Positions 1-64,000 of a stretch of DNA of 64,000 nt are shown here, piece after piece. Each line of letters starts with the position of its first letter. Position 1 is the first letter of the stretch. The stretch spans positions 124,001 to 188,000 of the forward strand of contig JAIXYO010000007.1 of the NCBI GenBank assembly GCA_027490215.1. The letters are read 5' to 3'. The notes below the pieces were generated by a model, which was not told the origin of the DNA, made no database searches, and worked only from the letters and a program-made list of their open reading frames with translations. The stretch is from Rubrivivax sp. GTDB lineage: Bacteria; Pseudomonadota; Gammaproteobacteria; Burkholderiales; Burkholderiaceae_C. Made by a program: the position numbers and the translations under genes.

Positions 1-1
1 C

Positions 2-340
2 ACAGACAACCTGTTCGCCAGGGAACGCCTCGGTTCGACCGGCTTGGGTCACGGTGTCGCCATCCCGCACGGACGCATCAAGGGGTTGAAAAATCCGCTG
101 GCGGCTGTGATCCGGGTGCAGCAAGCCATTCCGTTCGATGCCCCGGACGACGAGCCGGTCACGCTGATGATTTTCCTGCTGGTGCCTGAAGCTGCGACCC
201 AACGTCATCTGGAAATCCTGTCGGAGATCGCCGAGATGCTGAGCGACCGCGAATTGCGCGAGCGCCTGAAGAGCGAAAGCCAGGCGGCCAAAGTGCATGA
301 ACTGATCGCGAATTGGGAACCGCTGAAATCCGTGGCCTGA
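2..340 (+). CDS. ptsN: PTS IIA-like nitrogen-regulatory protein PtsN (C-terminal part)
   Basis: The gene enters from the left edge, so its start is outside the window; frame 2 is open from the first bases. The visible part is an EIIA fructose/Ntr-type domain with the phosphorylatable His in GLGHGVAIPHGR, followed by the typical LMIFLLVPE strand and a C-terminal helix. The protein accepts phosphate from NPr in the nitrogen PTS and regulates targets such as potassium transport. It is followed 74 bp downstream by hprK, the usual Burkholderiales order (rpoN-hpf-ptsN-hprK), so rpoN is probably just outside the window. I am confident of the family; only the missing N-terminus limits the call. Confidence 0.93.
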   Translation, partial: TDNLFARERLGSTGLGHGVAIPHGRIKGLKNPLAAVIRVQQAIPFDAPDDEPVTLMIFLLVPEAATQRHLEILSEIAEMLSDRELRERLKSESQAAKVHELIANWEPLKSVA

Positions 341-414
341 CGCGCCGACCCACCGGCTCTCAGCTTGGCTCCGCTGCGGTCGGCGAGGGGGCTCGGGTTC
401 CATTGCCCTGAGAT

Positions 415-1368
415 ATGAAACCCATTGTCATCAGCGCTGAAGCGCTGTTCGAACACCACCGCGTCGCGCTGCGCTGGGAGTGGATCGCGGGCCACGCGCA
501 CCCGGAGCGCCGTTTTGACGAGGCAGCCGTGCGGAATGCGCAATCGGCAGCCGACTTGGTCGGCTACCTCAACTACATCCACCCGTACCGGGTTCAGCTG
601 GTCGGCCGCCGCGAGGTGGCTTACCTGCTCGATTCGTCCCCCGAAGATCAGGAGCGGCGCATTCAGCGCATCGTGACGCTGGAGCCGCCGGTGGTCATCG
701 TCGCCGACGGTCAGACGCCACCCGACAGGCTGGTCGCCATGTGCGAACGTGCGGCAATCCCGCTGTTCGTTACGACCGAGTCTGCAGGCCAGGTCATCGA
801 CATGGTGCGCGGCTACCTGAGCCAGCTGTTCGCAGAGCGCACCACGCGACATGGCGTGTTCATGGACATCCTGGGTTTGGGAGTTCTGCTGACCGGCGAA
901 TCGGGGCTCGGCAAGAGCGAACTGGGTCTGGAGCTGATCTCACGCGGTCATGGCCTGGTGGCCGACGATGCGGTCGACATCTATCGCATGTCGCAGAGCG
1001 CGCTCGAAGGGCGCTGCCCGGAACTGCTGATGAACCTGCTCGAGGTTCGTGGCATCGGGCTGCTGGACATCAAGGCCATTTTTGGCGAGACTGCGGTGCG
1101 CCGGAAGATGCGCGTCAAACTGATCGTGCATCTGGTGCGCAAGGAAACGATGGAACGCGAGTTCGAGCGGCTGCCCTATGAGCCGCTGTACGAGAACATC
1201 CTGGACGTGCCCGTGCGCAAGGCCGTGATCGCAGTTGATGCGGGCCGCAACCTCGCGGTGCTGGTTGAAGCGGCGGTGCGCAACACCATCTTGCAGCTGC
1301 GCGGGATCGACACTTACAAGGAATTCATCGAGCGCCACCAGCGCGCGCTCGAACGCGGCCCCGAATGA
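415..1368 (+). CDS. hprK: HPr kinase/phosphorylase
   Basis: A cytoplasmic bifunctional enzyme that phosphorylates and dephosphorylates a serine of HPr-type phosphocarriers. At 317 aa it has normal family length. The N-terminal domain (about residues 1-130) is followed by the kinase domain with the P-loop GESGLGKS at 161-168 and the HprK signature around [12 protein letters not shown]. The ATG at 415 begins [15 protein letters not shown], a usual start. It lies downstream of ptsN and is probably cotranscribed. In proteobacteria lacking sugar PTS permeases, HprK works with PtsN/NPr in regulation, not in sugar uptake; that role is inferred here. Confidence 0.95.
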
Positions 1369-1401
1369 AATACGGTGGGACGCGGGACGCTGAGCTCAAA
1401 C

Positions 1402-1830
1402 TCAGTGCGACTTGTGGGGGCAGTTCTTCTTGGCGCACACCGCATACAGCGACAGGGCGTGTTCCTGCAGATCGAAGCCACGAGACTGAGCAACCGCACG
1501 TTGCCGTTTTTCGATTTCAGCGTCAAAGAATTCCTCGACACGGCCACAGTCAAGACACACCAGATGGTCGTGGTGCTTGCCTTCGTTGAGCTCAAACACC
1601 GACTTGCCCGACTCGAAATGATTGCGAGACAGGATGCCGGCCTGCTCGAACTGCATCAACACCCGATAAACAGTGGCCAGCCCGACGTCCGAGCCATCAG
1701 TAAGCAGGACCTTGTAAACATCCTCGGCCGTCAGATGCCGCTGGACGGCTTGCTGGAAAACCTCCAGGATCTTGATGCGTGGCAAGGTGGCTTTCAGGCC
1801 GCTGCTCTTGAGTTCGTCAGCGTTCGACAT
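1402..1830 (-). CDS. fur: Ferric uptake regulator Fur
   Basis: A 142-aa DNA-binding metalloregulator of normal length. The N-terminal winged helix spans about residues 1-80 ([23 protein letters not shown] recognition helix). The metal-sensing region has HHDH at 86-89, the CxxC pair Cys92/Cys95, and a second Cys pair at 132 and 137. It represses iron-uptake genes when loaded with Fe(II). The gene is convergent with hprK and divergent from bamE, a conserved arrangement in beta- and gammaproteobacteria. A likely target inside this window is the tonB operon near 16.6 kb. Confidence 0.96.
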
Positions 1831-1872
1831 GGTGGCTCCCGTGGGGCGATCGGGTCACAGCCCCTACCGCTA

Positions 1873-1890
1873 GAATGATTCGATCATATC
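1873..1890. promoter_or_regulatory. Imperfect palindrome in the fur/bamE intergenic region
   Basis: GAATGATTCGATCATATC is nearly palindromic around its centre and resembles half sites of a Fur box. It lies midway between the divergent fur and bamE starts, where both promoters must be. Fur autoregulation is an inference; the match to the 19-bp Fur consensus is only partial. Confidence 0.3.
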
Positions 1891-1927
1891 GAGTCGGGTT
1901 TGCGCTGAGTGAATCCTTGAATCTGCC

Positions 1928-2476
1928 ATGCGACTGATTTCAACGGTTCGCTCCAGCCTGCTGATGCTTGCTGCCGTCGGCGTGACTGCCGGGCTGACCG
2001 GTTGCGAGAACCTGATGTCAAAGGAGAGCCTGACGAACATCGTCAGGCCTTACAGCGTCGAGGTCGTTCAGGGCAATGTGCTGACCAAGGAGCTGATGGA
2101 GCGGGTGCAGATTGGCATGCCGAGAGCGCAGGTGCGCGATCTGCTCGGTTCGCCTCTGCTGACCGATGTGTTTCACGGCGACCGTTGGGACTATGTGTTC
2201 ACGATTCGTCGCCGGGGCACCGAGCCGCAGCGACGCAGTGTGGTGCTGATGTTTAACGGTGACCGACTGGTCAGCGTGGACACCGGTGGCGAGTTGCCCT
2301 CCGAAGAGGCCTTCGTGGCCTCGATCGACTCGGGCTCAGCCGGTGGCAAGGCGCGGCCGCTGGCGTTGAGCGCCGACGAGTTGCAGTCACTGAAACCGCC
2401 TCCCAAGCAGGCCGCTGTTGAGCCACCGACGGTGCCGCCGGGGCGTGTCTACCCGCCACTGGAGCCGCCGCGCTGA
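1928..2476 (+). CDS. bamE: Outer membrane assembly lipoprotein BamE (SmpA/OmlA)
   Basis: A small component of the BAM complex that inserts beta-barrel proteins into the outer membrane. The protein starts with a signal peptide and lipobox LTGC (Cys26), then the SmpA/OmlA fold with [19 protein letters not shown] and [20 protein letters not shown]. At 182 aa it is longer than E. coli BamE because of a proline-rich tail after about residue 135, common in Burkholderiales. Divergent from fur; its stop overlaps the dapB start, so translation is probably coupled. Confidence 0.94.
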
Positions 2477-3318
2477 TGCCTGTGTCTGTGGACGCATCCG
2501 TGGTCAGCGGAGGTCCGTTGAGGATCGCCGTGGCCGGCGCATCGGGGCGGATGGGCCGCATGCTGATCGAAGCGATCATCGCGGCCCGCGACGACATGGT
2601 GCTCAGCGGCGCACTCGACTTGGTGGACAGTCCGGCACTGGGTCAGGATGCTGCGGCGTTCGCCGGGCACACCAGCGGCGTCACCATCACTGCCGACCTG
2701 CACAAGGGCCTGGCCAGCGCGCAGGTGCTGATCGACTTCACGCGACCCGCCGGCACGCTGGCGCATCTGGTCGTGTGCCGAGAACTCGGCGTGAAGGCAG
2801 TGATCGGCACCACCGGCTTCACTGAAGCTCAGAAGGCCGAAATCACCGACCACGCCCGGCACATCGCCATCATGATGGCGCCCAACATGAGCGTGGGCGT
2901 GAACGTGGTCCTGAAACTTCTCGACACCGCGGCGCGCATGCTCAGCGAAGGCTATGACATCGAGATCATCGAAGCGCATCACCGGCACAAGGTCGATGCA
3001 CCCAGCGGCACCGCGCTGAAGATGGGCGAGGTGGTCGCCGCGGCCTTGGGTCGCGACCTGAAAGCCTGTGCGGTGTACGGACGCGAAGGCGTGACAGGCG
3101 AGCGCGATCCATCGACCATCGGTTTTGCGACCATCCGCGGCGGTGATGTGGTGGGTGATCACACGGTGCTGTTCGCCGGCATCGGCGAGCGCATCGAGAT
3201 CAGCCACAAGAGTTCGAGCCGCGCCACCTACGCGCAAGGCAGCCTCCGCGCTGCGCGCTTTCTCGCCGAACGGGCCCATGGGCTCTTCGACATGAACGAC
3301 GTGCTGGGCTTGACATGA
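2476..3318 (+). CDS. dapB: 4-hydroxy-tetrahydrodipicolinate reductase
   Basis: Catalyses the NAD(P)H-dependent reduction step that forms tetrahydrodipicolinate in lysine and meso-diaminopimelate synthesis. It has 280 aa, slightly longer than usual. The N-terminal Rossmann motif [12 protein letters not shown], the GTTGF loop and the catalytic [14 protein letters not shown] segment are all present. The ATG overlaps the bamE TGA by one base (TGATG), which supports this start, although the conserved domain begins about 14 residues later. Confidence 0.96.
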
Positions 3319-3355
3319 TTCACGGCGCCTTCACACCTGCCCAGACGGACACGCC

Positions 3356-4030
3356 ATGAACGGATTCAGCCAGTTCTGGGATCAGGGCGACCTCATCACG
3401 CGCGGCGTCGCGCTGCTGTTGCTGTTGATGTCGGTCAGCGCCTGGGTGCTGATCTTCTGGAAGGGCTGGCTGCTGCGCCGAGTGCGCAGCGACATCGCCC
3501 GGGCAGTACCCGCGTTCTGGGCTGCCGCCGATCTGCAAGCCGCGCGCACCCAGCTGGCCGCCTTCGACCGCGAGCAGGTGCTGACGCCCTTGCTGTTGGC
3601 CGCAACGGCACTGCCAAATGCCCGCACACTCGAAGCGCATGGGCAGCGTGCTTCGCAACTGACGCGCCGTCTGCGGGACGCCTTGCACGCGGTGCTGCAG
3701 CAACTGCAGTTCGGCCAGGTGGTGCTGGCGTCGATCGGCAGCACGGCGCCCTTCATTGGCCTGTTCGGCACGGTCTGGGGCATCTATCATGCGCTGGTCA
3801 GCATTGCGTCCGCCGGCACGATCACCATCGAGCGCGTCTCCGGCCCGGTGGGCGAGGCGCTGGTGATGACCGCGGCCGGTCTGGCAGTGGCCATTCCGGC
3901 GGTGCTGGCCTTCAACATCTTCGGCAAGATGGTCGGCGTCTGCGAGGCCGAGCTCGAGGGCTTTGCGCACGATCTGCGCGAGATGCAGACGGGCGCGGCC
4001 ACCCACGAGAGCCCAGCGCCAAGGGCGTGA
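3356..4030 (+). CDS. MotA/TolQ/ExbB family proton channel protein
   Basis: A 224-aa inner-membrane protein with three predicted membrane segments (VALLLLLMSVSAWVLIFW near the start; two in the conserved channel region, including STAPFIGLFGTVWGIYHAL). TolQ/ExbB proteins form the stator that uses proton flow to power TolA or TonB. It overlaps the following ExbD/TolR-type gene by 4 bp. No tolA, tolB or tonB is adjacent, so whether this pair serves Tol or Ton cannot be settled; a complete TonB-ExbB-ExbD set exists separately near 15 kb. Confidence 0.9.
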   Translation: MNGFSQFWDQGDLITRGVALLLLLMSVSAWVLIFWKGWLLRRVRSDIARAVPAFWAAADLQAARTQLAAFDREQVLTPLLLAATALPNARTLEAHGQRASQLTRRLRDALHAVLQQLQFGQVVLASIGSTAPFIGLFGTVWGIYHALVSIASAGTITIERVSGPVGEALVMTAAGLAVAIPAVLAFNIFGKMVGVCEAELEGFAHDLREMQTGAATHESPAPRA

Positions 4031-4461
4031 CACAGATGGCCTTCGGACGCCTTGAGCGCACCACCGGCCCGCAGCCGATGAGCGACATCAACATGACGCC
4101 GTTGATCGACGTGATGCTGGTGCTGTTGGTGATCTTCATGATCACCGTGCCCTTGATGACCAGCAGCCTGAAGCTGGACCTGCCCAAGTCGGATGCAGCC
4201 CAACCCAGCGACACGCCTACCTTCATCGCCGTGTCGATCGACACAAGCGGCCGCCTCTTCCTCGCTGACGAGGAGATCGAAGCCACGGCACTCGCGCAGC
4301 AGGTGACTCAACTGGCCCAGGCCAACCCTCAGACCGAGGTCCAGCTGCGTGCCGATCAGGCAGTGCCGTACGGCCGCGTGGCGGAGGTGATCGGCATCGT
4401 TCAGAAAGGCGGGCTGACACGCATCGGATTTGTGGCCGTCCAGCCTTCCACTGCGCCCTGA
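4027..4461 (+). CDS. ExbD/TolR family biopolymer transport protein
   Basis: A 144-aa partner of the preceding ExbB/TolQ protein, with one membrane segment (IDVMLVLLVIFMITVPL) carrying the conserved protonatable Asp in PLIDVML, and a periplasmic domain with the usual LRADQAVPYGRVAEVI motif. The GTG at 4027 overlaps the upstream stop (GTGA); an ATG at 4036 is an alternative start. It is the last gene of the plus-strand run and converges on ribA. Confidence 0.9.
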   Translation: MTQMAFGRLERTTGPQPMSDINMTPLIDVMLVLLVIFMITVPLMTSSLKLDLPKSDAAQPSDTPTFIAVSIDTSGRLFLADEEIEATALAQQVTQLAQANPQTEVQLRADQAVPYGRVAEVIGIVQKGGLTRIGFVAVQPSTAP

Positions 4462-4468
4462 GACCCGG

Positions 4469-5650
4469 TCAGTCTTCCTTGAGGTGCCCCGCTCGCTGCT
4501 GCTTGGTTTCGATATAGCGGGCGTTGTAGGGGTTCACCGGCCCGTAGAGGGCCAGTCGCTCCACCACCTCGATGCCGCCGGCTTCGATCGCGGCGATCTT
4601 CTTCGGGTTGTTGGTCAGCAGCCGAACCTGTTTGATGCCCAATGACTTCAACATCGCCAGCGCGGGCGTGTAGTCGCGCTCGTCGGCCATGAAGCCCAGA
4701 TAGCGATCGGCGTCGATGGTGTCCAGGCCTTCGTCCTGCAGGCGATAAGCACGCAGCTTGTTCGCCAGGCCGATCGAGCGACCCTCCTGTTGCAGGTACA
4801 GCAGCACGCCGCCGTGTTCTGCCAACTTGGTGATCGCCCGGCGCAACTGGTCGCCGCAATCGCAGCGCAGGCTGCCCAGCAGATCTCCTGTCAGGCAAGC
4901 CGAATGCAGCCGCAGAGGCACCGGCTGGCTGAAATCGGGCTGGCCGACGATGATGGCCAGGTGCTCGGCGCCGCCCGCGTCCTCGCGAAACAGCACCACT
5001 TCGCAGTCCTCATGCGCCTCGATGGCCACCTGGGCATCGCTGACGCGTCGCAAGCTGCGCTCGCCGCGGGCTGGTGCGCGCTGCACATCGTCCGTGGAAA
5101 CCGACAGCAGCTGTGCCGCAGTCAACCGCGCGGCAGCGGCCGCTGGCAGTTCGACGACCAGCAAGGCCGGCATCAAACGGCCGTTTTTGGCCAGTGCCAA
5201 GGCGCTGTCGAAGACCATTTGCTGCGCTGTCGACGGCTGCGCGACGGACAGCGGGGCCATTGGCAACGGCTGGCCCGAAGCGGGTGTCACTGCCGCCAGC
5301 GCCAACAGCACCTCCAGCGGTACGTCGGCGGACAGCGAGACCGACACCGCGGAGCCAGGCAGCGAGGACAGCGACAGCCCCAGGGTCGAGGCGCGCTCTG
5401 CGGTGATCAGCAATTGAAGCGGCGCGCCCCACGACTTCATCCACGCCAGCCGGGCAGCATTCAGCGTTTCGACCGCAGCCACCAGGTTGCAGGCCACGGC
5501 AGCGAGCGAGCGGCCAGCCATCGGCCCGGTGATACAGATGGCCCGGCCATGCGCCAACTCCGTCTGCGCTCGGTCCACCCGTACCGCAGATTGCTCGTCC
5601 TCCGGGCTGCTTTGCGCTGGGGGACGTTGTTCCTGATAACGATCGTTCAT
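4469..5650 (-). CDS. ribA: GTP cyclohydrolase II with a degenerate RibB-like N-terminal domain
   Basis: Opens GTP to the first pyrimidine intermediate of riboflavin synthesis. The C-terminal about 200 residues are a clear RibA domain with the zinc-binding cysteines in SACLTGDLLGSLRCDCGDQL and the QQEGRSIGLANKLRAY motif. The first about 190 residues resemble a decayed 3,4-dihydroxy-2-butanone-4-phosphate synthase (AHGRAICITGP; LLITAERASTLGL), apparently without its active site. The ATG at 5650 gives 393 aa (MNDRYQEQ); the frame stays open upstream but there it overlaps bioD. The gene lies downstream of the bio genes on the same strand. Confidence 0.88.
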   Translation of the reverse strand: MNDRYQEQRPPAQSSPEDEQSAVRVDRAQTELAHGRAICITGPMAGRSLAAVACNLVAAVETLNAARLAWMKSWGAPLQLLITAERASTLGLSLSSLPGSAVSVSLSADVPLEVLLALAAVTPASGQPLPMAPLSVAQPSTAQQMVFDSALALAKNGRLMPALLVVELPAAAAARLTAAQLLSVSTDDVQRAPARGERSLRRVSDAQVAIEAHEDCEVVLFREDAGGAEHLAIIVGQPDFSQPVPLRLHSACLTGDLLGSLRCDCGDQLRRAITKLAEHGGVLLYLQQEGRSIGLANKLRAYRLQDEGLDTIDADRYLGFMADERDYTPALAMLKSLGIKQVRLLTNNPKKIAAIEAGGIEVVERLALYGPVNPYNARYIETKQQRAGHLKED

Positions 5651-5798
5651 CCCTGGATTTTGACGTGTGGCGGTTTGAGCGCCTGAGCACGCCAAATCGG
5701 CAGCCCGAGAATTCTGGCGTCGGGGACGTTCGGCTTGCCAACTTTGCCGTGCTGGGCGCCTCGGCTGTGAATCGGCTTCAGGCAGCACGCGGAGTGGT

Positions 5799-6707
5799 TC
5801 AAGCGCGCAGATCCAGCGCATCGAGCACCGCGTCGATGCGCAGATCCTCGGCCACCACGGCCGCGGTGGCGGGCGCGCGGTAGGACACCACCCCAAGCAG
5901 CGGTGCGTGATGGCGCTGCTGCAGCGCGCGGGTCAGTGTGTCGATGTTGAGCTGGGCATGCGGCATCGTCGGCTCGATGCGGTTGGCGACCCAGCCGGCC
6001 AGCCGCAGCCCGCGGGCTGCGACCGCTTCGGCGGTCAGCAGCGCATGGTTGATGCACCCGAGCCGCAGGCCGACGACCAGGATCACCGGCAGGTCGAGGG
6101 CAACGGCCAGATCGTCGGTGCCCCAGTCTGAGTCGGTGGGCGCGGCGATGGTGGCCTCCGGCAGCGCAGGCGCCTCGCTGAACTCCTGCGACTCGACGAG
6201 GGGCACGCAGAAACCGCCCGCACCTTCGACCACCAGCACGTCGCAGCGCGGCATCAGCTGATGAGCACCTGCGATCAGCAGCGCAGGCTCGATGCACCCG
6301 CCTTCGAGCCGGGCGGCGAGGTGCGGCGCACAGGCTTCTTCCAGCAGGCACGGGCAGACCTCGCTGCGCGTCAGCTCGATGGAGCTCGCCGCACGGAGGG
6401 CTTCGACGTCATCGTTGTACCAATGGCCTTCGGGGTCACTCGCCGCCAGCTTCCAGACCGCGCCGGCAGCCACCGGCTTGTATCCGGCAACCCGCAGGCC
6501 CTGCTGGGCCAGTGCATGCAGCAGACCGGCGCTGACCGTGGTCTTGCCGACCTCGGTGTCGGTGCCCGTGACAAAGCAGCCACGCAAGGGCCGTTCATGG
6601 TCTCCTTCCACAGCGGCTTGCGGCAGCGGCTCCAGCTCGCTCAACACGGCCGACTCTGCGAGCGGCAACACGGTCGCAGAGTCACCCGCACCCAGCATCT
6701 TGGTCAT
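5799..6707 (-). CDS. bioD: Dethiobiotin synthetase
   Basis: ATP-dependent carboxylation of 7,8-diaminopelargonate to dethiobiotin. The P-loop [10 protein letters not shown] is followed by AGYKPVAAG and [11 protein letters not shown], as expected for BioD. The chosen ATG at 6707 overlaps the bioF stop (ATGA), giving 302 aa; this leaves about 42 residues before the conserved domain, longer than in E. coli. It is the third gene of bioA-bioF-bioD. No bioB or bioC is in the window. Confidence 0.93.
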
Positions 6708-7921
6708 CGCATTTCCTTCCCGGCCTGAGCCAGTGCTGACAACAGCCGCGCGACATCGCCGAAGCCATGCGCCGCGCTGAACGTGATGCGCAGCCGCGCG
6801 CTGCCGGACGGCACGGTCGGTGGACGGATCGCGGGCACCCACAGGCCCTGCGATTCAAGCGCTGCAGACATCGCCAGCGCCTCCTCGCTGCTGCCAACGA
6901 TCAGCGGCTGAATGGCGGTCTGCGATGAGGCGAGTTGCCAGCCGCGTGCACTCGGCAGATCGCCCAGCACCTCGGGCACGCCGCTCCGAAACGCGGTCAC
7001 GACTTCTGCCAGATGCTGCCGCCGCCGCGCGCCCTCATCGCCACGGATCAACCGCAGGCTGGCGCGCACCGCATGCGCCACCGCCGGCGGCGACGCGGTG
7101 GTATAGATGTAGGCCCGCGCGCTCTGCACCAGCCAGTCGATCACAGTGCGGTGCGCCGCGACGAAAGCCCCCGCCACGCCAGCGGCCTTGCCCAGCGTGC
7201 CCATGCAGATCAGGCGCTCGCTGCGCAATCCGAAATGCGACAGAACGCCCCGCCCCTGCTCGCCGAGCACGCCGAAACCATGCGCATCGTCCACCACGAT
7301 GTAGGCGTCGTGGCGCTCTGCCAGCGCCAGCAGCTCGGGCAGGCGTGCCAGGTCGCCGTCCATGCTGAAGACACCATCGGTCACGATCAGCTTGCGTGGC
7401 GTGCTGCAGGCCGTGATCCGGCGTTCGAGGCCGGCCAGGTCGTTGTGCGGATAGGTGTAGACGGCGGCCTTGGCCAGCCGCGCACCGTCGATCAGCGAGG
7501 CGTGGTTCAGCAAGTCGGTATAGATCGTGGTCTGCGCATCGCCCAGCGCAGTCAGCAGTGCCATGTTGGCCATGTACCCGGTGCAAAACGTCAGTGCGCG
7601 CGCCTCGGGCACATGTGGCGAGAGCATCTCGGCCAGATCATCTTCCAGCAGCGCATGTGCCCGCGAGTGGCCGCTGATCAGGTGCGAGGCGCCACTGCCG
7701 GCGCCGTAGCGCTGTGCGCCCTCGCCCAGTGCCTCGATCAGCAGCGGGTGGTTGGCCAATCCCAGGTAATCGTTGCTGCAGAAGGCCAGCAACTCGCGAG
7801 GCACTTCGTCGCGCGTGGCGACGGTCTGATGCGGCGCGCAGGCGGTCTCGGCGGTGCGGCGATGGCGGCGCAGCGACTGCGACTCGCGCTCGGCCAGCTG
7901 CGCTTCGAGGTACTTCAGCAT
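6704..7921 (-). CDS. bioF: 8-amino-7-oxononanoate synthase
   Basis: A PLP-dependent enzyme that condenses pimeloyl-ACP/CoA with alanine. Its 405 aa include the PLP-binding lysine in GTLGKAAG, the [16 protein letters not shown] motif and the [13 protein letters not shown] segment of the alpha-oxoamine synthase family. It starts with ATG at 7921, 27 bp after bioA, and overlaps bioD by 4 bp, so the three genes form one operon. Confidence 0.95.
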
Positions 7922-7948
7922 CGCGGCGCTCGGGTCACTGGCTGACGC

Positions 7949-9349
7949 TCAAAGCACCGCATTCAGCGTGGCCATCACACGCTCGGCGAGGTAGGCGACA
8001 TGCGCCTCGTTCAGCAGATACGGTGGCATCAGGTAGACGGTGCGGCCGATCGGGCGGATCAACAGACCCTGCTCGCGGCCGGCCAGATGGAAGCGTTCTG
8101 CAAAGCGAACCCCGGCATGCGCTTCACGCACATCGAAGGCCCAGATCATGCCGCGCTGGCGAATGTGTTCGATGCGGGCGTCGCCGTCGAGCCGCTCAGC
8201 CAGGACCGCGGTGAGCAGCGCCCCGGTTTCGCGGTTGCGCTGCAGCACTGGCTCCTCGTCAAAGCGGTCCAGCACCGCCAGAGCCGCGCGACAGGCCAGC
8301 GGGTTACCGGTGTAGGAATGCGAATGCAGGAAGCCGCGGGCGGTGTCGTCGTCGAGGAATGCCTCGTAGATCGTGTCAGACGAGAGCACCAGCGACAGCG
8401 GCAGATAGCCGCCGCTGATGCCTTTCGACAGACACAGCAGATCCGGCCAGATCTGCGGTTCGCCTTCGGCCACGGCCTGCTCGAACGCGAAGAAGGTCCC
8501 GGTGCGCCCGCAGCCGACCGCGATCTCGTCGGCGATCAGGTGCACCTGGTAGCGCTCGCACAGCGAGCGCACCTCGCGCAGGTAAGCCGGATCGTGCATC
8601 GCCATGCCGGCGGCGCACTGCACCAGTGGCTCGATGATCAGCGCAGCGATCTGACCGGCGCGCGATTCGAACAGCGCCGCCAGTTCCGCCGCGGCGCGCC
8701 GGGCGACGTCGGCGGCCGACTCTCCCGGCGCCGCCTGCCGCGCATCGGGCGCCATCACCACATGGGCGCGCATCAGCAGCGGGTCGTAGGCATCGCGGAA
8801 CACCGCGACATCGGTGACGGCCAGCGCCCCGATCGTCTCTCCGTGGTAGCCATGGCGCAGGCACACGAATTCGCGCTTGTCGCCGAGACCACGGTTCTTC
8901 CAGCTGTGGAAGCTCATCTTCAGCGCGATCTCGACGGCCGACGCGCCATCGCTCGCGAAGAAGGTGTGGCCGAGCGCGCCGCCAGTGCGTGCCGACAGTC
9001 GCTCGGCCAGCTCCACCGCCGGCGCGTGGGTGCAGCCGGCCAGCATCACGTGCTCCAGCGTGTCCAGCTGGTCCTTGAGCGCGGCATTGATGCGTGCGTC
9101 GGCGTGGCCGAACAGATTGACCCACCAGGAGCTGGTGGCGTCGAAGTAGCGTGCACCTTCGAAGTCTTCCAGCCACGGCCCATGCGCCCTCGCGATGGCG
9201 ATCGGCGGCACCTCGCCCATGCGCTGCATCTGCGTGCACGGGTGCCACACGCTGGCCACGCTGCGCTGTTGCCACGAGGCGTTCACGGAAAACTCGGGTG
9301 GGCGATGCAGGGAAGCAGGCATGTTGAGGGTCGTGCGGACGAGCGCCAT
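7949..9349 (-). CDS. bioA: Adenosylmethionine-8-amino-7-oxononanoate aminotransferase
   Basis: Class-III PLP aminotransferase making 7,8-diaminononanoate with S-adenosylmethionine as amino donor. Diagnostic segments are SVWHPCTQMQ near the N-terminus, GHADARIN, LIADEIAVGCGRTGTFFAFE and the PLP lysine in CLSKGISGGYLP. The ATG at 9349 gives 466 aa and has a weak purine-rich site upstream; an ATG at 9322 (457 aa) is also possible. It is the first gene of bioA-bioF-bioD and is divergent from the HD-GYP gene. Confidence 0.93.
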   Translation of the reverse strand: MALVRTTLNMPASLHRPPEFSVNASWQQRSVASVWHPCTQMQRMGEVPPIAIARAHGPWLEDFEGARYFDATSSWWVNLFGHADARINAALKDQLDTLEHVMLAGCTHAPAVELAERLSARTGGALGHTFFASDGASAVEIALKMSFHSWKNRGLGDKREFVCLRHGYHGETIGALAVTDVAVFRDAYDPLLMRAHVVMAPDARQAAPGESAADVARRAAAELAALFESRAGQIAALIIEPLVQCAAGMAMHDPAYLREVRSLCERYQVHLIADEIAVGCGRTGTFFAFEQAVAEGEPQIWPDLLCLSKGISGGYLPLSLVLSSDTIYEAFLDDDTARGFLHSHSYTGNPLACRAALAVLDRFDEEPVLQRNRETGALLTAVLAERLDGDARIEHIRQRGMIWAFDVREAHAGVRFAERFHLAGREQGLLIRPIGRTVYLMPPYLLNEAHVAYLAERVMATLNAVL

Positions 9350-9477
9350 TATCGAAGGCCTGCGGACTCGGAGTGGGTGACGCGGTGAAGGCGCTTCGGA
9401 CCCCCTGGGGAATGCTCTCCCTACAGTCCGGCGCCGGATTGACGACAAACCGATACAACCTCGCTCCCGGAGTCGCC

Positions 9478-10746
9478 ATGACCCAACTCGCCACGGCCAT
9501 CGCCACTGACTTTTCCTCTGCCAATCCGCACGCTCTGGCGACGATCCTCGACGCCAGCCAGACCCAGAAGATCATCGCCGCGCGCGACATCTTCGACATC
9601 TCCGGCATCAAGCTCTGGGCGCAGGACCAGCCGGTCTCGCAGGCGCTGCAGCGCAAACTGCTCGATCGCCAGTTGCGGGAGCCACTGGAAAGCTGCCTGA
9701 AGGTCGAGGGCGGCGTCACCGCGCGCACGCTGACCGATGAGGTTCAGGCGCTGCTCTACGAGCCGATCCCGCTGGCCGCGCTGCTGCACCCGCATGCCGA
9801 CGCCCTTCTGCGCGAATCGGCCTCCCTGCCGGTGCACCCGGTCGCACAACTGCTGCTGAGCGCGTCTCGCGCCAGCAGCCCGGCCCGCTTCCATCACGCG
9901 ATCCATGCCATGGCGCTGAATGGCGCACTGATGCTGACGCACGGCGGCAGCGCCGCCGACCTGCGCACGGCGATGCTGTGCGGCCTGCTGCACGACCTGG
10001 GCGAGATGTACATCGACCCGGAGTTCGGCGAGGCGGGGGCCGAACGCACACTCGACATCCTGAGCTACCAACAACTCGTCGTGCACCCACATGTCGGCAG
10101 CCTGCTGCTCAAGCAACTGACCGACTACCCGGCGGACATCGTGCGAGCGGTTGCGGAGCACCATGAGCGCATGGACGGCTCGGGCTTTCCGCATTGCCTG
10201 CAAGGCGAACAGACTTCCTCGCTGGGGCGGCTGCTCGCGGTCACCGAATCGACGCTGGCCGCGCTGGCCGATGAGCAGGCGCCGCTGTCGCGCGCCAGCA
10301 TCGCGCTGCGCGTGGTGCCCGGTGAATTCGATCTGCGCTGGGTCGGCCTGATCGCCCAGGTGGTGCGCGAGCAGCCCCCTGCGGTGGCGCATTGCCGAGG
10401 CGATGAATTGACGCGCCGCCTCACGACACTCTCCAACGTGATGGACGACGCCAGCGATGCGGCCGCAGCGCTGCTGCACGACGCGATGTCCGACGATCTG
10501 AAGGGCGCCCTGGCCCTGACCGAACACCTGCTGAACCGCCTGCGCCGTGGACTGACCACGACCGGTCTGTGGCATCTGGATCCGGTGGCCTCGCCAAACG
10601 CTGCCGAGGTCGAAGCCGTGGAAGGCGAGCTGCGCTACCGGCTGCGACGCATCGAACGCGCGGTGCGGCTGCGCGCCGGCCTGCTGACCGATCAGGACAC
10701 CCAGCGCCTGGACCGCGTCTGCCAGCGGCTGACCATCAGCGCCTGA
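9478..10746 (+). CDS. HD-GYP domain regulatory protein
   Basis: A 422-aa cytoplasmic protein. The central domain has the metal-binding HD pair in LLHDLGEMYIDPEFG, then HPHVGSLLL and HHERMDGSGFP, the HD-GYP signature with Phe in place of Tyr. Such domains often hydrolyse cyclic di-GMP; activity here is inferred only. No receiver, PAS or membrane segment is visible; the N-terminal 120 residues are of unknown type, and the C-terminus is helical. The ATG at 9478 was chosen because upstream codons look non-coding. Confidence 0.8.
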   Translation: MTQLATAIATDFSSANPHALATILDASQTQKIIAARDIFDISGIKLWAQDQPVSQALQRKLLDRQLREPLESCLKVEGGVTARTLTDEVQALLYEPIPLAALLHPHADALLRESASLPVHPVAQLLLSASRASSPARFHHAIHAMALNGALMLTHGGSAADLRTAMLCGLLHDLGEMYIDPEFGEAGAERTLDILSYQQLVVHPHVGSLLLKQLTDYPADIVRAVAEHHERMDGSGFPHCLQGEQTSSLGRLLAVTESTLAALADEQAPLSRASIALRVVPGEFDLRWVGLIAQVVREQPPAVAHCRGDELTRRLTTLSNVMDDASDAAAALLHDAMSDDLKGALALTEHLLNRLRRGLTTTGLWHLDPVASPNAAEVEAVEGELRYRLRRIERAVRLRAGLLTDQDTQRLDRVCQRLTISA

Positions 10747-10822
10747 CCCAGCGACCTCAGACAGCTCGTCCATTCGACATGCTGCGTGACCGCCAACCGG
10801 TGCGCGAGCAGAATAAGCGGCC

Positions 10823-11137
10823 ATGAACCTTTCCGAACAGCTGCTCGCCGGACTGACATTGGCCGTCTGCGCCGTGCTGCTGGTTCGGCTCTGCCTGAGT
10901 CCGGCGCGCCGAGATCGCTTCGATCGGACGTGTCGTGGCTGGGGTTGGTCGTTGCGCCGTGGCGCGCTTCAGCTGTGGCATTGGCGCGCAGCGCGGCGCG
11001 TGGCCCGCACCGAGGCCGAAGCCGCCATCAGGCGTGCCCAGGGCGGCAGAGCGCGCGAGGACGAGGGCGAGTGGACCGGCAACGTCTACACGCCGAAGTC
11101 GTTTCGCAAGCCACGCCGACCCGATCGATTGCATTGA
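10823..11137 (+). CDS. Small single-span membrane protein, unknown function
   Basis: A 104-aa protein with one N-terminal hydrophobic segment (LLAGLTLAVCAVLLVRLCL) followed by a strongly basic, Arg-rich cytoplasmic tail ending KSFRKPRRPDRLH. I do not recognise a named family. It lies in the same direction as the HD-GYP gene, 76 bp downstream. The N-terminal topology and its codon use support a real gene. Confidence 0.6.
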   Translation: MNLSEQLLAGLTLAVCAVLLVRLCLSPARRDRFDRTCRGWGWSLRRGALQLWHWRAARRVARTEAEAAIRRAQGGRAREDEGEWTGNVYTPKSFRKPRRPDRLH

Positions 11138-11240
11138 TGCCCCGAGCCGCATCGCATTGCTTCATGCGAGAACCGGCCAAGCAATAGCTTTCTCATCCGT
11201 TGTGTGCTGCGGCGATGGCGCGAGGGCGAGGCGCCTGAAT

Positions 11241-11933
11241 TCACACCTCAGCCCACATCCGCAGCAGGTTGTGATAAGTCCCGGTGAGCGCGACCACGGA
11301 CTCGGCGTCGCCATGCTGCCGGCGCAGCGTCATCAGGTTCATGTCCATGTCGTGCAGCAACTGACGCCGGCCGTCGTCGCGCACCATGCTCTGCAGCCAG
11401 AAGAAGCTGGCCAGTCGCTCGCCTCGCGTGACCGGCTCGACACGGTGGACGCTGGTGGCCGAATAAAGCACCAGGTCACCCGCCGGCAGCTTGATTCGCG
11501 GCTCGCCGTGCATGCCCTCGATGGTCAACTCGCCACCGTCGTAGTCGTCGGGATCGTTCAGGAACAGCGTGCCCGACAGGTCGGTGCGCACCTGCTGGCC
11601 CATCGCCTCTCCGAAGGTGATGGTGCGCACTGCGCTGTCGATGTGGTTGCCGAAGGCGTTGGAGCGGCCGCCATAGTGGTTGAACAGGGGCGGGAAGATG
11701 CGCCGGGGCAGCGCCGCACTGAAGAAGATCAGGCTGCGGCTCAGGCCTTCGAGCACGATCTGCCGCAGCGCAGCGGTCACCTCGTGGTCCTGCGGCAGTT
11801 GCCGGTTGTTCTTCACCTGTGCCGACTGGTCGCCGGCTGTGGCGCGGCCATCGCCCCAGGGCGCCTCCCGCAGCAGCGCCTGCGCCTGCTGCAGCGGCTC
11901 GCCGGACAGCACCTTCGGGATCACGATCAGCAT
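11241..11933 (-). CDS. PKHD-type Fe(II)/2-oxoglutarate-dependent hydroxylase (PiuC/YbiX family)
   Basis: A 230-aa dioxygenase-fold protein with the iron ligands HxD in GNHIDSAVR and the distal His in [13 protein letters not shown], whose Arg would bind 2-oxoglutarate. The [11 protein letters not shown] strand and the [11 protein letters not shown] end are typical of the PiuC/YbiX family. Members sit beside TonB-dependent siderophore receptors, as here (receptor 36 bp upstream), and are iron-starvation induced; their substrate is not established. It is the last gene of the tonB operon. Confidence 0.92.
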
Positions 11934-11969
11934 GAGGACCTCCTTTCGCTATGACGTGAGCGCCGCGCC

Positions 11970-14234
11970 TTAGAACGTGGCCGACACCGTCAACTGCGCG
12001 GCGCGCGTCTCGCCCGGCACAGTGAAGCCCCGGTATAGGCCATCGGCGTACACCCGGTCGAAGAGGTTCTTCAGGTTCAGGCGCACGGTGTAGGGGCCGC
12101 TCAGGTATTCGACCAGCGCATCGACCTTGGCATAGCCTGGTGCCCGGTTGAGGCCGGTCTCTGCCAGCGCGGGCTTGCGGCTGCTCATGCCGTCGGCACC
12201 CACACCGATGCGCCAGCCCGGGCTCACACGGTAGGTCGCCCAGATGTTGGCGGTGATCTTCGGCGTCAGCCCCGGGGTTCTGCCCACCGAAGCCTGCGAT
12301 GCAGGAGAGCTGCCTGCCGCATCGATGCGGCCCTTCATCCAGGCGATGCCACCAAACACCTCGAGCGCTGGCGTGATCTGGCCCACCGCCTCGAACTCGA
12401 TGCCATCGGTGTGGCGCTTACCGCTCAGCAGGAAGGCATTGCTGGCCTGGTCGATGTCGGTGTTGCGCTCGTTGTACTTCTGGGTGCGGAAGATCGCCGT
12501 GCGCAGCGAGAGGTTGCCTTCAGCCAGATCCCATTTGGCGCCGACTTCGATGTTGCGGCTCTTCTCGGGCGCGGTGTTGGCGCTGGTCGGGTCGAACTGG
12601 TACAGGTCGCCCGAGGCGTTGAAGGAAGTGCCATAGGACGCATACCAGGTGACGATCTCACTGGGCTGGTACAGCACACCCACACGGTGGCTCCACACAC
12701 GGTCGGTGCGCGACAGCGGCCCGGCCACACGCTCGTAGTCACCCGAGAACCGGTCGTAGCGCAAGCCAGCGATCAGCTTCCACCGGTCTGTCAGCGACAC
12801 CGTGTCCTGTGCGTACAGCCCGAGGGTGTCGGACTCGAACTTCGTGTTGCGCGCACGCACCCGCGTGTCGGCGAGGGCAGCGCTGCCACCCGCATCGGCC
12901 CAGGTGATTGGTGATTTGGCCGGCGTGCCGGTGTAGCTGTAAGTGGTGGTTTGTTCATTGGCGTACTCGGCCCCGGCGAGCAGTTGGTGCTTCAGGCCCA
13001 GCCACTCCACACGGCCGCTGTAGTCGGTCTGGACGAAGCGGTGATGGTCCTTGGCGGCCCGTGTCTGGTTGCCTCGGCAGACCAGGCTGTTGTCGCTGAC
13101 CGAGGCGATGGGGGTGGTGACGGTGCCCGTGGGGTAACTGCAGGCGGTGGCCATTCCGCTCGATGCGGGCGGGATCGCGGCGAATCCGGCGGTGGTCGCC
13201 CAGAGGTCCCGTTTGTAGCGCCCGTCGCGCAGCGTGGTCTTCAACTGCCCACCGCCGTCGAAGCGATGCAGGTGGGTGAAGAAGAACTGCGTCGCCGAGT
13301 CGTCCTGGTAGTCGGACTTCGCGCCGAACCACCGGTTCACCGCCGCATTGACGGGGCCGCCGTTGAGCCAGCGGAAGCCGAAGTCGGGCACGTCGTCGTA
13401 TTCGAGGTGATAGGCGCCGACGCTGAACTCATCGCGGGTTCCGATGCCCCACTGGAAGGTCGGGGCAATGCCTCGGCGATCGGTCGACGGCCCGTTGCGG
13501 AAGCTGTCCGCCTCGGTCTTCATCAGGTTGACGCGCAGCGCAGCGTTCTCGCCAGTGACCATGTTGAAGTCACCCGTCAACCGGTAATAGCGGTCGGTCC
13601 CGGCGGTGAACGCCACTTCGCTTTGATTGATCAACAGTGGCTGCTTGCTGACCTGGTTGATGATGCCGCCGGTGGAACCGCGGCCATAGAGCATCGAGGC
13701 CGAACCGCGCAGCACCTCGACGCGGTCCTGGTTGAAAGTGTCGCGGTTGTACTGCGCGATGTCGCGCAGTCCGTCGAGGTAGATGTCCCCGCGCGTCGAG
13801 AAGCCGCGCAGCCGCACCAGGTCGCCAATCGCGCCGCCTTCGCCGGCCTCAAATGCGATGCCAGGCACGCTGTGCAGCGCGGCTTTCAGCGTGTCGAGGT
13901 TCTTGTCATCGATCAGCTTCTCGGTAATGACAGTGACCGATTGCGGAATGTCACGCAGGGCCTGCACGCCCTTGCCCACCGTGGTCGTCACGGCCTGGTA
14001 GGCCTCCTTGCCGGTGGTCTCGGCAGAGGCCTGGACCTTCACGGCGGGCAGAGTCGCCTCGGTCGTGGTGGCACCTGGCACCGGCGCCGCGATCTGTGCG
14101 TGCACCGAACCGGCCATCGGCAGCAACGCGAGGCCGAAGCCGGCCGCGAGTGCGCCCAGGGGCAGTAGGGGCGCAGCAGCGCTCGGGGTTCGGGGCCGCT
14201 TCACGCGAGGTGATGGTGGGTTGGCTCGGGGCAT
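11970..14234 (-). CDS. TonB-dependent siderophore receptor (catecholate type, Fiu-like)
   Basis: An outer-membrane receptor that imports ferric siderophore. It has 754 aa with a signal peptide ending near MAGSVHA, a plug domain (ALRDIPQSVTVITEKLIDDK; VRLRGFSTRGDIYLDG; RVEVLRGSASMLYGRGSTGG) and a 22-strand barrel ending RAAQLTVSATF with the terminal Phe. The ATG at 14234 is preceded by AGGAGA at good spacing. The genes for TonB, ExbB and ExbD lie upstream in the same operon. The ligand cannot be named from sequence; the PiuC neighbour favours a catecholate. Confidence 0.93.
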   Translation of the reverse strand: MPRANPPSPRVKRPRTPSAAAPLLPLGALAAGFGLALLPMAGSVHAQIAAPVPGATTTEATLPAVKVQASAETTGKEAYQAVTTTVGKGVQALRDIPQSVTVITEKLIDDKNLDTLKAALHSVPGIAFEAGEGGAIGDLVRLRGFSTRGDIYLDGLRDIAQYNRDTFNQDRVEVLRGSASMLYGRGSTGGIINQVSKQPLLINQSEVAFTAGTDRYYRLTGDFNMVTGENAALRVNLMKTEADSFRNGPSTDRRGIAPTFQWGIGTRDEFSVGAYHLEYDDVPDFGFRWLNGGPVNAAVNRWFGAKSDYQDDSATQFFFTHLHRFDGGGQLKTTLRDGRYKRDLWATTAGFAAIPPASSGMATACSYPTGTVTTPIASVSDNSLVCRGNQTRAAKDHHRFVQTDYSGRVEWLGLKHQLLAGAEYANEQTTTYSYTGTPAKSPITWADAGGSAALADTRVRARNTKFESDTLGLYAQDTVSLTDRWKLIAGLRYDRFSGDYERVAGPLSRTDRVWSHRVGVLYQPSEIVTWYASYGTSFNASGDLYQFDPTSANTAPEKSRNIEVGAKWDLAEGNLSLRTAIFRTQKYNERNTDIDQASNAFLLSGKRHTDGIEFEAVGQITPALEVFGGIAWMKGRIDAAGSSPASQASVGRTPGLTPKITANIWATYRVSPGWRIGVGADGMSSRKPALAETGLNRAPGYAKVDALVEYLSGPYTVRLNLKNLFDRVYADGLYRGFTVPGETRAAQLTVSATF

Positions 14235-14377
14235 TCGGTGATCTCCTGTGGGGTTGTGAAGAGCGCGTTGGGTGGTGTCGGTAGCTTGCGAATGGCAAAG
14301 CGCGGCCTGCACCCGTGCGCGGCGGGTGTTGTTCGGTGCGTGGGAGCGGGGCTATCGGCCCGTGTCTGCGGGTCGCG

Positions 14378-14812
14378 TCATGGGGGGAGTTGTGCCGACG
14401 GCGGCTCGCTGACGAAGCCGAGCCGGGTGAGCCCGGCGCGCGAGGCATCGGCCAACGTCATGGCCACATGGCGGTAAGGCACGTTCTGGTCGGCGCGCAG
14501 ATGCAGCTCGGGCTGCGGGCGCTTCGCAGCGGCCTCGGCATAGCGCGCGTGCGCCTGATCACGGGACACCGCCTCGCCGTTCCAGAACAGTGCGCCCTGC
14601 GCATCGATGGACAGGCTCACCGCCTCGGGCGGCGGGCTCAGCGGTACCGCGCTGGTTTTCGGAAGGTCGACCTTGATGGCGTGCGTCATCAGCGGTGCGC
14701 TGACGATGAAGATGACCAGCAACACCAGCAGCACGTCGATCAGCGGGACCATGTTGATGTCGCTCATCGGACCGCTGGCCCGTTGAGCGCTGTCAAAGGA
14801 GGAGAAGGCCAT
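14378..14812 (-). CDS. exbD: ExbD biopolymer transport protein
   Basis: A 144-aa single-span protein; its membrane helix contains PLIDVLLVLLVIFIVSAPL with the conserved Asp. The periplasmic domain has LHLRADQNVPYRHVAMTL. It pairs with ExbB to energise TonB. The ATG at 14812 has TGAGGAG upstream and follows the exbB stop by 10 bp; longer readings run into exbB. It is a paralogue of the protein at 4027-4461. Confidence 0.93.
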   Translation of the reverse strand: MAFSSFDSAQRASGPMSDINMVPLIDVLLVLLVIFIVSAPLMTHAIKVDLPKTSAVPLSPPPEAVSLSIDAQGALFWNGEAVSRDQAHARYAEAAAKRPQPELHLRADQNVPYRHVAMTLADASRAGLTRLGFVSEPPSAQLPP

Positions 14813-14822
14813 GCCGCGCTCC

Positions 14823-15677
14823 TCAGGCAGCGACCGGGCCGCTGTGGCGCGCCAGTCCTGTTGCTTCGGGGTCGCTGTCGCGATCCCCGGCTGGCGTCGC
14901 CGCCTGGGCAGCGGTGGTGGGCGCACCCAATGGCTGGCCCATCGCCACGAAGGTGCACAGCTCGCCCGCGAAAGCATCGAGTTGCGATGCGATCACACGG
15001 TTGCGCCGTGTGTAGAGGTTGTAGGCCATCACCGCAGGGATCGCCACTGCCAGGCCGAGCCCGGTCATGATCAGGGCCTCGCCCACCGGTCCGGCAATCT
15101 GGGCCAGTGAGCCGGGAGCGTCGGCAGTGCTGGCGCCGATCGCGAGCAGTGCGTGGTACACGCCCGAGACGGTACCGAACAAGCCGATGAAAGGCGCAGT
15201 GGCGCCGATGGTGGCCAGCAGGGACAGCCCGCTCTCCAGCCGCATCGCCTGCGCGTCCAGCCCCTTCTTCAGCGTGCGAGTGACGAACTCGGCCGCGGTG
15301 CCTGCTTCTGCCAGCCGCGTGACGCCATGGCGCGCATGGTGCGATTGCGCCTGCAGCGCCTGTAGCGTGAGTTGCGCGTAGGGATCGCGCGCAGTGCCTG
15401 CCGTGCCGTTCGCCAGCGCGGTCTCGATGTGCGACAGCGACCCGGCGTTCCAGAAGCAGGCGACAAAGCGCTGGCTCTCGCGGCGCTGCCGCCAGCCGCT
15501 CAGGGCTTTCAGCACGATGACCGTCCATGACATCACGGACATCAGCAGCAGCAGCACCAGCAGGCCCTGGCCGACCGCGTCGGCCTGCGCGATGAAATGC
15601 GAGAAGCCGAGCGCAGTGTCGCCCGGCAAGGGGTTGGCAGCAATGGCTGCCGGATCGGTATCGAAGCTCATGGTCAT
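14823..15677 (-). CDS. exbB: ExbB-type MotA/TolQ/ExbB proton channel protein
   Basis: A 284-aa inner-membrane stator protein with an N-terminal segment (GLLVLLLLMSVMSWTVIVL) and the conserved core GATAPFIGLFGTVSGVYHAL and GEALIMTGLGLAVAIPAV. An ATGA overlap with tonB shows translational coupling. The tail after about residue 255 is low-complexity (GAPTTAAQAATPAGD). It works with ExbD and TonB for the receptor in this operon. Confidence 0.93.
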   Translation of the reverse strand: MTMSFDTDPAAIAANPLPGDTALGFSHFIAQADAVGQGLLVLLLLMSVMSWTVIVLKALSGWRQRRESQRFVACFWNAGSLSHIETALANGTAGTARDPYAQLTLQALQAQSHHARHGVTRLAEAGTAAEFVTRTLKKGLDAQAMRLESGLSLLATIGATAPFIGLFGTVSGVYHALLAIGASTADAPGSLAQIAGPVGEALIMTGLGLAVAIPAVMAYNLYTRRNRVIASQLDAFAGELCTFVAMGQPLGAPTTAAQAATPAGDRDSDPEATGLARHSGPVAA

Positions 15678-16408
15678 TTCTCCAGATCGAAGGTCAAGGG
15701 AATGAGCGCCCAGCCGCCCATCGGGCGCCCGTTCTCGGTGTATGGCTTGAAGCGGGCCCGCAGCACGGCCTGAAGCGCTGCTTCATCAAGGCGGCCATGA
15801 CCCGAGGACGCGCTGAGTTGCACGGTGCGCGGCAGCCCGGCCTCGTCGATGTAGACGCGCACCTGCACCTGACCTGTCTCGCCCTGTTGGCGCGACAGTC
15901 GCGGATAGACCGGCGCCGGTGGCACGAGGTAACGCACCGCTTCGGCGGGCAGGTCTCTGGGCAACTTAGGCGATGTGAGCCGCGCCACCGCTGCCTCGGT
16001 ATGCGGGACGGTCAGTGCTGTCGACACGGCTGTGAGCGCGGGCGATGCGAGCTCAGCGGGCGCGACCCGCAGGTCGTCCGTCGCATCGGCGGACGGCGAT
16101 GCGGCTGTTGTGTTGGCCACAAGCGGGGACGCTTCGACAGATGAGAGCAACACAGAGGGCGCCTTGCTGGCTGGCCGGGCGAACGGCTTCGGTGCTGGCA
16201 GCGCGACGGCAGGGGCAACGGCTGCGGGCGCCGCAGCGGCGTCGGCAACGGTGATCCAGTCCACTTGCAATACCTTCTGGTGCGATGCCGACCATGGCGG
16301 TGTCGGCGTGGGCCGCAGCATCCAGAGGGCGGCCATCAGGTGCAGCAGTGCGACCACGATCACCACTGCCCAGCGCAGGGGATCTGTGCGCGCGGTGGCG
16401 GCATCCAT
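15674..16408 (-). CDS. tonB: TonB energy-transducing protein
   Basis: Links the ExbBD motor to outer-membrane receptors. One N-terminal membrane segment (WAVVIVVALLHLMAALWML), a long Ala/Pro/Ser spacer, and a C-terminal TonB domain with YPRLSRQQGETGQVQVRVYI and LRARFKPYTENGRP. The ATG at 16408 gives 244 aa and puts the membrane helix near the start; an in-frame ATG at 16519 would add 37 residues with no clear ribosome site. First gene of the iron operon, behind the Fur-like site. Confidence 0.92.
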   Translation of the reverse strand: MDAATARTDPLRWAVVIVVALLHLMAALWMLRPTPTPPWSASHQKVLQVDWITVADAAAAPAAVAPAVALPAPKPFARPASKAPSVLLSSVEASPLVANTTAASPSADATDDLRVAPAELASPALTAVSTALTVPHTEAAVARLTSPKLPRDLPAEAVRYLVPPAPVYPRLSRQQGETGQVQVRVYIDEAGLPRTVQLSASSGHGRLDEAALQAVLRARFKPYTENGRPMGGWALIPLTFDLEK

Positions 16409-16586
16409 GAAACTCGGTCGCCGCTCGAATCCGGGGTTGTGCGGTCGCGCCGTCGCGCGAACGCCGGGGAGGCTCGTCGCGTGCGAACGGGCCGCAGCAA
16501 AGGCAATTTGTCGGAGCATGTGAGAGACGGATGAGAACGGCGGATGGAAACTTGGGCGGCGCAGAATGGCTCAGAGAATAACGCAT

Positions 16587-16611
16587 ATGAGAACGATTCC
16601 TATTAGCATTT
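16587..16611 (-). promoter_or_regulatory. Probable Fur box upstream of tonB-exbBD-receptor operon
   Basis: Read on the minus strand the site contains AATGCTAATAGGAATCG followed by TTCTCAT. The part GAATCGTTCTCAT matches the common Fur-box form GAATCATTCTCAT at 12 of 13 bases. It precedes tonB and also touches the start of the divergent MOSC gene. Iron repression is inferred. Confidence 0.6.
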
Positions 16612-16650
16612 CAATTGAAGGTGTTTTTGGCCTGCGCGGACGTGTCGGTC

Positions 16651-17211
16651 ATGGGTGATGACACCGATCGCGGAACGCTGAGGGGGCTGACCCGCCAGTT
16701 CCCACGCGCCGGTCGGCTCGACATGATCCTGCTGCGGCCGGCACGGCGGGTACCGATGGTGTCGGTAGCCTCAGCCGAGGCGCTTGCGGGTCGCGGTCTG
16801 GAAGGTGATCGCAGTGCTGGACCTGCGGTGCGCCCGCACGGATCTGCCGGTGGTAGCAAGCGACAGGTGACCCTGATCCAGGCCGAACACCTGCCGGTGA
16901 TCGCGGCGCTGGCTGCCCTGCAACACGTCGATGCCCAGGCGCTGCGGCGCAATCTGGTGGTCTCGGGGCTCAACCTGCTGGCCGCGCGCAGCCTGTTCAA
17001 GGATCAAGCGCTGCGGCTGCGCATCGGCGCGGAAGTGGTGCTGGAGATCAGCGGGCCCTGCGAGCCTTGTTCACGGATGGAGGAACTGCTGGGTGCGGGT
17101 GGCTACAACGCGATGCGCGGGCACGGCGGACTGACGGCGCGCATTCATGTCGGCGGGACGCTGCAGGTCGGCGATGCGGTGGTCTGCGAGGCCGTCGCGC
17201 AATCGGCTTAG
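16651..17211 (+). CDS. MOSC domain-containing protein
   Basis: A 186-aa protein consisting of a single MOSC domain (found at the end of molybdenum-cofactor sulfurases and in YiiM/YuaD-type proteins). The conserved core is [15 protein letters not shown] followed by [11 protein letters not shown], with Cys likely able to carry sulfur. The exact role is unknown for most stand-alone members. The ATG at 16651 is used; TTG or GTG starts upstream (16615-16642) are possible but overlap the Fur-like site. It converges on the flavin reductase gene with overlapping stops. Confidence 0.82.
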
Positions 17212-17807
17212 ACGGCGCCTGGCGGCTTCATCGCCACTGCCGTTCGCAGCACCGACTGCACCACCTTCACTAACGCTGCATGGGCCTTCGCGTCGATCAG
17301 CGCACCCGCTGTGTCGAAGGCCTGGTCGGCCAGGCCCAGACCGAACTGCTCGGGCACGATCAGCATGCCCAGGTTCATCTGCAGGAACTGGCGCGTGAAC
17401 AGCAAGCTGCGCAGGCCACCGAAGGCGCCGGGCGAGGCACTCAGAAGGCCAGCGACGGTGCCGCTCATGGCGGCCGGGCCCGACGGCAGGCCATCCTCGG
17501 CCACGGGGCGCGAGGCCCAGTCGAGCGCGTTGATCAGCAGCGGGGTGGGGAAGCCGTTGTACTCGGGCGAGACGAGCAGCAGCGCTTCGTTCTCGGCGAA
17601 CAGCCGCCGCAGGGTGCGCGCGCCCTCGGGCATGCCGAGCGCCTCGATGTCGGCGTCGTAGATCGGTAACGACAGTGCGCGCAGATCAACCGGCGTGACC
17701 ACTGCGCCGGCCAGTTCGAGTTCGCGGGTCGCCACCGCCGCGAGACGCTGATTCAGCGACCCATGACGGGCGCTGCCAGAGATGACCAGAACACGGGGGG
17801 CATTCAT
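17208..17807 (-). CDS. NADPH-dependent FMN reductase family protein
   Basis: A 199-aa flavodoxin-like oxidoreductase. Characteristic motifs are [18 protein letters not shown] (FMN phosphate loop) and [21 protein letters not shown]. Members reduce FMN, quinones, azo compounds or chromate with NAD(P)H; the substrate is not readable here. The ATG at 17807 is the start of homology; upstream codons are non-coding. It lies 55 bp downstream of the ChaN-like gene on the same strand. Confidence 0.9.
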
Positions 17808-17862
17808 AGATGGCTCTACAGGGGCTGGGACAAGGTGAGGGGTGATTGCATTGTGACGCTGG

Positions 17863-18831
17863 CTACCTGGCCACACTGGCTGGCCGAAATGATGCGCAGG
17901 GATCGGGCCGCTCGACCGGCGCTGTGAACCAGGCCTCATCATAGGGACCGTCGGCCGCTGTCTGGCCATCGCTGGCGCGCTCCAGGAAGCCGATGCTGAC
18001 GATGTCATCGGCCCGCGCCGCCGCCAGGTAGTGCGGCACGCCGATGTCTCGCCGCACATGGCCGTTGCCTGCGATCAGCACCACCCGCACGTTGGGCGGT
18101 GCGCCGGTCATCGCCGCCGCCAGCGCTGCATCGCGGGCCCGCTGCGCCAGCGCCATCGGCGCGATCATCGCGGGCGGCAGCGCGCCGCAGTGACCGACGT
18201 CGACTTGATGGCGCAGTTGGGCGTCCTGTGTCGGCCTCCAGGCCGACGGCGGCGCGGTTCCGGAGTCATCGGGCGCCGAAAGCCAGCGCTGCAGTTCGAC
18301 CGGCGCCTGCGCCACGCCGCCCCGAACCACGCTGCTGGCCTCGGCACGGCTCAGATTGCCCCCGAGCACAGTGGCACCACCGGCCAGTGCCGCATCGAAC
18401 AGTGGGCGGTGCAGCGGCCATTTCCAGCCTTTGCGGTCCAGTTTCCCGGCGGTCGCGACTGCCTCGGTGTCTCGCGGCGCGGCAGCAACTGCCGCGTTGT
18501 GCTGACGATCGATCTGCTCAAAGACGACCCAGGTCGGCCGGCCATCGGCCAGCAGCGCACGCAGCAACGCGGCACGCAGGCGGTGATGCTGTGCATCGTC
18601 GTGAATTTCGCCGAGCAGCACGTAGCGCGCGGCGCGCAGACGCTCGGCCAACGCCGGGATATCGAGCGATCGCCCGGATGAGTCCACCGCAGCATCTACT
18701 GCGGCGTCACTGAGCGCCGACCCCGGCCCGGCGGGCGCCACGCCATCGGCTGCGAACGCGACTCGAGAGGCCATCACGCAGACCGCAGCGGCCAGCAGCA
18801 AGCCCAGGGTCGAGCGCTTTCGAAAGCGCAC
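17863..18831 (-). CDS. ChaN family protein (haem-binding uptake superfamily)
   Basis: A 322-aa exported protein: signal sequence at the N-terminus (LLLAAAVCVMASRVAFA), then the ChaN core RYVLLGEIHDDAQHHRLRAALL, FEQIDRQHN and VVLIAGNGHVRRDIGVPHYL. ChaN-like proteins are periplasmic or lipid-anchored; some bind haem, but their role is not settled. It starts 5 bp after the redoxin gene, so the two are cotranscribed. Confidence 0.85.
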   Translation of the reverse strand: MRFRKRSTLGLLLAAAVCVMASRVAFAADGVAPAGPGSALSDAAVDAAVDSSGRSLDIPALAERLRAARYVLLGEIHDDAQHHRLRAALLRALLADGRPTWVVFEQIDRQHNAAVAAAPRDTEAVATAGKLDRKGWKWPLHRPLFDAALAGGATVLGGNLSRAEASSVVRGGVAQAPVELQRWLSAPDDSGTAPPSAWRPTQDAQLRHQVDVGHCGALPPAMIAPMALAQRARDAALAAAMTGAPPNVRVVLIAGNGHVRRDIGVPHYLAAARADDIVSIGFLERASDGQTAADGPYDEAWFTAPVERPDPCASFRPASVAR

Positions 18832-18836
18832 CGGGC

Positions 18837-19469
18837 TCAGCTCGCGTACTTGATGGCGCAGCCGTAGGGCGCAGCGGTCGGCACACTGACCGCCTTTCCG
18901 GCCAGGCTTTCATCGAGGGCGGCACGCACGTGGTTCTTCGCGTCCTTCACGTCGCTCGGGTTGGCCGAGCGCTTGTCGTCGATGCCGCCCGCATAGATCA
19001 GCATGCCCTTCGGGTCGATGACAAACATGTGCGGGGTGGTCTTCGCGGCGTAGGCCTTGCCGACGGCACCGCTGTCGTCCGACAACACGTGGGTCGCCGC
19101 AGTGCCCCAGGCCTTGTACTTCGCGGACAGCGCAGCCGGCGCCAGATGGTCGGAGGTGCCGGGCGCCGTCGAGGTGACGACGAGCCACACGACGTCCTTC
19201 GCCGTGAACTCTTTCTGCAGCCCTTGCATGTTCTGCGTGCCATAGTGCTTTACGACGAATGGGCAGCTGGGGTTGGTCCATTCAAGGACCACATGCTTTC
19301 CCTTGAAGTCGGCCAGCTTGACGGTCTTGCCGCCGGCATCCTTCAGCTCAAAGGCGGGGGCGGTCTTGCCGACGGGGGCGGCGTGCGCCGGTGGCACCAG
19401 CAACAGTGAGATCAGCGGCAACGCGACGGCAGCCAGGGCCAGGCGATGGAGGTGTCGGCGAGGGGTCAT
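18837..19469 (-). CDS. Exported single-cysteine redoxin (thioredoxin-like family)
   Basis: A 210-aa periplasmic protein with a signal peptide ending PAHA and an AhpC/TSA-redoxin fold (APAFELKDAGGKTVKLADFKGK). The active-site region NPSCPFVVKHYG has one Cys and no CxxC; the only other cysteine is near the C-terminus (PYGCAIKY). The segment TTPHMFVIDPKGMLIYAGGIDD is typical of this group. The ATG at 19469 has AGGAG upstream. It lies between a DsbD-like gene and ChaN, so it may receive electrons from the DsbD-like protein (inferred). Confidence 0.85.
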   Translation of the reverse strand: MTPRRHLHRLALAAVALPLISLLLVPPAHAAPVGKTAPAFELKDAGGKTVKLADFKGKHVVLEWTNPSCPFVVKHYGTQNMQGLQKEFTAKDVVWLVVTSTAPGTSDHLAPAALSAKYKAWGTAATHVLSDDSGAVGKAYAAKTTPHMFVIDPKGMLIYAGGIDDKRSANPSDVKDAKNHVRAALDESLAGKAVSVPTAAPYGCAIKYAS

Positions 19470-19584
19470 GCGGAACTCCTGAGTCGTTGGGATGGCAGCC
19501 ATCGGTGAACGAAAGGGATGGCACCTCATGCACTGAGCCCGAAACCCACCAAGGGTTCCGACACGGTGACACCGCGGCAGATCG

Positions 19585-21792
19585 TCACAGCGTGGCGAGT
19601 GCATCACGCACCACCGCCGCGGTCAGGATCTCCGGCAGCAACAGCGGTTCGCGGCCCGGACGCAGCAACACGTAAACCGGCACGCCGTTGCGGCCATAGC
19701 GGGCCAGTGCCTCTGTGATGCGCGGATCCCGCTGCGTCCAGTCGGCCCGCATCAAGGCCACATTGGCCTGCGCAAAGGCCTGCATCGTCGCGTCGGTCTG
19801 CAACACCAGCCGCTTGTTGACCTGGCAGCTGACGCACCACGCCGCGGTGAAGTCGACGAACACCGGCTGGCCGGCGGCGAGGCGCTCGGCGATCAAGGTT
19901 TCGTCGTAGGGCGCCCACGCCGCCTCGGGCGAGCCCGGCGTTGCGGTGCGGGCCGTGGCGGGCTCCCCGCCACCGAGGGCGCCAACCGGCCAGCTCCAGG
20001 CCAGTGCACCCGCCAGCAGCAGTCCCCCGATCAGGCGGCGCACCAAGGCCTGGCCCTCGCCGCCCGGGCCTGCAGTGCTGCGACCGCTGGCGACCCAGAT
20101 CGCGAACGCCAACACGACCAGTGCCATCAGCGCCTTCGCAGCGCCGTCGATGCCGACCTGTTGGCCGAGCACCCAAACCAGCCAGACCACCGTCAGGAAC
20201 ATCGGGAAGGCCAGTGCCTGTTTCAGCCGCAACATCCAGGCGCCGGGTCGCGGCAGCCGTGAGCGCCAGCCCGGCAGCAGGACCAGCAGCACATACGGCA
20301 GCGCCATGCCCAGACCGAGCGCTCCGAACACGCTGAGGCCGACGGCCGGCGACTGCGTGATCGCGTAGCCGAGCGCGGCACCCATGAAGGGCGCGGTGCA
20401 CGGGCTGGCTGCCACCACCGCCAGGACACCCGACGCCAGCGCATCGACCGCCGGCCGCCGGTCGCGCCAGGTGGCCAGACCTTGCGGCAGCAACCCGCCG
20501 AACTCGAACGCGCCCATCAGGTTCAGGCCGAGCGCAAAGAACAACAGCGCCAGCACGAACACGACTCCCGGTTCCTGCAGCTGGAAGCCCCAGCCGATCA
20601 CATTGCCGGCAGCGCGCAAGGCCAGCAGCAACGCTGCCAATGCGAGGAAACTCAGCACGACGCCCGCGCTGTAGGCCAGCGCATGGGTCCGCAACGCAGC
20701 GGCATCCGTCGGCTGGTCGCCGCCGTGCTTCGCCAGGCTCAGCAACTTGATGGACAACACGGGGAAGACACAAGGCATCAGGTTCAGCACCATGCCGCCG
20801 ACGAAGGCGAGCAACAGCGCCGTTGCCCAACCCAGATCGGCCCCGCCACCAAGCGTCTCGGTTGTCAAAACGGCATCATGGGAGAGCGCCTTCGCGCCCG
20901 CCGGCCACTCGAGCGCAGCAACAGCGCGAACCGTCGTGTCGAACTCGGCCGATCGCCGCGTGCCGCCCCAGACCGTGGGCGTGCCGGGCACCGAGTCGCC
21001 CAGCGCCACCGCGATGCCGGAGAACGACACCGGCGCAGCCGCGCCATCGAGCAAGCGCAGCTTCACCGCATACCCGCTGTCGGTGCGAAACACCTCGTGC
21101 TGCGCCGGCTCGATCACTTGCTCGGCATACGGAAACAACTGCAGCGCCGGCCGCGATGCGGCCGCTTCGAGCGGCTTCGAGAACGTGACCAGCAACTCTC
21201 GCCCGGCCTGCTGCGCATCGACCGTCCAGCCAGAGAGCGGCTCGGCCTGCGCATCCCGGGCGCGCTCGAACAGTGCCGTGTGCTCGGTGCTGCCGGGGGT
21301 GAGCGCATCGAGGGCAGCACCGCCACCGACGACGGGCAGCTGCAGTCTCAACGTGGCACTCTCCGGTATGCAGACGTCCCGGCACACCAGCCAGGTCGCT
21401 TTCGCTTGCAGGTTCAGCGTGCTGCCAGGCTGCGCATCGGCCGGGGCCGTGAAGACCAGCGGCAGCAGCAGCTCGCCCTCATAGCCGTAGTTGACCAGTG
21501 GGCCGATCGGCAGTCGTTGGGGCGCGGGCCATTCGATCTCACCGGCCTCACTGCCGGCGGGCAGCGTCCAGGTCAGCGTGGTGGGCAGGCCGGAATCGCC
21601 CGGGTTGCGCCAGTAGGTGTGCCAGTGCGGGATGTGCTGCAGACGCAGACCGATGCGCAGCGACTGGCCTGGCTGCACCGCGCTGCGCTCGGCCACCAGT
21701 TCGGCGGTGACGTGCTCGGTCTTCACCGGCTGCGCGAACACCGGCAAGGTGCAGACGAGCGCAGCGATCAGGCCGATGAGCCGGACATGCAT
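19585..21792 (-). CDS. DsbD/ScsB-type thiol:disulfide interchange protein
   Basis: A 735-aa inner-membrane electron conduit carrying reducing power from cytoplasmic thioredoxin to the periplasm. It has a signal peptide (LIALVCTLPVFAQ), an N-terminal DsbC-like domain with CRDVCIPES, a CcdA-type transmembrane core with LMPCVFPVLSIKLL and SPCTAPFMGAALGYA, and a C-terminal thioredoxin-like domain with WCVSCQVNKR. The ATG at 21792 begins directly before the signal peptide. The downstream redoxin gene is a plausible client. Confidence 0.9.
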   Translation of the reverse strand: MHVRLIGLIAALVCTLPVFAQPVKTEHVTAELVAERSAVQPGQSLRIGLRLQHIPHWHTYWRNPGDSGLPTTLTWTLPAGSEAGEIEWPAPQRLPIGPLVNYGYEGELLLPLVFTAPADAQPGSTLNLQAKATWLVCRDVCIPESATLRLQLPVVGGGAALDALTPGSTEHTALFERARDAQAEPLSGWTVDAQQAGRELLVTFSKPLEAAASRPALQLFPYAEQVIEPAQHEVFRTDSGYAVKLRLLDGAAAPVSFSGIAVALGDSVPGTPTVWGGTRRSAEFDTTVRAVAALEWPAGAKALSHDAVLTTETLGGGADLGWATALLLAFVGGMVLNLMPCVFPVLSIKLLSLAKHGGDQPTDAAALRTHALAYSAGVVLSFLALAALLLALRAAGNVIGWGFQLQEPGVVFVLALLFFALGLNLMGAFEFGGLLPQGLATWRDRRPAVDALASGVLAVVAASPCTAPFMGAALGYAITQSPAVGLSVFGALGLGMALPYVLLVLLPGWRSRLPRPGAWMLRLKQALAFPMFLTVVWLVWVLGQQVGIDGAAKALMALVVLAFAIWVASGRSTAGPGGEGQALVRRLIGGLLLAGALAWSWPVGALGGGEPATARTATPGSPEAAWAPYDETLIAERLAAGQPVFVDFTAAWCVSCQVNKRLVLQTDATMQAFAQANVALMRADWTQRDPRITEALARYGRNGVPVYVLLRPGREPLLLPEILTAAVVRDALATL

Positions 21793-22117
21793 GGCGGCGA
21801 TGGCCGATCGTGCGTCGGGACACCCAAAGGGTCGTCGATCAACCGCCGATGGATACATCAATGGCTTTCATTTTCTCGAGGAGAGAGCTGGATTCTGGTG
21901 GGCGATGGGAGTTCCACGCGCACGGAGCCACCAGTCCAGCGCGTCGATCAGGTCGAACAGGAACGGGTGGTCATCAGTGTCGGGTTGGCAGCGAAGCGGG
22001 GCATGCAGCGATTGTCAGATGACGTGGCGGGGTATCGGGGGGTGGTGATAAGGTTCTCTACAGGCTGGGCGATCTCCTACCCGTGCCATTTCAACTTGCA
22101 TCTCCGGGATTGAATTC

Positions 22118-22627
22118 ATGGCGAAGATCGATCGCTTGATGGTGGGCGAATCCATGGTCGGCGAGGGCCACGAAGTGGCACACATCGACCTGCTCATCGG
22201 CCCCCGCGGCAGCGCGGCCGAAACCGCGTTCGCCAACGCGCTGGTCAACAACAAGGATGGCTTCACGTCGATGCTGGCCGTGATCGCGCCCAACCTGTTG
22301 ACCAAGCCCTCCACCGTGATGTTCAACAAGGTCACGATCAAGGGCGCGAAGCAGGCCGTGCAGATGTTCGGCCCGGCGCAGCGGGGCATCGCAATGGCTG
22401 TCGCCGACTCGGTCGAGGACGGCACGATTCCCCTGGCCGAAGCCGACAACCTGTTCATCTGCGTCAGTGTGTTCATCCACTGGCTGGCAGAAGACGACCG
22501 GAAGATCCAGGACTACAACCACCTCGCGACCAAGGAAGCCATCCAGCGCGCCGTGACGGGCTCGCCGACTGCCGCCGAGGTGCTCGCACGCAAAGGCTCG
22601 GTGCCCCAGCCGTTCACGGCGGGCTGA
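22118..22627 (+). CDS. fae: Formaldehyde-activating enzyme (Fae)
   Basis: Condenses formaldehyde with tetrahydromethanopterin to methylene-H4MPT in methylotrophic formaldehyde oxidation. The 169-aa protein carries the family's near-invariant blocks: [18 protein letters not shown] (with the catalytic His), [40 protein letters not shown] and [13 protein letters not shown]. No other H4MPT genes (fhc, mch, mtdB) are in the window, so this is a detached copy or a fae-like paralogue. A FolB-like gene faces it on the other strand. Confidence 0.93.
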
Positions 22628-22635
22628 GTCAGCGA

Positions 22636-23130
22636 TCAGGCGTGCGCGCGCCGCTCGATGACGACGCCCACGGCCTCCACATCGGGAAACTTTTTCGGCT
22701 TGACCGCCTTGACGCGCACCCAGGCGGCGCCGAAATCAACGATCAGCATGTGGGCAATCGCCTCCGCGAACGACTCCAGCAGCGCCAGGCGGTGATCGCG
22801 GTACAGAGCGGCCAGCCGTTCATGCACCGCACCGTAATCGATGGTGTCGGCGATGCGGTCGGTCTCGCAGGCCTTGGCGCGCGGCAAGCCGGCGTGCACA
22901 TCGACCACGATGGTCTGGGGGCGGTGCAGTTCGGCGTCGTGGATGCCGATCACCGTCTGCCCGGTGTAGCCCTCGATGAAGATCACATCCATCGGCTGCG
23001 CAGCGTCCGCCGGCGCAACCCTGCGGAGGGCCGGCGTCCCGGAGGCGAGCTCGTTGTTGGTGTGTAGGGGCACGGCAGCGTGGGTTGGGCGAGGGGCCGT
23101 CGGGGCCACTGCCACGACGGGGCTTGTCAT
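22636..23130 (-). CDS. Dihydroneopterin aldolase family protein (FolB-like)
   Basis: A FolB-fold aldolase acting on dihydroneopterin in pterin synthesis. The domain begins at MDVIFIEGYTGQTVIGI and includes TDRIADTIDYGAVHERL and LLESFAEAIAHMLI, with the active-site Glu and Lys (KAVKPKKF). An ATG at 23130 gives 164 aa with a 46-residue low-complexity leader; the ATG at 22992 would give a normal 118-aa enzyme. Being next to fae, it may serve methanopterin synthesis, but ordinary folate synthesis is equally possible. Confidence 0.82.
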   Translation of the reverse strand: MTSPVVAVAPTAPRPTHAAVPLHTNNELASGTPALRRVAPADAAQPMDVIFIEGYTGQTVIGIHDAELHRPQTIVVDVHAGLPRAKACETDRIADTIDYGAVHERLAALYRDHRLALLESFAEAIAHMLIVDFGAAWVRVKAVKPKKFPDVEAVGVVIERRAHA

Positions 23131-23257
23131 TCTGTCATCGGTGACCTCAGTCGCAGAAACAGCAGGCAAACACAGGCCAGTTCTGGCTCAAGTCGCTGCC
23201 CGCGTGGTCGATAGAACGATCAACACCGAAGAGTTTCTTCGCCCTGCCGAGTTCACC

Positions 23258-23641
23258 ATGTCGCGCTTAGTCCTGTCTGCCCTGATTGCCGTCGTCGCAC
23301 TGCCACTGGCTGGCTGCGACCAGTTGGGCATCGAGTCGCCCGAAAAGATCGCCGCGGCCCGCACTGCCGAAGGCTCCGCCATCGGGGGCGCCTGCCGCCA
23401 TGCCGGCCGGGCCATCGAGGACTGCTACTCGCTGAACAAGAAAGCCGACAAGGCGGCGGTCTTCGCCGGCTGGCGCGAGATGAACGACTACATGCGAGAG
23501 AACAAGATCGACGCGGTATCGCCGGAACTCGAGGATCCGGTGGAAAGCGCGCGCAGCAAGACTCCGGCAGCTGAAGCACCCGCGTCAGCCACCCAGACCG
23601 CGAAAGCGCCCAAGGACGCCAAGGAGCCGGCAGCCCAGTGA
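23258..23641 (+). CDS. Small lipoprotein of unknown function
   Basis: A 127-aa protein with a classical signal peptide and lipobox (VVALPLAGC), followed by about 65 residues with two further cysteines (GGACRHAGRAIEDCYSLNKKA) and an Ala/Pro/Lys-rich tail. The CRHAGRAIEDC pattern with WREMNDYMRENKID recurs in hypothetical lipoproteins of Burkholderiales as far as I recall; no function is known to me. The frame is open far upstream, but the ATG at 23258 is set by the signal peptide. Confidence 0.78.
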   Translation: MSRLVLSALIAVVALPLAGCDQLGIESPEKIAAARTAEGSAIGGACRHAGRAIEDCYSLNKKADKAAVFAGWREMNDYMRENKIDAVSPELEDPVESARSKTPAAEAPASATQTAKAPKDAKEPAAQ

Positions 23642-23745
23642 GGGCACAGGGCTCGCGGTTACAGCGCGAGCCGTGTCGAACGTGGCCCGGGGCCACGTCA
23701 GCAGCCCCTTCCTTGCGGCGCGGCTCGAGCCCGCACAATCGTTCC

Positions 23746-24489
23746 ATGCCCTCCGCCATCCGGTCGCTGCTTGACGACCCCGACTTCCGCCGCGGCGCGC
23801 GCGAGATGCGCGGCCTGGCAGCCGGCATCGGCGCATGGGGGCTGGTCACGGGCGTGGCGATGGTCAAGGGCGGCCTCAGCGTGCCGATGGCGGCTCTGAT
23901 GACGCTTCTTGTGTATGCCGGCAGCGCCCAGCTCGCGGCACTGCCCTTGCTGGCGGCCGGGGCGCCGATGTGGGTGATCTGGGCGGCGGGTTTCTGCGTC
24001 AACCTGCGCTTCGTGATCTACAGCGCCCACTGGCGCTCGGTGTTTGCACATGTGCCCCGGCGCTACAGACTGCTGCTCGGCTACCTGGCGGTGGATTTGA
24101 GCCTGATCGGTTTCCAGCGCGCCTACCCGGCGGATGAAAACGGTCCGAGCCGAGCGCCCGGGCAGTTGCCCTACTTCGTCGGCGGCGCGCTGCTGTTGTG
24201 GGTGGCCTGGCAGGTGCCATCGCTGATAGGGATCGCACTGGCCAACGTGATCCCAGAGGCCTGGGGCCTGGGCTTTGCCGGGACGCTGGCGATGATCGGC
24301 ATCACCTGCAGCCTGTTGTCCGACCGCGGCTCCTGGGTGGTCGCCGGGGTCGCCGGCAGCGCTGCCGTCGCGGCGTTTGCGCTGCCGTTGAAACTCAACA
24401 TCATCGTCGCCATCGTGGCGGCCGTGGCGGCGGGGCTGCTCATCGAGCAGGGTCAGAACGCGGCGCGGCGCCTGCAACGGCCGAGCTGA
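23746..24489 (+). CDS. azlC: AzlC family branched-chain amino acid exporter, large subunit
   Basis: A 247-aa inner-membrane protein with about seven hydrophobic segments. The AzlC signature VYAGSAQLAALPLLAAGAP and VNLRFVIYSAHWR are present. With AzlD it exports branched-chain amino acids or related compounds. The ATG at 23746 gives MPSAIRSLLDDPDFRRGAREM, the usual cytoplasmic N-terminus. azlD follows 11 bp downstream. Confidence 0.92.
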   Translation: MPSAIRSLLDDPDFRRGAREMRGLAAGIGAWGLVTGVAMVKGGLSVPMAALMTLLVYAGSAQLAALPLLAAGAPMWVIWAAGFCVNLRFVIYSAHWRSVFAHVPRRYRLLLGYLAVDLSLIGFQRAYPADENGPSRAPGQLPYFVGGALLLWVAWQVPSLIGIALANVIPEAWGLGFAGTLAMIGITCSLLSDRGSWVVAGVAGSAAVAAFALPLKLNIIVAIVAAVAAGLLIEQGQNAARRLQRPS

Positions 24490-24500
24490 AGGCACACACG

Positions 24501-24833
24501 ATGACCGAAACCGCCTACACCGCACTGACCATCGTCGGGCTGGCGATCATCACCATCGTCTCGCGAGGGTTCTTCCTGTTTCCCGAGCGCGAGGTGCCGA
24601 TTCCCGACTGGCTGCAGCGCGGCTTGAAGGTCGCTCCGCTGGCCGCGCTGTCGGCCGTCATCGTTCCGGAGATCGTGATGACGCAAGGCCAACTGATCAG
24701 CACCTGGCAGGACGCCCGGCTGCCGGCCGCGCTGGTGACCACGCTCTGGTACGCCTGGCGACCCGGCGTGCTCGGGCCGCTGCTGGGGGGGCTCGCAGCC
24801 TATCTGCCGTTGCGGCTGATGTTCGGCTGGTGA
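24501..24833 (+). CDS. azlD: AzlD family branched-chain amino acid exporter, small subunit
   Basis: A 110-aa membrane protein with four hydrophobic segments, including VGLAIITIVSRGFFLFP and APLAALSAVIVPEIVM. It always accompanies AzlC, here 11 bp upstream. The ATG at 24501 matches the length of the family; the longer open frame upstream only shadows azlC. Confidence 0.92.
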   Translation: MTETAYTALTIVGLAIITIVSRGFFLFPEREVPIPDWLQRGLKVAPLAALSAVIVPEIVMTQGQLISTWQDARLPAALVTTLWYAWRPGVLGPLLGGLAAYLPLRLMFGW

Positions 24834-24893
24834 GCTACCCAGCAGCCACAGTCCACCTTAGACTCAAGCCGCTACCAGCGCCATCACCCCCCC

Positions 24894-26111
24894 ATGAAAG
24901 CCATTCGATTCACCGATCTCATCGCCGCGAACCGCGTCGCGGGCCAGCGGGTTTTCATCCGCGTCGATTTCAACGTGCCACAGGACGATGCTGGCCGCAT
25001 CACCGACGACACCCGCATCCGCGCATCGCTGCCCTGCATCGAGGCTGCGCTGAAGGCCGGCGCGTCGGTGATGGTCACCTCGCACCTGGGGCGGCCGAAA
25101 GAAGGCCACTGGACCGCCGAAGACTCGCTGGCACCGATCGCCGCGCATGTCAGTGAACTGCTGGGCCGCCCGGTGCCGCTGATCAAGGACTGGGTCGATG
25201 GGGTGACTGTGGACGGCCGTGCGCTGGCCTCTGGCGAGCTGGTGCTGCTGGAGAACTGCCGTTTGAATGTCGGTGAGGCCAAGAACGATGACGCGCTGAG
25301 CCACAAGATGGCGGCGCTGTGCGACATCTATGTCAACGATGCGTTCGGCGCCGCGCATCGCGCGCAGGCCTCCACACACGGCATCGCGAAGTACGCACGC
25401 ATCGCCTGCGCAGGCCCGCTGCTGGCGGGCGAGGCAGATGCCATCACGAAGGTGCTCGCCGCACCGAAACGGCCGCTGATCGCGATCGTCGGCGGCAGCA
25501 AGGTGAGCACCAAGCTGACGATCCTCGAGGCGCTGTCGGCCAAGGTCGACGGGCTGATCGTCGGCGGCGGCATCGCCAACACCTTCATGCTGGCCGCTGG
25601 CCTGCCGATCGGCAAGTCATTGGCCGAAGCGGACCTGGTCGACAAGGCCCGGGCGGTGATGGATTCGATGAAGGCGCGTGGTGCAGAAGTACCGATCCCG
25701 GTCGATGTGGTCACCGCGAAGACCTTCGCGGACGACGCTCCGGCCACGACGAAGGCGTCAACCGACGTGGCTGCCGACGACCTGATCCTCGACATCGGTC
25801 CCAAGACCGCTGCGGCCCTGGCCGAGAAGCTGAAGTCGGCAGGCACGATCGTCTGGAACGGGCCGGTCGGCGTGTTCGAGTTCGAGGCCTTCTCGCATGG
25901 CACCGAAGCCATCGCCCACGCGATTGCCGCTTCGAGCGCATTCAGCATCGCCGGTGGCGGTGACACCCTGGCTGCGATCGCGAAGTTCGGCGTCGAGCGC
26001 GGCGTCGGCTACATCTGCACCGGCGGCGGCGCCTTCCTCGAAATGCTCGAAGGCAAGGTACTGCCCGCGATCGATATCCTCGAGCAGCGCGCGCAAGACG
26101 CATCGGCCTGA
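24894..26111 (+). CDS. pgk: Phosphoglycerate kinase
   Basis: Glycolysis, gluconeogenesis and Calvin cycle enzyme. The 405-aa protein has the N-terminal [19 protein letters not shown], the hinge and the C-terminal nucleotide site with [15 protein letters not shown] and [13 protein letters not shown]. The start [10 protein letters not shown] is standard. It is followed 52 bp later by pyk. Confidence 0.97.
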
Positions 26112-26163
26112 GCGGCCAGCGATCCCGAAACACACGGCCTGGCACCCCCGCGAAGATCAGACC

Positions 26164-27594
26164 ATGCTGCGTGCCACCAAGATCGTCGCCACGCTCGGAC
26201 CAGCTTCCAGCTCAGCGGAGGTGCTCGAGCGAATGATCCGCGCCGGCGTCGACGTGATGCGGCTGAACTTCTCGCACGGCAGCGCGCAGGACCACATCGA
26301 CCGGGCGGCGCTGGTGCGTGAGGTGGCGAAGCGGGTCGGCAAGGAAGTCGCCCTGATGGCCGACCTGCAGGGTCCGAAGATCCGCGTCGGCAAGTTCGAG
26401 GGCGGCAAGACGATGCTCGAGGCCGGACAGGCGTTCATCCTCGATGGCGAGACCACCGCGCTCGGCACGAATGAGCGGGTCGGTCTGGACTACAAGGAGC
26501 TGCCCCGTGACGTGCGCCCGGGCGACACGCTGCTGCTCAACGACGGGCTGCTGAAGCTCACCGTCGATGCGGTGCGCGGCGCCGAGGTGCACACCACGGT
26601 GGTGATCGGCGGCGAGCTGTCGAACAACAAGGGCATCAACAAGGCCGGTGGCGGCCTCACCGCGCCGGCGCTGACGGCCAAGGACATGGAGGACATCAAG
26701 ACCGCGATGAGCTTCCAGTGCGAGTATCTGGCGGTGAGCTTTCCGAAAAGCGCCACCGACATGGAAATGGCGCGCCAGCTCGCCAACCTGGCCGGCGAGC
26801 CCTGCAAGCACAAGGCGGCGCTGATCGCGAAGATCGAACGCAGCGAGGCGATTCCGGTGCTGGAAAGCATCCTGAAGGCGAGCGACGGCATCATGGTGGC
26901 GCGCGGCGATCTCGCGGTGGAGGTTGGCAACGCGACGGTTCCGGCGCTGCAGAAGAAGATGATCAAGATGGCGCGTGAACTCGACCGCATCGTCATCACC
27001 GCGACGCAGATGATGGAGTCGATGATCGTCAACCCGGTGCCCACGCGCGCCGAGGTCAGCGATGTGGCGAACGCGGTGCTCGACGGTACCGACGCAGTGA
27101 TGCTCAGCGCCGAGACGGCCGCGGGCAGGTACCCGGTCGAGACGGTCGAGATGATGGCGTCGATCTGCATCGAAGCGGAGCGCGCCGAGGAGATCTCGCT
27201 CGACGCCGGCTTCACCAACAAGCTGTTCGGCCGTATCGACCAGTCGATCGCGATGGCCGCGCTGTTCACCGCGCATCACCTGGGCTGCAAGGCCATCCTG
27301 GCGCTGACCGAATCCGGCTCGACCGCGCTGTGGATGAGCCGTCACAAGGTCCATGTGCCCATTTACGGCCTGACCTCGAAGGTCACGAGCCAGCGCAAGA
27401 TGGCGCTGTACCGCAATGTGCGCCCGCTGCTGATGCCCAACTTCACCGACCGCGACCAGGCGCTGGCCTGCGCCGAAGCCTTGCTGGTCGAGCAGGGTGT
27501 GCTCAAGCCGGGCGACACCTACGCCATTACCGTGGGCGAGCCGATGGGCTACCCCGGCGGCACCAACATGCTGAAGGTCTGCCGCGTCGCCTGA
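26164..27594 (+). CDS. pyk: Pyruvate kinase
   Basis: Converts phosphoenolpyruvate and ADP to pyruvate and ATP. At 476 aa it has the normal length, with TKIVATLGPASSS, LNFSHGSAQDH, the active-site MVARGDLAVEVG, and TATQMMESM. The ATG at 26164 begins MLRATKIVATLGPA, the canonical start. Same strand as pgk and likely cotranscribed. It converges on the ATPase/STAS-like regulator. Confidence 0.97.
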   Translation: MLRATKIVATLGPASSSAEVLERMIRAGVDVMRLNFSHGSAQDHIDRAALVREVAKRVGKEVALMADLQGPKIRVGKFEGGKTMLEAGQAFILDGETTALGTNERVGLDYKELPRDVRPGDTLLLNDGLLKLTVDAVRGAEVHTTVVIGGELSNNKGINKAGGGLTAPALTAKDMEDIKTAMSFQCEYLAVSFPKSATDMEMARQLANLAGEPCKHKAALIAKIERSEAIPVLESILKASDGIMVARGDLAVEVGNATVPALQKKMIKMARELDRIVITATQMMESMIVNPVPTRAEVSDVANAVLDGTDAVMLSAETAAGRYPVETVEMMASICIEAERAEEISLDAGFTNKLFGRIDQSIAMAALFTAHHLGCKAILALTESGSTALWMSRHKVHVPIYGLTSKVTSQRKMALYRNVRPLLMPNFTDRDQALACAEALLVEQGVLKPGDTYAITVGEPMGYPGGTNMLKVCRVA

Positions 27595-27613
27595 GGCGCG
27601 TACGTCGCCCGGT

Positions 27614-28648
27614 TCAGGCGGTCTCGGCGGCCGCTTCGCGCACGCTGGCGATCATCGCCGCCACGCGTGGCGCCATGCCCACTGGCACGATCTCAACGCC
27701 CGCGTTCTGGCGCGAGAAGACGCGGAACAGCTCGTCGGCGAAGCCATGGCCCACGTCCTGGATGCCTGAGAAGTCGATCTCGGCGCGGCGGAAGCGCTGC
27801 AGCCGCGAGGCCACACGCTTGGCCTGGGCTCGGGACTCCAGGCCGGTGTGCAGACCCGTCATCAGCTGCAGCGGCACGCTGGTTGTTTCGAAGGTGTAGC
27901 GGTCGCCTTTCATGCTGTGGGCCTTCAGCACGCTGTCCAGCGTGCGTTCGGTGTCGAGGTTGACCGCCAGGTAGATGGACGTGCCATCGCGCGGCATGGC
28001 CTTGGTGGTGTGCCAGCTGCGGCGGTCCCAGCCGCGGTACTGGAAGGCGCGGCGGTTGGCATGCAGGTCGAAGACATCGGCCAGCCGTGAAGTGAAGAAC
28101 AGGCCGTGGCCGCTGTGGGCGTCGGGTGAACTGGTCAGCTTGCCCTTGCTCAGCTCCAGCATGGCCAGCGTGGGGTCGGCGATGTCGAAGTTCTGCTGGA
28201 TGCGATTGAAGACGCCGCAGCCGTCGTCGGACACCAGTAGTTGGAGGTGCATCGCGGTCTGCCGCAGCGACACAGTGACCTGGCTGCCACCGCTGTGGTC
28301 GATGGCGTTGTTCAGCAGTTCGCTGAAGGCATGCTGGGCCATGCGCGCCACGTTCGCAGGCAGTTCGAAGTGCAGTGCGAAGTCGCGCTGCCAGGGCAGG
28401 TCTTCCTGCAGGCCGTCCAGTGCGTAGCGCTGCACCACCTGCTTCAAGGCGCCGGGGCGGTACGGGGTCTTGCGTCTCTTGCCATCGCGCACCAGCCACT
28501 GCGCGCCCACCAGCTTGTTCAGCAAGGCCAGTGCCGAGCGTCGGCTGAGACCCAGACGCTCCATCACGTGTTCGGGCAGGCGTTCGCCATGCTCGCGCGC
28601 GGCGGCGGTGATCCACTGGGTAATGGCAGGTAGGTCGTGCTTGGCCAT
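27614..28648 (-). CDS. Putative regulator: HTH-like domain, GHKL ATPase and STAS-like (DUF4325) domain
   Basis: A 344-aa soluble protein. Residues 1-65 look like a winged-helix region (LGLSRRSALALLNKLVGAQWLVRDG). Residues 95-195 form a GHKL ATPase with N-box FSELLNNAIDHSGG, G1 VSDDGCGVF and G2 SGHGLFFTSRL. Residues 265-335 resemble the STAS-like DUF4325 domain (AEIDFSGIQDVGHGFADELFRVF). There is no His phospho-acceptor domain. The layout recalls an anti-sigma-factor kinase fused to its antagonist, with its own DNA-binding domain. The ATG at 28648 has GAAGG upstream. Function is unknown. Confidence 0.72.
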   Translation of the reverse strand: MAKHDLPAITQWITAAAREHGERLPEHVMERLGLSRRSALALLNKLVGAQWLVRDGKRRKTPYRPGALKQVVQRYALDGLQEDLPWQRDFALHFELPANVARMAQHAFSELLNNAIDHSGGSQVTVSLRQTAMHLQLLVSDDGCGVFNRIQQNFDIADPTLAMLELSKGKLTSSPDAHSGHGLFFTSRLADVFDLHANRRAFQYRGWDRRSWHTTKAMPRDGTSIYLAVNLDTERTLDSVLKAHSMKGDRYTFETTSVPLQLMTGLHTGLESRAQAKRVASRLQRFRRAEIDFSGIQDVGHGFADELFRVFSRQNAGVEIVPVGMAPRVAAMIASVREAAAETA

Positions 28649-28887
28649 CTGGATTGCCTTCGTTGGGCAGCGCCTACGCGCCGCCTTTTGCGCAGTGTCA
28701 AACAATCCGCCTGTGACTTGAGGCTGAAAAACGGGGTGAAGGCTGGGTATATCGCCGCCAGGACTGGCCGCTAAAATCTTCGGCAGTTGCGGCGGGGTTA
28801 CAGCGCATTCCGGGTCAGGTCCTGCTGAACCCACACCGGCGCCCGGCCCGGCCGTTGAAAGCTTTTTCACTACGACTGGGTCACACC

Positions 28888-29952
28888 ATGCCTCTCGTCT
28901 CGATGCGCCAGTTGCTCGATCATGCTGCCGAGCACTGTTACGGCATTCCGGCTTTCAATGTGAACAACCTCGAACAGGTGCAGGCCGTGATGCAGGCCGC
29001 CCACGAGGTCGGTGCGCCGGTCATCCTGCAGGCCAGCGCAGGCGCCCGCAAGTACGCCGGCGAGCCCTTCATCAAGCACCTGATCCAGGCTGCCACCGAA
29101 GCCTACCCGCAGGTTCCCCTGGTGATGCACCAGGACCACGGCACCAGTGTCAAGATCTGCGAAGGCGCGATCAACCTGGGCTTCGGCTCGGTGATGATGG
29201 ACGGCTCGCTGATGGAAGACGGCAAGACGCCCTCGAGCTTCGACTACAACATGCAGGTCACGCGCAAGGTCGTCGACATGGCGCATGCGGTGGGCGTCAC
29301 CGTCGAGGGAGAACTGGGCTGCCTGGGCAACCTCGAGACCGGCGATGCCGGCGAGGAAGACGGTGTTGGCGCGGTCGGCAAGCTGGACCACAGCCAGATG
29401 CTGACCGACCCCGAAGAAGCCGCCGTCTTCGTGAAGGCCACGCAACTCGACGCGCTGGCCATCGCGATCGGCACCAGCCACGGCGCCTACAAGTTCAGCC
29501 GCAAGCCCACCGGCGACATCCTGGCCATCGGCCGCGTGAAGGAGATCCACAAGCGCATTCCGAACACCCACCTGGTGATGCATGGGTCCTCCAGCGTGCC
29601 GCCGGAGCTGTTGGCCATCATCAACCAGTACGGCGGCAAGATGAAGGAAACTTTCGGCGTGCCGGTCGAAGAGATCCAGGAAGCCATCAAGCACGGTGTG
29701 CGCAAGATCAACATCGACACCGACATCCGCCTGGCGATGACGGGCGCGGTACGCAAGTTCCTCGCCGAGAACCCGGACAAGTTCGACGCCCGCGAATGGC
29801 TGAAGCCGGCGCGTGAGGCAGCCTATCTGGTCTGCAAGGCGCGTTACCTGGAGTTCGGCTGCGAAGGCCAGGGTCCGAAGATCAAGCCGGAGTCGCTGCA
29901 GGTCATTGCGCAGCGCTACGCGAAGGGCGAGCTCGCTCAGACCGTGGTCTGA
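28888..29952 (+). CDS. fba: Class II fructose-bisphosphate aldolase, Calvin-cycle subtype
   Basis: Zinc-dependent aldolase of glycolysis/gluconeogenesis, 354 aa. The start [25 protein letters not shown] and the metal/active-site segments [29 protein letters not shown] and [11 protein letters not shown] are typical of the CbbA-like subtype. The ATG at 28888 matches homologues; the frame is open 11 codons further upstream. No other Calvin-cycle-specific gene (rbcL, prkB) is in the window. Confidence 0.96.
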
Positions 29953-29986
29953 TGCCTTCCGAGCAAATCGACTGAGCCGCCTCGCC

Positions 29987-30895
29987 ATGACACAAGCCTT
30001 GCTCGAAAGCCGCCTGCACAGCCTGCCCTTGCTGGCGCGGGGCAAGGTCCGCGAAAACTACGCCGTCGGCGCTGATCGGCTGCTGATGATCGCCAGCGAT
30101 CGCCTCAGCGCCTTCGACGTGGTGATGGGCGAGCCCATTCCGGGCAAGGGCCAGCTGCTGACCGAGATGGCGCTGTTCTGGTTCGAGAAGCTCAAGGGCA
30201 TCGTGCCCAACCACCTGACCGGGGAAGCTCCCGAGAGTGTCGTGGCCGCTGATGAGCGCGCCCAAGTGGTCGGGCGGTCGATGCTGGTCAAGCGGCTCAA
30301 GCCGCTTCCCGTCGAGGCCGTGGTGCGCGGCTATCTGGCGGGCAGCGGCTGGAAGGAGTACCAGCAAAGCAGATCGGTGTGTGGCGTGGCGCTGCCCGAT
30401 GGACTCGTCAACGCGTCCAAGTTGCCACAACCGATCTTCACGCCTGCAACCAAGGCCGAGATGGGCGACCACGACGAGAACATCTCCTTCGAGCGCATGG
30501 CCGAAATCATCGGCGCGCCACTGGCCGCGCAGGTGCGCGAGGTGGCCATCGCGCTGTACCAGACGGCCGCCGCTTATGCGCTGACCAAGGGCATCATCAT
30601 TGCCGACACCAAGTTCGAGTTCGGCCTCGATGCCGACGGCACGCTGACACTGATGGACGAGGTGCTGACGCCCGACTCCTCGCGCTTCTGGCCACTCGAG
30701 GGCTACCAAGCCGCCTTGCGCGATGGCCTCAACCCGCCGAGCTACGACAAGCAGTTCGTGCGCGACTGGCTGGAACAAGTGGTCGTCGCTGGAACGCCCT
30801 GGAACAAGCAGCCGCCGGCACCGGCGCTGCCGGCATCGGTGGTCGAACACACTGCGGCGACTTACCGGGAAGCCCTGCAACGCCTGACCCGATGA
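29987..30895 (+). CDS. purC: Phosphoribosylaminoimidazole-succinocarboxamide synthase
   Basis: Joins CAIR and aspartate in purine synthesis. The 302-aa protein has [40 protein letters not shown] and [11 protein letters not shown], all family hallmarks; this longer form is typical of betaproteobacteria and yeast. The ATG at 29987 is 34 bp after fba. Its stop overlaps the next gene (ATGA). Confidence 0.96.
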
Positions 30896-32004
30896 AACCC
30901 CTCGCGTCCCCGATGATGGCGCGGCTCGATGCCGCGCTGGCTGCCTCCAGGCATCCGATCGATGCGGCCTGCGTGCGGGCCGAACGGGCAGGCCTGCTGG
31001 CTCGGCAGGGCAAGCTGGACGAAGCCAATGCCGAGTTGCAGACCCTCAGGCGCGACTTCGCCGAGCGACCGGAGGCGGTGGTCACCGTGTGGATCTGCAT
31101 CGTCGAGGCCTGGATCGAGCAGTACAGCGGCCGCCTCTCGGTCGGGCGCGACAAGATGCGGCGCGCCCAGGCACTGAGCGCCGCAGCCCGGCTGAAGCCC
31201 TTGCAGGCACTGAGCGCGGCCTGGCTCGCGCACCTCGGGTACATGCAGGACGACTTCGATGACATGGCGAAGTACCTGACGCTGGCCCTGCAACTGGCTG
31301 AGCCGGATCACCATGCCGCGCGGGCCCGCGCCTCACTGGTGGCCGCTTCCGGCTACCACTGGGCCAATCGCCTCGATCTCGCGCAGCCCTGGTACACCCG
31401 CGCCCGCGAGCATGCGGTGGCCGATGCCGACGAAACGCTGCTCAGCATCGTCACCTTCATGATGGCGTGTCACCGCAGCAACCATGCGTCGCGGGCGTCA
31501 ATCTTCGGCAGCGTCGACACGGCCGAAGCCCGCCGTGCACGGGCCTGGCTCGATGCATCTTTCAACTTCGACCAGTGGATCGGGTCGGCACCCCAGAACA
31601 GCTTCCTCTGCTCGCTGCGCGCACAGCTGTATTCCGCGGACGGTCAGCATGCACAGGCCCTCGCCCTGTACGAAACTCACCTGGCCGAAGCGGAGCGGCA
31701 GGGTCTGGCGCACATGCGGGCGGTGCATCTGGCCGACCAGGCCTGGTGCCGCTTTCACACCGGTGACGCGAACGGTGCTCGCACGGACGCGAACGCCGCT
31801 GCCGCCTTGATCGACCCGGGCATGTACATGGAGGACCTGGCCATCGCCTGCGGACGGCTCGACCAGGTGTTCGCAGCGCTGGGCGACGTCGACGCCTCGC
31901 TGCGCCACCGTCAGATGGCCCGCGAGCATTGGGCGACGCACCAGACCATGATGCAGTCCATGATCGATCTGCTGGATCGAGCGCTGGCGACAGCGGCGCA
32001 CTGA
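30892..32004 (+). CDS. TPR-like repeat protein of unknown function
   Basis: A 370-aa soluble, almost entirely alpha-helical protein with tetratricopeptide-like repeats ([60 protein letters not shown]). No catalytic domain is visible. Its ATG overlaps the purC stop by 4 bp, and a pabB-pabC fusion follows 20 bp later, so it is in an operon with purC and pabB. A scaffold or regulatory role is possible but not shown. Confidence 0.72.
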
Positions 32005-32024
32005 ACGTGCCGACGGCCGCCCCG

Positions 32025-33941
32025 ATGGCCGCGCAGCAAGGCGGGCTTCGCTGCGTCGCGCTGCTCGACGACCGCGACGCCTCAGCCGAGCGACCCACCA
32101 GCCGCGCCTACAGCGGTTTCGTGCGTGAGCACCGATGCACCGATCCCGCCACGCTGGCGGAAACTTGGGGCGCCGTCGATGCCGATCTGAGCCGAGGACT
32201 TCATGCGCTGCTGCTGGCCGATTACGAGTGGGGCGCGAAGCTGCTGCGAGCAGGCCACCAGGCCTTGACCACGGGTGACAGATCGGCGCTGAGGGTGCTG
32301 ATGTTCGCCGACTGCGCGAAGCTGTCCAAGGTCGAGGCCGACCAGTGGCTGGGTGATCTTGACGCGGAGTTCGCTGGCGACTGCGGCATGCGCGATGCCG
32401 CCGGTGTGATGAATCTGGAAGCAAGCGTCGACAAGCACGCCTTCACCCAGGCGATCCATCGCATTCACGAGGCCATTCGCGCTGGCGAGACCTATCAGGT
32501 CAACTACAGCTACCGGCTGCACGGGCAGGCTTACGGCTCGCCCGTGCAGATGTATCGCCGTTTGCGGGCACTTCAACCGGTGGCCTTCGGCGCCTACATC
32601 CAGCTTTCGAACGCTGCGGCTGAACACTCGTTCGATGACGAGACCACGCATGTGCTGTCGTGCTCGCCCGAGTTGTTCCTGCGGCATGACAACGGGTTGC
32701 TGACCGCGCGGCCGATGAAGGGCACCGCGTCTCGCACTTTCACGCCCGAAGCCGACAGTGAGACCGCACGTCACCTGTCGCTCGATGTGAAGAACAGGGC
32801 CGAGAACCTGATGATCGTCGACCTGCTGCGCAACGACCTCGGCCGCATTGCGCAGACCGGTTCGGTGCAAGTGCCGGATCTGTTCGCGATCGAGCCGTAC
32901 TCGACGGTGTTCCAGATGACCTCGACGGTGCAGGCGCGCGTGCGACCCGAGGTGGATTTTCCGGCGCTGCTGCGCGCGGTATTCCCCTGCGGCTCGATCA
33001 CCGGCGCGCCCAAGCACCACACGATGGACTGGATCGCCCGCCTCGAGTCGAGCCCACGCGGGCTGTACTGCGGCACGATCGGCTGGCTGGATGCGCCGCG
33101 TGGCGATGCGCGACTGGGCGACTTCTGCCTGTCGGTGGCGATCCGCACCGTCACGCTCGGCGCCGAGGTACTTGGCCTGCGCCCGGCGCGGCTGGGCATC
33201 GGTGCGGGCATCGTGCTGGACAGCAGGGCCGACGAGGAGTTCGAGGAGTGCCTCCTGAAAGCCCGCTTCCTGACCGCGGTGCCACCGGGCTTCGAGCTGT
33301 TCGAGACGATGCGGGCCACCCGGGGTCAGGGCGTCGAACACCTCGCCTTGCACCTGGCACGGCTTGGCAGCAGCGCACGGGCGCTGGGTTTCGCCTTCGA
33401 TCGCGACATCGCTGTGCGCCTGGTCGATTCGCAGCTGAGCCGCTTGGCCGATGACACGCACGAGCACCACCGCCTGCGGCTGTCGCTGGCCCACGACGGC
33501 CGCCTGCAACTGACACACGCCGCGCTGAACGACTCGCCGCCCAGCACAGAGCGCGCAGTCGTTTCAGTGCTGATCGCCGAGCATCGCCTGCCGAACGCGC
33601 AACCGCTGTCCGCCCACAAGACCACGCTGCGTCAGCACTACGACGAGGGCGTTCGCGCCGCCGAGCACGCTGGTGCCTTCGACAGCCTGTTCTTTACCGA
33701 GGATGGGCGCCTGGTCGAAGGTGGGCGCACCTCGGTGTTCCTGAGGTTGGCCGGTCGCTGGTACACGCCGCCGGTCACTGATGGCGCCCTGCCCGGCGTG
33801 ATGCGCAGCCTGGTGCTGGCCGATCCGCAATGGCAGGCCACGGAGCGCAGCCTGAGCGCCGGCGACCTGGCGCGCGCCGAAGCCATGATGGTGTGCAATG
33901 CCTTGCGCGGCACGTTGATGGCACGGGTGATCACCACCTGA
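32025..33941 (+). CDS. pabB: Aminodeoxychorismate synthase component I fused to 4-amino-4-deoxychorismate lyase
   Basis: A 638-aa two-domain enzyme for p-aminobenzoate. Residues 1-400 are a chorismate-binding domain: GETYQVNYSYRL, SCSPELFL, ARPMKGTASR (the PIKGT-type motif with the covalent Lys), DLLRNDLGRIA and FPCGSITGAPK. Residues 415-638 are a class-IV aminotransferase fold like PabC (FELFETMRATRG; EGGRTSVFLRL; GALPGVMRSLVL). The usual long N-terminal domain of PabB is shortened. An in-frame GTG at 32007 is an alternative start. Folate synthesis, with purC upstream. Confidence 0.9.
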   Translation: MAAQQGGLRCVALLDDRDASAERPTSRAYSGFVREHRCTDPATLAETWGAVDADLSRGLHALLLADYEWGAKLLRAGHQALTTGDRSALRVLMFADCAKLSKVEADQWLGDLDAEFAGDCGMRDAAGVMNLEASVDKHAFTQAIHRIHEAIRAGETYQVNYSYRLHGQAYGSPVQMYRRLRALQPVAFGAYIQLSNAAAEHSFDDETTHVLSCSPELFLRHDNGLLTARPMKGTASRTFTPEADSETARHLSLDVKNRAENLMIVDLLRNDLGRIAQTGSVQVPDLFAIEPYSTVFQMTSTVQARVRPEVDFPALLRAVFPCGSITGAPKHHTMDWIARLESSPRGLYCGTIGWLDAPRGDARLGDFCLSVAIRTVTLGAEVLGLRPARLGIGAGIVLDSRADEEFEECLLKARFLTAVPPGFELFETMRATRGQGVEHLALHLARLGSSARALGFAFDRDIAVRLVDSQLSRLADDTHEHHRLRLSLAHDGRLQLTHAALNDSPPSTERAVVSVLIAEHRLPNAQPLSAHKTTLRQHYDEGVRAAEHAGAFDSLFFTEDGRLVEGGRTSVFLRLAGRWYTPPVTDGALPGVMRSLVLADPQWQATERSLSAGDLARAEAMMVCNALRGTLMARVITT

Positions 33942-34145
33942 ACCTGGTCCGGTTCGACCTCAGCGAACGACTTGCCACTGCAGGGCGCCCTGGGCGAACC
34001 GGCAGGGGTGTCGCCTCAATCGCAACCCATCGCACAGACGCTTTCGTGCGGAATGCCCTCACAAGCGGGACGTCGCGGCCGATATCTCTGTCATGGCGGC
34101 CGCTGCCGCAGCGATTTGAGCCCAACACTCTCGACAGGAGCCTTC

Positions 34146-34427
34146 ATGAAACTCGAGCAGATCGTTTTCGCCGTGGCTGCGAAAGTGGACATCGACCAGG
34201 CCTTCGTCTTCGAGTACGTCATTTGTCGCCACATCCAGGCCATCCTGCTCAAGCGCACTGCCTTGCCGACATTGATGATCAACCCCGCGCACCACATCTA
34301 CGCCGATTCGATCGAGCTTCAACAGTGCATCGACCAGGCTGCGCACATCTTCCTCAGTGACCTGGTGCGAGCAAGCGAGATCAGCGAAGCGGCGATGGCC
34401 CGTTGGCAGCTCACGCTCGCACACTGA
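34146..34427 (+). CDS. Small protein of unknown function
   Basis: A 93-aa soluble protein beginning MKLEQIVFAVAAKVDIDQAF, mostly helical, with two cysteines (VICRHIQ; LQQCIDQ). The ATG at 34146 has GACAGGAG at good spacing, which supports a real gene and this start. I do not recognise the family. The about 200 bp between pabB and this gene hold no other feature I can see. Confidence 0.6.
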   Translation: MKLEQIVFAVAAKVDIDQAFVFEYVICRHIQAILLKRTALPTLMINPAHHIYADSIELQQCIDQAAHIFLSDLVRASEISEAAMARWQLTLAH

Positions 34428-34451
34428 GGCTGTTCAAACCCCCGAAACGCC

Positions 34452-35003
34452 TCAGTCGCCGTCGTCGTCTGGCAGATCGGGCGGTCCGGCCCACACCTGC
34501 TGCGTCGCCCCTGGCCATTGGCGCGAGCGTTTGGCCGAATTGAGGCGCAGGTCGGCCAACGTCAGCAGGTCGTGCGCACACCAGGGCCCGCGGTCGGGAC
34601 GTTCGGCCACGCCGATGCAGACGTCGATCGTGCCAATGTCCGGATGCACATCGTGCGCCCGGCCGATCAGGCTGCGGATGCCACAGGCAAACTGTGTGGC
34701 CGTGGCCAACAAGGTGCCCGGCAGCAGCAGTGCAAACTGGTCGCCACCGAGCCGCGCCAGCGTGTCGCCTGCGCGCGCCGATCGCTGCAGCGTCATGGCC
34801 AGCGCGACCAATGCTCGGTCTCCGCTGTCGCGGCCGCGCTCCAGGTTGATCAGGAACAGGTTGTCAAGATCGACCAGCAGCAGCGCCAGTGCTCGCTGTT
34901 CCGTCTGTGCGGTCTCGGCAGCTTCGCTGAGACGATCCAGAAAATACGCCCGGTGATGCAAGCCTGTCAGCTTGTCGAGGAACAGCGGCGTAGCGTTCAT
35001 CAT
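34452..35003 (-). CDS. Degenerate GGDEF-domain protein
   Basis: A 183-aa protein that is one GGDEF domain: DKLTGLHHRAYFLDRL, LLLVDLDNLFLINLERG, and RLGGDQFALLLPG. The signature is GGDQF, with Gln replacing the metal-binding Glu, and the usual DxxxFKxINDxxGH is altered (NLFLINLERGRD), so diguanylate cyclase activity is doubtful. It could bind a nucleotide as a sensor. Start at ATG 35003, where the GGDEF domain begins. Confidence 0.78.
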   Translation of the reverse strand: MMNATPLFLDKLTGLHHRAYFLDRLSEAAETAQTEQRALALLLVDLDNLFLINLERGRDSGDRALVALAMTLQRSARAGDTLARLGGDQFALLLPGTLLATATQFACGIRSLIGRAHDVHPDIGTIDVCIGVAERPDRGPWCAHDLLTLADLRLNSAKRSRQWPGATQQVWAGPPDLPDDDGD

Positions 35004-35034
35004 GGTGCGGACTCTACAGCCGCTGCTCCCTGAT

Positions 35035-35637
35035 TCAGAAGCGGTTGACCAAGGATGCCGCACCCGAGGCGCCAGGCAGCGCTGAGGTGGCTGACAGACG
35101 TCGCACCCGCTCGACATCGGTGTACGACAGCGTGGCATCGCCGAGGGCCGGCTGGCGATAGATCAGCTTCATGCCGCTGGCGAAATCCCAGTCGAAGGTA
35201 CCGCGAGGTGCAAACCGGGCGGCGAATGTGGGGAAAGGACGGCGGGCACCGTCGGCCATGTTTGGCAGGCCGTACTTGCTGACCAGCAACTGACGCAGCG
35301 CCTCGTTTTCCTGGCCGTAGGGCTTGATGACGAACTGGGCGCTGACCAGCCCGGTCGCATCGCTCAACACCGTCAGGCGCTGCAGGGCAGGCACCCCCGC
35401 GGCTCGGGTGTCGAAGCTCGGCGGCTCATCGGTGCGCGGTGCCAGCGGGGTGGCCCCTGCCTTCAGCGCTGCGGCGATGAAGGCCTCGGTGGACGCCCCT
35501 CGCAGGCGCACGCCATACAGCGTCAACTCGCCCAGCGGGGGTGGGGCCTGCGCAGGCGTGGCTCCGGCGACGCAGAGCAGCAGCATGACGGTGGTCGCTG
35601 CGCCCAGTGAGCAACGGGACTTCAGAAATCGCATCAT
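35035..35637 (-). CDS. Exported protein of unknown function
   Basis: A 200-aa protein with a signal peptide (TTVMLLLCVAGATPAQA) and a mature part starting PPPLGELTLYGVRLRGAS. Segments such as STEAFIAAALKAGATPL and LRQLLVSKYGLPNM suggest a periplasmic alpha/beta domain. No family is recognised. Double ATG at 35637/35634. It is 31 bp from the GGDEF gene, same strand. Confidence 0.65.
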   Translation of the reverse strand: MMRFLKSRCSLGAATTVMLLLCVAGATPAQAPPPLGELTLYGVRLRGASTEAFIAAALKAGATPLAPRTDEPPSFDTRAAGVPALQRLTVLSDATGLVSAQFVIKPYGQENEALRQLLVSKYGLPNMADGARRPFPTFAARFAPRGTFDWDFASGMKLIYRQPALGDATLSYTDVERVRRLSATSALPGASGAASLVNRF

Positions 35638-35653
35638 GCTGCGAACAGACGCC

Positions 35654-35944
35654 TCAGTCGGATGCTGACAAGGCTTCGAGGATCGCCGCGGTGGTGTTGG
35701 CCGCATGCGTGGCGATCTGCGCGTGGTTGGCGCCGATGACGTGCAGCGGGTAGGTGCCCGACACCACGCCTCGGAACCAGACCTCGGCGCCCGCGACCTC
35801 GGGCGCCAAGCCTTCTACCGCCGCGACCAGCGCGTCGGCGAGCGAGGGCAGTTCGGCATCGGCGTACAGCGTCTGCCCTTCGTCGGTGACCCGATAGTCG
35901 AACAAGCCTCCAGGTGGGGCGTCGATTTCGATGCGAACGATCAT
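35654..35944 (-). CDS. Small protein of unknown function
   Basis: A 96-aa cytoplasmic protein, MIVRIEIDAPPGGLFDYRVTD at the start and AANTTAAILEALSASD at the end. AGGAT lies 8-9 bp before the ATG at 35944, a good ribosome site. No named domain is recognised. It lies between the riboswitch-controlled operon and the exported protein, on the same strand; the 154-bp gap from the operon leaves its membership open. Confidence 0.62.
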   Translation of the reverse strand: MIVRIEIDAPPGGLFDYRVTDEGQTLYADAELPSLADALVAAVEGLAPEVAGAEVWFRGVVSGTYPLHVIGANHAQIATHAANTTAAILEALSASD

Positions 35945-36098
35945 GGGCAGATCCTGAAACAGGGATGACAGGCGTTGGTGCACAGCCCGACGCCGCGGCG
36001 CCACGGCATCGCCAGTGCGATGATTTCACTCAAGGGCATGATCACGGCGCGCCTTCAGGGCGTGCAGCGACATGCTGAAGTGTGCGCCAGTAACGGTG

Positions 36099-36902
36099 TC
36101 AGCCTAGAACGCGCCAAACCGAACTGCCCGCAGCGCTGTGGACCTCGGCGCGGGTGTCGTCGAGTGCCTGCCAGTGCATCGCTTCGGTGCGACCCTCGAA
36201 CTCGGGAAGGCTGGATCGCTCGATGTGCCAGGCACCGTTGTGCAGCCGCCCATACGAGATCTCGAAGTCGAGCAGCGTGGTGGCAGACGCCGGATGTCGA
36301 GCGAGCAGGGTGCCCAACGTGTCGCCGGGAACGGTGCCGTGTGGCCAGCCGACCCGCCGCGGTCGGACGCGCATCAAGTACTCACCGGCCAGCAGCAGAT
36401 AGGCACGTGCTGTCGCCAGCACCTCGGCATCGTCGCCTGGCGATGCCGAGGTATCGGCCAGCACCCGTGTGCGCCCGGTTGAGCCCGGCACGCGCTCCCA
36501 GACCTCGCGGTACACGCCATGCACACCGGTTTCGACGACGCGGTCGTCTCCGTCGAAGGCCATCCAGCCGGCATCGGGCGTCAGCCCTGGCGGATGCAGG
36601 TCGAGTCGGCGGTGCCAGGTACACACATCGCGTGGTACCTGCGCCAGCACCTCGGTACGACCGAAGAAGCCCTTTTGCTGCGCCAGCGCGAGGCACTGTT
36701 CAGTGCTCATCGTGGCCAGCCCGCTCTCCGCCCGGCCCACTTCGGCTTCAGCGGGCACACGCAGGTCGGCGTGCCAGCGCGCGGTCTGCAGCCAGCGCAC
36801 CCAGGTGGTGGTGTCCGAGCCCTGCGGCGTCTCGAGCAGCGTGCGCTGCCATACACCGCAGTAGCGCTCGGGAACGTCGAGCCAGGCGACGCGGCTGCTC
36901 AC
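36099..36902 (-). CDS. Unknown protein, last gene of the guanidine-riboswitch operon
   Basis: A 267-aa soluble protein rich in Trp (VWQRTLL; VRWLQTARWHADLRVP; REVWERVPG), probably a beta-barrel or lipocalin-like fold. It starts with a GTG that overlaps the stop of the preceding hydrolase gene (GTGA), so it is certainly translated with the operon. No catalytic motif is evident. Location implies a role in whatever the second riboswitch operon degrades; this is inference only. Confidence 0.7.
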   Translation of the reverse strand: MSSRVAWLDVPERYCGVWQRTLLETPQGSDTTTWVRWLQTARWHADLRVPAEAEVGRAESGLATMSTEQCLALAQQKGFFGRTEVLAQVPRDVCTWHRRLDLHPPGLTPDAGWMAFDGDDRVVETGVHGVYREVWERVPGSTGRTRVLADTSASPGDDAEVLATARAYLLLAGEYLMRVRPRRVGWPHGTVPGDTLGTLLARHPASATTLLDFEISYGRLHNGAWHIERSSLPEFEGRTEAMHWQALDDTRAEVHSAAGSSVWRVLG

Positions 36903-37705
36903 GCCACGAACTGCGGAAACGCCGGCAGCGAGCGGAAGAACGGAAAGTCGTGATTCGGCCACAGCCAGGCGCCAGTGTCGGCGGCCAGCGCCTTCAGCTT
37001 GCGGATACTGGCAATGGCCTGCGCCTCGCGGCCCTGCCACAGCGTGCCGGGCGCGACCTCGTCATCGATGTTTTCCTGCAGATCGGCCGCATCGCCGGCC
37101 AGCAGGACCGGTGGGCCTTTCGGCATCTCGATCCACATCGACATGTGGCCGATGGTGTGGCCGGGCGTTGCCACCGCCTGCACGCCGGGCACGACGCTGT
37201 ACTCACCCGCGTGCAATCGAAACTGCAGCGGCGCGCCAACGTCGTCGATCAGGTCGTCGGGGAACACCGCCGGGTCCGCGCCGCTGAGTGCCACCTCCAT
37301 CTCGTCACGCTGCACATGGATTTCGGCACCGCAGCCGCAGCGTCGCAACTCGCGCAGCCCGCCGGCATGGTCGAAATGCAGGTGGCCGATGAAGATCACG
37401 TCGACATCGGCCGGCGTCAGACCGAGCCGCGCCAGATGCTGCGGAATACGCTGCTCGTCGCGCATGTCCGGCGCGCCAAATTCGAAGGTCGCCGGGTTGT
37501 AATGACGATCGCGGGCGACCGGGTCGGCGATCTTTGTGTGGTCGCAGCCCACGTCGTACAGGATGCGGCCGTTCGCGGTCTCGATCAGGTACGCGAGGAT
37601 CGGCGCCTCGATCTGCTGGCCGCGTCCACGCTGCCAGGTCGAGATCGATTTGTCGTACCGATGAGTCGCGGTCAGCAATGGCCAGAGTTTGCGAACCTGT
37701 GTCAT
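36899..37705 (-). CDS. Metallo-beta-lactamase-fold hydrolase (lactonase-like)
   Basis: A 268-aa MBL-fold enzyme with the zinc motif HLHFDH (His108, His110, Asp112, His113), a further His in ATPGHTIGH, Asp in LLAGDAADL and His in WPNHDFPFF. The arrangement matches N-acyl homoserine lactonases and related lactone/cyclic amide hydrolases. The stop overlaps the next gene and the start overlaps the upstream cysteine hydrolase (ATGA). In this operon a lactam, lactone or hydantoin-like ring is a plausible substrate; not proven. Confidence 0.85.
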   Translation of the reverse strand: MTQVRKLWPLLTATHRYDKSISTWQRGRGQQIEAPILAYLIETANGRILYDVGCDHTKIADPVARDRHYNPATFEFGAPDMRDEQRIPQHLARLGLTPADVDVIFIGHLHFDHAGGLRELRRCGCGAEIHVQRDEMEVALSGADPAVFPDDLIDDVGAPLQFRLHAGEYSVVPGVQAVATPGHTIGHMSMWIEMPKGPPVLLAGDAADLQENIDDEVAPGTLWQGREAQAIASIRKLKALAADTGAWLWPNHDFPFFRSLPAFPQFVA

Positions 37706-38358
37706 GGAGTCTCCTTCTCGCTGATGCGCCGCAGCTGCGCAATCAGTGTGGTGCTGTCGATCACCGTACCGAAGATGCCGCCCTCGACCGCAATCATCGC
37801 CAGCGCCGGTTGCTGCAGCGCCGGATCAGAGGCCGCACAGGCGTCGCTGACCGTGATGCAACGCAGGCCGTGGTCGGTCGCCGCGCGCAGCGTGGTGTGC
37901 ACGCAGACCTCGGTGGTGACGCCGCAGATGATGACCGTATCAGTGCCCCAACCACGCAGGATCTGGTCGAGATCGGTCTGGTGGAAGGCGCTGTAGCCGG
38001 GCTTGTCGATGACCGGCTCGTCGGCACGCGGCCGCAGCTCGTCGACCAGCCCGTGGCCCGGTTCGCCACGCACCAGCAAGCGACCCAGCGGCCCGGTCGA
38101 GCCGATCTCGGCGCCTGCGTGGCGGCTGCGCTCCAGCTTGGCCGGCGGGCAGTCGGACAGGTCGGGCCGGTGGCCTTCTCGGGTGTAGGCGATGCGCAGT
38201 CCGGCCGCTCGCGCCGCATCGATCAGCGCACACACAGGTGCCAGCGTGGCGCGCAACCGCGATACGTCGACGCCCGCCTGTGCCGCGTAGCCGCGTGGGT
38301 CGAGGAAATCGCGCTGCAGGTCGATCACCAGCAGCGCAGTGCGGGCCACGTCGAACAT
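37702..38358 (-). CDS. Isochorismatase-fold cysteine hydrolase, biuret/guanylurea hydrolase-like
   Basis: A 218-aa amidohydrolase. The catalytic triad is visible: Asp13 in VIDLQRDF, Lys119 in VIDKPGYSAF and Cys152 in GVTTEVCV. The segment YTREGHRPDLSDCPPAKLERS followed by RLLVRGEPGHG closely resembles biuret hydrolase BiuH and its relatives, which include guanylurea hydrolase; that resemblance is from memory, not a search. Biuret hydrolase yields allophanate, guanylurea hydrolase yields guanidine, and both products are substrates of the neighbouring operon. Its stop overlaps the MBL gene. Confidence 0.85.
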   Translation of the reverse strand: MFDVARTALLVIDLQRDFLDPRGYAAQAGVDVSRLRATLAPVCALIDAARAAGLRIAYTREGHRPDLSDCPPAKLERSRHAGAEIGSTGPLGRLLVRGEPGHGLVDELRPRADEPVIDKPGYSAFHQTDLDQILRGWGTDTVIICGVTTEVCVHTTLRAATDHGLRCITVSDACAASDPALQQPALAMIAVEGGIFGTVIDSTTLIAQLRRISEKETP

Positions 38359-38384
38359 CGGCTTGCTCGTCTCGACCGAACTCG

Positions 38385-39149
38385 TCAGCCGAACTCGTGC
38401 GTGATCGCTGCGGCAATGCGCGTCGACAGCTCGGCCGCCATGACTGCACCTTTCTCGACGCTGGACCCGCGCGCCGACGACAGCACACCCGACAGCGGCA
38501 CCCAGTGTTTGCGCGTCGGGTACACGTCATACGGCGGGAAGTCGGCCGGTGGCTCGTCGGGGATCAGGTCCAGCCGCACCAGGCTCGGGTGGTAGTGCAG
38601 CATCATCGAGGTCTCGATGACCGCCGCATGTTCCAGTGCGAAGCCGGGGAAGCCGTCGGGGAACACGCTGGCCAGCGTGGCCTCCGACAGGAAGTCCCAG
38701 TACTCGAGGCGCATCACCTGCAGTGTCGAGTGAGCACCCAGGTCGCGCAGGCCGAGGTCGATGCCTTCGGTCAGGAACCACTGGTTCTCGTAGTGGCCGT
38801 TGACGAACACCAGCTTGGTGGCGCCGTGCCTTGCGAACTCGCGCACCGCGTCACGCACCGAACCGATCAAGGTCGCTGCGTCGACGCTGGTGGTGCCGCA
38901 GAAGTGCTGGCCACCGCCGCACTTCGGCTGCGACTTGTAGCCGTACGACAGCGTCGGTGCGACCAGCGCGCCGATGCGCGCGGCGGCATCGGCGGCGACC
39001 GCTGCGGACAGCAGGCCGTCGGTGCCCAGCGGCAGGTGGGGGCCGTGCTGTTCGAGCGCGCCGACCGGCAAAAGGATCGCCGGCTGGTCCTGCTTGATGC
39101 GCGCCTCATAGTCGACCCACGACAACTGGTTCATCCAGACAGTGCTCAT
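38385..39149 (-). CDS. Creatininase (creatinine amidohydrolase)
   Basis: A 254-aa enzyme that interconverts creatinine and creatine. All metal ligands of Pseudomonas creatininase align with an offset of one: Glu33 and His35 (GALEQHGPH), Asp44 (LGTDGLL), His119 and Glu121 (NGHYENQ). The GYKSQPKCGGG loop, TTSVDAATL, and SSARGSSVEKG also match true creatininase better than the wider family. ATG at 39149 overlaps the EamA stop. No creatinase gene is in the window. Confidence 0.88.
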   Translation of the reverse strand: MSTVWMNQLSWVDYEARIKQDQPAILLPVGALEQHGPHLPLGTDGLLSAAVAADAAARIGALVAPTLSYGYKSQPKCGGGQHFCGTTSVDAATLIGSVRDAVREFARHGATKLVFVNGHYENQWFLTEGIDLGLRDLGAHSTLQVMRLEYWDFLSEATLASVFPDGFPGFALEHAAVIETSMMLHYHPSLVRLDLIPDEPPADFPPYDVYPTRKHWVPLSGVLSSARGSSVEKGAVMAAELSTRIAAAITHEFG

Positions 39150-40075
39150 GCAATCTTCTCCTTGGGTGTGGAATCGTTCGGATCGGTGGCTTCGATCAAT
39201 GCGGCAACAGCAATCAGCACGCCACCAGCCCATTCAAGCGGCCGCAACGACTCATCGCCCAGAATCACGGCCGAAACCACAGCCACCAGCAGCTCGACGG
39301 TCAGGATCACGCCCGCGCGGCCGGATTCGAGGTGGGTCACACCGTACTGCCAGGTGGCTGTCGCCAGCACCAGCCAGATGAAGGCATAGGCGGCGAGGCC
39401 CAGCGCGAGCGGGGCACTGATCACCGGCACGACGTCTCCGGTCAGCAGCACAGTGATAGCAGACACGATCCCGCTGCCCAGGAAAACCACCGCTGTTTTC
39501 GACAGCATCGGGATCGCTTGTGCGGCGCGCGCGATCAGGTTGTTACCAGCAAAGGCCAGGCCTGCTGTCAAGGCCAGCCAGTCTGCGGCGCCCAAGGGCT
39601 TGGACCAGGCCGCATCGCCACCGATCACGAACCACAGTCCAACCAGTGCCAATGCCACTGCGAGCGCTCGGCGGCGGCCGATCTTCTCGCCGAGGAACAC
39701 GCGTCCGCCCAGCACCGACCAGACCGGCGCGAGGTAGAACAGCAGCATCACCCGCACCACATCGCCGATCACCAGCGCCTGCACGAACGCGCTGTTGGCA
39801 AAGCCGCCAACCGCCATCAACGACAGCAGCAGTACAACGTGCGCTTGCCAGGCGCGGCGTTCGCGCCACAGGAAGCCGATGCCGCACACACCGAGGACGC
39901 CGTAGCAAATCAAGGACAACACAGGCCCCGACAGGCCAGCGTCAGCGAATCCCTTCAACGGCAACCACAGCAGGCCCCACAGAAAGGCCGAGGCCAACAG
40001 CACCAGCGTTGGTCCGCGGGTACCGCGCGAGGTCGGGCTCGCAGCGACGATCACAGGAGAGGTCGCGGGAAACAT
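39146..40075 (-). CDS. EamA/DMT superfamily transporter
   Basis: A 309-aa membrane protein with ten predicted helices in two EamA repeats (LVLLASAFLWGLLWLPLKG; WLALTAGLAFAGNNLIARA) and a C-terminal LESGRAGVILTVELLVAVV typical of the second repeat. The family moves amino acids and metabolites. Its place in a guanidine-riboswitch operon suggests import or export of a guanidine compound. It lies between an SDR gene (16 bp) and creatininase (4-bp overlap). Confidence 0.85.
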   Translation of the reverse strand: MFPATSPVIVAASPTSRGTRGPTLVLLASAFLWGLLWLPLKGFADAGLSGPVLSLICYGVLGVCGIGFLWRERRAWQAHVVLLLSLMAVGGFANSAFVQALVIGDVVRVMLLFYLAPVWSVLGGRVFLGEKIGRRRALAVALALVGLWFVIGGDAAWSKPLGAADWLALTAGLAFAGNNLIARAAQAIPMLSKTAVVFLGSGIVSAITVLLTGDVVPVISAPLALGLAAYAFIWLVLATATWQYGVTHLESGRAGVILTVELLVAVVSAVILGDESLRPLEWAGGVLIAVAALIEATDPNDSTPKEKIA

Positions 40076-40091
40076 CGGCGTTGTCGGGGAC

Positions 40092-40874
40092 TCATGCCAT
40101 CAGCGAGCCGCCATTCGGGCTCAGCAATTGCCCGCAATAGAAGCGCGACAGGTCCGACAGCAGGAACAGCACTGTGGCAGCGATCTCATCGGGCTCGCCG
40201 AAGCGGTGCTGGGGGATGTCGAGTTCCTTCGCTATCCATTCCGGGCTCATGTGTTCGGTTGACACCATCGCGGTGGCGACCGCACCAGGGGCGATCGCAT
40301 TGACGCGGATGTTCGGCGCGAACTCGCGGGCGAGGGAGCGCGTCAGGCCGATCACCCCGGCCTTGGCGGCACAGTAGGGCGCAAATTGCGCGCGGCCCAG
40401 CACGCCGAGATCGGAGGCGATGTTGACGATCACCCCGCTGTCACGGGCCACCATGCCGGGCAGCACCGCCTTGCACATCAGGAAGACCGACTTCAGGTCG
40501 GTGTCGAGCATGCGGTCCCAGTCGGCTTCGGTCGTGTCGAGGAAGGGCTTTTCCTGCAGGATTCCGGCGTTGTTGACCAGGCCGTCAATCGGCCCGAAGC
40601 GCTCCTCCACCGCACGGACCATCGCGGTCGTCGCGGCGGGCTGGGTCACGTCGGCCTCGAAGGCCCGTGCCGAGGCGCCGATCGCGGTCAGCTGCGCCAC
40701 GACGGCCTCGGCCTCGGCAGCGCGGCCGAGGTGGTTGACCGCAACCGCCGCGCCGGCACGACCACAGGCCAGTGCAGTGGCTCGGCCGATGCCAGTCGCA
40801 GCCCCCGTGACCAGCACGACATGGCCGGCCAGGTTCAGGCGAAAGGCCTCGGTGTGTGCTTGTTCGGTGGTCAT
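40092..40874 (-). CDS. Short-chain dehydrogenase/reductase (first SDR)
   Basis: A 260-aa NAD(P)-dependent oxidoreductase. The nucleotide motif TGAATGIG (residues 24-31), NNAG, the catalytic Ser in VNIASDLGVLG and the YCAAK motif are complete. Its ATG overlaps the stop of the second SDR gene by one base (TGATG). Substrate is unknown; in context, an alcohol or hemiaminal formed by the desaturase-like enzyme is possible. Confidence 0.88.
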   Translation of the reverse strand: MTTEQAHTEAFRLNLAGHVVLVTGAATGIGRATALACGRAGAAVAVNHLGRAAEAEAVVAQLTAIGASARAFEADVTQPAATTAMVRAVEERFGPIDGLVNNAGILQEKPFLDTTEADWDRMLDTDLKSVFLMCKAVLPGMVARDSGVIVNIASDLGVLGRAQFAPYCAAKAGVIGLTRSLAREFAPNIRVNAIAPGAVATAMVSTEHMSPEWIAKELDIPQHRFGEPDEIAATVLFLLSDLSRFYCGQLLSPNGGSLMA

Positions 40875-41698
40875 CAATTCATTACCTCCCCATGGCTGGC
40901 GCTGATGGCCTGGCCGGTCAGAGAGCGCGCATCGCGGCTCGCCAGGAACAGGAACACGCCGGCGATGTCGGCTGCGTCCAGCATCGTCGGGTTGGCCTGT
41001 CGCGAAAGAATCTCTCGTTCGACCTCGGCTTCGCTGCGCCCCTGCGCGACCGCCATGCTGGTCAGTGAGCGCAGGGCAGCATCGGTGCGGATCCAGCCTG
41101 GACACACCGCGTTGACGCGAATACTGCGCGGCGCCAGCTCCCAGGCCAGTGAACGGGTGAGACCGATCACCGCATGCTTGCTCGCCACATAGGCAGAGAA
41201 GTCAGCCACACCAGTGAGGCCCCAGATCGATGATTGGTTGATCACGCTGGCGCCTTGCGGCATCAACGGCAGCAGCGCCCGGGTCAGTTGCACCATGGTG
41301 TCGACGTTGTTGTGCATCAGCGCCGACCAGCGCGCGGCCGCATCGGGTGCTGCATCGGCGAGCGGTGTCGGGTATTCGGTGCCGGCGTTGTTGACCAGCA
41401 CGTCAACCTGCCCGTGGCTCGCCTGCACGGCGGCGGCGAAGGCCTGCAGATCGGTGTCGCGGCTCAGGTCAGCCGGGATCGGTGTCACATCCTGCGCGTC
41501 GGCCAGTTCGCCGACCAGGCGGTCGAGGGTGGCCGTGTCACGGTCGGTCACCACCAGTCGAACGCCTTGCCCGGCAAATGCACGTGCCAGCGCGCGACCG
41601 ATGCCACCAGCTGCCCCGGTCAACACCACGGTGAGGCCCTGCAGGCCGTGACAGGGCTCGGTTCGCCGCCCGAACCGCGAAGACGTGTCGACCGTCAC
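40874..41698 (-). CDS. Short-chain dehydrogenase/reductase (second SDR)
   Basis: A 274-aa SDR with LTGAAGGIGRALARAF, VNNAGTEYPTPLAD, the Ser in INQSSIWGLTG and the YVASK motif. It starts with GTG at 41698, directly after the desaturase stop. It is not a close duplicate of the neighbouring SDR, so two different oxidation steps are likely. Member of the tightly overlapping riboswitch operon. Confidence 0.87.
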   Translation of the reverse strand: MTVDTSSRFGRRTEPCHGLQGLTVVLTGAAGGIGRALARAFAGQGVRLVVTDRDTATLDRLVGELADAQDVTPIPADLSRDTDLQAFAAAVQASHGQVDVLVNNAGTEYPTPLADAAPDAAARWSALMHNNVDTMVQLTRALLPLMPQGASVINQSSIWGLTGVADFSAYVASKHAVIGLTRSLAWELAPRSIRVNAVCPGWIRTDAALRSLTSMAVAQGRSEAEVEREILSRQANPTMLDAADIAGVFLFLASRDARSLTGQAISASHGEVMN

Positions 41699-41699
41699 C

Positions 41700-42707
41700 T
41701 CAGACCGCCGTCAGGAACGACACGCCCACCGCACCGACGAAGCCATCGGCACGGCCGGGCACCTCGGGATCGCGAACCTCGCCGTAATCGCCCGAGAGCA
41801 CGCGGGTGACGCGATGGCGGTGAAACGCCTTCAGCAGTTGACTCACCGGCACCACCTGGCGGTAGCCATCGCCGTAGAGCTCGCGGTGATAGGCCGGCAG
41901 GCGATGCCAGGGCACGGTGGGTCGTTCGTGGTGGGCGTTGTGATACCCGAAGTTCAGCCACAGCAGGTTCAGCCAGAAGCTGTCGAGCCCGACAACGTTG
42001 CTGAAGGTGTTGGCCTGTTCGTAGGCACGGTCACGCACCTTGTCGTTCGGGATCGGTGCGTCACCCAGGATCGGGTAGGCGTCGTAGGTGTGCTGGAAAC
42101 AGTCGGCGAAGCGCAGCACCGTGACGAACGCCAGGTAGGCGATGAAATACAGCACCAAGGCTTTCGGCGAATACCAGCCGAGCGCGGCGAACGCGCCGAA
42201 TCTCAGCAAGGCAATGCCGACGATGCGAGCACGTGTGGCGTTGGAGCCGCCCGGCTTGAACGGCAGCGCGACCACGAAGCCGCGCATCAGGAATTCGACT
42301 GCTGGGAAGTAGGCCCACTCCAACGCCAGCACCCCTCGGCGCAGCCAGGAGGGCGCGGCCAGCAGAAAGCCGCGCGCATCGAAGGTGATCACGTCGGCCC
42401 GCTCGACGTGATGGCGCATGTGCTTGCGCCGCAGGTCGCCGAAGCGTGCATAGCAGCTGCCGTTGAGCCAGCTCATCAGCGTACCCCAGCGCTCGTTGAG
42501 CGCCGGGTTGCGGAAGATGGCCTGGTGGGCGAATTCGTGGATGTAGTACGCCGACCACACAAGGGTCAGCGTCAGCAGCACGAATCCGACCGCGTTGAGC
42601 GCCCAGGACGGCACCGTCAGCAAGGCGATGCCGACCGGGTAGCCGACCAACGTGAAGGTCAGCGCCGCGATGTTGGGCGCGACGCCGTCCGGGGCTCGGA
42701 AGCTCAC
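41700..42707 (-). CDS. Membrane fatty acid desaturase/hydroxylase family protein
   Basis: A 335-aa integral membrane protein with the three histidine boxes of the di-iron desaturase/hydroxylase family: HEFAH (57-61), HMRHH (96-100) and HNAHH (256-260), plus His206 in CFQHTYDAY. Four hydrophobic segments support the family topology. Members desaturate acyl chains or hydroxylate small molecules. In a guanidine-responsive operon a small-molecule hydroxylase is more likely than a lipid enzyme (inferred). The ATG overlaps the stop of the solute-binding protein gene by 4 bp. Confidence 0.88.
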   Translation of the reverse strand: MSFRAPDGVAPNIAALTFTLVGYPVGIALLTVPSWALNAVGFVLLTLTLVWSAYYIHEFAHQAIFRNPALNERWGTLMSWLNGSCYARFGDLRRKHMRHHVERADVITFDARGFLLAAPSWLRRGVLALEWAYFPAVEFLMRGFVVALPFKPGGSNATRARIVGIALLRFGAFAALGWYSPKALVLYFIAYLAFVTVLRFADCFQHTYDAYPILGDAPIPNDKVRDRAYEQANTFSNVVGLDSFWLNLLWLNFGYHNAHHERPTVPWHRLPAYHRELYGDGYRQVVPVSQLLKAFHRHRVTRVLSGDYGEVRDPEVPGRADGFVGAVGVSFLTAV

Positions 42708-43756
42708 TTCTTCACCAGCGCGTTGACGAATTGCGCGTCGATGGTCGCCTCGGTGGCAGGCACCGTGGTGATCTGGCCCTTGGCCTTCAGCAATTCGGAA
42801 ATGACCTCACCGCTGGCGTAGTACGAGGTGGTCTCGGTTCCCTTGGTGAAGGCCTTCGGCATCTCGGCAAGCGGGATGTTGTAGACGCCCGACCACTGCT
42901 CCTTGACCTCTTTCGCCGAGACGCCCATCACCTTGCCAATGATCTTGGCCGCCTCGTCCGGCTTGGCCTTGATGTAGGCCAAACCATCCAGGTAGGCCTG
43001 GATGACGCCGGAGATCTCGGTCGGCTTGGCCTTGATGACCTTCTCATCGAACACCAGCACGTCGGCGATCAGGCCGGGGGCATCCTTCGACGAGAACACC
43101 ACCTTGAACTTCTTGCCGCCGCCCTGGCTGACGATCTGCGACAGGCTGGGCTCGTAGGTGACGCCAATCTGCATCTGACCGGACGCCATCGCGGCAGGCA
43201 CCGCTTCGGGTGTCATGTTGACCGGCACGATGTCCTTATCGGTCAGGCCGTTGACCTTGAGCGCATACGACAGCAGGAAGTCGGACGGCGACAGCGGGTT
43301 GAAGCCGACCTTCTTGCCCTTGAAGTCGGCGACCTTGGCGATGCTCTTGTCCGCCACGATCGCGTCACCGCCGTTCGAGTAATCGATCGGCATCACCACC
43401 TTCTGCGGCCGGCCGGCGGCGACCTGTCCGATGACCTGGTCATAGGTCAGCATGCCGCCATCGACCGCGCCGCTGGCGATGGCCGACGGGATCAGCGCCG
43501 GGTCGGTGAAGATCTGCAGGCTGACCTTCAGCTTGTATTTCTTGAACAGGTCGAGCTTTTCCGCCACATAGAACGGCCCATAGCCGATCCATACGACGGT
43601 GCCGATCTTCATCGGCGTCACATCGGCCGCGTGGCCGGCCACTGCGAACGCAGCCAGCGCCAGACCCGCCACCGGTTTGGCCAGCGAGTTGCCGAGACGA
43701 CGCAGCAGCGCCGCAGGAGGGAAAACGGAAGAGCGAAGGGGACGGAAAGAATCCAT
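42704..43756 (-). CDS. ABC transporter periplasmic solute-binding protein (NMT1/TauA/SsuA type)
   Basis: A 350-aa exported protein with a signal sequence ending near AAFAVAGHA and a SsuA/NMT1-type binding fold (KIGTVVWIGYGPFYVAEKLDLF; TDPALIPSAIASGAVDGG). The ATG at 43756 has a GGAG ribosome site and lies 58 bp after the riboswitch. No permease or ATPase follows it; the matching TauC- and TauB-like subunits are in the other riboswitch operon. It probably binds guanidine or a substituted guanidine. Confidence 0.9.
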   Translation of the reverse strand: MDSFRPLRSSVFPPAALLRRLGNSLAKPVAGLALAAFAVAGHAADVTPMKIGTVVWIGYGPFYVAEKLDLFKKYKLKVSLQIFTDPALIPSAIASGAVDGGMLTYDQVIGQVAAGRPQKVVMPIDYSNGGDAIVADKSIAKVADFKGKKVGFNPLSPSDFLLSYALKVNGLTDKDIVPVNMTPEAVPAAMASGQMQIGVTYEPSLSQIVSQGGGKKFKVVFSSKDAPGLIADVLVFDEKVIKAKPTEISGVIQAYLDGLAYIKAKPDEAAKIIGKVMGVSAKEVKEQWSGVYNIPLAEMPKAFTKGTETTSYYASGEVISELLKAKGQITTVPATEATIDAQFVNALVKK

Positions 43757-43813
43757 GTCGAGAGCTCCAGGTGAAAGAAACGGGCGCAGGAGAAGACGTT
43801 TTCGATCCGTCAA

Positions 43814-43926
43814 TCTCCCGGGCTTTTATCCCTCCGTGGAGCCTCGACAGTGCCGTTGACACGGCAACCATCCAGGCCGGGCCACTCTCGGACCAGCACC
43901 GGCATCGCTGCCGATCGGAACCCTAG
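43814..43926 (-). ncRNA. Guanidine-I (ykkC) riboswitch, left-hand operon
   Basis: On the minus strand this 113-nt stretch carries the conserved blocks of the guanidine-I class in the right order: CTAGGGTTCCG at the 5' end, GGTCCGAGAG in the middle, CACGGAGGGA, then AAAAGCCCGGGAGA at the 3' end. Pairing arms are visible (CGGCAGCGATGCCG; TGCCGTGTCAACGGCA). The class switches genes on when guanidinium binds. It precedes the solute-binding-protein operon. The interval 43757-44049 holds only this, the sigma-54 promoter and leader sequence. Confidence 0.93.
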
Positions 43927-43991
43927 TGACCCTGAGTGTGAGGAGTGCCTGGCATGAACCTGCGAACTCGCTCCACCTGCCCACGTATCCA

Positions 43992-44007
43992 AGCAATCCA
44001 CATGCCA
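43992..44007 (-). promoter_or_regulatory. Sigma-54 (-24/-12) promoter of the left-hand riboswitch operon
   Basis: TGGCATGTGGATTGCT on the minus strand fits the sigma-54 consensus (TGGCAc-N5-TTGCw) with the invariant GG and GC at the correct spacing. Transcription would begin near 43980, about 55 nt before the riboswitch. A TGGTGCA half site (44025-44031) upstream could be part of an NtrC site, but only one half is seen. It points to nitrogen-limitation control. Confidence 0.75.
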
Positions 44008-44049
44008 GTGGTTGACGGTCCATTTGCACCAAGTTGAGCCACGCCGGTG

Positions 44050-45876
44050 TCAGGCCAGTGAAGCCAGGTAGGCGCGCCAGCCACCGAGCGCGGTGATGTC
44101 CTTCGCGTCCGTCACGGCGTGGCTTTCGCAGACGAAGCCCTGGACCGACGAGCCGTCCTCGAGCAACACCGTACCGATGCCCAGCGGCGCCGGGATGCCT
44201 GCGACGAACGAGCCGAACTCGCGCGCCGGCAGCTCCCACACCTCCAGTTCGACGGCACCCCCCCCTTGTTCGACGCGAACCATGCCGGGGCGGAACGGCG
44301 GGCCGCCGGGCAGGGCATAGAAGCGGTAGGCCGGCGCGCTGCGAACCGTCCGCACCAGCGTGGCACCGCGCTGCGTCAGCTGCCCGTTCAACGGCAGCCC
44401 ATTCAGGTGCGCGCCGCACACCGCGACCCGCACCTGGCCCGACGGGAAGGCGGCTTCGCTGGGCACGCCCGCAGTCAGGTGCGGCGCATGCGCGGTGGCA
44501 CCCACGGTGGCGACGGTGCGTGCATGCAGCCGCGAGGCCAGCGTCAGCAGGGGCAGGTCCTGACCGCAGCGGCCGATCAGCGTGACGCCGTGCGGCAACC
44601 CGCGCGCGGCGCCCTCGGTGGCAAAACCTACGGGCACGGCCACCGCCGACAGGTCGAGCAGGTTGACGAAGTTGGTGTAGTGGCCGAGCTGCGAGTTGAG
44701 CGCGATCGGGTCGGCTTCGACAGCGGCGATCGTGTGGATCGTCGGCGCGGTCGGCACGACCAGGCAGTCGATGTCGCCCCAGGCGGCGCGCGTCTCGTGT
44801 TCGAGAGCCTTCAGCCGGTACAGCGCCGCAAAGGTGTCCACGGCGGAGATGCGTGCACCCGCTTCGGTGATTGAACGCGTCACCGGGTGCAGCGCTTGCG
44901 GATGCGCGTCTATGAACGATCGGATCGCCGCATAGCGTTCGGCCACCCACGGGCCCTCGTACAGCAGGGTCGCCACGCTGCGAAACGAGGTCAGATCGAT
45001 CTCCACCGGGACACCGCCGAGCGCTTGCAGATGCTCGACCGCCTGAGCGTAGTGTGTCGCGCCGAAGGCGTTCGCGTAGAAGACCAGATCCTGCGGACGC
45101 GGCACACCGAAGCGGAACGTTGCCGTCGCGCCGAAATTGTGTCCGTGCGGTGGCATCGTGCGGGAATAGGCGTCCCCCGTATCAGGCCCTTGTGCGGCGG
45201 CCAGCACGGTCGCCGCATCGGCGGCAGTCAGCGTGAACACCGACACCACATCGAGCGTGCGACAGGCCGGCACAACGCCGGTGGTCGGGATGCGGCCCAG
45301 GCTGGGCTTCAAGCCAATCAGGTTGTTGAACGCCGCAGGCACCCGGCCTGATCCCGCGGTGTCGGTACCCAGCGAAAAGCTCGCGAGGCCCAGGGCCACC
45401 GAGACCGCTGAGCCCGATGACGAGCCGCCGGAGATGAAGGTCGGGTCGAACGCGTTGCGGCAGGCGCCGTACGGTGAGCGCACGCCGACCAGACCGGTGG
45501 CGAACTGATCCAGGTTGGTCTTGCCCAACGGAATCGCCCCGGCGTCGATCAGCCGCTGCACCACCGTCGCGCTGTGCTTGGGCGTGTACGCGAATGCGGG
45601 GCAGGCGGCGGTGGTCGGCACTTCGGCCAGGTCGATGTTGTCTTTGATTGCGAACGGGATGCCGTAGAGCGGCAGCGTCTTCGGATCACGGCCTTCCAGT
45701 GCGCGGGCGTGATGCGTCAGCGCCTCCAGCGACAAGCGCTGGATCCAGATGTTGCGCGGCGAGGCCTCCTCCAAGGCCTCGATCTGCGCATGCAGTTCGG
45801 CGACGAGTTGCGTCGGCGTCAGCGTGCCTGCCAGGTAGCGCGCCCGCAAGGCGGGCAGGGACAAATCGAGTGGCAT
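44050..45876 (-). CDS. atzF: Allophanate hydrolase
   Basis: Hydrolyses allophanate to ammonia and CO2, the last step of guanidine (or urea) use by the carboxylase route. The 608-aa protein has an amidase-signature domain with catalytic Lys78 (AIKDNID), Ser residues in SGGSSSGSA and nucleophile Ser176 (TDTAGSGR), then the C-terminal allophanate-hydrolase domain (VAVCGAHLNGLPLNGQL; YRFYALPGGPPFRPG). The ATG at 45876 has AAGGA upstream; an ATG at 45930, overlapping the carboxylase stop, is an alternative. Confidence 0.95.
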   Translation of the reverse strand: MPLDLSLPALRARYLAGTLTPTQLVAELHAQIEALEEASPRNIWIQRLSLEALTHHARALEGRDPKTLPLYGIPFAIKDNIDLAEVPTTAACPAFAYTPKHSATVVQRLIDAGAIPLGKTNLDQFATGLVGVRSPYGACRNAFDPTFISGGSSSGSAVSVALGLASFSLGTDTAGSGRVPAAFNNLIGLKPSLGRIPTTGVVPACRTLDVVSVFTLTAADAATVLAAAQGPDTGDAYSRTMPPHGHNFGATATFRFGVPRPQDLVFYANAFGATHYAQAVEHLQALGGVPVEIDLTSFRSVATLLYEGPWVAERYAAIRSFIDAHPQALHPVTRSITEAGARISAVDTFAALYRLKALEHETRAAWGDIDCLVVPTAPTIHTIAAVEADPIALNSQLGHYTNFVNLLDLSAVAVPVGFATEGAARGLPHGVTLIGRCGQDLPLLTLASRLHARTVATVGATAHAPHLTAGVPSEAAFPSGQVRVAVCGAHLNGLPLNGQLTQRGATLVRTVRSAPAYRFYALPGGPPFRPGMVRVEQGGGAVELEVWELPAREFGSFVAGIPAPLGIGTVLLEDGSSVQGFVCESHAVTDAKDITALGGWRAYLASLA

Positions 45877-45929
45877 GCGGGGAATCCTTGGCTGGTTGGC
45901 GGGGAACGAGCGGGTGGCAGGGGCGGCCA

Positions 45930-48900
45930 TCAGCGCAGCAAGACCAGCGGCTGACCTGCGGTAACCGGTTGCCCTTCGGCACACAGCACCTCGTGCACCA
46001 CGCCATCGCGCGGCGCCAGCACGGTGATCTCCATCTTCATCGACTCGACGACGATCAGCGTGTCGCCGGCCTGAACCACGCGGCCCTTCGCGACCGGCAC
46101 CGACCAGACGCCGCCCGAGACTTCGGAGGTGACAACCTCTCCGTCGAAGGTGCTGGCGGCTGCGGCACGAGCTTCGGCAGCGGGGTCGATGCTGTCGTCG
46201 ACCACCTCCGCCACGCCGGCCTCGCGCCAGCGTTCCCGTTCGGCCTCGAAGGCCGCTTGTTGCCGGGTCTTGAACGTGGTGATTTCCGCCGCGTTGTCGA
46301 CCAGGTAGCGCTGGTAGTCAGCGAGCTTGAAGCGGCCCTCCTCGATGCGCAGCTGGGCCCGGCCTGCCACGAAGTCGGCGCGAAGTGTCAGCAGCTCGTC
46401 GGCACCGACCGGATAGAAGCGCAGCCGGTCGAAGAATCGCAGCAGCCATGGCTTGCCAGGTTCGAAATCTCTCGTCGCCTTCCAGCGATTCCACATCTGC
46501 ACCGTGCGGCCGACGAACTGGTAGCCGCCCGGGCCTTCCATGCCATAGACACAGAGGTAGGCGCCGCCGATGCCGACAGCGTTTTCCGGCGTCCAGGTGC
46601 GCGCCGGGTTGTACTTGGTGGTAACCAGCCGGTGCCGCGGGTCGAGCGGCGTGGCGACCGGTGCGCCGAGGTACACGTCGCCCAGGCCCAGCACCAGATA
46701 GCTCGCCTCGAACACCGTGTCGTAGACGGCCTGGATATCGTCCAGACCGTTGATGCGGCGGATGAACTCGATGTTGCTCGGACACCAGGGCGCATCAGCG
46801 CGCACCGACTGCATGTACTTCTCGATGGCCAGGCGGGTCGCAGCGTCGTCCCACGACAGCGGCAGCCAGACGGTGCGGCTGGGCACCTCGATGTCGTCCG
46901 TCGACCCGACGCCGTGCTGCGCATCGAGCAAGGCGTCCATCAGCGTTGTCAGTGCGATGCGCGACGGGTCGTAGTGCACCTGCAGCGAGCGGATGCCCGG
47001 CGTCAGGTCGACGATGCCATCGAGTTGCCCGTCATCGCGCCAGGCTTGCAGCCGCAGCATCAGCGCATGCACATGGAAGCGCAGCGTCAGGTCGAGCTTC
47101 AGCTCGCCGAACTCGATCAGCACATAGGCATCGCCGGCTCGGCGGTAGACGATCTCGATGCCGTCCTCGCCAGCGGCGCGGCGGTGCAGCACCGCCGCAT
47201 CGGCCAGCTCCGTGCGTGCGGGCGGTGCAGCGACAGGTGGTGCAACATCGGTTGCCAGCACCGCATCCTGTGCCCGGGCCAGTGCTCTCGCCTGTTCCAG
47301 CGTCAACGGCTTGAAGCGCACCGTGTTGCCGGGAGACAGCTGCCCCAGCTTCCACAACTCGGCCTGCACCACCGTCGCCGGGCAGACGAAGCCACCGAGG
47401 CTGGGCCCATCGGGGCCGAGGATGACGGGCATGTCGCCGGTGAAGTCGATCGCACCGATCGCATAGGCGTTGTCGTGGATGTTCGACGGATGCAGCCCGG
47501 CCTCGCCGCCGTCGCGTCGCGCCCAGGCGGGTTTCGGGCCGATCAGCCGCACGCCGGTGCGGCTGGAGTTGTAGTGCACCTGCCAGTCGGTCGCGAAGAA
47601 GGTGGTGATGTCGTCGGGCGTGAAGAAGTCGGGCGCTGCGTGCGGGCCGATCAGCACCCCGATGTCCCAGTGCGTGGCGTAGACCGGCGTGAGCGCGGCA
47701 GCGGCGGCGACATCGAGCGGCGCCACCCGAGCCGACACGGGACTGATGTGCAGCACATCGCCACCACGCAGCACACGCCCGCCATGACCGCCGAACTGGC
47801 CCAGCGTGAAGGTCGAGGCGCTGCCCAGGTAGTCGGGTACATCGAGGCCGCCCTGCACGGCAAGGTAAGCCCGGCTGCCGCCCGCTGGGTTGACGCGGCC
47901 GATGCGCAGCGTCTGACCGGCCTCGACGGCCAGGGCCTGGCCCATGACCACCGCCTGGCCATCCAGCGTCAAGTCGATCGGTGCGCCGCACACCGCGATG
48001 CATGCGGCACAGCGGAAGCGCAGCGTCGGTCCGGCAACGGTGATCTCGAGCCCGGCCACGCCCTGTGCGTTGCCGACAAGCCGGTTTGCGACCCGCAAGG
48101 CCAGCGGGTCCATCGGGCCCGACGGCGGCACGCCGACATCCCAGTAGCCCAGCCGGCCCGGCCAGTCCTGCACCGAGGTCTGCACCCCGGGGCTGATCAC
48201 ATCCAGTGCGCCGCTGGGCGCGCTGAACGACGCGAGGCTGCGCGTGGTGTGCGTGCCTTGCTCGAAGGGCACAAAGGACATCACGCCGCGCAGGTAATCG
48301 AGGTTCGATTCAAGGCCGTCGACGCGGGTGTCGACCAGCGCCTTCGACAGCTTGGCGGTCGCGTCGTGGCGGTCGCTGCCGTGCGCGATCAGCTTGGCCA
48401 GCATCGGGTCGTAGTAGGCCGTGACCTCGGTGCCGCGCTCGACCCAGGTGTCGACGCGCAGGTCATCGGGGAACTGCACGCGCGTCAGCACGCCGGTGGC
48501 TGGCTGGAAGTTCTTGTAAGGGTCTTCGGCGTACAGGCGCGCCTGCACCGCATGGCCGGTGCTGGCGATGTGCAAGCTGTCCAGTGCCGGCATCTCGCCC
48601 GCGCCTAGCTTCACCATCCATTCGACGATGTCGATACCGGTGACCGCTTCGGTGACGCCGTGCTCAACCTGCAGACGCGCGTTCACTTCGAGGAAATAGA
48701 AATCCTGCGTGCTCGCGTCGACAACGAACTCGACGGTACCGGCGGAACGGTAGTTCGCCGCCTGAGCCAGTCGGCGTGCGGTGTCGTGCAGTGCCGCGCG
48801 CACTTCGGAGCGCAAGTTCGGCGCCGGGGCTTCTTCGACGACCTTCTGGTTGCGCCGCTGCAGCGAACAGTCGCGATCGCCGAGCGCCAGCACACCGCCG

Positions 48901-49550
48901 GCGCCATCGCCGAAAACCTGCACCTCGATGTGGCGCGCGTCGGTGATGTAGCGCTCGATGAACACGCCCGCATCCGAGAAATTGCTTTGAGCGAGCCGCC
49001 GCACGGTGTCGAATGCCGCGCGCAACTCATCCGGGGTGGTGCACATCTGCATGCCGATGCCGCCGCCGCCGGCGCTGCTCTTGAGCATGACCGGGTAGCC
49101 GATTCGCTCAGCGTGGGCCAGTGCATCGCTCAGGTCGGACAGCAGGCCGGTACCCGGCAGCAGCGGCACGCCGCTGTCGGTGGCCAGCGCGCGGGCGGTG
49201 TGCTTCAGGCCGAACAGCCGCATCTGCTGGGGCGTCGGCCCCAGAAAGACCAGGCCCGCGGCTTCGCAGGCTTCGACAAAACCGGCGTTCTCCGACAGGA
49301 AGCCGTAGCCGGGGTGGATCGCCTGCGCGCCCGTGGCGAGCGCCGCGTCGATGATCCGCGTGTGGTTCAGGTAGCTCGCAGCGACGGGCGCCGGGCCAAT
49401 GCAGACCGAGGCATCGGCCATCGCCACATGGGGCGCGCCAGCATCGGCGTCGGAATACACCGCGACTGCGCCGACGCCGAGGCGCTTGAGCGTCCGGATG
49501 ATGCGGCAGGCGATGGCGCCGCGGTTGGCGATCAGGACCTTGGTGAACAT
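45930..49550 (-). CDS. Guanidine carboxylase (urea carboxylase family)
   Basis: A 1206-aa biotin enzyme carboxylating guanidine with ATP and bicarbonate. Residues 1-450 are biotin carboxylase (IANRGAIACRIIRTLKRLG; KSSAGGGGIGMQM; GVTEAVTGIDIVEW). Residues 460-1070 form the KipA/KipI-like carboxyltransferase (GPMDPLALRVANRLVGN; GYQFVGRTVQMWNRW). The C-terminus is a biotinyl domain with the lysine at 1172 (VVESMKMEIT). The guanidine call, over urea, rests on the riboswitch and the two deiminase genes directly upstream; sequence alone does not prove it. Confidence 0.88.
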   Translation of the reverse strand: MFTKVLIANRGAIACRIIRTLKRLGVGAVAVYSDADAGAPHVAMADASVCIGPAPVAASYLNHTRIIDAALATGAQAIHPGYGFLSENAGFVEACEAAGLVFLGPTPQQMRLFGLKHTARALATDSGVPLLPGTGLLSDLSDALAHAERIGYPVMLKSSAGGGGIGMQMCTTPDELRAAFDTVRRLAQSNFSDAGVFIERYITDARHIEVQVFGDGAGGVLALGDRDCSLQRRNQKVVEEAPAPNLRSEVRAALHDTARRLAQAANYRSAGTVEFVVDASTQDFYFLEVNARLQVEHGVTEAVTGIDIVEWMVKLGAGEMPALDSLHIASTGHAVQARLYAEDPYKNFQPATGVLTRVQFPDDLRVDTWVERGTEVTAYYDPMLAKLIAHGSDRHDATAKLSKALVDTRVDGLESNLDYLRGVMSFVPFEQGTHTTRSLASFSAPSGALDVISPGVQTSVQDWPGRLGYWDVGVPPSGPMDPLALRVANRLVGNAQGVAGLEITVAGPTLRFRCAACIAVCGAPIDLTLDGQAVVMGQALAVEAGQTLRIGRVNPAGGSRAYLAVQGGLDVPDYLGSASTFTLGQFGGHGGRVLRGGDVLHISPVSARVAPLDVAAAAALTPVYATHWDIGVLIGPHAAPDFFTPDDITTFFATDWQVHYNSSRTGVRLIGPKPAWARRDGGEAGLHPSNIHDNAYAIGAIDFTGDMPVILGPDGPSLGGFVCPATVVQAELWKLGQLSPGNTVRFKPLTLEQARALARAQDAVLATDVAPPVAAPPARTELADAAVLHRRAAGEDGIEIVYRRAGDAYVLIEFGELKLDLTLRFHVHALMLRLQAWRDDGQLDGIVDLTPGIRSLQVHYDPSRIALTTLMDALLDAQHGVGSTDDIEVPSRTVWLPLSWDDAATRLAIEKYMQSVRADAPWCPSNIEFIRRINGLDDIQAVYDTVFEASYLVLGLGDVYLGAPVATPLDPRHRLVTTKYNPARTWTPENAVGIGGAYLCVYGMEGPGGYQFVGRTVQMWNRWKATRDFEPGKPWLLRFFDRLRFYPVGADELLTLRADFVAGRAQLRIEEGRFKLADYQRYLVDNAAEITTFKTRQQAAFEAERERWREAGVAEVVDDSIDPAAEARAAAASTFDGEVVTSEVSGGVWSVPVAKGRVVQAGDTLIVVESMKMEITVLAPRDGVVHEVLCAEGQPVTAGQPLVLLR

Positions 49551-49624
49551 GGCGGGCTCAGCGGAAAGCAGGTCGTCCTGCGCTCATCGAATGCACGCAC
49601 CGGTCGTCCGGCGCGGCGTGGCCA

Positions 49625-50299
49625 TCAGGCCGGGTCCCAGACCAGGAAGCGCACCGGCGTCGGGTTGTAGCCATTGCACGGGTTGTTCAGCTGCGGGCAG
49701 TTCGACACCAGCACGACCACGTCCATCTCGGCGCGCATCTCGACGTACTTGCCAGGCGCTGAGATGCCGTCCTCGAAGGTCAGCTTTCCTGCGGGCGTCA
49801 CCGGCACGTTCATGAAGAAGTTGATGTTGGAGACCACATCGCGCTTGGTCAGACGCGGCACACCTGACATCGCCTCGCTGCCCGCTTCGATCTGCGCCAG
49901 CGCCAGCATGAAGCTGTCGCGGCAGCTGTGCATGGTGCGCTTCTCGATCGCGTAGCGCACGGTGTTGCTCTCGCAGGAGCAGGCACCTCCCAAGGTGTCG
50001 TGGCGGCCGCAGGTGTCTGCGGTGATGGTGAGCATCGGGCGCGCTTCGCTCGACATCAGCACCGAGCCCGCCGTCAGGTACAGCGCACCCTGCGCCTGGA
50101 TCGTGTGCGTCAGGCTGTAGCGCTCGCCGACATCGGCCGCGCTGTAGAAGATGGTGTCGACAGCCTGGTTGCCTTCGAGGTCGACGATGCGAAATGTCTG
50201 CCCGCGTCTGAGCACCTTTGCCCACGGGTCTCCCGCCAGGCACACCTCATCGATCACTGCGTCGATGGGGTCCAACTTGCTTTCCACGGTGGCGTGCAT
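49625..50299 (-). CDS. cgdB: Carboxyguanidine deiminase subunit CgdB (urea amidolyase-associated protein 2)
   Basis: A 224-aa DUF1989-family protein that, with CgdA, removes ammonia from carboxyguanidine to give allophanate. Motifs are [37 protein letters not shown] and [14 protein letters not shown]. The ATG at 50299 overlaps the cgdA stop (TGATG). 74 bp separate it from the carboxylase. Older annotation calls it UAAP2. Confidence 0.92.
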
Positions 50300-51081
50300 C
50301 ACAGGAACCCCCGCTCGGTGTTGATGTAGCCCCGGTCGTTTTCGGGGCACAGCAGGCGACACACATCGTCGGCCCCGGCGGTGCCGGAACGCCAGGCGGT
50401 CAAGCGCACTGGGGTCGGCGCATAGCTCGTCGCGGGATCGAGCGGGTGCGGCGCCGACGACAGCACGAGCAGCACGTTCATCTCGAAGCGCACATCCACA
50501 TGCTGGCCGGGCGCGCGATGCGTGGTGTCGAAGCGCAGCCGGCCCGCCTCGTCGGCGACCGCCTTGCTGAAGAAGTTGACGTTGGCGACCACGTCGCGCC
50601 GGTCCAGACCCCACTTGGCCAGCTCGACGAGAAAGCCGTCGTGGCCGTTGCGGTACATCCCGTTCCGATGGGCCTGGTAATTCGCCTCGCCCCAGCGGCG
50701 GCGCACGGTATCGGCATCGATCACGCCGCACACCGTGTCGTGCCAGCCGCAGCTGTCCTCGGGGATCGAACACAGCACCCGACCCATGTCGGAATACAGC
50801 GCATGGCCACGCGTCAGGTGCGCGGTGTGCTGCGCCTTCAGCGTGTCGGGCATGTTGTAGCGCTCGGTCTTTTGGTCCTGGTTGAAGAACAGCGCCGACA
50901 CATTGGCGCGGCCTTCGAGGTCAATCAGCCGCAGCGCGGTGCCACGGCGCAGCACGCCTGACCAGTGGGCGCCGCCGGGCAGGTTGTCTTCCCACAGCAC
51001 GAGCTCGGGCGAATACGGCGTGGAACGGTCCGGCACGGCAGCGCGTGCCAGCGGCGTGAGGGTGTTGAAGTTCGTTTGCAT
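50299..51081 (-). CDS. cgdA: Carboxyguanidine deiminase subunit CgdA (urea amidolyase-associated protein 1)
   Basis: A 260-aa DUF1989-family partner of CgdB. Conserved features: [38 protein letters not shown] and [13 protein letters not shown]. The last residues ECRGY-like ([14 protein letters not shown]) are typical of the first subunit. Related in sequence to CgdB but not identical in length, as expected for a heteromer. Lies between the ABC ATPase gene and cgdB. Confidence 0.92.
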
Positions 51082-51107
51082 GGGTGTTGCGGCGTCAGAA
51101 ACGGCTC

Positions 51108-51974
51108 TCAGCCTGCCTCGCCCTGCTGGGAAATCTGGTCCAGCAGATCAAGGTCGGTGGTCATGCCCGAGCTGACACGGATGTGTTTCAGGATCTCGGC
51201 TTTCAGCTCGCGGAAGGGAGCACTGTGCTTCATGTCCTGCTCGCGGCGTTCCGGCAGCGGCACCGGGTAGATGCTGTGGATGCGGCCCGGGCGCGGCTCC
51301 ATCAGCACGACCCGCTGTCCGAGGTAAATCGCTTCGTCGACATCGTGGGTGACGAAGACGATGGTGGTCTTCTCCATGCGATGGATGTGCAGGATCAGGT
51401 CGTGCATCACCTCGCGGGTCTGCGCGTCGAGTGCACCGAAGGGTTCGTCCATCAGCAGCACCTGCGGGCGGCCCATCAGCGCGCGGGCGATCGCCACCCG
51501 CTGCTGCATGCCACCCGACAACTGGCTCGGGTACGACTTGGCGACCTTGGCCAGGCCGATCAGGTTCAGCAATGCATCCGCACGGCCCGACGCGGCCTCG
51601 ACATCCGAGGAGCTCAGGTCTTCGCGGTTGACCTTCAGCATGCGGCTGAACTTGATGTTCTCCATCACGGTGAGCCACGGATACAAGCTGTAGTGCTGGA
51701 ACACCATGGCCCGCTCGGCGCCGGGGCCGGTGATGGCCTGCCCGTTGCAGATCACCTCGCCCGAGGTGTGGTGTTCGAGCCCGGCCAGGATGCGCAGCAG
51801 CGTGGACTTGCCGCAGCCTGAAGCGCCGACCAGTGTGACGAACTCGTTGTCCTCGATCGACAGGTCGATGTCCTGCAGCGCGGCCGGGGTGCCGGCCGCC
51901 GCACCGCTGAACACCTTACCGAGGCGGCGAATCTCCGCCTTCGCGACGCTGACTTGGGGGGCAATGTTGGGCAT
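51108..51974 (-). CDS. ABC transporter ATP-binding protein (TauB/SsuB type)
   Basis: A 288-aa cytoplasmic ATPase of a nitrate/sulfonate/taurine-type importer. Walker A GASGCGKST, Q-loop VFQHYSLYPWL, signature LSGGMQQRV, Walker B VLLMDEP and the H-loop FVTHD are intact. Start ATG 51974 lies 13 bp after the permease. The operon lacks a binding protein; the one at 42704-43756 is the obvious partner. Likely imports guanidine. Confidence 0.93.
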   Translation of the reverse strand: MPNIAPQVSVAKAEIRRLGKVFSGAAAGTPAALQDIDLSIEDNEFVTLVGASGCGKSTLLRILAGLEHHTSGEVICNGQAITGPGAERAMVFQHYSLYPWLTVMENIKFSRMLKVNREDLSSSDVEAASGRADALLNLIGLAKVAKSYPSQLSGGMQQRVAIARALMGRPQVLLMDEPFGALDAQTREVMHDLILHIHRMEKTTIVFVTHDVDEAIYLGQRVVLMEPRPGRIHSIYPVPLPERREQDMKHSAPFRELKAEILKHIRVSSGMTTDLDLLDQISQQGEAG

Positions 51975-51987
51975 GGCAGGCTCTGGC

Positions 51988-52848
51988 TCAGCGTTTGAAG
52001 TGCATGTACGGGAACGCCCGGCGATGCAGCCAACGGAACGCCTGATCCATGAGCAGACCGATGACGCCAATCAGGATGATGCCGCCGAAGATGGTGTCGG
52101 TTTTCAGGAAGCGCTGGGCCTTGAGAATCGCATAGCCCAGTCCCGAATTGCTGGCCACCAGTTCAGCCACCACCAGATAGGTCCAGGCCCAGCCCATCGT
52201 GATGCGCAGCGTGTCCAGGATCGCCGGCTTGGCTGACTGGAGCAGCACCAGCCGAATGATTTCGTCGCGGGTTGCACCCATCGTTTGCGCCGCTTCGACC
52301 TGTGCGGTGGGCACCAGCCGCACGTTTTCCGCCACCATCAGCACCATCTGGAAGAAGGTGCCAATGAAGATGATCGCGATCTTGGCGCTCTCATCGATGC
52401 CGAACCACAGCATCACCAGCGGGATGAACGCCACCGCCGGCATGTAGCGGATGAAGTCGGTCAGCGGCTCGAGCAAGGCCTCGACCGGCCGGAAAGCCCC
52501 TATCAGCAACCCGATCGGCAACGCCAGTGCGGCCGAAAGCGCGAAGCCGGCGAGCACCCGGTAGACGCTGATGGTGGTGTCGGCGAGCAGGTCATCTTCT
52601 ATCAACCAGGTGGTGAGCCGCTGGAAGACGGCTGACGGGCCCGGCATGAACACCGGGTCGATCCAGCCGGAAGCCGACAGCGCCGCCCAGACCACGAACG
52701 GCACCACCAGGCCCAGAGCGGCAAACGCCCAGTACTGCGTACGGGAGAGCCGTCCGGCGATGCCCCAGATGCTGGGCTTGGGCGGCATATTGGGTGCTCG
52801 CGCTTTCGCCACGGAACCGGTTCCGACGGGGGGTGCTGTCGCAGACAT
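51988..52848 (-). CDS. ABC transporter permease (TauC/SsuC type)
   Basis: A 286-aa membrane protein with six predicted helices and the EAA loop VEAAQTMGATRDEIIRLVLLQSA, typical of BPD-type importer permeases for nitrate, sulfonate and related solutes. It is the first gene after the right-hand riboswitch (62 bp). Together with the ATPase it forms the membrane part of the presumed guanidine importer. Confidence 0.92.
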   Translation of the reverse strand: MSATAPPVGTGSVAKARAPNMPPKPSIWGIAGRLSRTQYWAFAALGLVVPFVVWAALSASGWIDPVFMPGPSAVFQRLTTWLIEDDLLADTTISVYRVLAGFALSAALALPIGLLIGAFRPVEALLEPLTDFIRYMPAVAFIPLVMLWFGIDESAKIAIIFIGTFFQMVLMVAENVRLVPTAQVEAAQTMGATRDEIIRLVLLQSAKPAILDTLRITMGWAWTYLVVAELVASNSGLGYAILKAQRFLKTDTIFGGIILIGVIGLLMDQAFRWLHRRAFPYMHFKR

Positions 52849-52910
52849 CGAACGCTCCAGGGCAGTGGCACAAAGCGAGAGGGGCAGCCACCGTCCGCTG
52901 ACGACAACTT

Positions 52911-53007
52911 CCTCCCGGGCTTTTGTCCCTCCGTGGAGCCGCGATGCATTGCGGCCGACCGCTCTCGGACCAGTCCACCTGGCGCTAGACCAGGCACGGA
53001 ACCCTAG
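52911..53007 (-). ncRNA. Guanidine-I (ykkC) riboswitch, right-hand operon
   Basis: Minus-strand blocks in order: CTAGGGTTCCG, GGTCCGAGAGCGG, CCACGGAGGGA and CAAAAGCCCGGGAGG. A TGCCTGGTCTAGCGCCAGG arm follows the first block. Length about 97 nt, shorter than the left copy because the variable arm is reduced. It precedes the guanidine importer and degradation operon. The 315-bp interval 52849-53163 contains this RNA, the sigma-54 promoter and leader only. Confidence 0.94.
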
Positions 53008-53065
53008 CTGTCTTGCAGATCAAGCAGCGCCGCTGAAGCAGGTGCCACTCTCGCATCTCGTAGAA

Positions 53066-53081
53066 AGCAAAGTCGGTGCCA
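53066..53081 (-). promoter_or_regulatory. Sigma-54 (-24/-12) promoter of the guanidine carboxylase operon
   Basis: TGGCACCGACTTTGCT on the minus strand is a near-perfect sigma-54 promoter (TGGCAC-N5-TTGCT). The start site would be near 53054, some 48 nt before the riboswitch, the same layout as in the left operon. No full NtrC palindrome is recognised upstream. Confidence 0.78.
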
Positions 53082-53163
53082 GCACAGTACAGACACCCAG
53101 GTCGGCGGCACGGCCTGACCCCGAACAACGGCAGCATCAGGACGTATCGCGGCCCCGGAGGCG

Positions 53164-53919
53164 ATGGCCGCCCACCAAAGTGGACAAGCCTGCACCGCAT
53201 TGGGGCGTCGTCGTGGGTGTTCGGAGATCTGGCTCGACACGCCGCCGGAACCCGATCGCGACCGCATCACCCAGCTGCTGGCGCACGGCTGCGAGATGCC
53301 AATTGCCCTGATCCGCCTGGTGGACGGAGACCGCCAGTGGTTCAAATCGGTGCATGGCACCGCCTGGACCGAGATTGACCGCGCGATGTCGATCTGCTCG
53401 CACGCCATCGAGGAGCAAGCGCTCTGAGTGATCCAGGATGCCAGGATGCGCTCCCGAGCACTCGCCGCCAGTCGAGATGCGCCTGAGCTGGTACCCGTCC
53501 CTGTTGCGCGAGAGCGAGGAGCGCTTTCGGAGTGTCTGGCGGGCCCCCGCAGACGCGATCTCGTGGAGCGACGGCATGCCGCTGCTGTTCGTCCACGCAC
53601 TTGACACGCTCGAGCCAGACAGTCGGTTGTGGTCGCGAGTCGCCGGGCCCTGGTCCGCGACGCGGATGGTCGACCCAGCGCGATCTTCGGTGTCGGCACC
53701 GACGTCACCGCCCGGCTCGGGGTTGAAGCGCAACTGCAGCAGGCGCGCCGGCCCGAAGCCATTGGCCAACTGACGGGCGGTGTCGCTCACGACTTCAACG
53801 ACCTGTTGATGTTGATCCTCGGCAACGCCGGACTGCGGGTCGATCAGCTGCTGCCGCTCAACGAGATGACGCCCATGGCCGCGGAACGCGGCGCAGAGGC
53901 GCGCCGCCTGGCGACCTGA
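53164..53919 (+). pseudogene. Decayed GAF-PAS-histidine kinase gene
   Basis: Three pieces of one sensor-kinase reading order are split over two frames. Frame 1 (53164-53427) is a GAF fragment (LDTPPEPDRDRITQLL; PIALIRLVDGDRQWFKSV) ending in TGA. Frame 2 (from 53438) holds the PAS start LLRESEERFRSVWRAPADAI. Frame 1 again (about 53629-53919) has the PAS end RDADGRPSAIFGVGTDVTA and the H-box GQLTGGVAHDFNDLLMLILGN, then stops with no ATPase domain. At least two frameshifts and a C-terminal truncation make function unlikely. Confidence 0.75.
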
Positions 53920-53986
53920 CAGCAGAGATTGAAGGCACACGCCGAGCGCTTGCCGCTGGGTGCGTCGCGAGTCGGCTGCGCTGTGA

Positions 53987-54006
53987 CCTCCCCCTTGTCG
54001 GGGAGG
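53987..54006. repeat. GC-rich inverted repeat (hairpin)
   Basis: CCTCCCC and GGGGAGG form a 7-bp stem around a 6-base loop between the pseudogene and the zinc-ribbon gene. No T-run follows on either strand, so a rho-independent terminator is only possible, not clear. Confidence 0.3.
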
Positions 54007-54091
54007 GACGCGGCATGGTGATTGCATGGACAATTCACTTCCGCAGACGATGCTCCCGCTCGGCGCGGGCAACAAGACTTCTCTGCTTGCC

Positions 54092-54388
54092 ATGACCACA
54101 CGCAACGCCAAGACCGACAAGTCCACAGACTCTGCCCAGAAACTACGGCAGACTCAGGCTGAGTATTCAGCAGCCCGACCGCCAGCAGAGCCCGGCGCCA
54201 AGACAATGATGTCCAGTTCGAAGATGTACGTCTGCCGACGCTGTCAGGCCAACTTCAAGACAGGCGATGGTCGGCCCGATGTGCGCATGGCGGGGCTGGG
54301 CAAGTGCAATCCCTGCCTCGCCCTGGCTGCCGCCAGCGCTGCATCGGCGGGCTCGCCTGCCGCCTCGCTGGGCCCGGCATCGAACTGA
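54092..54388 (+). CDS. Small zinc-ribbon protein, paralogue A
   Basis: A 98-aa protein with a basic disordered N-terminus and a four-cysteine ribbon: Cys48-x2-Cys51 (MYVCRRCQANFKTG) and Cys72-x2-Cys75 (GLGKCNPCL). It is clearly paralogous to the protein at 62904-63197 (shared LRQTQAEYSAARP and the SSSKMYVCRRCQANFKTG block). The ATG at 54092 was chosen to match that paralogue; an ATG at 54026 is in frame. Function unknown; nucleic-acid binding is a guess. Confidence 0.72.
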   Translation: MTTRNAKTDKSTDSAQKLRQTQAEYSAARPPAEPGAKTMMSSSKMYVCRRCQANFKTGDGRPDVRMAGLGKCNPCLALAAASAASAGSPAASLGPASN

Positions 54389-54399
54389 CGGGGGCGGCC

Positions 54400-55176
54400 A
54401 TGCCGCCAGAGCCTGCCATCACAGGCGACTCCAGCGCTTCCGGCTTTTCCGGGGGATTGGCTTTGGTGATCGGGGCGCGTGGCGGCCTGGGTGCTGCGCT
54501 GCACCAACAGCTGCGCAGCGATCCCCGATTCAGCCAAGTGCTGGCCGCCGGGCGCCGCGTCGACTCGACACGTTCGGCAGATTCCGACGTCGATCTCGAC
54601 ATCGACCTGACGGTCGAATCCCGCGTCGCAACAGCCGCCTCACAGGTTCACAAGCTCATGCAGGCAGGCCTGCCGCTGCGCCTGATGATCGACGCCACCG
54701 GCTTCCTGCACGGCAAGGGCTTCGAGCCGGAGAAATCGTGGCGTGATCTTGACGCTGCCCACATGGCGCATGCCTTTGCCATCAACGCGATCGGTCCGGC
54801 ACTGCTGATGAAGCACTTCCTGCCGCTGCTGCCGCGATCGGGCAAGTCGGTCTTTGCCACCCTGTCGGCCAAGGTCGGCAGCATCGGGGACAACCGGCTG
54901 GGCGGCTGGTACAGCTACCGCGCCTCGAAAGCCGCGCTGAACCAGCTGGTGCACACGGCGGCGATCGAGCTGGCGCGCCAGAAGCCGCAGGCGATCTGCG
55001 TCGCGCTGCACCCAGGCACCGTCGACACGCCACTGTCATCGCGTTTCGCCAAGTCAGGCCTGGAGCTGCAGACGCCCGCCGTGGCCGCGGCGCGGCTGCT
55101 GAACGTGATTGACGGGCTGACGGCCGCCAACACCGGCGGCTTCTTCAACCACCACGGCGAACCGCTGCCATGGTGA
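54400..55176 (+). CDS. Short-chain dehydrogenase (C-factor-like)
   Basis: A 258-aa SDR with LVIGARGGLGAALHQQL, INAIGPALLMKHFLPLL, the Ser in FATLSAKVGSIGDN and YSYRASKAALN, close to the CsgA/C-factor group of reductases. The ATG at 54400 follows the zinc-ribbon gene by 11 bp, so they may be cotranscribed. It converges on the ferredoxin reductase gene. Substrate unknown. Confidence 0.87.
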   Translation: MPPEPAITGDSSASGFSGGLALVIGARGGLGAALHQQLRSDPRFSQVLAAGRRVDSTRSADSDVDLDIDLTVESRVATAASQVHKLMQAGLPLRLMIDATGFLHGKGFEPEKSWRDLDAAHMAHAFAINAIGPALLMKHFLPLLPRSGKSVFATLSAKVGSIGDNRLGGWYSYRASKAALNQLVHTAAIELARQKPQAICVALHPGTVDTPLSSRFAKSGLELQTPAVAAARLLNVIDGLTAANTGGFFNHHGEPLPW

Positions 55177-55201
55177 GCCGCCCTTCAACTGCCTGCGATG
55201 G

Positions 55202-55975
55202 TCACTGCTCGACGAAGGCCCGCTCGACCACGTAATCGCCGGGCTTGGAGGTGTTGCCTTCCTTGAAGTGCCGCGCTTCCAGCAACACCTTCAGGTCGCG
55301 CAGCATCTCGGGGCTGCCGCACAACATCACCCGGTCGTGCTCGGGGTCGAGCGCGGGCAGTCCGAGGTCGGCGGTCAACTTGCCGGTCTCGATCAGGGTG
55401 GTGATGCGGCCCTGGTTGACGAAGGGCTCTCGGGTTACCGTCGGGTAGTACAGCAGCTGGCTGGACACCATCTCGCCGAGGAATTCGTGCACCGGCAGGT
55501 CCTCGCTGAGGTAGCTGTGATAAGCCAGTTCCTTCACCTCGCGCACACCGTGCACCAGGATCACCTTCTCGAAGCGCTCGTAGGTGTCGGGGTCGCGGAT
55601 GATGCTGAGGAAAGGCGCCACGCCGGTGCCGGTGCCGATCAGGTAAAGCCGTTTGCCGGGCAGCAGGTAGTCGATCAGCAAGGTGCCGGTGGGCTTCTTG
55701 CCGACGATGATGGTGTCACCGACCTTGATGTGCTGAAGCCGCGAGGTCAGCGGGCCGTCGGGGACCTTGATGCTGAGGAATTCGAGCGTGTCGTCATGGT
55801 TCGGGCTGACGATGCTGTAAGCGCGCAGCAGGGGCTTGCCGTCGACGCGCAGGCCGATCATCGTGAAATGGCCGTTGCTGAAGCGCAGGCTCGGGTCGCG
55901 GGTGGTGGTGAAACTGAACAGCCGGTCGGTCCAGTGGTGGACGCTCAGCACGCGCTCTTCGTTGAATGCACTCAT
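55202..55975 (-). CDS. fpr: Ferredoxin/flavodoxin-NADP+ reductase
   Basis: A 257-aa FAD enzyme passing electrons between NADPH and ferredoxin or flavodoxin. FAD site [14 protein letters not shown] site [16 protein letters not shown] and CGSPEM, ending in [11 protein letters not shown] as in bacterial Fpr. Start [16 protein letters not shown] is standard. Divergent from the acyl-CoA dehydrogenase gene. Confidence 0.95.
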
Positions 55976-56100
55976 GGGTGGGGCCGGATCGACAAAGCGC
56001 GTATTTTCCACGCCCGGGTCAACTCGCACCGCAAAGATCGATATGCGCAATTCAAGGGCATGATCAGCGCCCACGGATCCAGGCCACACGGAGCTTCCGC

Positions 56101-57291
56101 ATGAACCCTCTCCCATCTGCCCGCTTCGCCTGGGATGACCCGCTGCTGCTGGACACGCAGCTGTCCGGTGACGAGCGCGCCGTGCGCGAAGCGGCAGCCG
56201 CCTACTGCCAGCAGCGGCTGGCCACGCGGGTGCTCGAGGCCTTCCGCCACGAAACCACCGACACGTCGATCTTTCGTGAGATGGGTGAGCTCGGTCTGCT
56301 CGGCATCGTGATTCCGCCCGAATACGGCGGCGCCGGCATGAACCACGTCTGCTACGGTCTGGTGGCCCGCGAGGTCGAGCGAGTCGACTCCGGCTACCGC
56401 TCGATGATGAGCGTGCAAAGCTCGCTGGTGATGCTGCCGATTCACGCGTTTGGCACCGAAGCGCAGAAGCAGCGCTACCTGCCGAAGCTGGCCACCGGTG
56501 AGGCGATCGGCTGCTTCGGCCTGACCGAGCCCGATCACGGCTCCGACCCGGGCAGCATGATGACGCGGGCGGTTAGCGTGCCGGGTGGCTATAGCCTGAC
56601 GGGCACCAAGACCTGGATCACCAACAGCCCGATCGCTGATGTGTTCGTCGTCTGGGCCAAGGACGATGCCGGCGAGATTCGTGGCTTCATCCTCGACCGG
56701 GGCACGGCCGGCCTCAGCGCGCCGACGCTGCACGGCAAGGTCGGGCTGCGCGCCAGCATCACCGGGCAGATCGCGATGGACGGGGTGTTCTGCCCGGAGG
56801 AGAACGCCTTCCCCGACATCCGCGGCCTCAAAGGCCCGTTCACCTGCCTGAACAGTGCTCGCTTCGGCATCGCCTGGGGGACGCTCGGGGCGGCCGAGGA
56901 CTGCTGGTTCCGGGCGCGCCAGTATGTGCTTGACCGGCATCAGTTCGGCCGCCCGCTGGCGGCCAACCAGCTGATCCAGAAGAAGCTCGCCGACATGCAG
57001 ACCGAGATCTCGCTTGGCCTGCAGGCCTGTCTGCGCCTGGGCCGCATGAAGGACGAGGGAACCGCCGCACCCGAGATCACCTCGATGCTCAAGCGCAACT
57101 CCTGCGGCAAGTCCCTCGACATCGCGCGGATGGCGCGCGACATGCTTGGCGGCAACGGCATCAGCGACGAATACGGCATCGCACGGCACCTGGTCAACCT
57201 CGAAGTGGTCAACACCTACGAAGGCACGCACGACATCCACGCACTGATCCTCGGCCGGGCGATGACAGGGATCGCCGCCTTTGCCAACTGA
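56101..57291 (+). CDS. gcdH: Glutaryl-CoA dehydrogenase (acyl-CoA dehydrogenase family)
   Basis: A 396-aa FAD enzyme that oxidises and decarboxylates glutaryl-CoA to crotonyl-CoA in lysine/tryptophan breakdown. Signatures: [47 protein letters not shown], and the catalytic Glu in [17 protein letters not shown]. The start [21 protein letters not shown] is typical for GcdH. The following 150 bp hold no feature I recognise. Confidence 0.93.
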
Positions 57292-57441
57292 GCATCCAGC
57301 GCATGGCGGGTTCATCGATGGTTAAGCCCCCGCCTCCACGATCTCTTGTTTGCATGCGGGTCACTGCCCGACAGTGCTTGTCTGGCACGCCTGCAGTGCT
57401 GACAGGTTCGTCTCTCCCTCCCACGCTACCTGGACACGATC

Positions 57442-59100
57442 ATGCGTTCATCAACCGGCAGCCCACGGGGCACGCATAAGACCTGGGCGCTGTCGACCGA
57501 AACGCTGGCGCTGTGGGTCAGCGTGTATTTCGTTGTGGTCTGCAACCAGTCGTTCTGGGCCAGCGCGCTGGCGGATCGATCGCCCAGCGACCCAGGGACC
57601 TGGCGCTTCGGCGTCGCCGTGTTCGTGCTGCTGGTGATGGTGCACTTCCTCCTGTTGTGCCTGGTCGTCACGCGCCGAACCGCCAAGCCGGTGCTGATCC
57701 TGCTGCTGGTATGCACCGCCTTCGCGACCTACTTCATGGGCAAGTACTCGGTGTTCCTGGACCCGACGATGCTGCGCAACCTGGTGAATACCGATGTCGG
57801 CGAAGCGCGTGACTTGCTGGCCTGGGACATGCTGACGCACCTGGCCTGGCAGGCTGGGATTCCGGCGGCGCTGGTGTGGGTCACACTGGTGCGCGATCGG
57901 CCCTGGCGGACGGCGATTCCCTGGCGCCTGGGCGCGTTCATCGCCGCGATGTTGGTCGGCATCGGCGCGGTCATGTCGGTGTCGAAGGACTTGTCGTCGC
58001 TGATGCGGTCCAACAAATCGATGCGCTACCTGATCACGCCGGCCAACTATGTTTACTCGCTGGCGCGTGTCGCCACCGCCGACGCGGTCCAGGCGACCAA
58101 GCCGCTGGTGCCGGTCGGCACGGACGCGGTGGCCGGCCCCGCCTGGGCCGGGCGCAGCAAGCCGCTGCTGTTCGTGCTGGTCGTGGGCGAAACCGCGCGT
58201 GCGATGAACTGGGGGCTGAATGGCTACGCGCGGCAGACAACACCCGAATTGGCCGCGCTCGATGTCGTCAACTTCAGCGATGTGGGCAGCTGCGGCACCA
58301 ACACCGAAACCTCGCTGCCCTGCATGTTCTCGCGGATCGGGCGGCGCGACTACGACGAGGACCGCATCCGCGGCGAAGAGTCGCTGCTGCATGTCGTGAA
58401 CAGGGCCGGATTCGACGTGCAGTGGCGAGACAACCAGTCGGGGTGCAAGGGCGTGTGCGATGGCCTGCCGAGCCGGAAGATGGTCGACACCCCCGACCCC
58501 GCGCTGTGTAGCGGCCGCGAGTGCATGGACGAGATCCTGTTGAAAGGCCTGGCGGACGAAGTGGCCGATGGCAAGGGCAACCACCTGATCGTGTTGCACC
58601 AGATGGGCAGCCATGGCCCGGCCTACCACCGGCGCGCGCCCGACAAATTCAAGCGGTACACACCGACCTGCGACACCGCCGAGCTGCGCAAATGCTCGAC
58701 GGAAGCGGTCGTCAATTCCTACGACAACTCGATCGCCTACACCGACCATGTGCTGGCCGACGCGATCCGCTTCCTGCAATCGCAGAGCGAGCGCTACGAC
58801 ACCGCCTTGCTGTATGCGTCGGATCACGGCGAGTCGCTGGGCGAGAACAACCTGTTCCTGCATGGCCTGCCGTACGCCATCGCACCGATCCAGCAGACGC
58901 AGGTGCCGATGGTGATGTGGCTGTCGCCGTCGTTCACCGAGAGCCGTCAGATCGACCTCGCCTGCCTGCGCACCCGGGCCGCGCAGCGCGCCACGCACGA
59001 CAACCTGTTCCACACGATGCTGGGCCTGCTCGACGTGCAGACCAGCGTCTACGAACCGGCGCTCGACCTGGTCAAGGGCTGCCGAGCCCAGGCGAAGTGA
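57442..59100 (+). CDS. Phosphoethanolamine-lipid A transferase (EptA/MCR family)
   Basis: A 552-aa inner-membrane enzyme that adds phosphoethanolamine to lipid A. Five N-terminal helices (residues 20-180) precede a periplasmic sulfatase-fold domain with Glu250 (VVGETARAMNWGLNGYARQTTP), the nucleophile Thr288 in SCGTNTETSLPCMFS, and YASDHGESLGEN. Six or more cysteines in the second half fit the conserved disulfides. The chromosomal setting with no mobile element marks it as an intrinsic family member, not an acquired mcr gene. Confidence 0.93.
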   Translation: MRSSTGSPRGTHKTWALSTETLALWVSVYFVVVCNQSFWASALADRSPSDPGTWRFGVAVFVLLVMVHFLLLCLVVTRRTAKPVLILLLVCTAFATYFMGKYSVFLDPTMLRNLVNTDVGEARDLLAWDMLTHLAWQAGIPAALVWVTLVRDRPWRTAIPWRLGAFIAAMLVGIGAVMSVSKDLSSLMRSNKSMRYLITPANYVYSLARVATADAVQATKPLVPVGTDAVAGPAWAGRSKPLLFVLVVGETARAMNWGLNGYARQTTPELAALDVVNFSDVGSCGTNTETSLPCMFSRIGRRDYDEDRIRGEESLLHVVNRAGFDVQWRDNQSGCKGVCDGLPSRKMVDTPDPALCSGRECMDEILLKGLADEVADGKGNHLIVLHQMGSHGPAYHRRAPDKFKRYTPTCDTAELRKCSTEAVVNSYDNSIAYTDHVLADAIRFLQSQSERYDTALLYASDHGESLGENNLFLHGLPYAIAPIQQTQVPMVMWLSPSFTESRQIDLACLRTRAAQRATHDNLFHTMLGLLDVQTSVYEPALDLVKGCRAQAK

Positions 59101-59226
59101 CTTGGCGGCGTTGGCTTGATGCAAAAGCCGGCGCGCCACGCGACGAACAGCGGGAAAATCGGTGCCTGATCCCGCTGGCACCGCTGGTGCACGACGCGGC
59201 CACCCCCGCTTTTGAAGAGAGTCTCC

Positions 59227-59931
59227 ATGCCCAGCCCCACCATGCGCATCGCGCCGAGCCTGTTGTCTGCCGACTTTGCCCGTCTCGGCGAGGAAGTCAC
59301 CGCGGTGATCGCCGCTGGCGCCGACGTCATCCATTTCGACGTGATGGACAACCACTATGTGCCCAACCTGACGGTGGGGCCGCTGGTCTGTCAGGCGATC
59401 AAGCCCTACGCGGTGAAAGACGGCCAGCCGGTGCCCATCGATGTGCACCTGATGGTCAAGCCGGTCGATGCACTGATCCCGATGTTCGCGCAGGCCGGCG
59501 CCTCGATCATCTCGTTTCACCCCGAAGCCAGTGAACACGTCGACCGCACGATCCAGCTGATCCACTCGTTCGGCTTGAAGGCCGGGCTGGTGCTCAACCC
59601 GGCGACGCCGCTGAACTGCCTCGACTACGTGCTCGATGAGCTCGATCTGGTGCTGCTGATGTCGGTCAACCCCGGCTTTGGCGGTCAGAGCTTCATTGAG
59701 CATGTGCTGCCGAAGATCGACGCGGTGCGAAAGCGCATCGATGCCACCGGCGGCGACATCTGGCTGGAAGTCGATGGCGGCGTCAAGGCCGACAACGCAC
59801 AGCGCGTCGGCAACGCCGGTGCCGACACTCTGGTCGCCGGCTCAGCGGTTTTCAGCGGCGGGCGCTATGCCGAATCGATCGCGGCGATCCGCGCCAACGC
59901 AATCGCTGGCGCACTGGCTCGTCGCGCCTGA
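59227..59931 (+). CDS. rpe: Ribulose-phosphate 3-epimerase
   Basis: Interconverts ribulose-5-phosphate and xylulose-5-phosphate. The 234-aa TIM barrel has [42 protein letters not shown] and [17 protein letters not shown] plus [13 protein letters not shown] at 59227 after a GAAGAGAG purine run; an ATG at 59242 is possible. The gph gene follows by 13 bp. Confidence 0.96.
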
Positions 59932-59944
59932 GCTCGACAGCCGC

Positions 59945-60622
59945 ATGCCTGCTGAACTGCGCGCGATCAGCGCGGTCGCCTTCGCCCTCGACGGCACACT
60001 GATCGACAGCGCGGCTGACATCGGCCACGCGGTCAACACGGCACTGGCGGCCTCGGGGCTCCAACGCTTCGATCTGACAACCGTTCGCAGCTGGATTGGC
60101 GATGGCCCGGACGCGCTGATTTCCCGCGCGTTGGAGGCACAAGGCGTGTCACCGGACGATCTGGCCCTGCGAGAGACGCTGCGTGCCGGCTTCGACGCGG
60201 CAACGCTTGCATCGCCTCTGGCGCATGGGCATGTCTACCCCGGCATCGCTGAGCTGCTGCGTCAGCTGAGCGCGCATGGCTACCCCCTGGCGCTGGTCAC
60301 CAACAAGCCGACACAGCTGGCACGCGCCGTCGTCGAGGCAGCCGGCCTGCTGCCCTGGCTGTCTCATCTCCAAGGCGCCGATTCGACAGCGCAGCGCAAG
60401 CCCTCGCCGCTGATGCTGCAGACCACAGCCGCGCACCTGGGGGTGTCGACATCGGAGCTGCTGATGGTCGGCGACGCACCGCCCGACATCCTGGCGGCCG
60501 TGGCCGCCGGCTGCCCGGCTGCGCTCGTCAGCTGGGGCTACGGCGCGCATGCGGTGCCTGCCGGGCTGAACCCGTGGCGGGTGGACCAGCCGCAACAGAT
60601 CAGCGCCCGCCTGATCGGGTAA
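59945..60622 (+). CDS. gph: Phosphoglycolate phosphatase family protein, nucleophile Asp replaced
   Basis: A 225-aa HAD phosphatase positioned after rpe as gph usually is. Motif I reads VAFALDGTLIDSA: the usual DxDGT has Ala14 in place of the nucleophilic Asp, while Asp16 is kept. Motif II ALVTNKPTQ, the Lys in AQRKPSPL and the acidic motif MVGDAPPD are present. With the nucleophile missing, the protein should not hydrolyse phosphoesters by the normal route, unless the base (GCC instead of GAC) is a sequence error. Confidence 0.85.
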   Translation: MPAELRAISAVAFALDGTLIDSAADIGHAVNTALAASGLQRFDLTTVRSWIGDGPDALISRALEAQGVSPDDLALRETLRAGFDAATLASPLAHGHVYPGIAELLRQLSAHGYPLALVTNKPTQLARAVVEAAGLLPWLSHLQGADSTAQRKPSPLMLQTTAAHLGVSTSELLMVGDAPPDILAAVAAGCPAALVSWGYGAHAVPAGLNPWRVDQPQQISARLIG

Positions 60623-60703
60623 CACACTCTCGCGTGACACGGGCGCACGGCGCGGCTCGTGACGTGGGACTTGCGCTGAAGAACGGCTCGGCCAGAATGG
60701 GGT

Positions 60704-61696
60704 ATGACCCCGTTCAACGTGTGCCCGTCATGTGTCCGGCTGAACCTGCCTGACGCCAGCATCTGCACCACCTGCGGTGCAACCCTGCGCGGCACAGTAC
60801 GGCAAGCGGCTGAGGAGCACTCCGAGACCTTCGTCAACCTGACGCAGATGGAGCTCGACGCCGACACGACGCCGTCAGTACACCTGGACGAGCCGGAACT
60901 GCAGCGCTGGTTCAATTCGCGCACCGGTGGCCTCGGTGGCCATGCCGACGCGCATCATCCCGCCGCGACGCGCGAACCCGAGACGCCGCTGCCGCCGCTG
61001 CCACCCTTGCAGCTGCGCGAGTTCGAGTCGCCTGCGAAACCCAGCGACGACGAAGCAGCCTTTGCCAACGCGCTACCGCCCGGCGTGATCCTGGCCGATC
61101 TACAGGTACCGTTCCCCTACCTGCCACCTGAGCACCCCCCGGCGGCAGCCGCATCGCCGCCACCCCGCCGCGGCGCAACGCCTGCGAGCACGCCACCGGT
61201 CGCGACGGCCGCCGCCAAGGCGCAACGGCGTGCGCAGGTGCGGCGCACTCTGCTGGCCAGCAAGGGTCAGCCGGTGCCCGCAGCAACGCCTTCTGACGCA
61301 CTGGTGCTGGAGGGCGACGATTCGGCTCGCGAGCAGCTGTGCGCTCTGCTCGAGGTATTCGGTTTTCGCACGCACCCGGTGCAAAGCACGATGCAGGCGG
61401 TGCGCATGCTCGCTGCCAAGCGCTATGCCGTGGCCTTCCTCAACCTCATCTTTGACGGCTCAGCCGCGCCGGCCGCCCACGACCTGTGCAGCCGCGTCAA
61501 GGCGCCGCCCACCCACGCCAGCGACACCGTATCCGCGCTGATCGTCGTCACCGGCTCGGCGCGTCCGGTAGAACGCGTGCGCGCCGAGCTGGCAGGCTGC
61601 GATGCCTTCCTGTTGAAGCCGGTGAGCCGTGGCGCAGTCGCCCAGGCTCTGGAGGCCTGCGGGGTGGCGCTGCCAATCGACTCGCGGCGGGCCTGA
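60704..61696 (+). CDS. Zinc-ribbon protein with a degenerate receiver-like domain
   Basis: A 330-aa protein. An N-terminal zinc ribbon has Cys7, Cys10, Cys21 and Cys24 (NVCPSCVRLNLPD; SICTTCGATL). A Pro/Ala-rich linker leads to a C-terminal 120 residues like a response-regulator receiver (ALVLEGDDSAREQLCALLEVFG; CDAFLLKPVSRGAVAQAL). The expected phospho-acceptor position reads FLNLIF, with Asn in place of Asp, so it is likely not phosphorylated. No output domain. Function unknown. Confidence 0.72.
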   Translation: MTPFNVCPSCVRLNLPDASICTTCGATLRGTVRQAAEEHSETFVNLTQMELDADTTPSVHLDEPELQRWFNSRTGGLGGHADAHHPAATREPETPLPPLPPLQLREFESPAKPSDDEAAFANALPPGVILADLQVPFPYLPPEHPPAAAASPPPRRGATPASTPPVATAAAKAQRRAQVRRTLLASKGQPVPAATPSDALVLEGDDSAREQLCALLEVFGFRTHPVQSTMQAVRMLAAKRYAVAFLNLIFDGSAAPAAHDLCSRVKAPPTHASDTVSALIVVTGSARPVERVRAELAGCDAFLLKPVSRGAVAQALEACGVALPIDSRRA

Positions 61697-61751
61697 CGGC
61701 CCGCCACCAACACCTCGACGCCGAGCGTCGAACCACCTAAGGAGACCGCCC

Positions 61752-62456
61752 ATGGGCACCACGATCCAGTTTCAGCGCCCTGACGGGCAGACGGCCTCAG
61801 GCTACCTCGCCGAGCCAGCGAACCCTGTCAATGCGCCCGGCATCGTCGTCATCCAGGAATGGTGGGGCGTGAATCAGCAAATCCGCGGCGTGGCCGACCG
61901 GCTGGCACAGGCCGGCTACCGCGCGCTGGTGCCCGACCTGTATCGCGGCCAGCTGACGTTGGAGGCCGAGGAGGCCCACCACCTGATGAGCGGCCTGAAC
62001 TTCGGCGACGCTGCGTCCCAGGACATCCGCGGCGCGGTGCTGCACCTCAAGCAGGGCAGCGGCCACGTGAGTCCCAAGGTCGGTATCACCGGCTTCTGCA
62101 TGGGTGGCGCGCTGACGCTGCTCGGCCTGTGCGCCACGCCCGAGGCCGACGCAGGCGTCGTCTGGTACGGCTGCCCACCGCTGGAATACATCGACGCCAC
62201 GAAGATCAAGGCGCCGCTGCTCGGCCACTGGGCCACGCAGGATGAGTTCTTCACGATCGCCACCGTCGATGCGCTGGAAGCCAAGCTGCGCGAGGCCAGC
62301 GTGGACTTCGAGTTCCACCGCTACCTGGCGCACCACGCCTTTGCCAACGAAACCGCCGTGGGACCGGGGCGGCTTGCGCAGACTCAGTTCGATCCGGTGT
62401 GGGCACAGCAGGCCTGGGATCGGACGTTCGGGTTTTTGGGGAAGTGGTTGGGGTGA
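61752..62456 (+). CDS. Dienelactone hydrolase family protein
   Basis: A 234-aa alpha/beta hydrolase. The Cys nucleophile is in GFCMGGA (Cys116), with Glu36 in VIQEWWGVN and the His in LAHHAFAN; the missing acid is in WATQDEFF. True dienelactone hydrolases act in chlorocatechol breakdown, but such stand-alone members have many substrates. ATG 61752 has AAGGAG at ideal spacing. Confidence 0.9.
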   Translation: MGTTIQFQRPDGQTASGYLAEPANPVNAPGIVVIQEWWGVNQQIRGVADRLAQAGYRALVPDLYRGQLTLEAEEAHHLMSGLNFGDAASQDIRGAVLHLKQGSGHVSPKVGITGFCMGGALTLLGLCATPEADAGVVWYGCPPLEYIDATKIKAPLLGHWATQDEFFTIATVDALEAKLREASVDFEFHRYLAHHAFANETAVGPGRLAQTQFDPVWAQQAWDRTFGFLGKWLG

Positions 62457-62460
62457 GGCG

Positions 62461-62775
62461 ATGCGTTCAGGGTTGCATGCTGCCGATATGACCGGGCGCG
62501 CCGCCATGCCCATCTCTGCGATTCCCTTGCATGAACAGTCCGTCAAGGCGGGCGTTTTCACAAGGGCGGTCACGCTCCGCGCCGCGCTGGTTCTTGGCTG
62601 CGCCGCCAGCATCGCTCTGGCTGCATGGGTCGGAAAGCCGGCGCCGTATCTGGAGTCAAACCCAGAACTCGGCCGCCTGCTTCGAGGCATGGCGCTGTTT
62701 ATTCAAAAGCCGCCGTTGAGTTGCGCGCCGACTGGCTCCCACACACGGCCTTGCGTGGGCCACGCGCGCCTGTAA
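62461..62775 (+). CDS. Possible small membrane protein, perhaps truncated
   Basis: A 104-aa reading frame with one convincing hydrophobic segment (AALVLGCAASIALAAWVG) followed by KPAPYLESNPELGRLLRGMALF, which looks like a genuine protein. After that, residues 78-104 (IQKPPLSCAPTGSHTRPC) look unlike a protein and may come after a frameshift. I cannot name a family. It starts 4 bp after the dienelactone hydrolase stop. Confidence 0.4.
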   Translation: MRSGLHAADMTGRAAMPISAIPLHEQSVKAGVFTRAVTLRAALVLGCAASIALAAWVGKPAPYLESNPELGRLLRGMALFIQKPPLSCAPTGSHTRPCVGHARL

Positions 62776-62903
62776 CGCCTGCTCACAACTCGAAGATCAC
62801 TCCGTTTCAGCGGGATTTCGTCACAGCAGGGACAATACGGGTTTTCGTTGGTACGTTCTTGCCCCGACGTGCCGGCTCAACCTGAGAGGTCTACTCCCGC
62901 GCC

Positions 62904-63197
62904 ATGGCCACACAACGAACCAAGACTACACCGAATTCCGCCCCCAACCCGATCGCCGCCAGCGCTGAAAACATCAAGCTGCGGCAAACCCAGGCCGAGT
63001 ATTCGGCTGCCCGGCCCTCGTCCGAACCTGGCATCAAACCCATGATGTCGAGTTCGAAGATGTACGTCTGCCGTCGCTGCCAGGCGAACTTCAAGACGGG
63101 CGAGGGCAGGCCAGACCCGCGGCTGCGCGGCCTCGGCAAGTGCAACAAGTGCCTGGACGCCGCAACCGCGGCGCAGGCGGCACAGATCGCCGCCTGA
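62904..63197 (+). CDS. Small zinc-ribbon protein, paralogue B
   Basis: A 97-aa paralogue of the protein at 54092-54388. The ribbon cysteines are 56, 59, 80 and 83 (MYVCRRCQANFKTGEG; GLGKCNKCL), and the preceding LRQTQAEYSAARPSSEPG block is shared. The ATG at 62904 begins MATQRTKTTPN. The two copies differ mainly in the N- and C-terminal tails. It converges on thiC. Function unknown. Confidence 0.78.
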   Translation: MATQRTKTTPNSAPNPIAASAENIKLRQTQAEYSAARPSSEPGIKPMMSSSKMYVCRRCQANFKTGEGRPDPRLRGLGKCNKCLDAATAAQAAQIAA

Positions 63198-63211
63198 CGC
63201 CCCAGGGCTCG

Positions 63212-64000
<789 letters not shown>

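What the first reader, a model, noticed from the sequence alone, without database searches (positions are those of the whole stretch)
36099..43926. Guanidine-riboswitch operon of nine genes with no described joint function
Seen: a guanidine-I riboswitch and sigma-54 promoter precede binding protein, desaturase/hydroxylase, two SDRs, EamA transporter, creatininase, biuret/guanylurea-hydrolase-like enzyme, MBL hydrolase and an unknown protein, most with overlapping start and stop codons. Known: the class responds to guanidinium, and the adjacent operon degrades guanidine. Inferred: this operon releases guanidine (or allophanate) from substituted guanidines such as creatinine, guanylurea or N-alkylguanidines. 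A di-iron hydroxylase acting on a carbon next to the guanidine nitrogen would give a hemiaminal that falls apart to guanidine and an aldehyde, and the SDRs could oxidise the carbon fragment.
Basis: partly seen in the sequence, partly recalled or inferred. Interest (0 to 1): 0.92.

Follow-up and report, generated by a model that had tools for sequence, protein, structure and literature searches.

The report
Operon freeing guanidine from substituted guanidines
This looks like a bacterial nitrogen-scavenging operon, switched on by guanidine and probably by nitrogen shortage, that most likely strips methyl and acyl groups off substituted guanidines to release guanidine, using an oxygenase of a kind not known to me to do this job.

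Summary
The operon is real: a Guanidine-I riboswitch (78.3 bits), a sigma-54-type site and nine co-oriented genes. It recurs: of 52 desaturase relatives with at least 8 kb downstream, 18 keep all nine genes; 68 of 72 testable loci keep the riboswitch.

The 'unknown protein' is the key. It is homologous to MgdL, the N-(hydroxymethyl)guanidine lyase described in 2025 (PMC12508155), with its catalytic Asp and Arg in 67 of 67 desaturase-linked copies. In two other genomes a homologue follows a 2-oxoglutarate dioxygenase in the guanidine carboxylase operon, as published for MgdH-MgdL. Here a desaturase stands in that place: I predict a membrane di-iron methylguanidine hydroxylase.

SDR2 and the creatininase are all-or-none in the 52 loci (45 and 7), and a stand-alone desaturase-SDR-creatininase trio exists, suggesting a second exit through formylguanidine to guanidine plus formate. 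The isochorismatase-like enzyme is 58-60% identical to an assayed guanylurea hydrolase. The binding protein probably completes the neighbouring importer.

No activity was tested. Creatinine itself looks unlikely as substrate. MBL and EamA remain open.

The parts
43993..44007 (-). sigma-54-type promoter site TGGCATGTGGATTGC, ahead of the riboswitch
   Evidence: 67 of 69 homologous loci have such a site
43813..43937 (-). Guanidine-I riboswitch aptamer (RF00442)
   Evidence: 78.3 bits
42704..43756 (-). periplasmic binding protein (SBP); probably completes the ABC importer of the neighbouring operon, which has none
   Evidence: 26 of 26 of the L024-L103 loci with that permease (60% identity or more) hold exactly one similar SBP
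41700..42707 (-). desaturase-fold membrane di-iron hydroxylase (DES); predicted N-methylguanidine hydroxylase
   Evidence: PF00487, 125.8 bits; the histidines of HEFAH, KHMRHH, QH and HNAHH are invariant in 27 aligned sequences
40874..41698 (-). SDR1 (TGAAGGIG, YVASK); in the 52 counted loci found only with SDR2 and CRN (40 of 40); one exception outside them, L058
40092..40874 (-). SDR2 (TGAATGIG, YCAAK); predicted to oxidise N-(hydroxymethyl)guanidine to N-formylguanidine
39146..40075 (-). EamA-family transporter, substrate unknown
   Evidence: 43 of 52 loci
38385..39149 (-). creatininase-family amidohydrolase (CRN), Phe at creatininase Trp174; predicted acylguanidine (formylguanidine) hydrolase
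37702..38358 (-). isochorismatase-like cysteine hydrolase (ISO), guanylurea-hydrolase-like
36899..37705 (-). metallo-beta-lactamase-fold hydrolase (HLHFDH), AHL-lactonase/4-pyridoxolactonase-like, substrate unknown
   Evidence: 35 of 52 loci
36099..36902 (-). MgdL-family all-beta protein; predicted N-(hydroxymethyl)guanidine lyase, catalytic D46 and R48
53067..53081 (-). exact sigma-54 site TGGCACCGACTTTGC ahead of the companion guanidine carboxylase operon
   Evidence: only exact match in the window
52910..53018 (-). Guanidine-I riboswitch of the companion operon
   Evidence: 84.1 bits
51988..52848 (-). ABC permease of the companion operon
51108..51974 (-). ABC ATPase of the companion operon (start codon not settled)
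50299..51081 (-). urea amidolyase associated protein UAAP1; taken as a carboxyguanidine deiminase subunit
   Evidence: TIGR03425, 350 bits; that UAAP1/2 are CgdAB is recalled; the pathway is in PMC12508155 and PMC9800807
49625..50293 (-). urea amidolyase associated protein UAAP2; taken as the other carboxyguanidine deiminase subunit
   Evidence: TIGR03424, 337 bits
49568..49615 (-). Guanidine-II riboswitch ahead of the carboxylase gene
   Evidence: 42.2 bits
45930..49550 (-). urea/guanidine carboxylase (gca); urea versus guanidine specificity not tested
   Evidence: TIGR02712, 1863 bits
44050..45876 (-). allophanate hydrolase (atzF)
   Evidence: TIGR02713, 797 bits

Best explanation
A nitrogen-scavenging operon that turns N-substituted guanidines, above all methylguanidine, into free guanidine for the neighbouring guanidine carboxylase operon. 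Nitrogen shortage (sigma-54 promoter) and guanidine (Guanidine-I riboswitch) switch it on. The binding protein serves the importer of the neighbouring operon. The desaturase-fold membrane di-iron enzyme hydroxylates the N-methyl carbon to give N-(hydroxymethyl)guanidine. This leaves by two exits: (a) the MgdL-family lyase splits it to guanidine and formaldehyde; (b) SDR2 oxidises it to N-formylguanidine, which the creatininase-family enzyme, whose relatives hydrolyse the acylguanidine bond of creatinine, hydrolyses to guanidine and formate. The isochorismatase-like enzyme releases guanidine from guanylurea or a like acylguanidine. Shown by computation: gene content, riboswitch and promoter conservation, MgdL homology with the catalytic residues, the SDR2-creatininase linkage, guanylurea-hydrolase likeness. 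Inferred: every substrate and reaction, above all the hydroxylase substrate and exit (b).
For: Ninth gene is MgdL family. Homologues follow a DIOX_N/2OG-FeII dioxygenase directly after gca in L115 and near it in L113 (one intervening ORF called), like the published mgdH-mgdL arrangement (PMC12508155); counted from the printed start codon, the L115 copy has Asp49 and Arg51, the residues shown there to be needed. D46/R48 are kept in 67 of 67 desaturase-linked and 3 of 3 dioxygenase-linked copies but 4 of 13 unlinked ones (83 of 84 copies, one dropped for a gap at that place). The model is all-beta, pLDDT 95.0, with D46 and R48 on one strand. All 52 loci with at least 8 kb downstream hold MGDL or SDR2+CRN: 44 both, 7 MGDL only, 1 SDR2+CRN only, 0 neither. 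SDR2 and CRN there: 45 both, 7 neither. Stand-alone DES-SDR-CRN trio in L172. In 399 genomes of the order: DES 31, MGDL 30, both 19, Fisher 3.9e-17; CRN at 64% identity or more in 21, 20 with DES, and the last lies at a contig end in CRN-ISO-MBL. Riboswitch within 2.5 kb in 68 of 72 loci; sigma-54 site 67 of 69. ISO: the three tied best plasmid matches (60.1%) include a pMET-2 hydrolase, the only ISO match on that plasmid, beside a deaminase gene as described for the assayed guanylurea hydrolase BB_00025; Glu192 and Tyr122 are shared with it where the solved biuret hydrolase has Gln and Lys.
Against: No activity was measured. Desaturase-fold enzymes mostly act on lipids or hydrophobic substrates (recalled) and no electron donor was identified. 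Guanidine-I did not bind methylguanidine in the published case, so induction by the substrate needs prior guanidine. 11 of the 30 MGDL genomes in the order have a lone MGDL with no DES or 2OG gene seen near; 9 of the 13 unlinked copies lack the catalytic pair, 8 of those 9 in one clade, so family membership alone does not fix function. 12 of 31 DES genomes had no MGDL hit, though one has a divergent copy that the search missed. Five DES loci (L021, L023, L136, L141, L142) show none of the operon partners beside the desaturase, apart from UAAP2-, carboxylase- and weak EamA-like hits on the other strand in L141. L058, outside the 52, has CRN with SDR1 but no SDR2. Some importer operons elsewhere have a binding protein of their own (L147, and L016, L018, L022, L112). 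Exit (b) rests on linkage and chemistry; no paper with 'formylguanidine' was found. MBL, EamA and SDR1 are not explained. Counts are not corrected for kinship.
Confidence: 0.6

Rival explanations
1. Creatinine operon: the creatininase-family enzyme opens creatinine or 5-hydroxy/5-oxocreatinine, the SDRs and hydrolases trim it to methylguanidine, and the desaturase-MgdL pair then frees guanidine. Oxidation of creatinine through creatol (5-hydroxycreatinine) to methylguanidine is known chemistry.
For: CRN passes TIGR04448 and keeps metal ligands and Trp154 in 62 of 62 copies. Creatinine to creatol to methylguanidine is described abiotically (PMC3775425, passages) and abiotic decay of creatinine is named as a methylguanidine source in PMC12508155 (discussion).
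Against: Trp174 is Phe or Tyr in 62 of 62 operon copies, while two other creatininases in the order have Trp174, one of them near a creatinase/peptidase M24-family gene (L175; its NCBIfam matches are below cut-off and name peptidases, so creatinase is not established). No such gene is among the nine. ISO occurs in 7 of the 7 loci that lack SDR2 and CRN, so it is not a fixed later step.
Confidence: 0.13
2. Same logic, other substrate: the hydroxylase attacks a longer N-alkylguanidine (for example guanidinoacetate, 4-guanidinobutyrate or agmatine-like compounds); the SDRs and the MBL lactonase-like enzyme process the carbon fragment.
For: MBL resembles lactonases (136 bits AiiA, 131 bits 4-pyridoxolactonase, below cut-offs). 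A second dioxygenase-MgdL pair beside another ABC importer (L116) suggests varied substrates. Plant enzymes free guanidine from arginine and homoarginine by C-hydroxylation (PMC12508155 introduction).
Against: V. boliviensis MgdL was specific for N-(hydroxymethyl)guanidine among the compounds tested. 17 of 52 loci lack MBL and 7 of 52 lack SDR2. The family searches of the nine proteins gave no aldehyde dehydrogenase or thiolase.
Confidence: 0.17
3. A lipid or membrane-adaptation operon that merely sits behind a guanidine riboswitch: the desaturase modifies fatty acids in response to guanidine as a denaturing stress.
For: The Pfam family is FA_desaturase.
Against: Partners in the 52 loci are an MgdL homologue (51), a guanylurea-hydrolase-like enzyme (46), a creatininase-family enzyme (45) and a binding protein (51), with a sigma-54 site, common at nitrogen genes (recalled), in 67 of 69.
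Confidence: 0.04

Closest known systems
MgdH-MgdL methylguanidine demethylation of Vreelandella boliviensis (PMC12508155; abstract, introduction, two results sections and discussion read, passages of the rest)
   Same: Guanidine-I riboswitch, guanidine carboxylase pathway genes, ABC importer, an MgdL-family protein with the Asp-x-Arg pair, and an oxygenase in the same system.
   Different: The oxygenase is a desaturase-fold membrane di-iron enzyme, not a 2-oxoglutarate/Fe(II) dioxygenase. SDRs, creatininase-, isochorismatase- and MBL-family enzymes and an EamA transporter are added in a separate operon.
Guanylurea hydrolases (GuuH; BB_00025 of Pseudomonas mendocina MET, PMC9800807, one section and passages read)
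   Same: 58-60% identity to the pMET-2 enzyme taken as BB_00025; Asp, Lys, Cys triad and Glu192, Tyr122, Arg16, His102 shared.
   Different: Chromosomal, inside a riboswitch operon with an oxygenase. Identity to GuuH of strain GU itself was not measured (sequence not in hand).
Creatininase of Pseudomonas putida (PDB 1j2t)
   Same: 51% identity; metal ligands and Trp154 conserved in 62 of 62 operon copies (residue numbers recalled).
   Different: Trp174 replaced by Phe/Tyr in all 62; linked to desaturase and SDR2.
GntB, arginine hydroxylase of guanitoxin synthesis (NF041365)
   Same: The model's name gives a hydroxylase of a guanidino compound, and it finds this desaturase weakly.
   Different: Only 25.7 bits against a cut-off of 380: not a member.

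Membership tests
Guanidine-I riboswitch (RF00442) | score over Rfam's gathering threshold, full-length match | tested here: met
   78.3 bits vs 63, positions 1-107 of 107
Guanidine-I riboswitch (RF00442) | binds guanidinium | not testable with these tools
   no binding assay
MgdL (N-(hydroxymethyl)guanidine lyase) | sequence homology to MgdL from an mgdH-mgdL operon | tested here: met
   35-37% identity in local alignments, 28-34% over the full alignment, to the L115/L113 homologues that follow a 2OG dioxygenase near gca.
MgdL (N-(hydroxymethyl)guanidine lyase) | catalytic Asp49 and Arg51 | tested here: met
   D46/R48; 67 of 67 DES-linked, 3 of 3 dioxygenase-linked copies
MgdL (N-(hydroxymethyl)guanidine lyase) | beta-barrel with these residues inside | tested here: inconclusive
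   all-beta model, pLDDT 95.0, D46/R48 on strand 43-49; barrel shape and inward pointing not checked; the fold search could not be run
MgdL (N-(hydroxymethyl)guanidine lyase) | lyase activity | not testable with these tools
   needs an assay
MgdH (2OG/Fe(II) methylguanidine hydroxylase) | 2OG-FeII_Oxy fold | tested here: not met
   the operon's oxygenase matches only FA_desaturase in Pfam: not an MgdH, though it may work like one
Fatty acid desaturase/hydroxylase superfamily (PF00487) | three histidine boxes | tested here: met
   H57/H61, H96/H99/H100, H256/H259/H260 invariant in 27 sequences
Fatty acid desaturase/hydroxylase superfamily (PF00487) | acts on a lipid | not testable with these tools
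   context argues against it
Creatininase (TIGR04448) | score over cut-off and metal ligands | tested here: met
   357 bits vs 235; E34, H36, D45, H120, E122, H178 in 62 of 62
Creatininase (TIGR04448) | Trp174 (its role as a gate is recalled) | tested here: not met
   Phe or Tyr in 62 of 62
Creatininase (TIGR04448) | hydrolyses creatinine | not testable with these tools
   needs an assay
Guanylurea hydrolase (isochorismatase-like) | Asp-Lys-Cys triad and residues of an assayed member | tested here: met
   59 of 59 copies (50% identity or more, over 170 aa) have D13, K119, C152, E192
Guanylurea hydrolase (isochorismatase-like) | activity on guanylurea | not testable with these tools
   needs an assay
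Biuret hydrolase BiuH (NF050097) | score over curated cut-off | tested here: not met
   241.8 bits vs 370
AHL lactonase AiiA (NF045699) | score over curated cut-off | tested here: not met
   136.3 bits vs 375 for the MBL enzyme; HxHxDH present
GntB guanitoxin arginine hydroxylase (NF041365) | score over curated cut-off | tested here: not met
   25.7 bits vs 380

The most novel reading that the evidence does not exclude
A new oxidative pathway for guanidine release: a membrane di-iron, desaturase-fold guanidine hydroxylase, a dehydrogenase that turns the stable hemiaminal N-(hydroxymethyl)guanidine into N-formylguanidine, and a re-tooled creatininase that hydrolyses this acylguanidine to guanidine and formate without free formaldehyde. 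It runs beside a lyase exit (MgdL family, or in other loci an unrelated TIM-barrel protein that replaces it). The hydroxylase class, the dehydrogenase step and the acylguanidine hydrolase step would all be new.
Probability: 0.33. Interest if true: 0.83.

Novelty: new variant of a known kind. Interest (0 to 1): 0.75.

Why it matters
Guanidine riboswitches are widespread but few sources of guanidine are known; a 2025 review calls the natural source of guanidine a major gap (PMC12186494, abstract and passages). This operon points to substituted guanidines as a source in many Burkholderiales. It also gives specific, easily assayed predictions for a desaturase-fold hydroxylase, an SDR, a creatininase-family enzyme and a guanylurea-hydrolase-like enzyme, and for a TIM-barrel stand-in for MgdL.

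Tried and rejected
Rejected: the desaturase as a lipid enzyme (partners and promoter argue otherwise); the desaturase as GntB; the creatininase as part of an ordinary creatinine pathway (weakened rather than excluded); ISO as plain biuret hydrolase.

Led nowhere: NCBIfam on two dioxygenases and the TIM-barrel protein (no family); PDB search with the desaturase (0 hits at E 0.1) and with the MGDL profile (0 hits at E 10); terminator scan of the leader (none); plasmid search with the desaturase (one hit, a cyanobacterial plasmid). Structure prediction of the desaturase and all fold searches never started. A second creatininase-family gene in the own genome (C55) was not followed up.

Literature limits: (guanidine riboswitch + creatininase) and one search gave 0 papers; (guanidine + riboswitch + desaturase) gave 8, of which I looked at passages in two (PMC12186494, PMC11410670; the word there refers to NapI) and did not open the other six; (methylguanidine + riboswitch) listed 13, of which I opened PMC12508155, PMC12186494 and PMC11410670; (MgdL) gave only PMC12508155, in which 'desaturase' does not occur; one search gave two, held 60 and listed 15, of which I read passages of PMC3775425. 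PMC12625717 (passages) mentions a biuH near a creatininase-like gene in an archaeal genome. Nelson 2017 and Tassoulas 2021 are not held, and Sinn 2021 was not looked up, so I cannot say that this gene set is undescribed there.

Full report
Observation. The minus strand from 43937 to 36099 carries a Guanidine-I aptamer (78.3 bits) and nine co-oriented genes: binding protein, FA_desaturase (DES), SDR1, SDR2, EamA, creatininase (CRN), isochorismatase-like hydrolase (ISO), MBL and a protein without Pfam match. Five of eight junctions overlap. Directly upstream lies the guanidine carboxylase operon with its own Guanidine-I and Guanidine-II riboswitches: permease, ATPase, UAAP1, UAAP2, carboxylase, allophanate hydrolase. 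It has no binding-protein gene; the nine-gene operon begins with one. In 26 of 26 of the L024-L103 loci that hold this permease (60% identity or more) there is exactly one similar binding protein. So the two operons very likely share one importer. This is not universal: L147 and the more distant L016, L018, L022 and L112 have a 29-35% similar binding protein beside their importer genes, and a more divergent one would have been missed.

Conservation. DES was found in 10 of 368 other genomes of the class at E<=1e-30. A genome-contig scan with the DES alignment found 475 relatives, of which the best 80 were returned; the other 395 were not seen. Of the 80, 52 have at least 8 kb downstream of DES: binding protein 51, MGDL (ninth gene) 51, ISO 46, SDR2 45, CRN 45, EamA 43, SDR1 40, MBL 35; 18 hold all nine genes. 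A Guanidine-I match stands within 2.5 kb upstream on the same strand in 68 of the 72 loci with at least 1.8 kb upstream. My riboswitch pattern finder agreed with Rfam on all 12 guanidine riboswitches in the window and eight loci, without extras; it was written with some of these in view. A sigma-54-like site lies in the 170 nt upstream of the aptamer in 67 of 69 loci, shuffled expectation 0.38, control stretch 0. The loci are related by descent and the counts are not corrected for that.

The ninth gene is MgdL family. PMC12508155 (abstract, introduction, two results sections and discussion read, passages of the rest) shows that MgdH, a 2-oxoglutarate dioxygenase, hydroxylates methylguanidine to a stable N-(hydroxymethyl)guanidine, and that MgdL, modelled as a beta-barrel and needing Asp49 and Arg51, splits it to guanidine and formaldehyde; mgdH and mgdL lie between gca and atzF. 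A search with the ninth protein found homologues in 6 of 368 other genomes of the class. In L115 and L113 the homologue directly follows a protein with DIOX_N and 2OG-FeII_Oxy domains, itself next to gca in L115 and one called ORF away in L113. In L115 the pair lies between gca and atzF, though transporter genes intervene before atzF. Its Asp and Arg fall at 49 and 51 counted from the printed start codon. Identity to the window protein is 35-37% in local alignments and 28-34% over the full alignment. D46/R48 of the window protein are kept in 67 of 67 DES-linked and 3 of 3 dioxygenase-linked copies and in 4 of 13 unlinked copies (linked means same strand within 9 kb; 1 of 84 copies was dropped for a gap). 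Eight of the nine degenerate copies form one clade, so this is few events, not nine. Fourteen positions are invariant in 39 aligned sequences, among them W37, Q39, D46, R48, W96, E124, E133, W135. AlphaFold2 gives an all-beta protein at mean pLDDT 95.0. One homologue (L019) reaches the Pfam family HRI1 (27.5 bits, cut-off 27); another scores 14.5 and the window protein none.

The hydroxylase. With MgdL identified, the oxygenase beside it is expected to make its substrate. Here that is DES, with the three histidine boxes of membrane di-iron desaturases and hydroxylases. Across 399 genomes of the order, DES occurs in 31 (E<=1e-40), MGDL in 30 (E<=1e-8), both in 19 (Fisher 3.9e-17). Against: 11 genomes have a lone MGDL with no DES or 2OG gene seen near, and 12 DES genomes had no MGDL hit. 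One of those 12 (G755) has a divergent MGDL behind a second DES, found only by profile. Among 108 DES loci, 69 hold MGDL only, 9 a TIM-barrel protein (AP_endonuc_2-like) only, 0 both and 30 neither, many of these cut by contig ends (one region, in G755, is counted twice; Fisher 5.4e-5). The TIM-barrel protein may therefore replace MgdL, though kinship between the loci could also explain part of this.

A second exit. SDR2 and CRN are all-or-none in the 52 loci (45 and 7, Fisher 7.5e-9). SDR1 occurs there only with them (40 of 40). Outside the 52, L058 has CRN with SDR1 and no SDR2; the five other discordant loci end within 2.6 kb of DES. L091 has binding protein, DES, SDR2 and CRN without MGDL, L015 has DES, SDR2, CRN, ISO and MBL without MGDL, and L172 is a stand-alone DES-SDR-CRN trio without riboswitch by my pattern. 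All 52 loci hold MGDL or SDR2+CRN: 44 both, 7 MGDL only, 1 SDR2+CRN only. Hydroxylase, dehydrogenase and amidohydrolase in a row suggest methyl to hydroxymethyl to formyl, then hydrolysis. Creatininase hydrolyses the acylguanidine bond of creatinine (recalled chemistry), so N-formylguanidine is a fitting substrate. CRN is 51% identical to P. putida creatininase with all metal ligands and Trp154 in 62 of 62 copies (55% identity or more to CRN), but Trp174 is Phe or Tyr in all 62 (residue roles recalled). Three other creatininases of the order, 46-50% identical to CRN, have Trp174 (L169, L170) or Val (L171, the L172 trio); L169 lies in L175 behind a cytosine-type permease and an M24/Creatinase_N gene, whose exact enzyme is not settled. 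CRN at 64% identity or more occurs in 21 of 399 genomes of the order, 20 with DES; the 21st ends at a contig edge in CRN-ISO-MBL. This exit is an inference; no paper on formylguanidine was found.

Guanylurea. Of 956 plasmid records matching ISO, three wastewater Pseudomonas plasmids tie as best at 60.1%. On one of them, pMET-2, it is the only ISO match and lies beside a nucleoside deaminase, which fits BB_00025, the assayed guanylurea hydrolase (PMC9800807, section read). All 59 operon copies examined keep Asp13, Lys119, Cys152 and Glu192. Glu192, Tyr122, His102 and Arg16 are shared with the pMET-2 enzyme where the solved biuret hydrolase and a related amidase have Gln, Lys, Trp and Ile/Thr. 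A cationic substrate is plausible. ISO is also present in the 7 loci that lack SDR2 and CRN, so it is an independent module.

What is left. MBL (lactonase-like, 35 of 52 loci), EamA (43 of 52) and SDR1 have no firm role. The electron donor of DES is unknown. The best single account is a guanidine-releasing operon for methylguanidine and acylguanidines; creatinine as the main substrate is less likely. In kind it is a variant of the MgdH-MgdL system with an unrelated hydroxylase and extra exits.

Noticed in passing
L016 5554-6393, L017 8438-9286, L018 6780-7664, L020 11300-12142, L022 8581-9417, L134 5730-7263 (two ORFs), L138 4583-6058, L139 10842-11774, L173 10405-11247: A TIM-barrel protein (AP_endonuc_2-like) accompanies the desaturase in 9 loci, none of which has the MgdL homologue: a candidate unrelated lyase for the same hemiaminal.
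   Followed up: partly
L020 13266-15447, L022 10465-12622, L112 14606-16760, L177 13983-16144: A second, different creatininase-family gene is paired with a glutamine synthetase-like gene (TIGR03105 type III, 671.8 bits for the L020 copy, the only one scanned) beside guanidine importer, carboxylase or desaturase genes.
   Followed up: no
The dioxygenase reads as two ORFs.
   Followed up: partly
L122, L124-L127, L129, L130, L132 (one copy each): A clade of stand-alone MgdL homologues that lost the catalytic Asp-x-Arg (Ser-x-Ala, Ser-x-Leu, Ser-x-Thr, Met-x-Asp) and shows no hydroxylase nearby: probably a different function.
   Followed up: partly
L121 5884-12195 (Gloeothece verrucosa plasmid): A 38.5% identical desaturase homologue lies in a row with ectoine synthase, N-acetyltransferase, tryptophan 7-halogenase and HpaB-type monooxygenase genes, like a biosynthetic cluster.
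   Followed up: no
L172 7836-10417: Stand-alone desaturase-SDR-creatininase trio without riboswitch or MgdL seen, in a genome (G525) that also has the full operon (L146) and a third desaturase about 2.6 kb downstream of a TIM-barrel gene with Guanidine-I and -II patterns (L173).
   Followed up: partly
window 55202-56116, minus strand: An ORF that reads like a ferredoxin-NADP reductase (by eye, no family search) near the two operons; whether it feeds electrons to the desaturase is unknown.
   Followed up: no
L120 5956-6648 (Nitrosospira plasmid pNRS527-2): A hydrolase 54-56% identical to ISO on a plasmid of an ammonia oxidiser, near a short isochorismatase-family gene and a LysR regulator.
   Followed up: no
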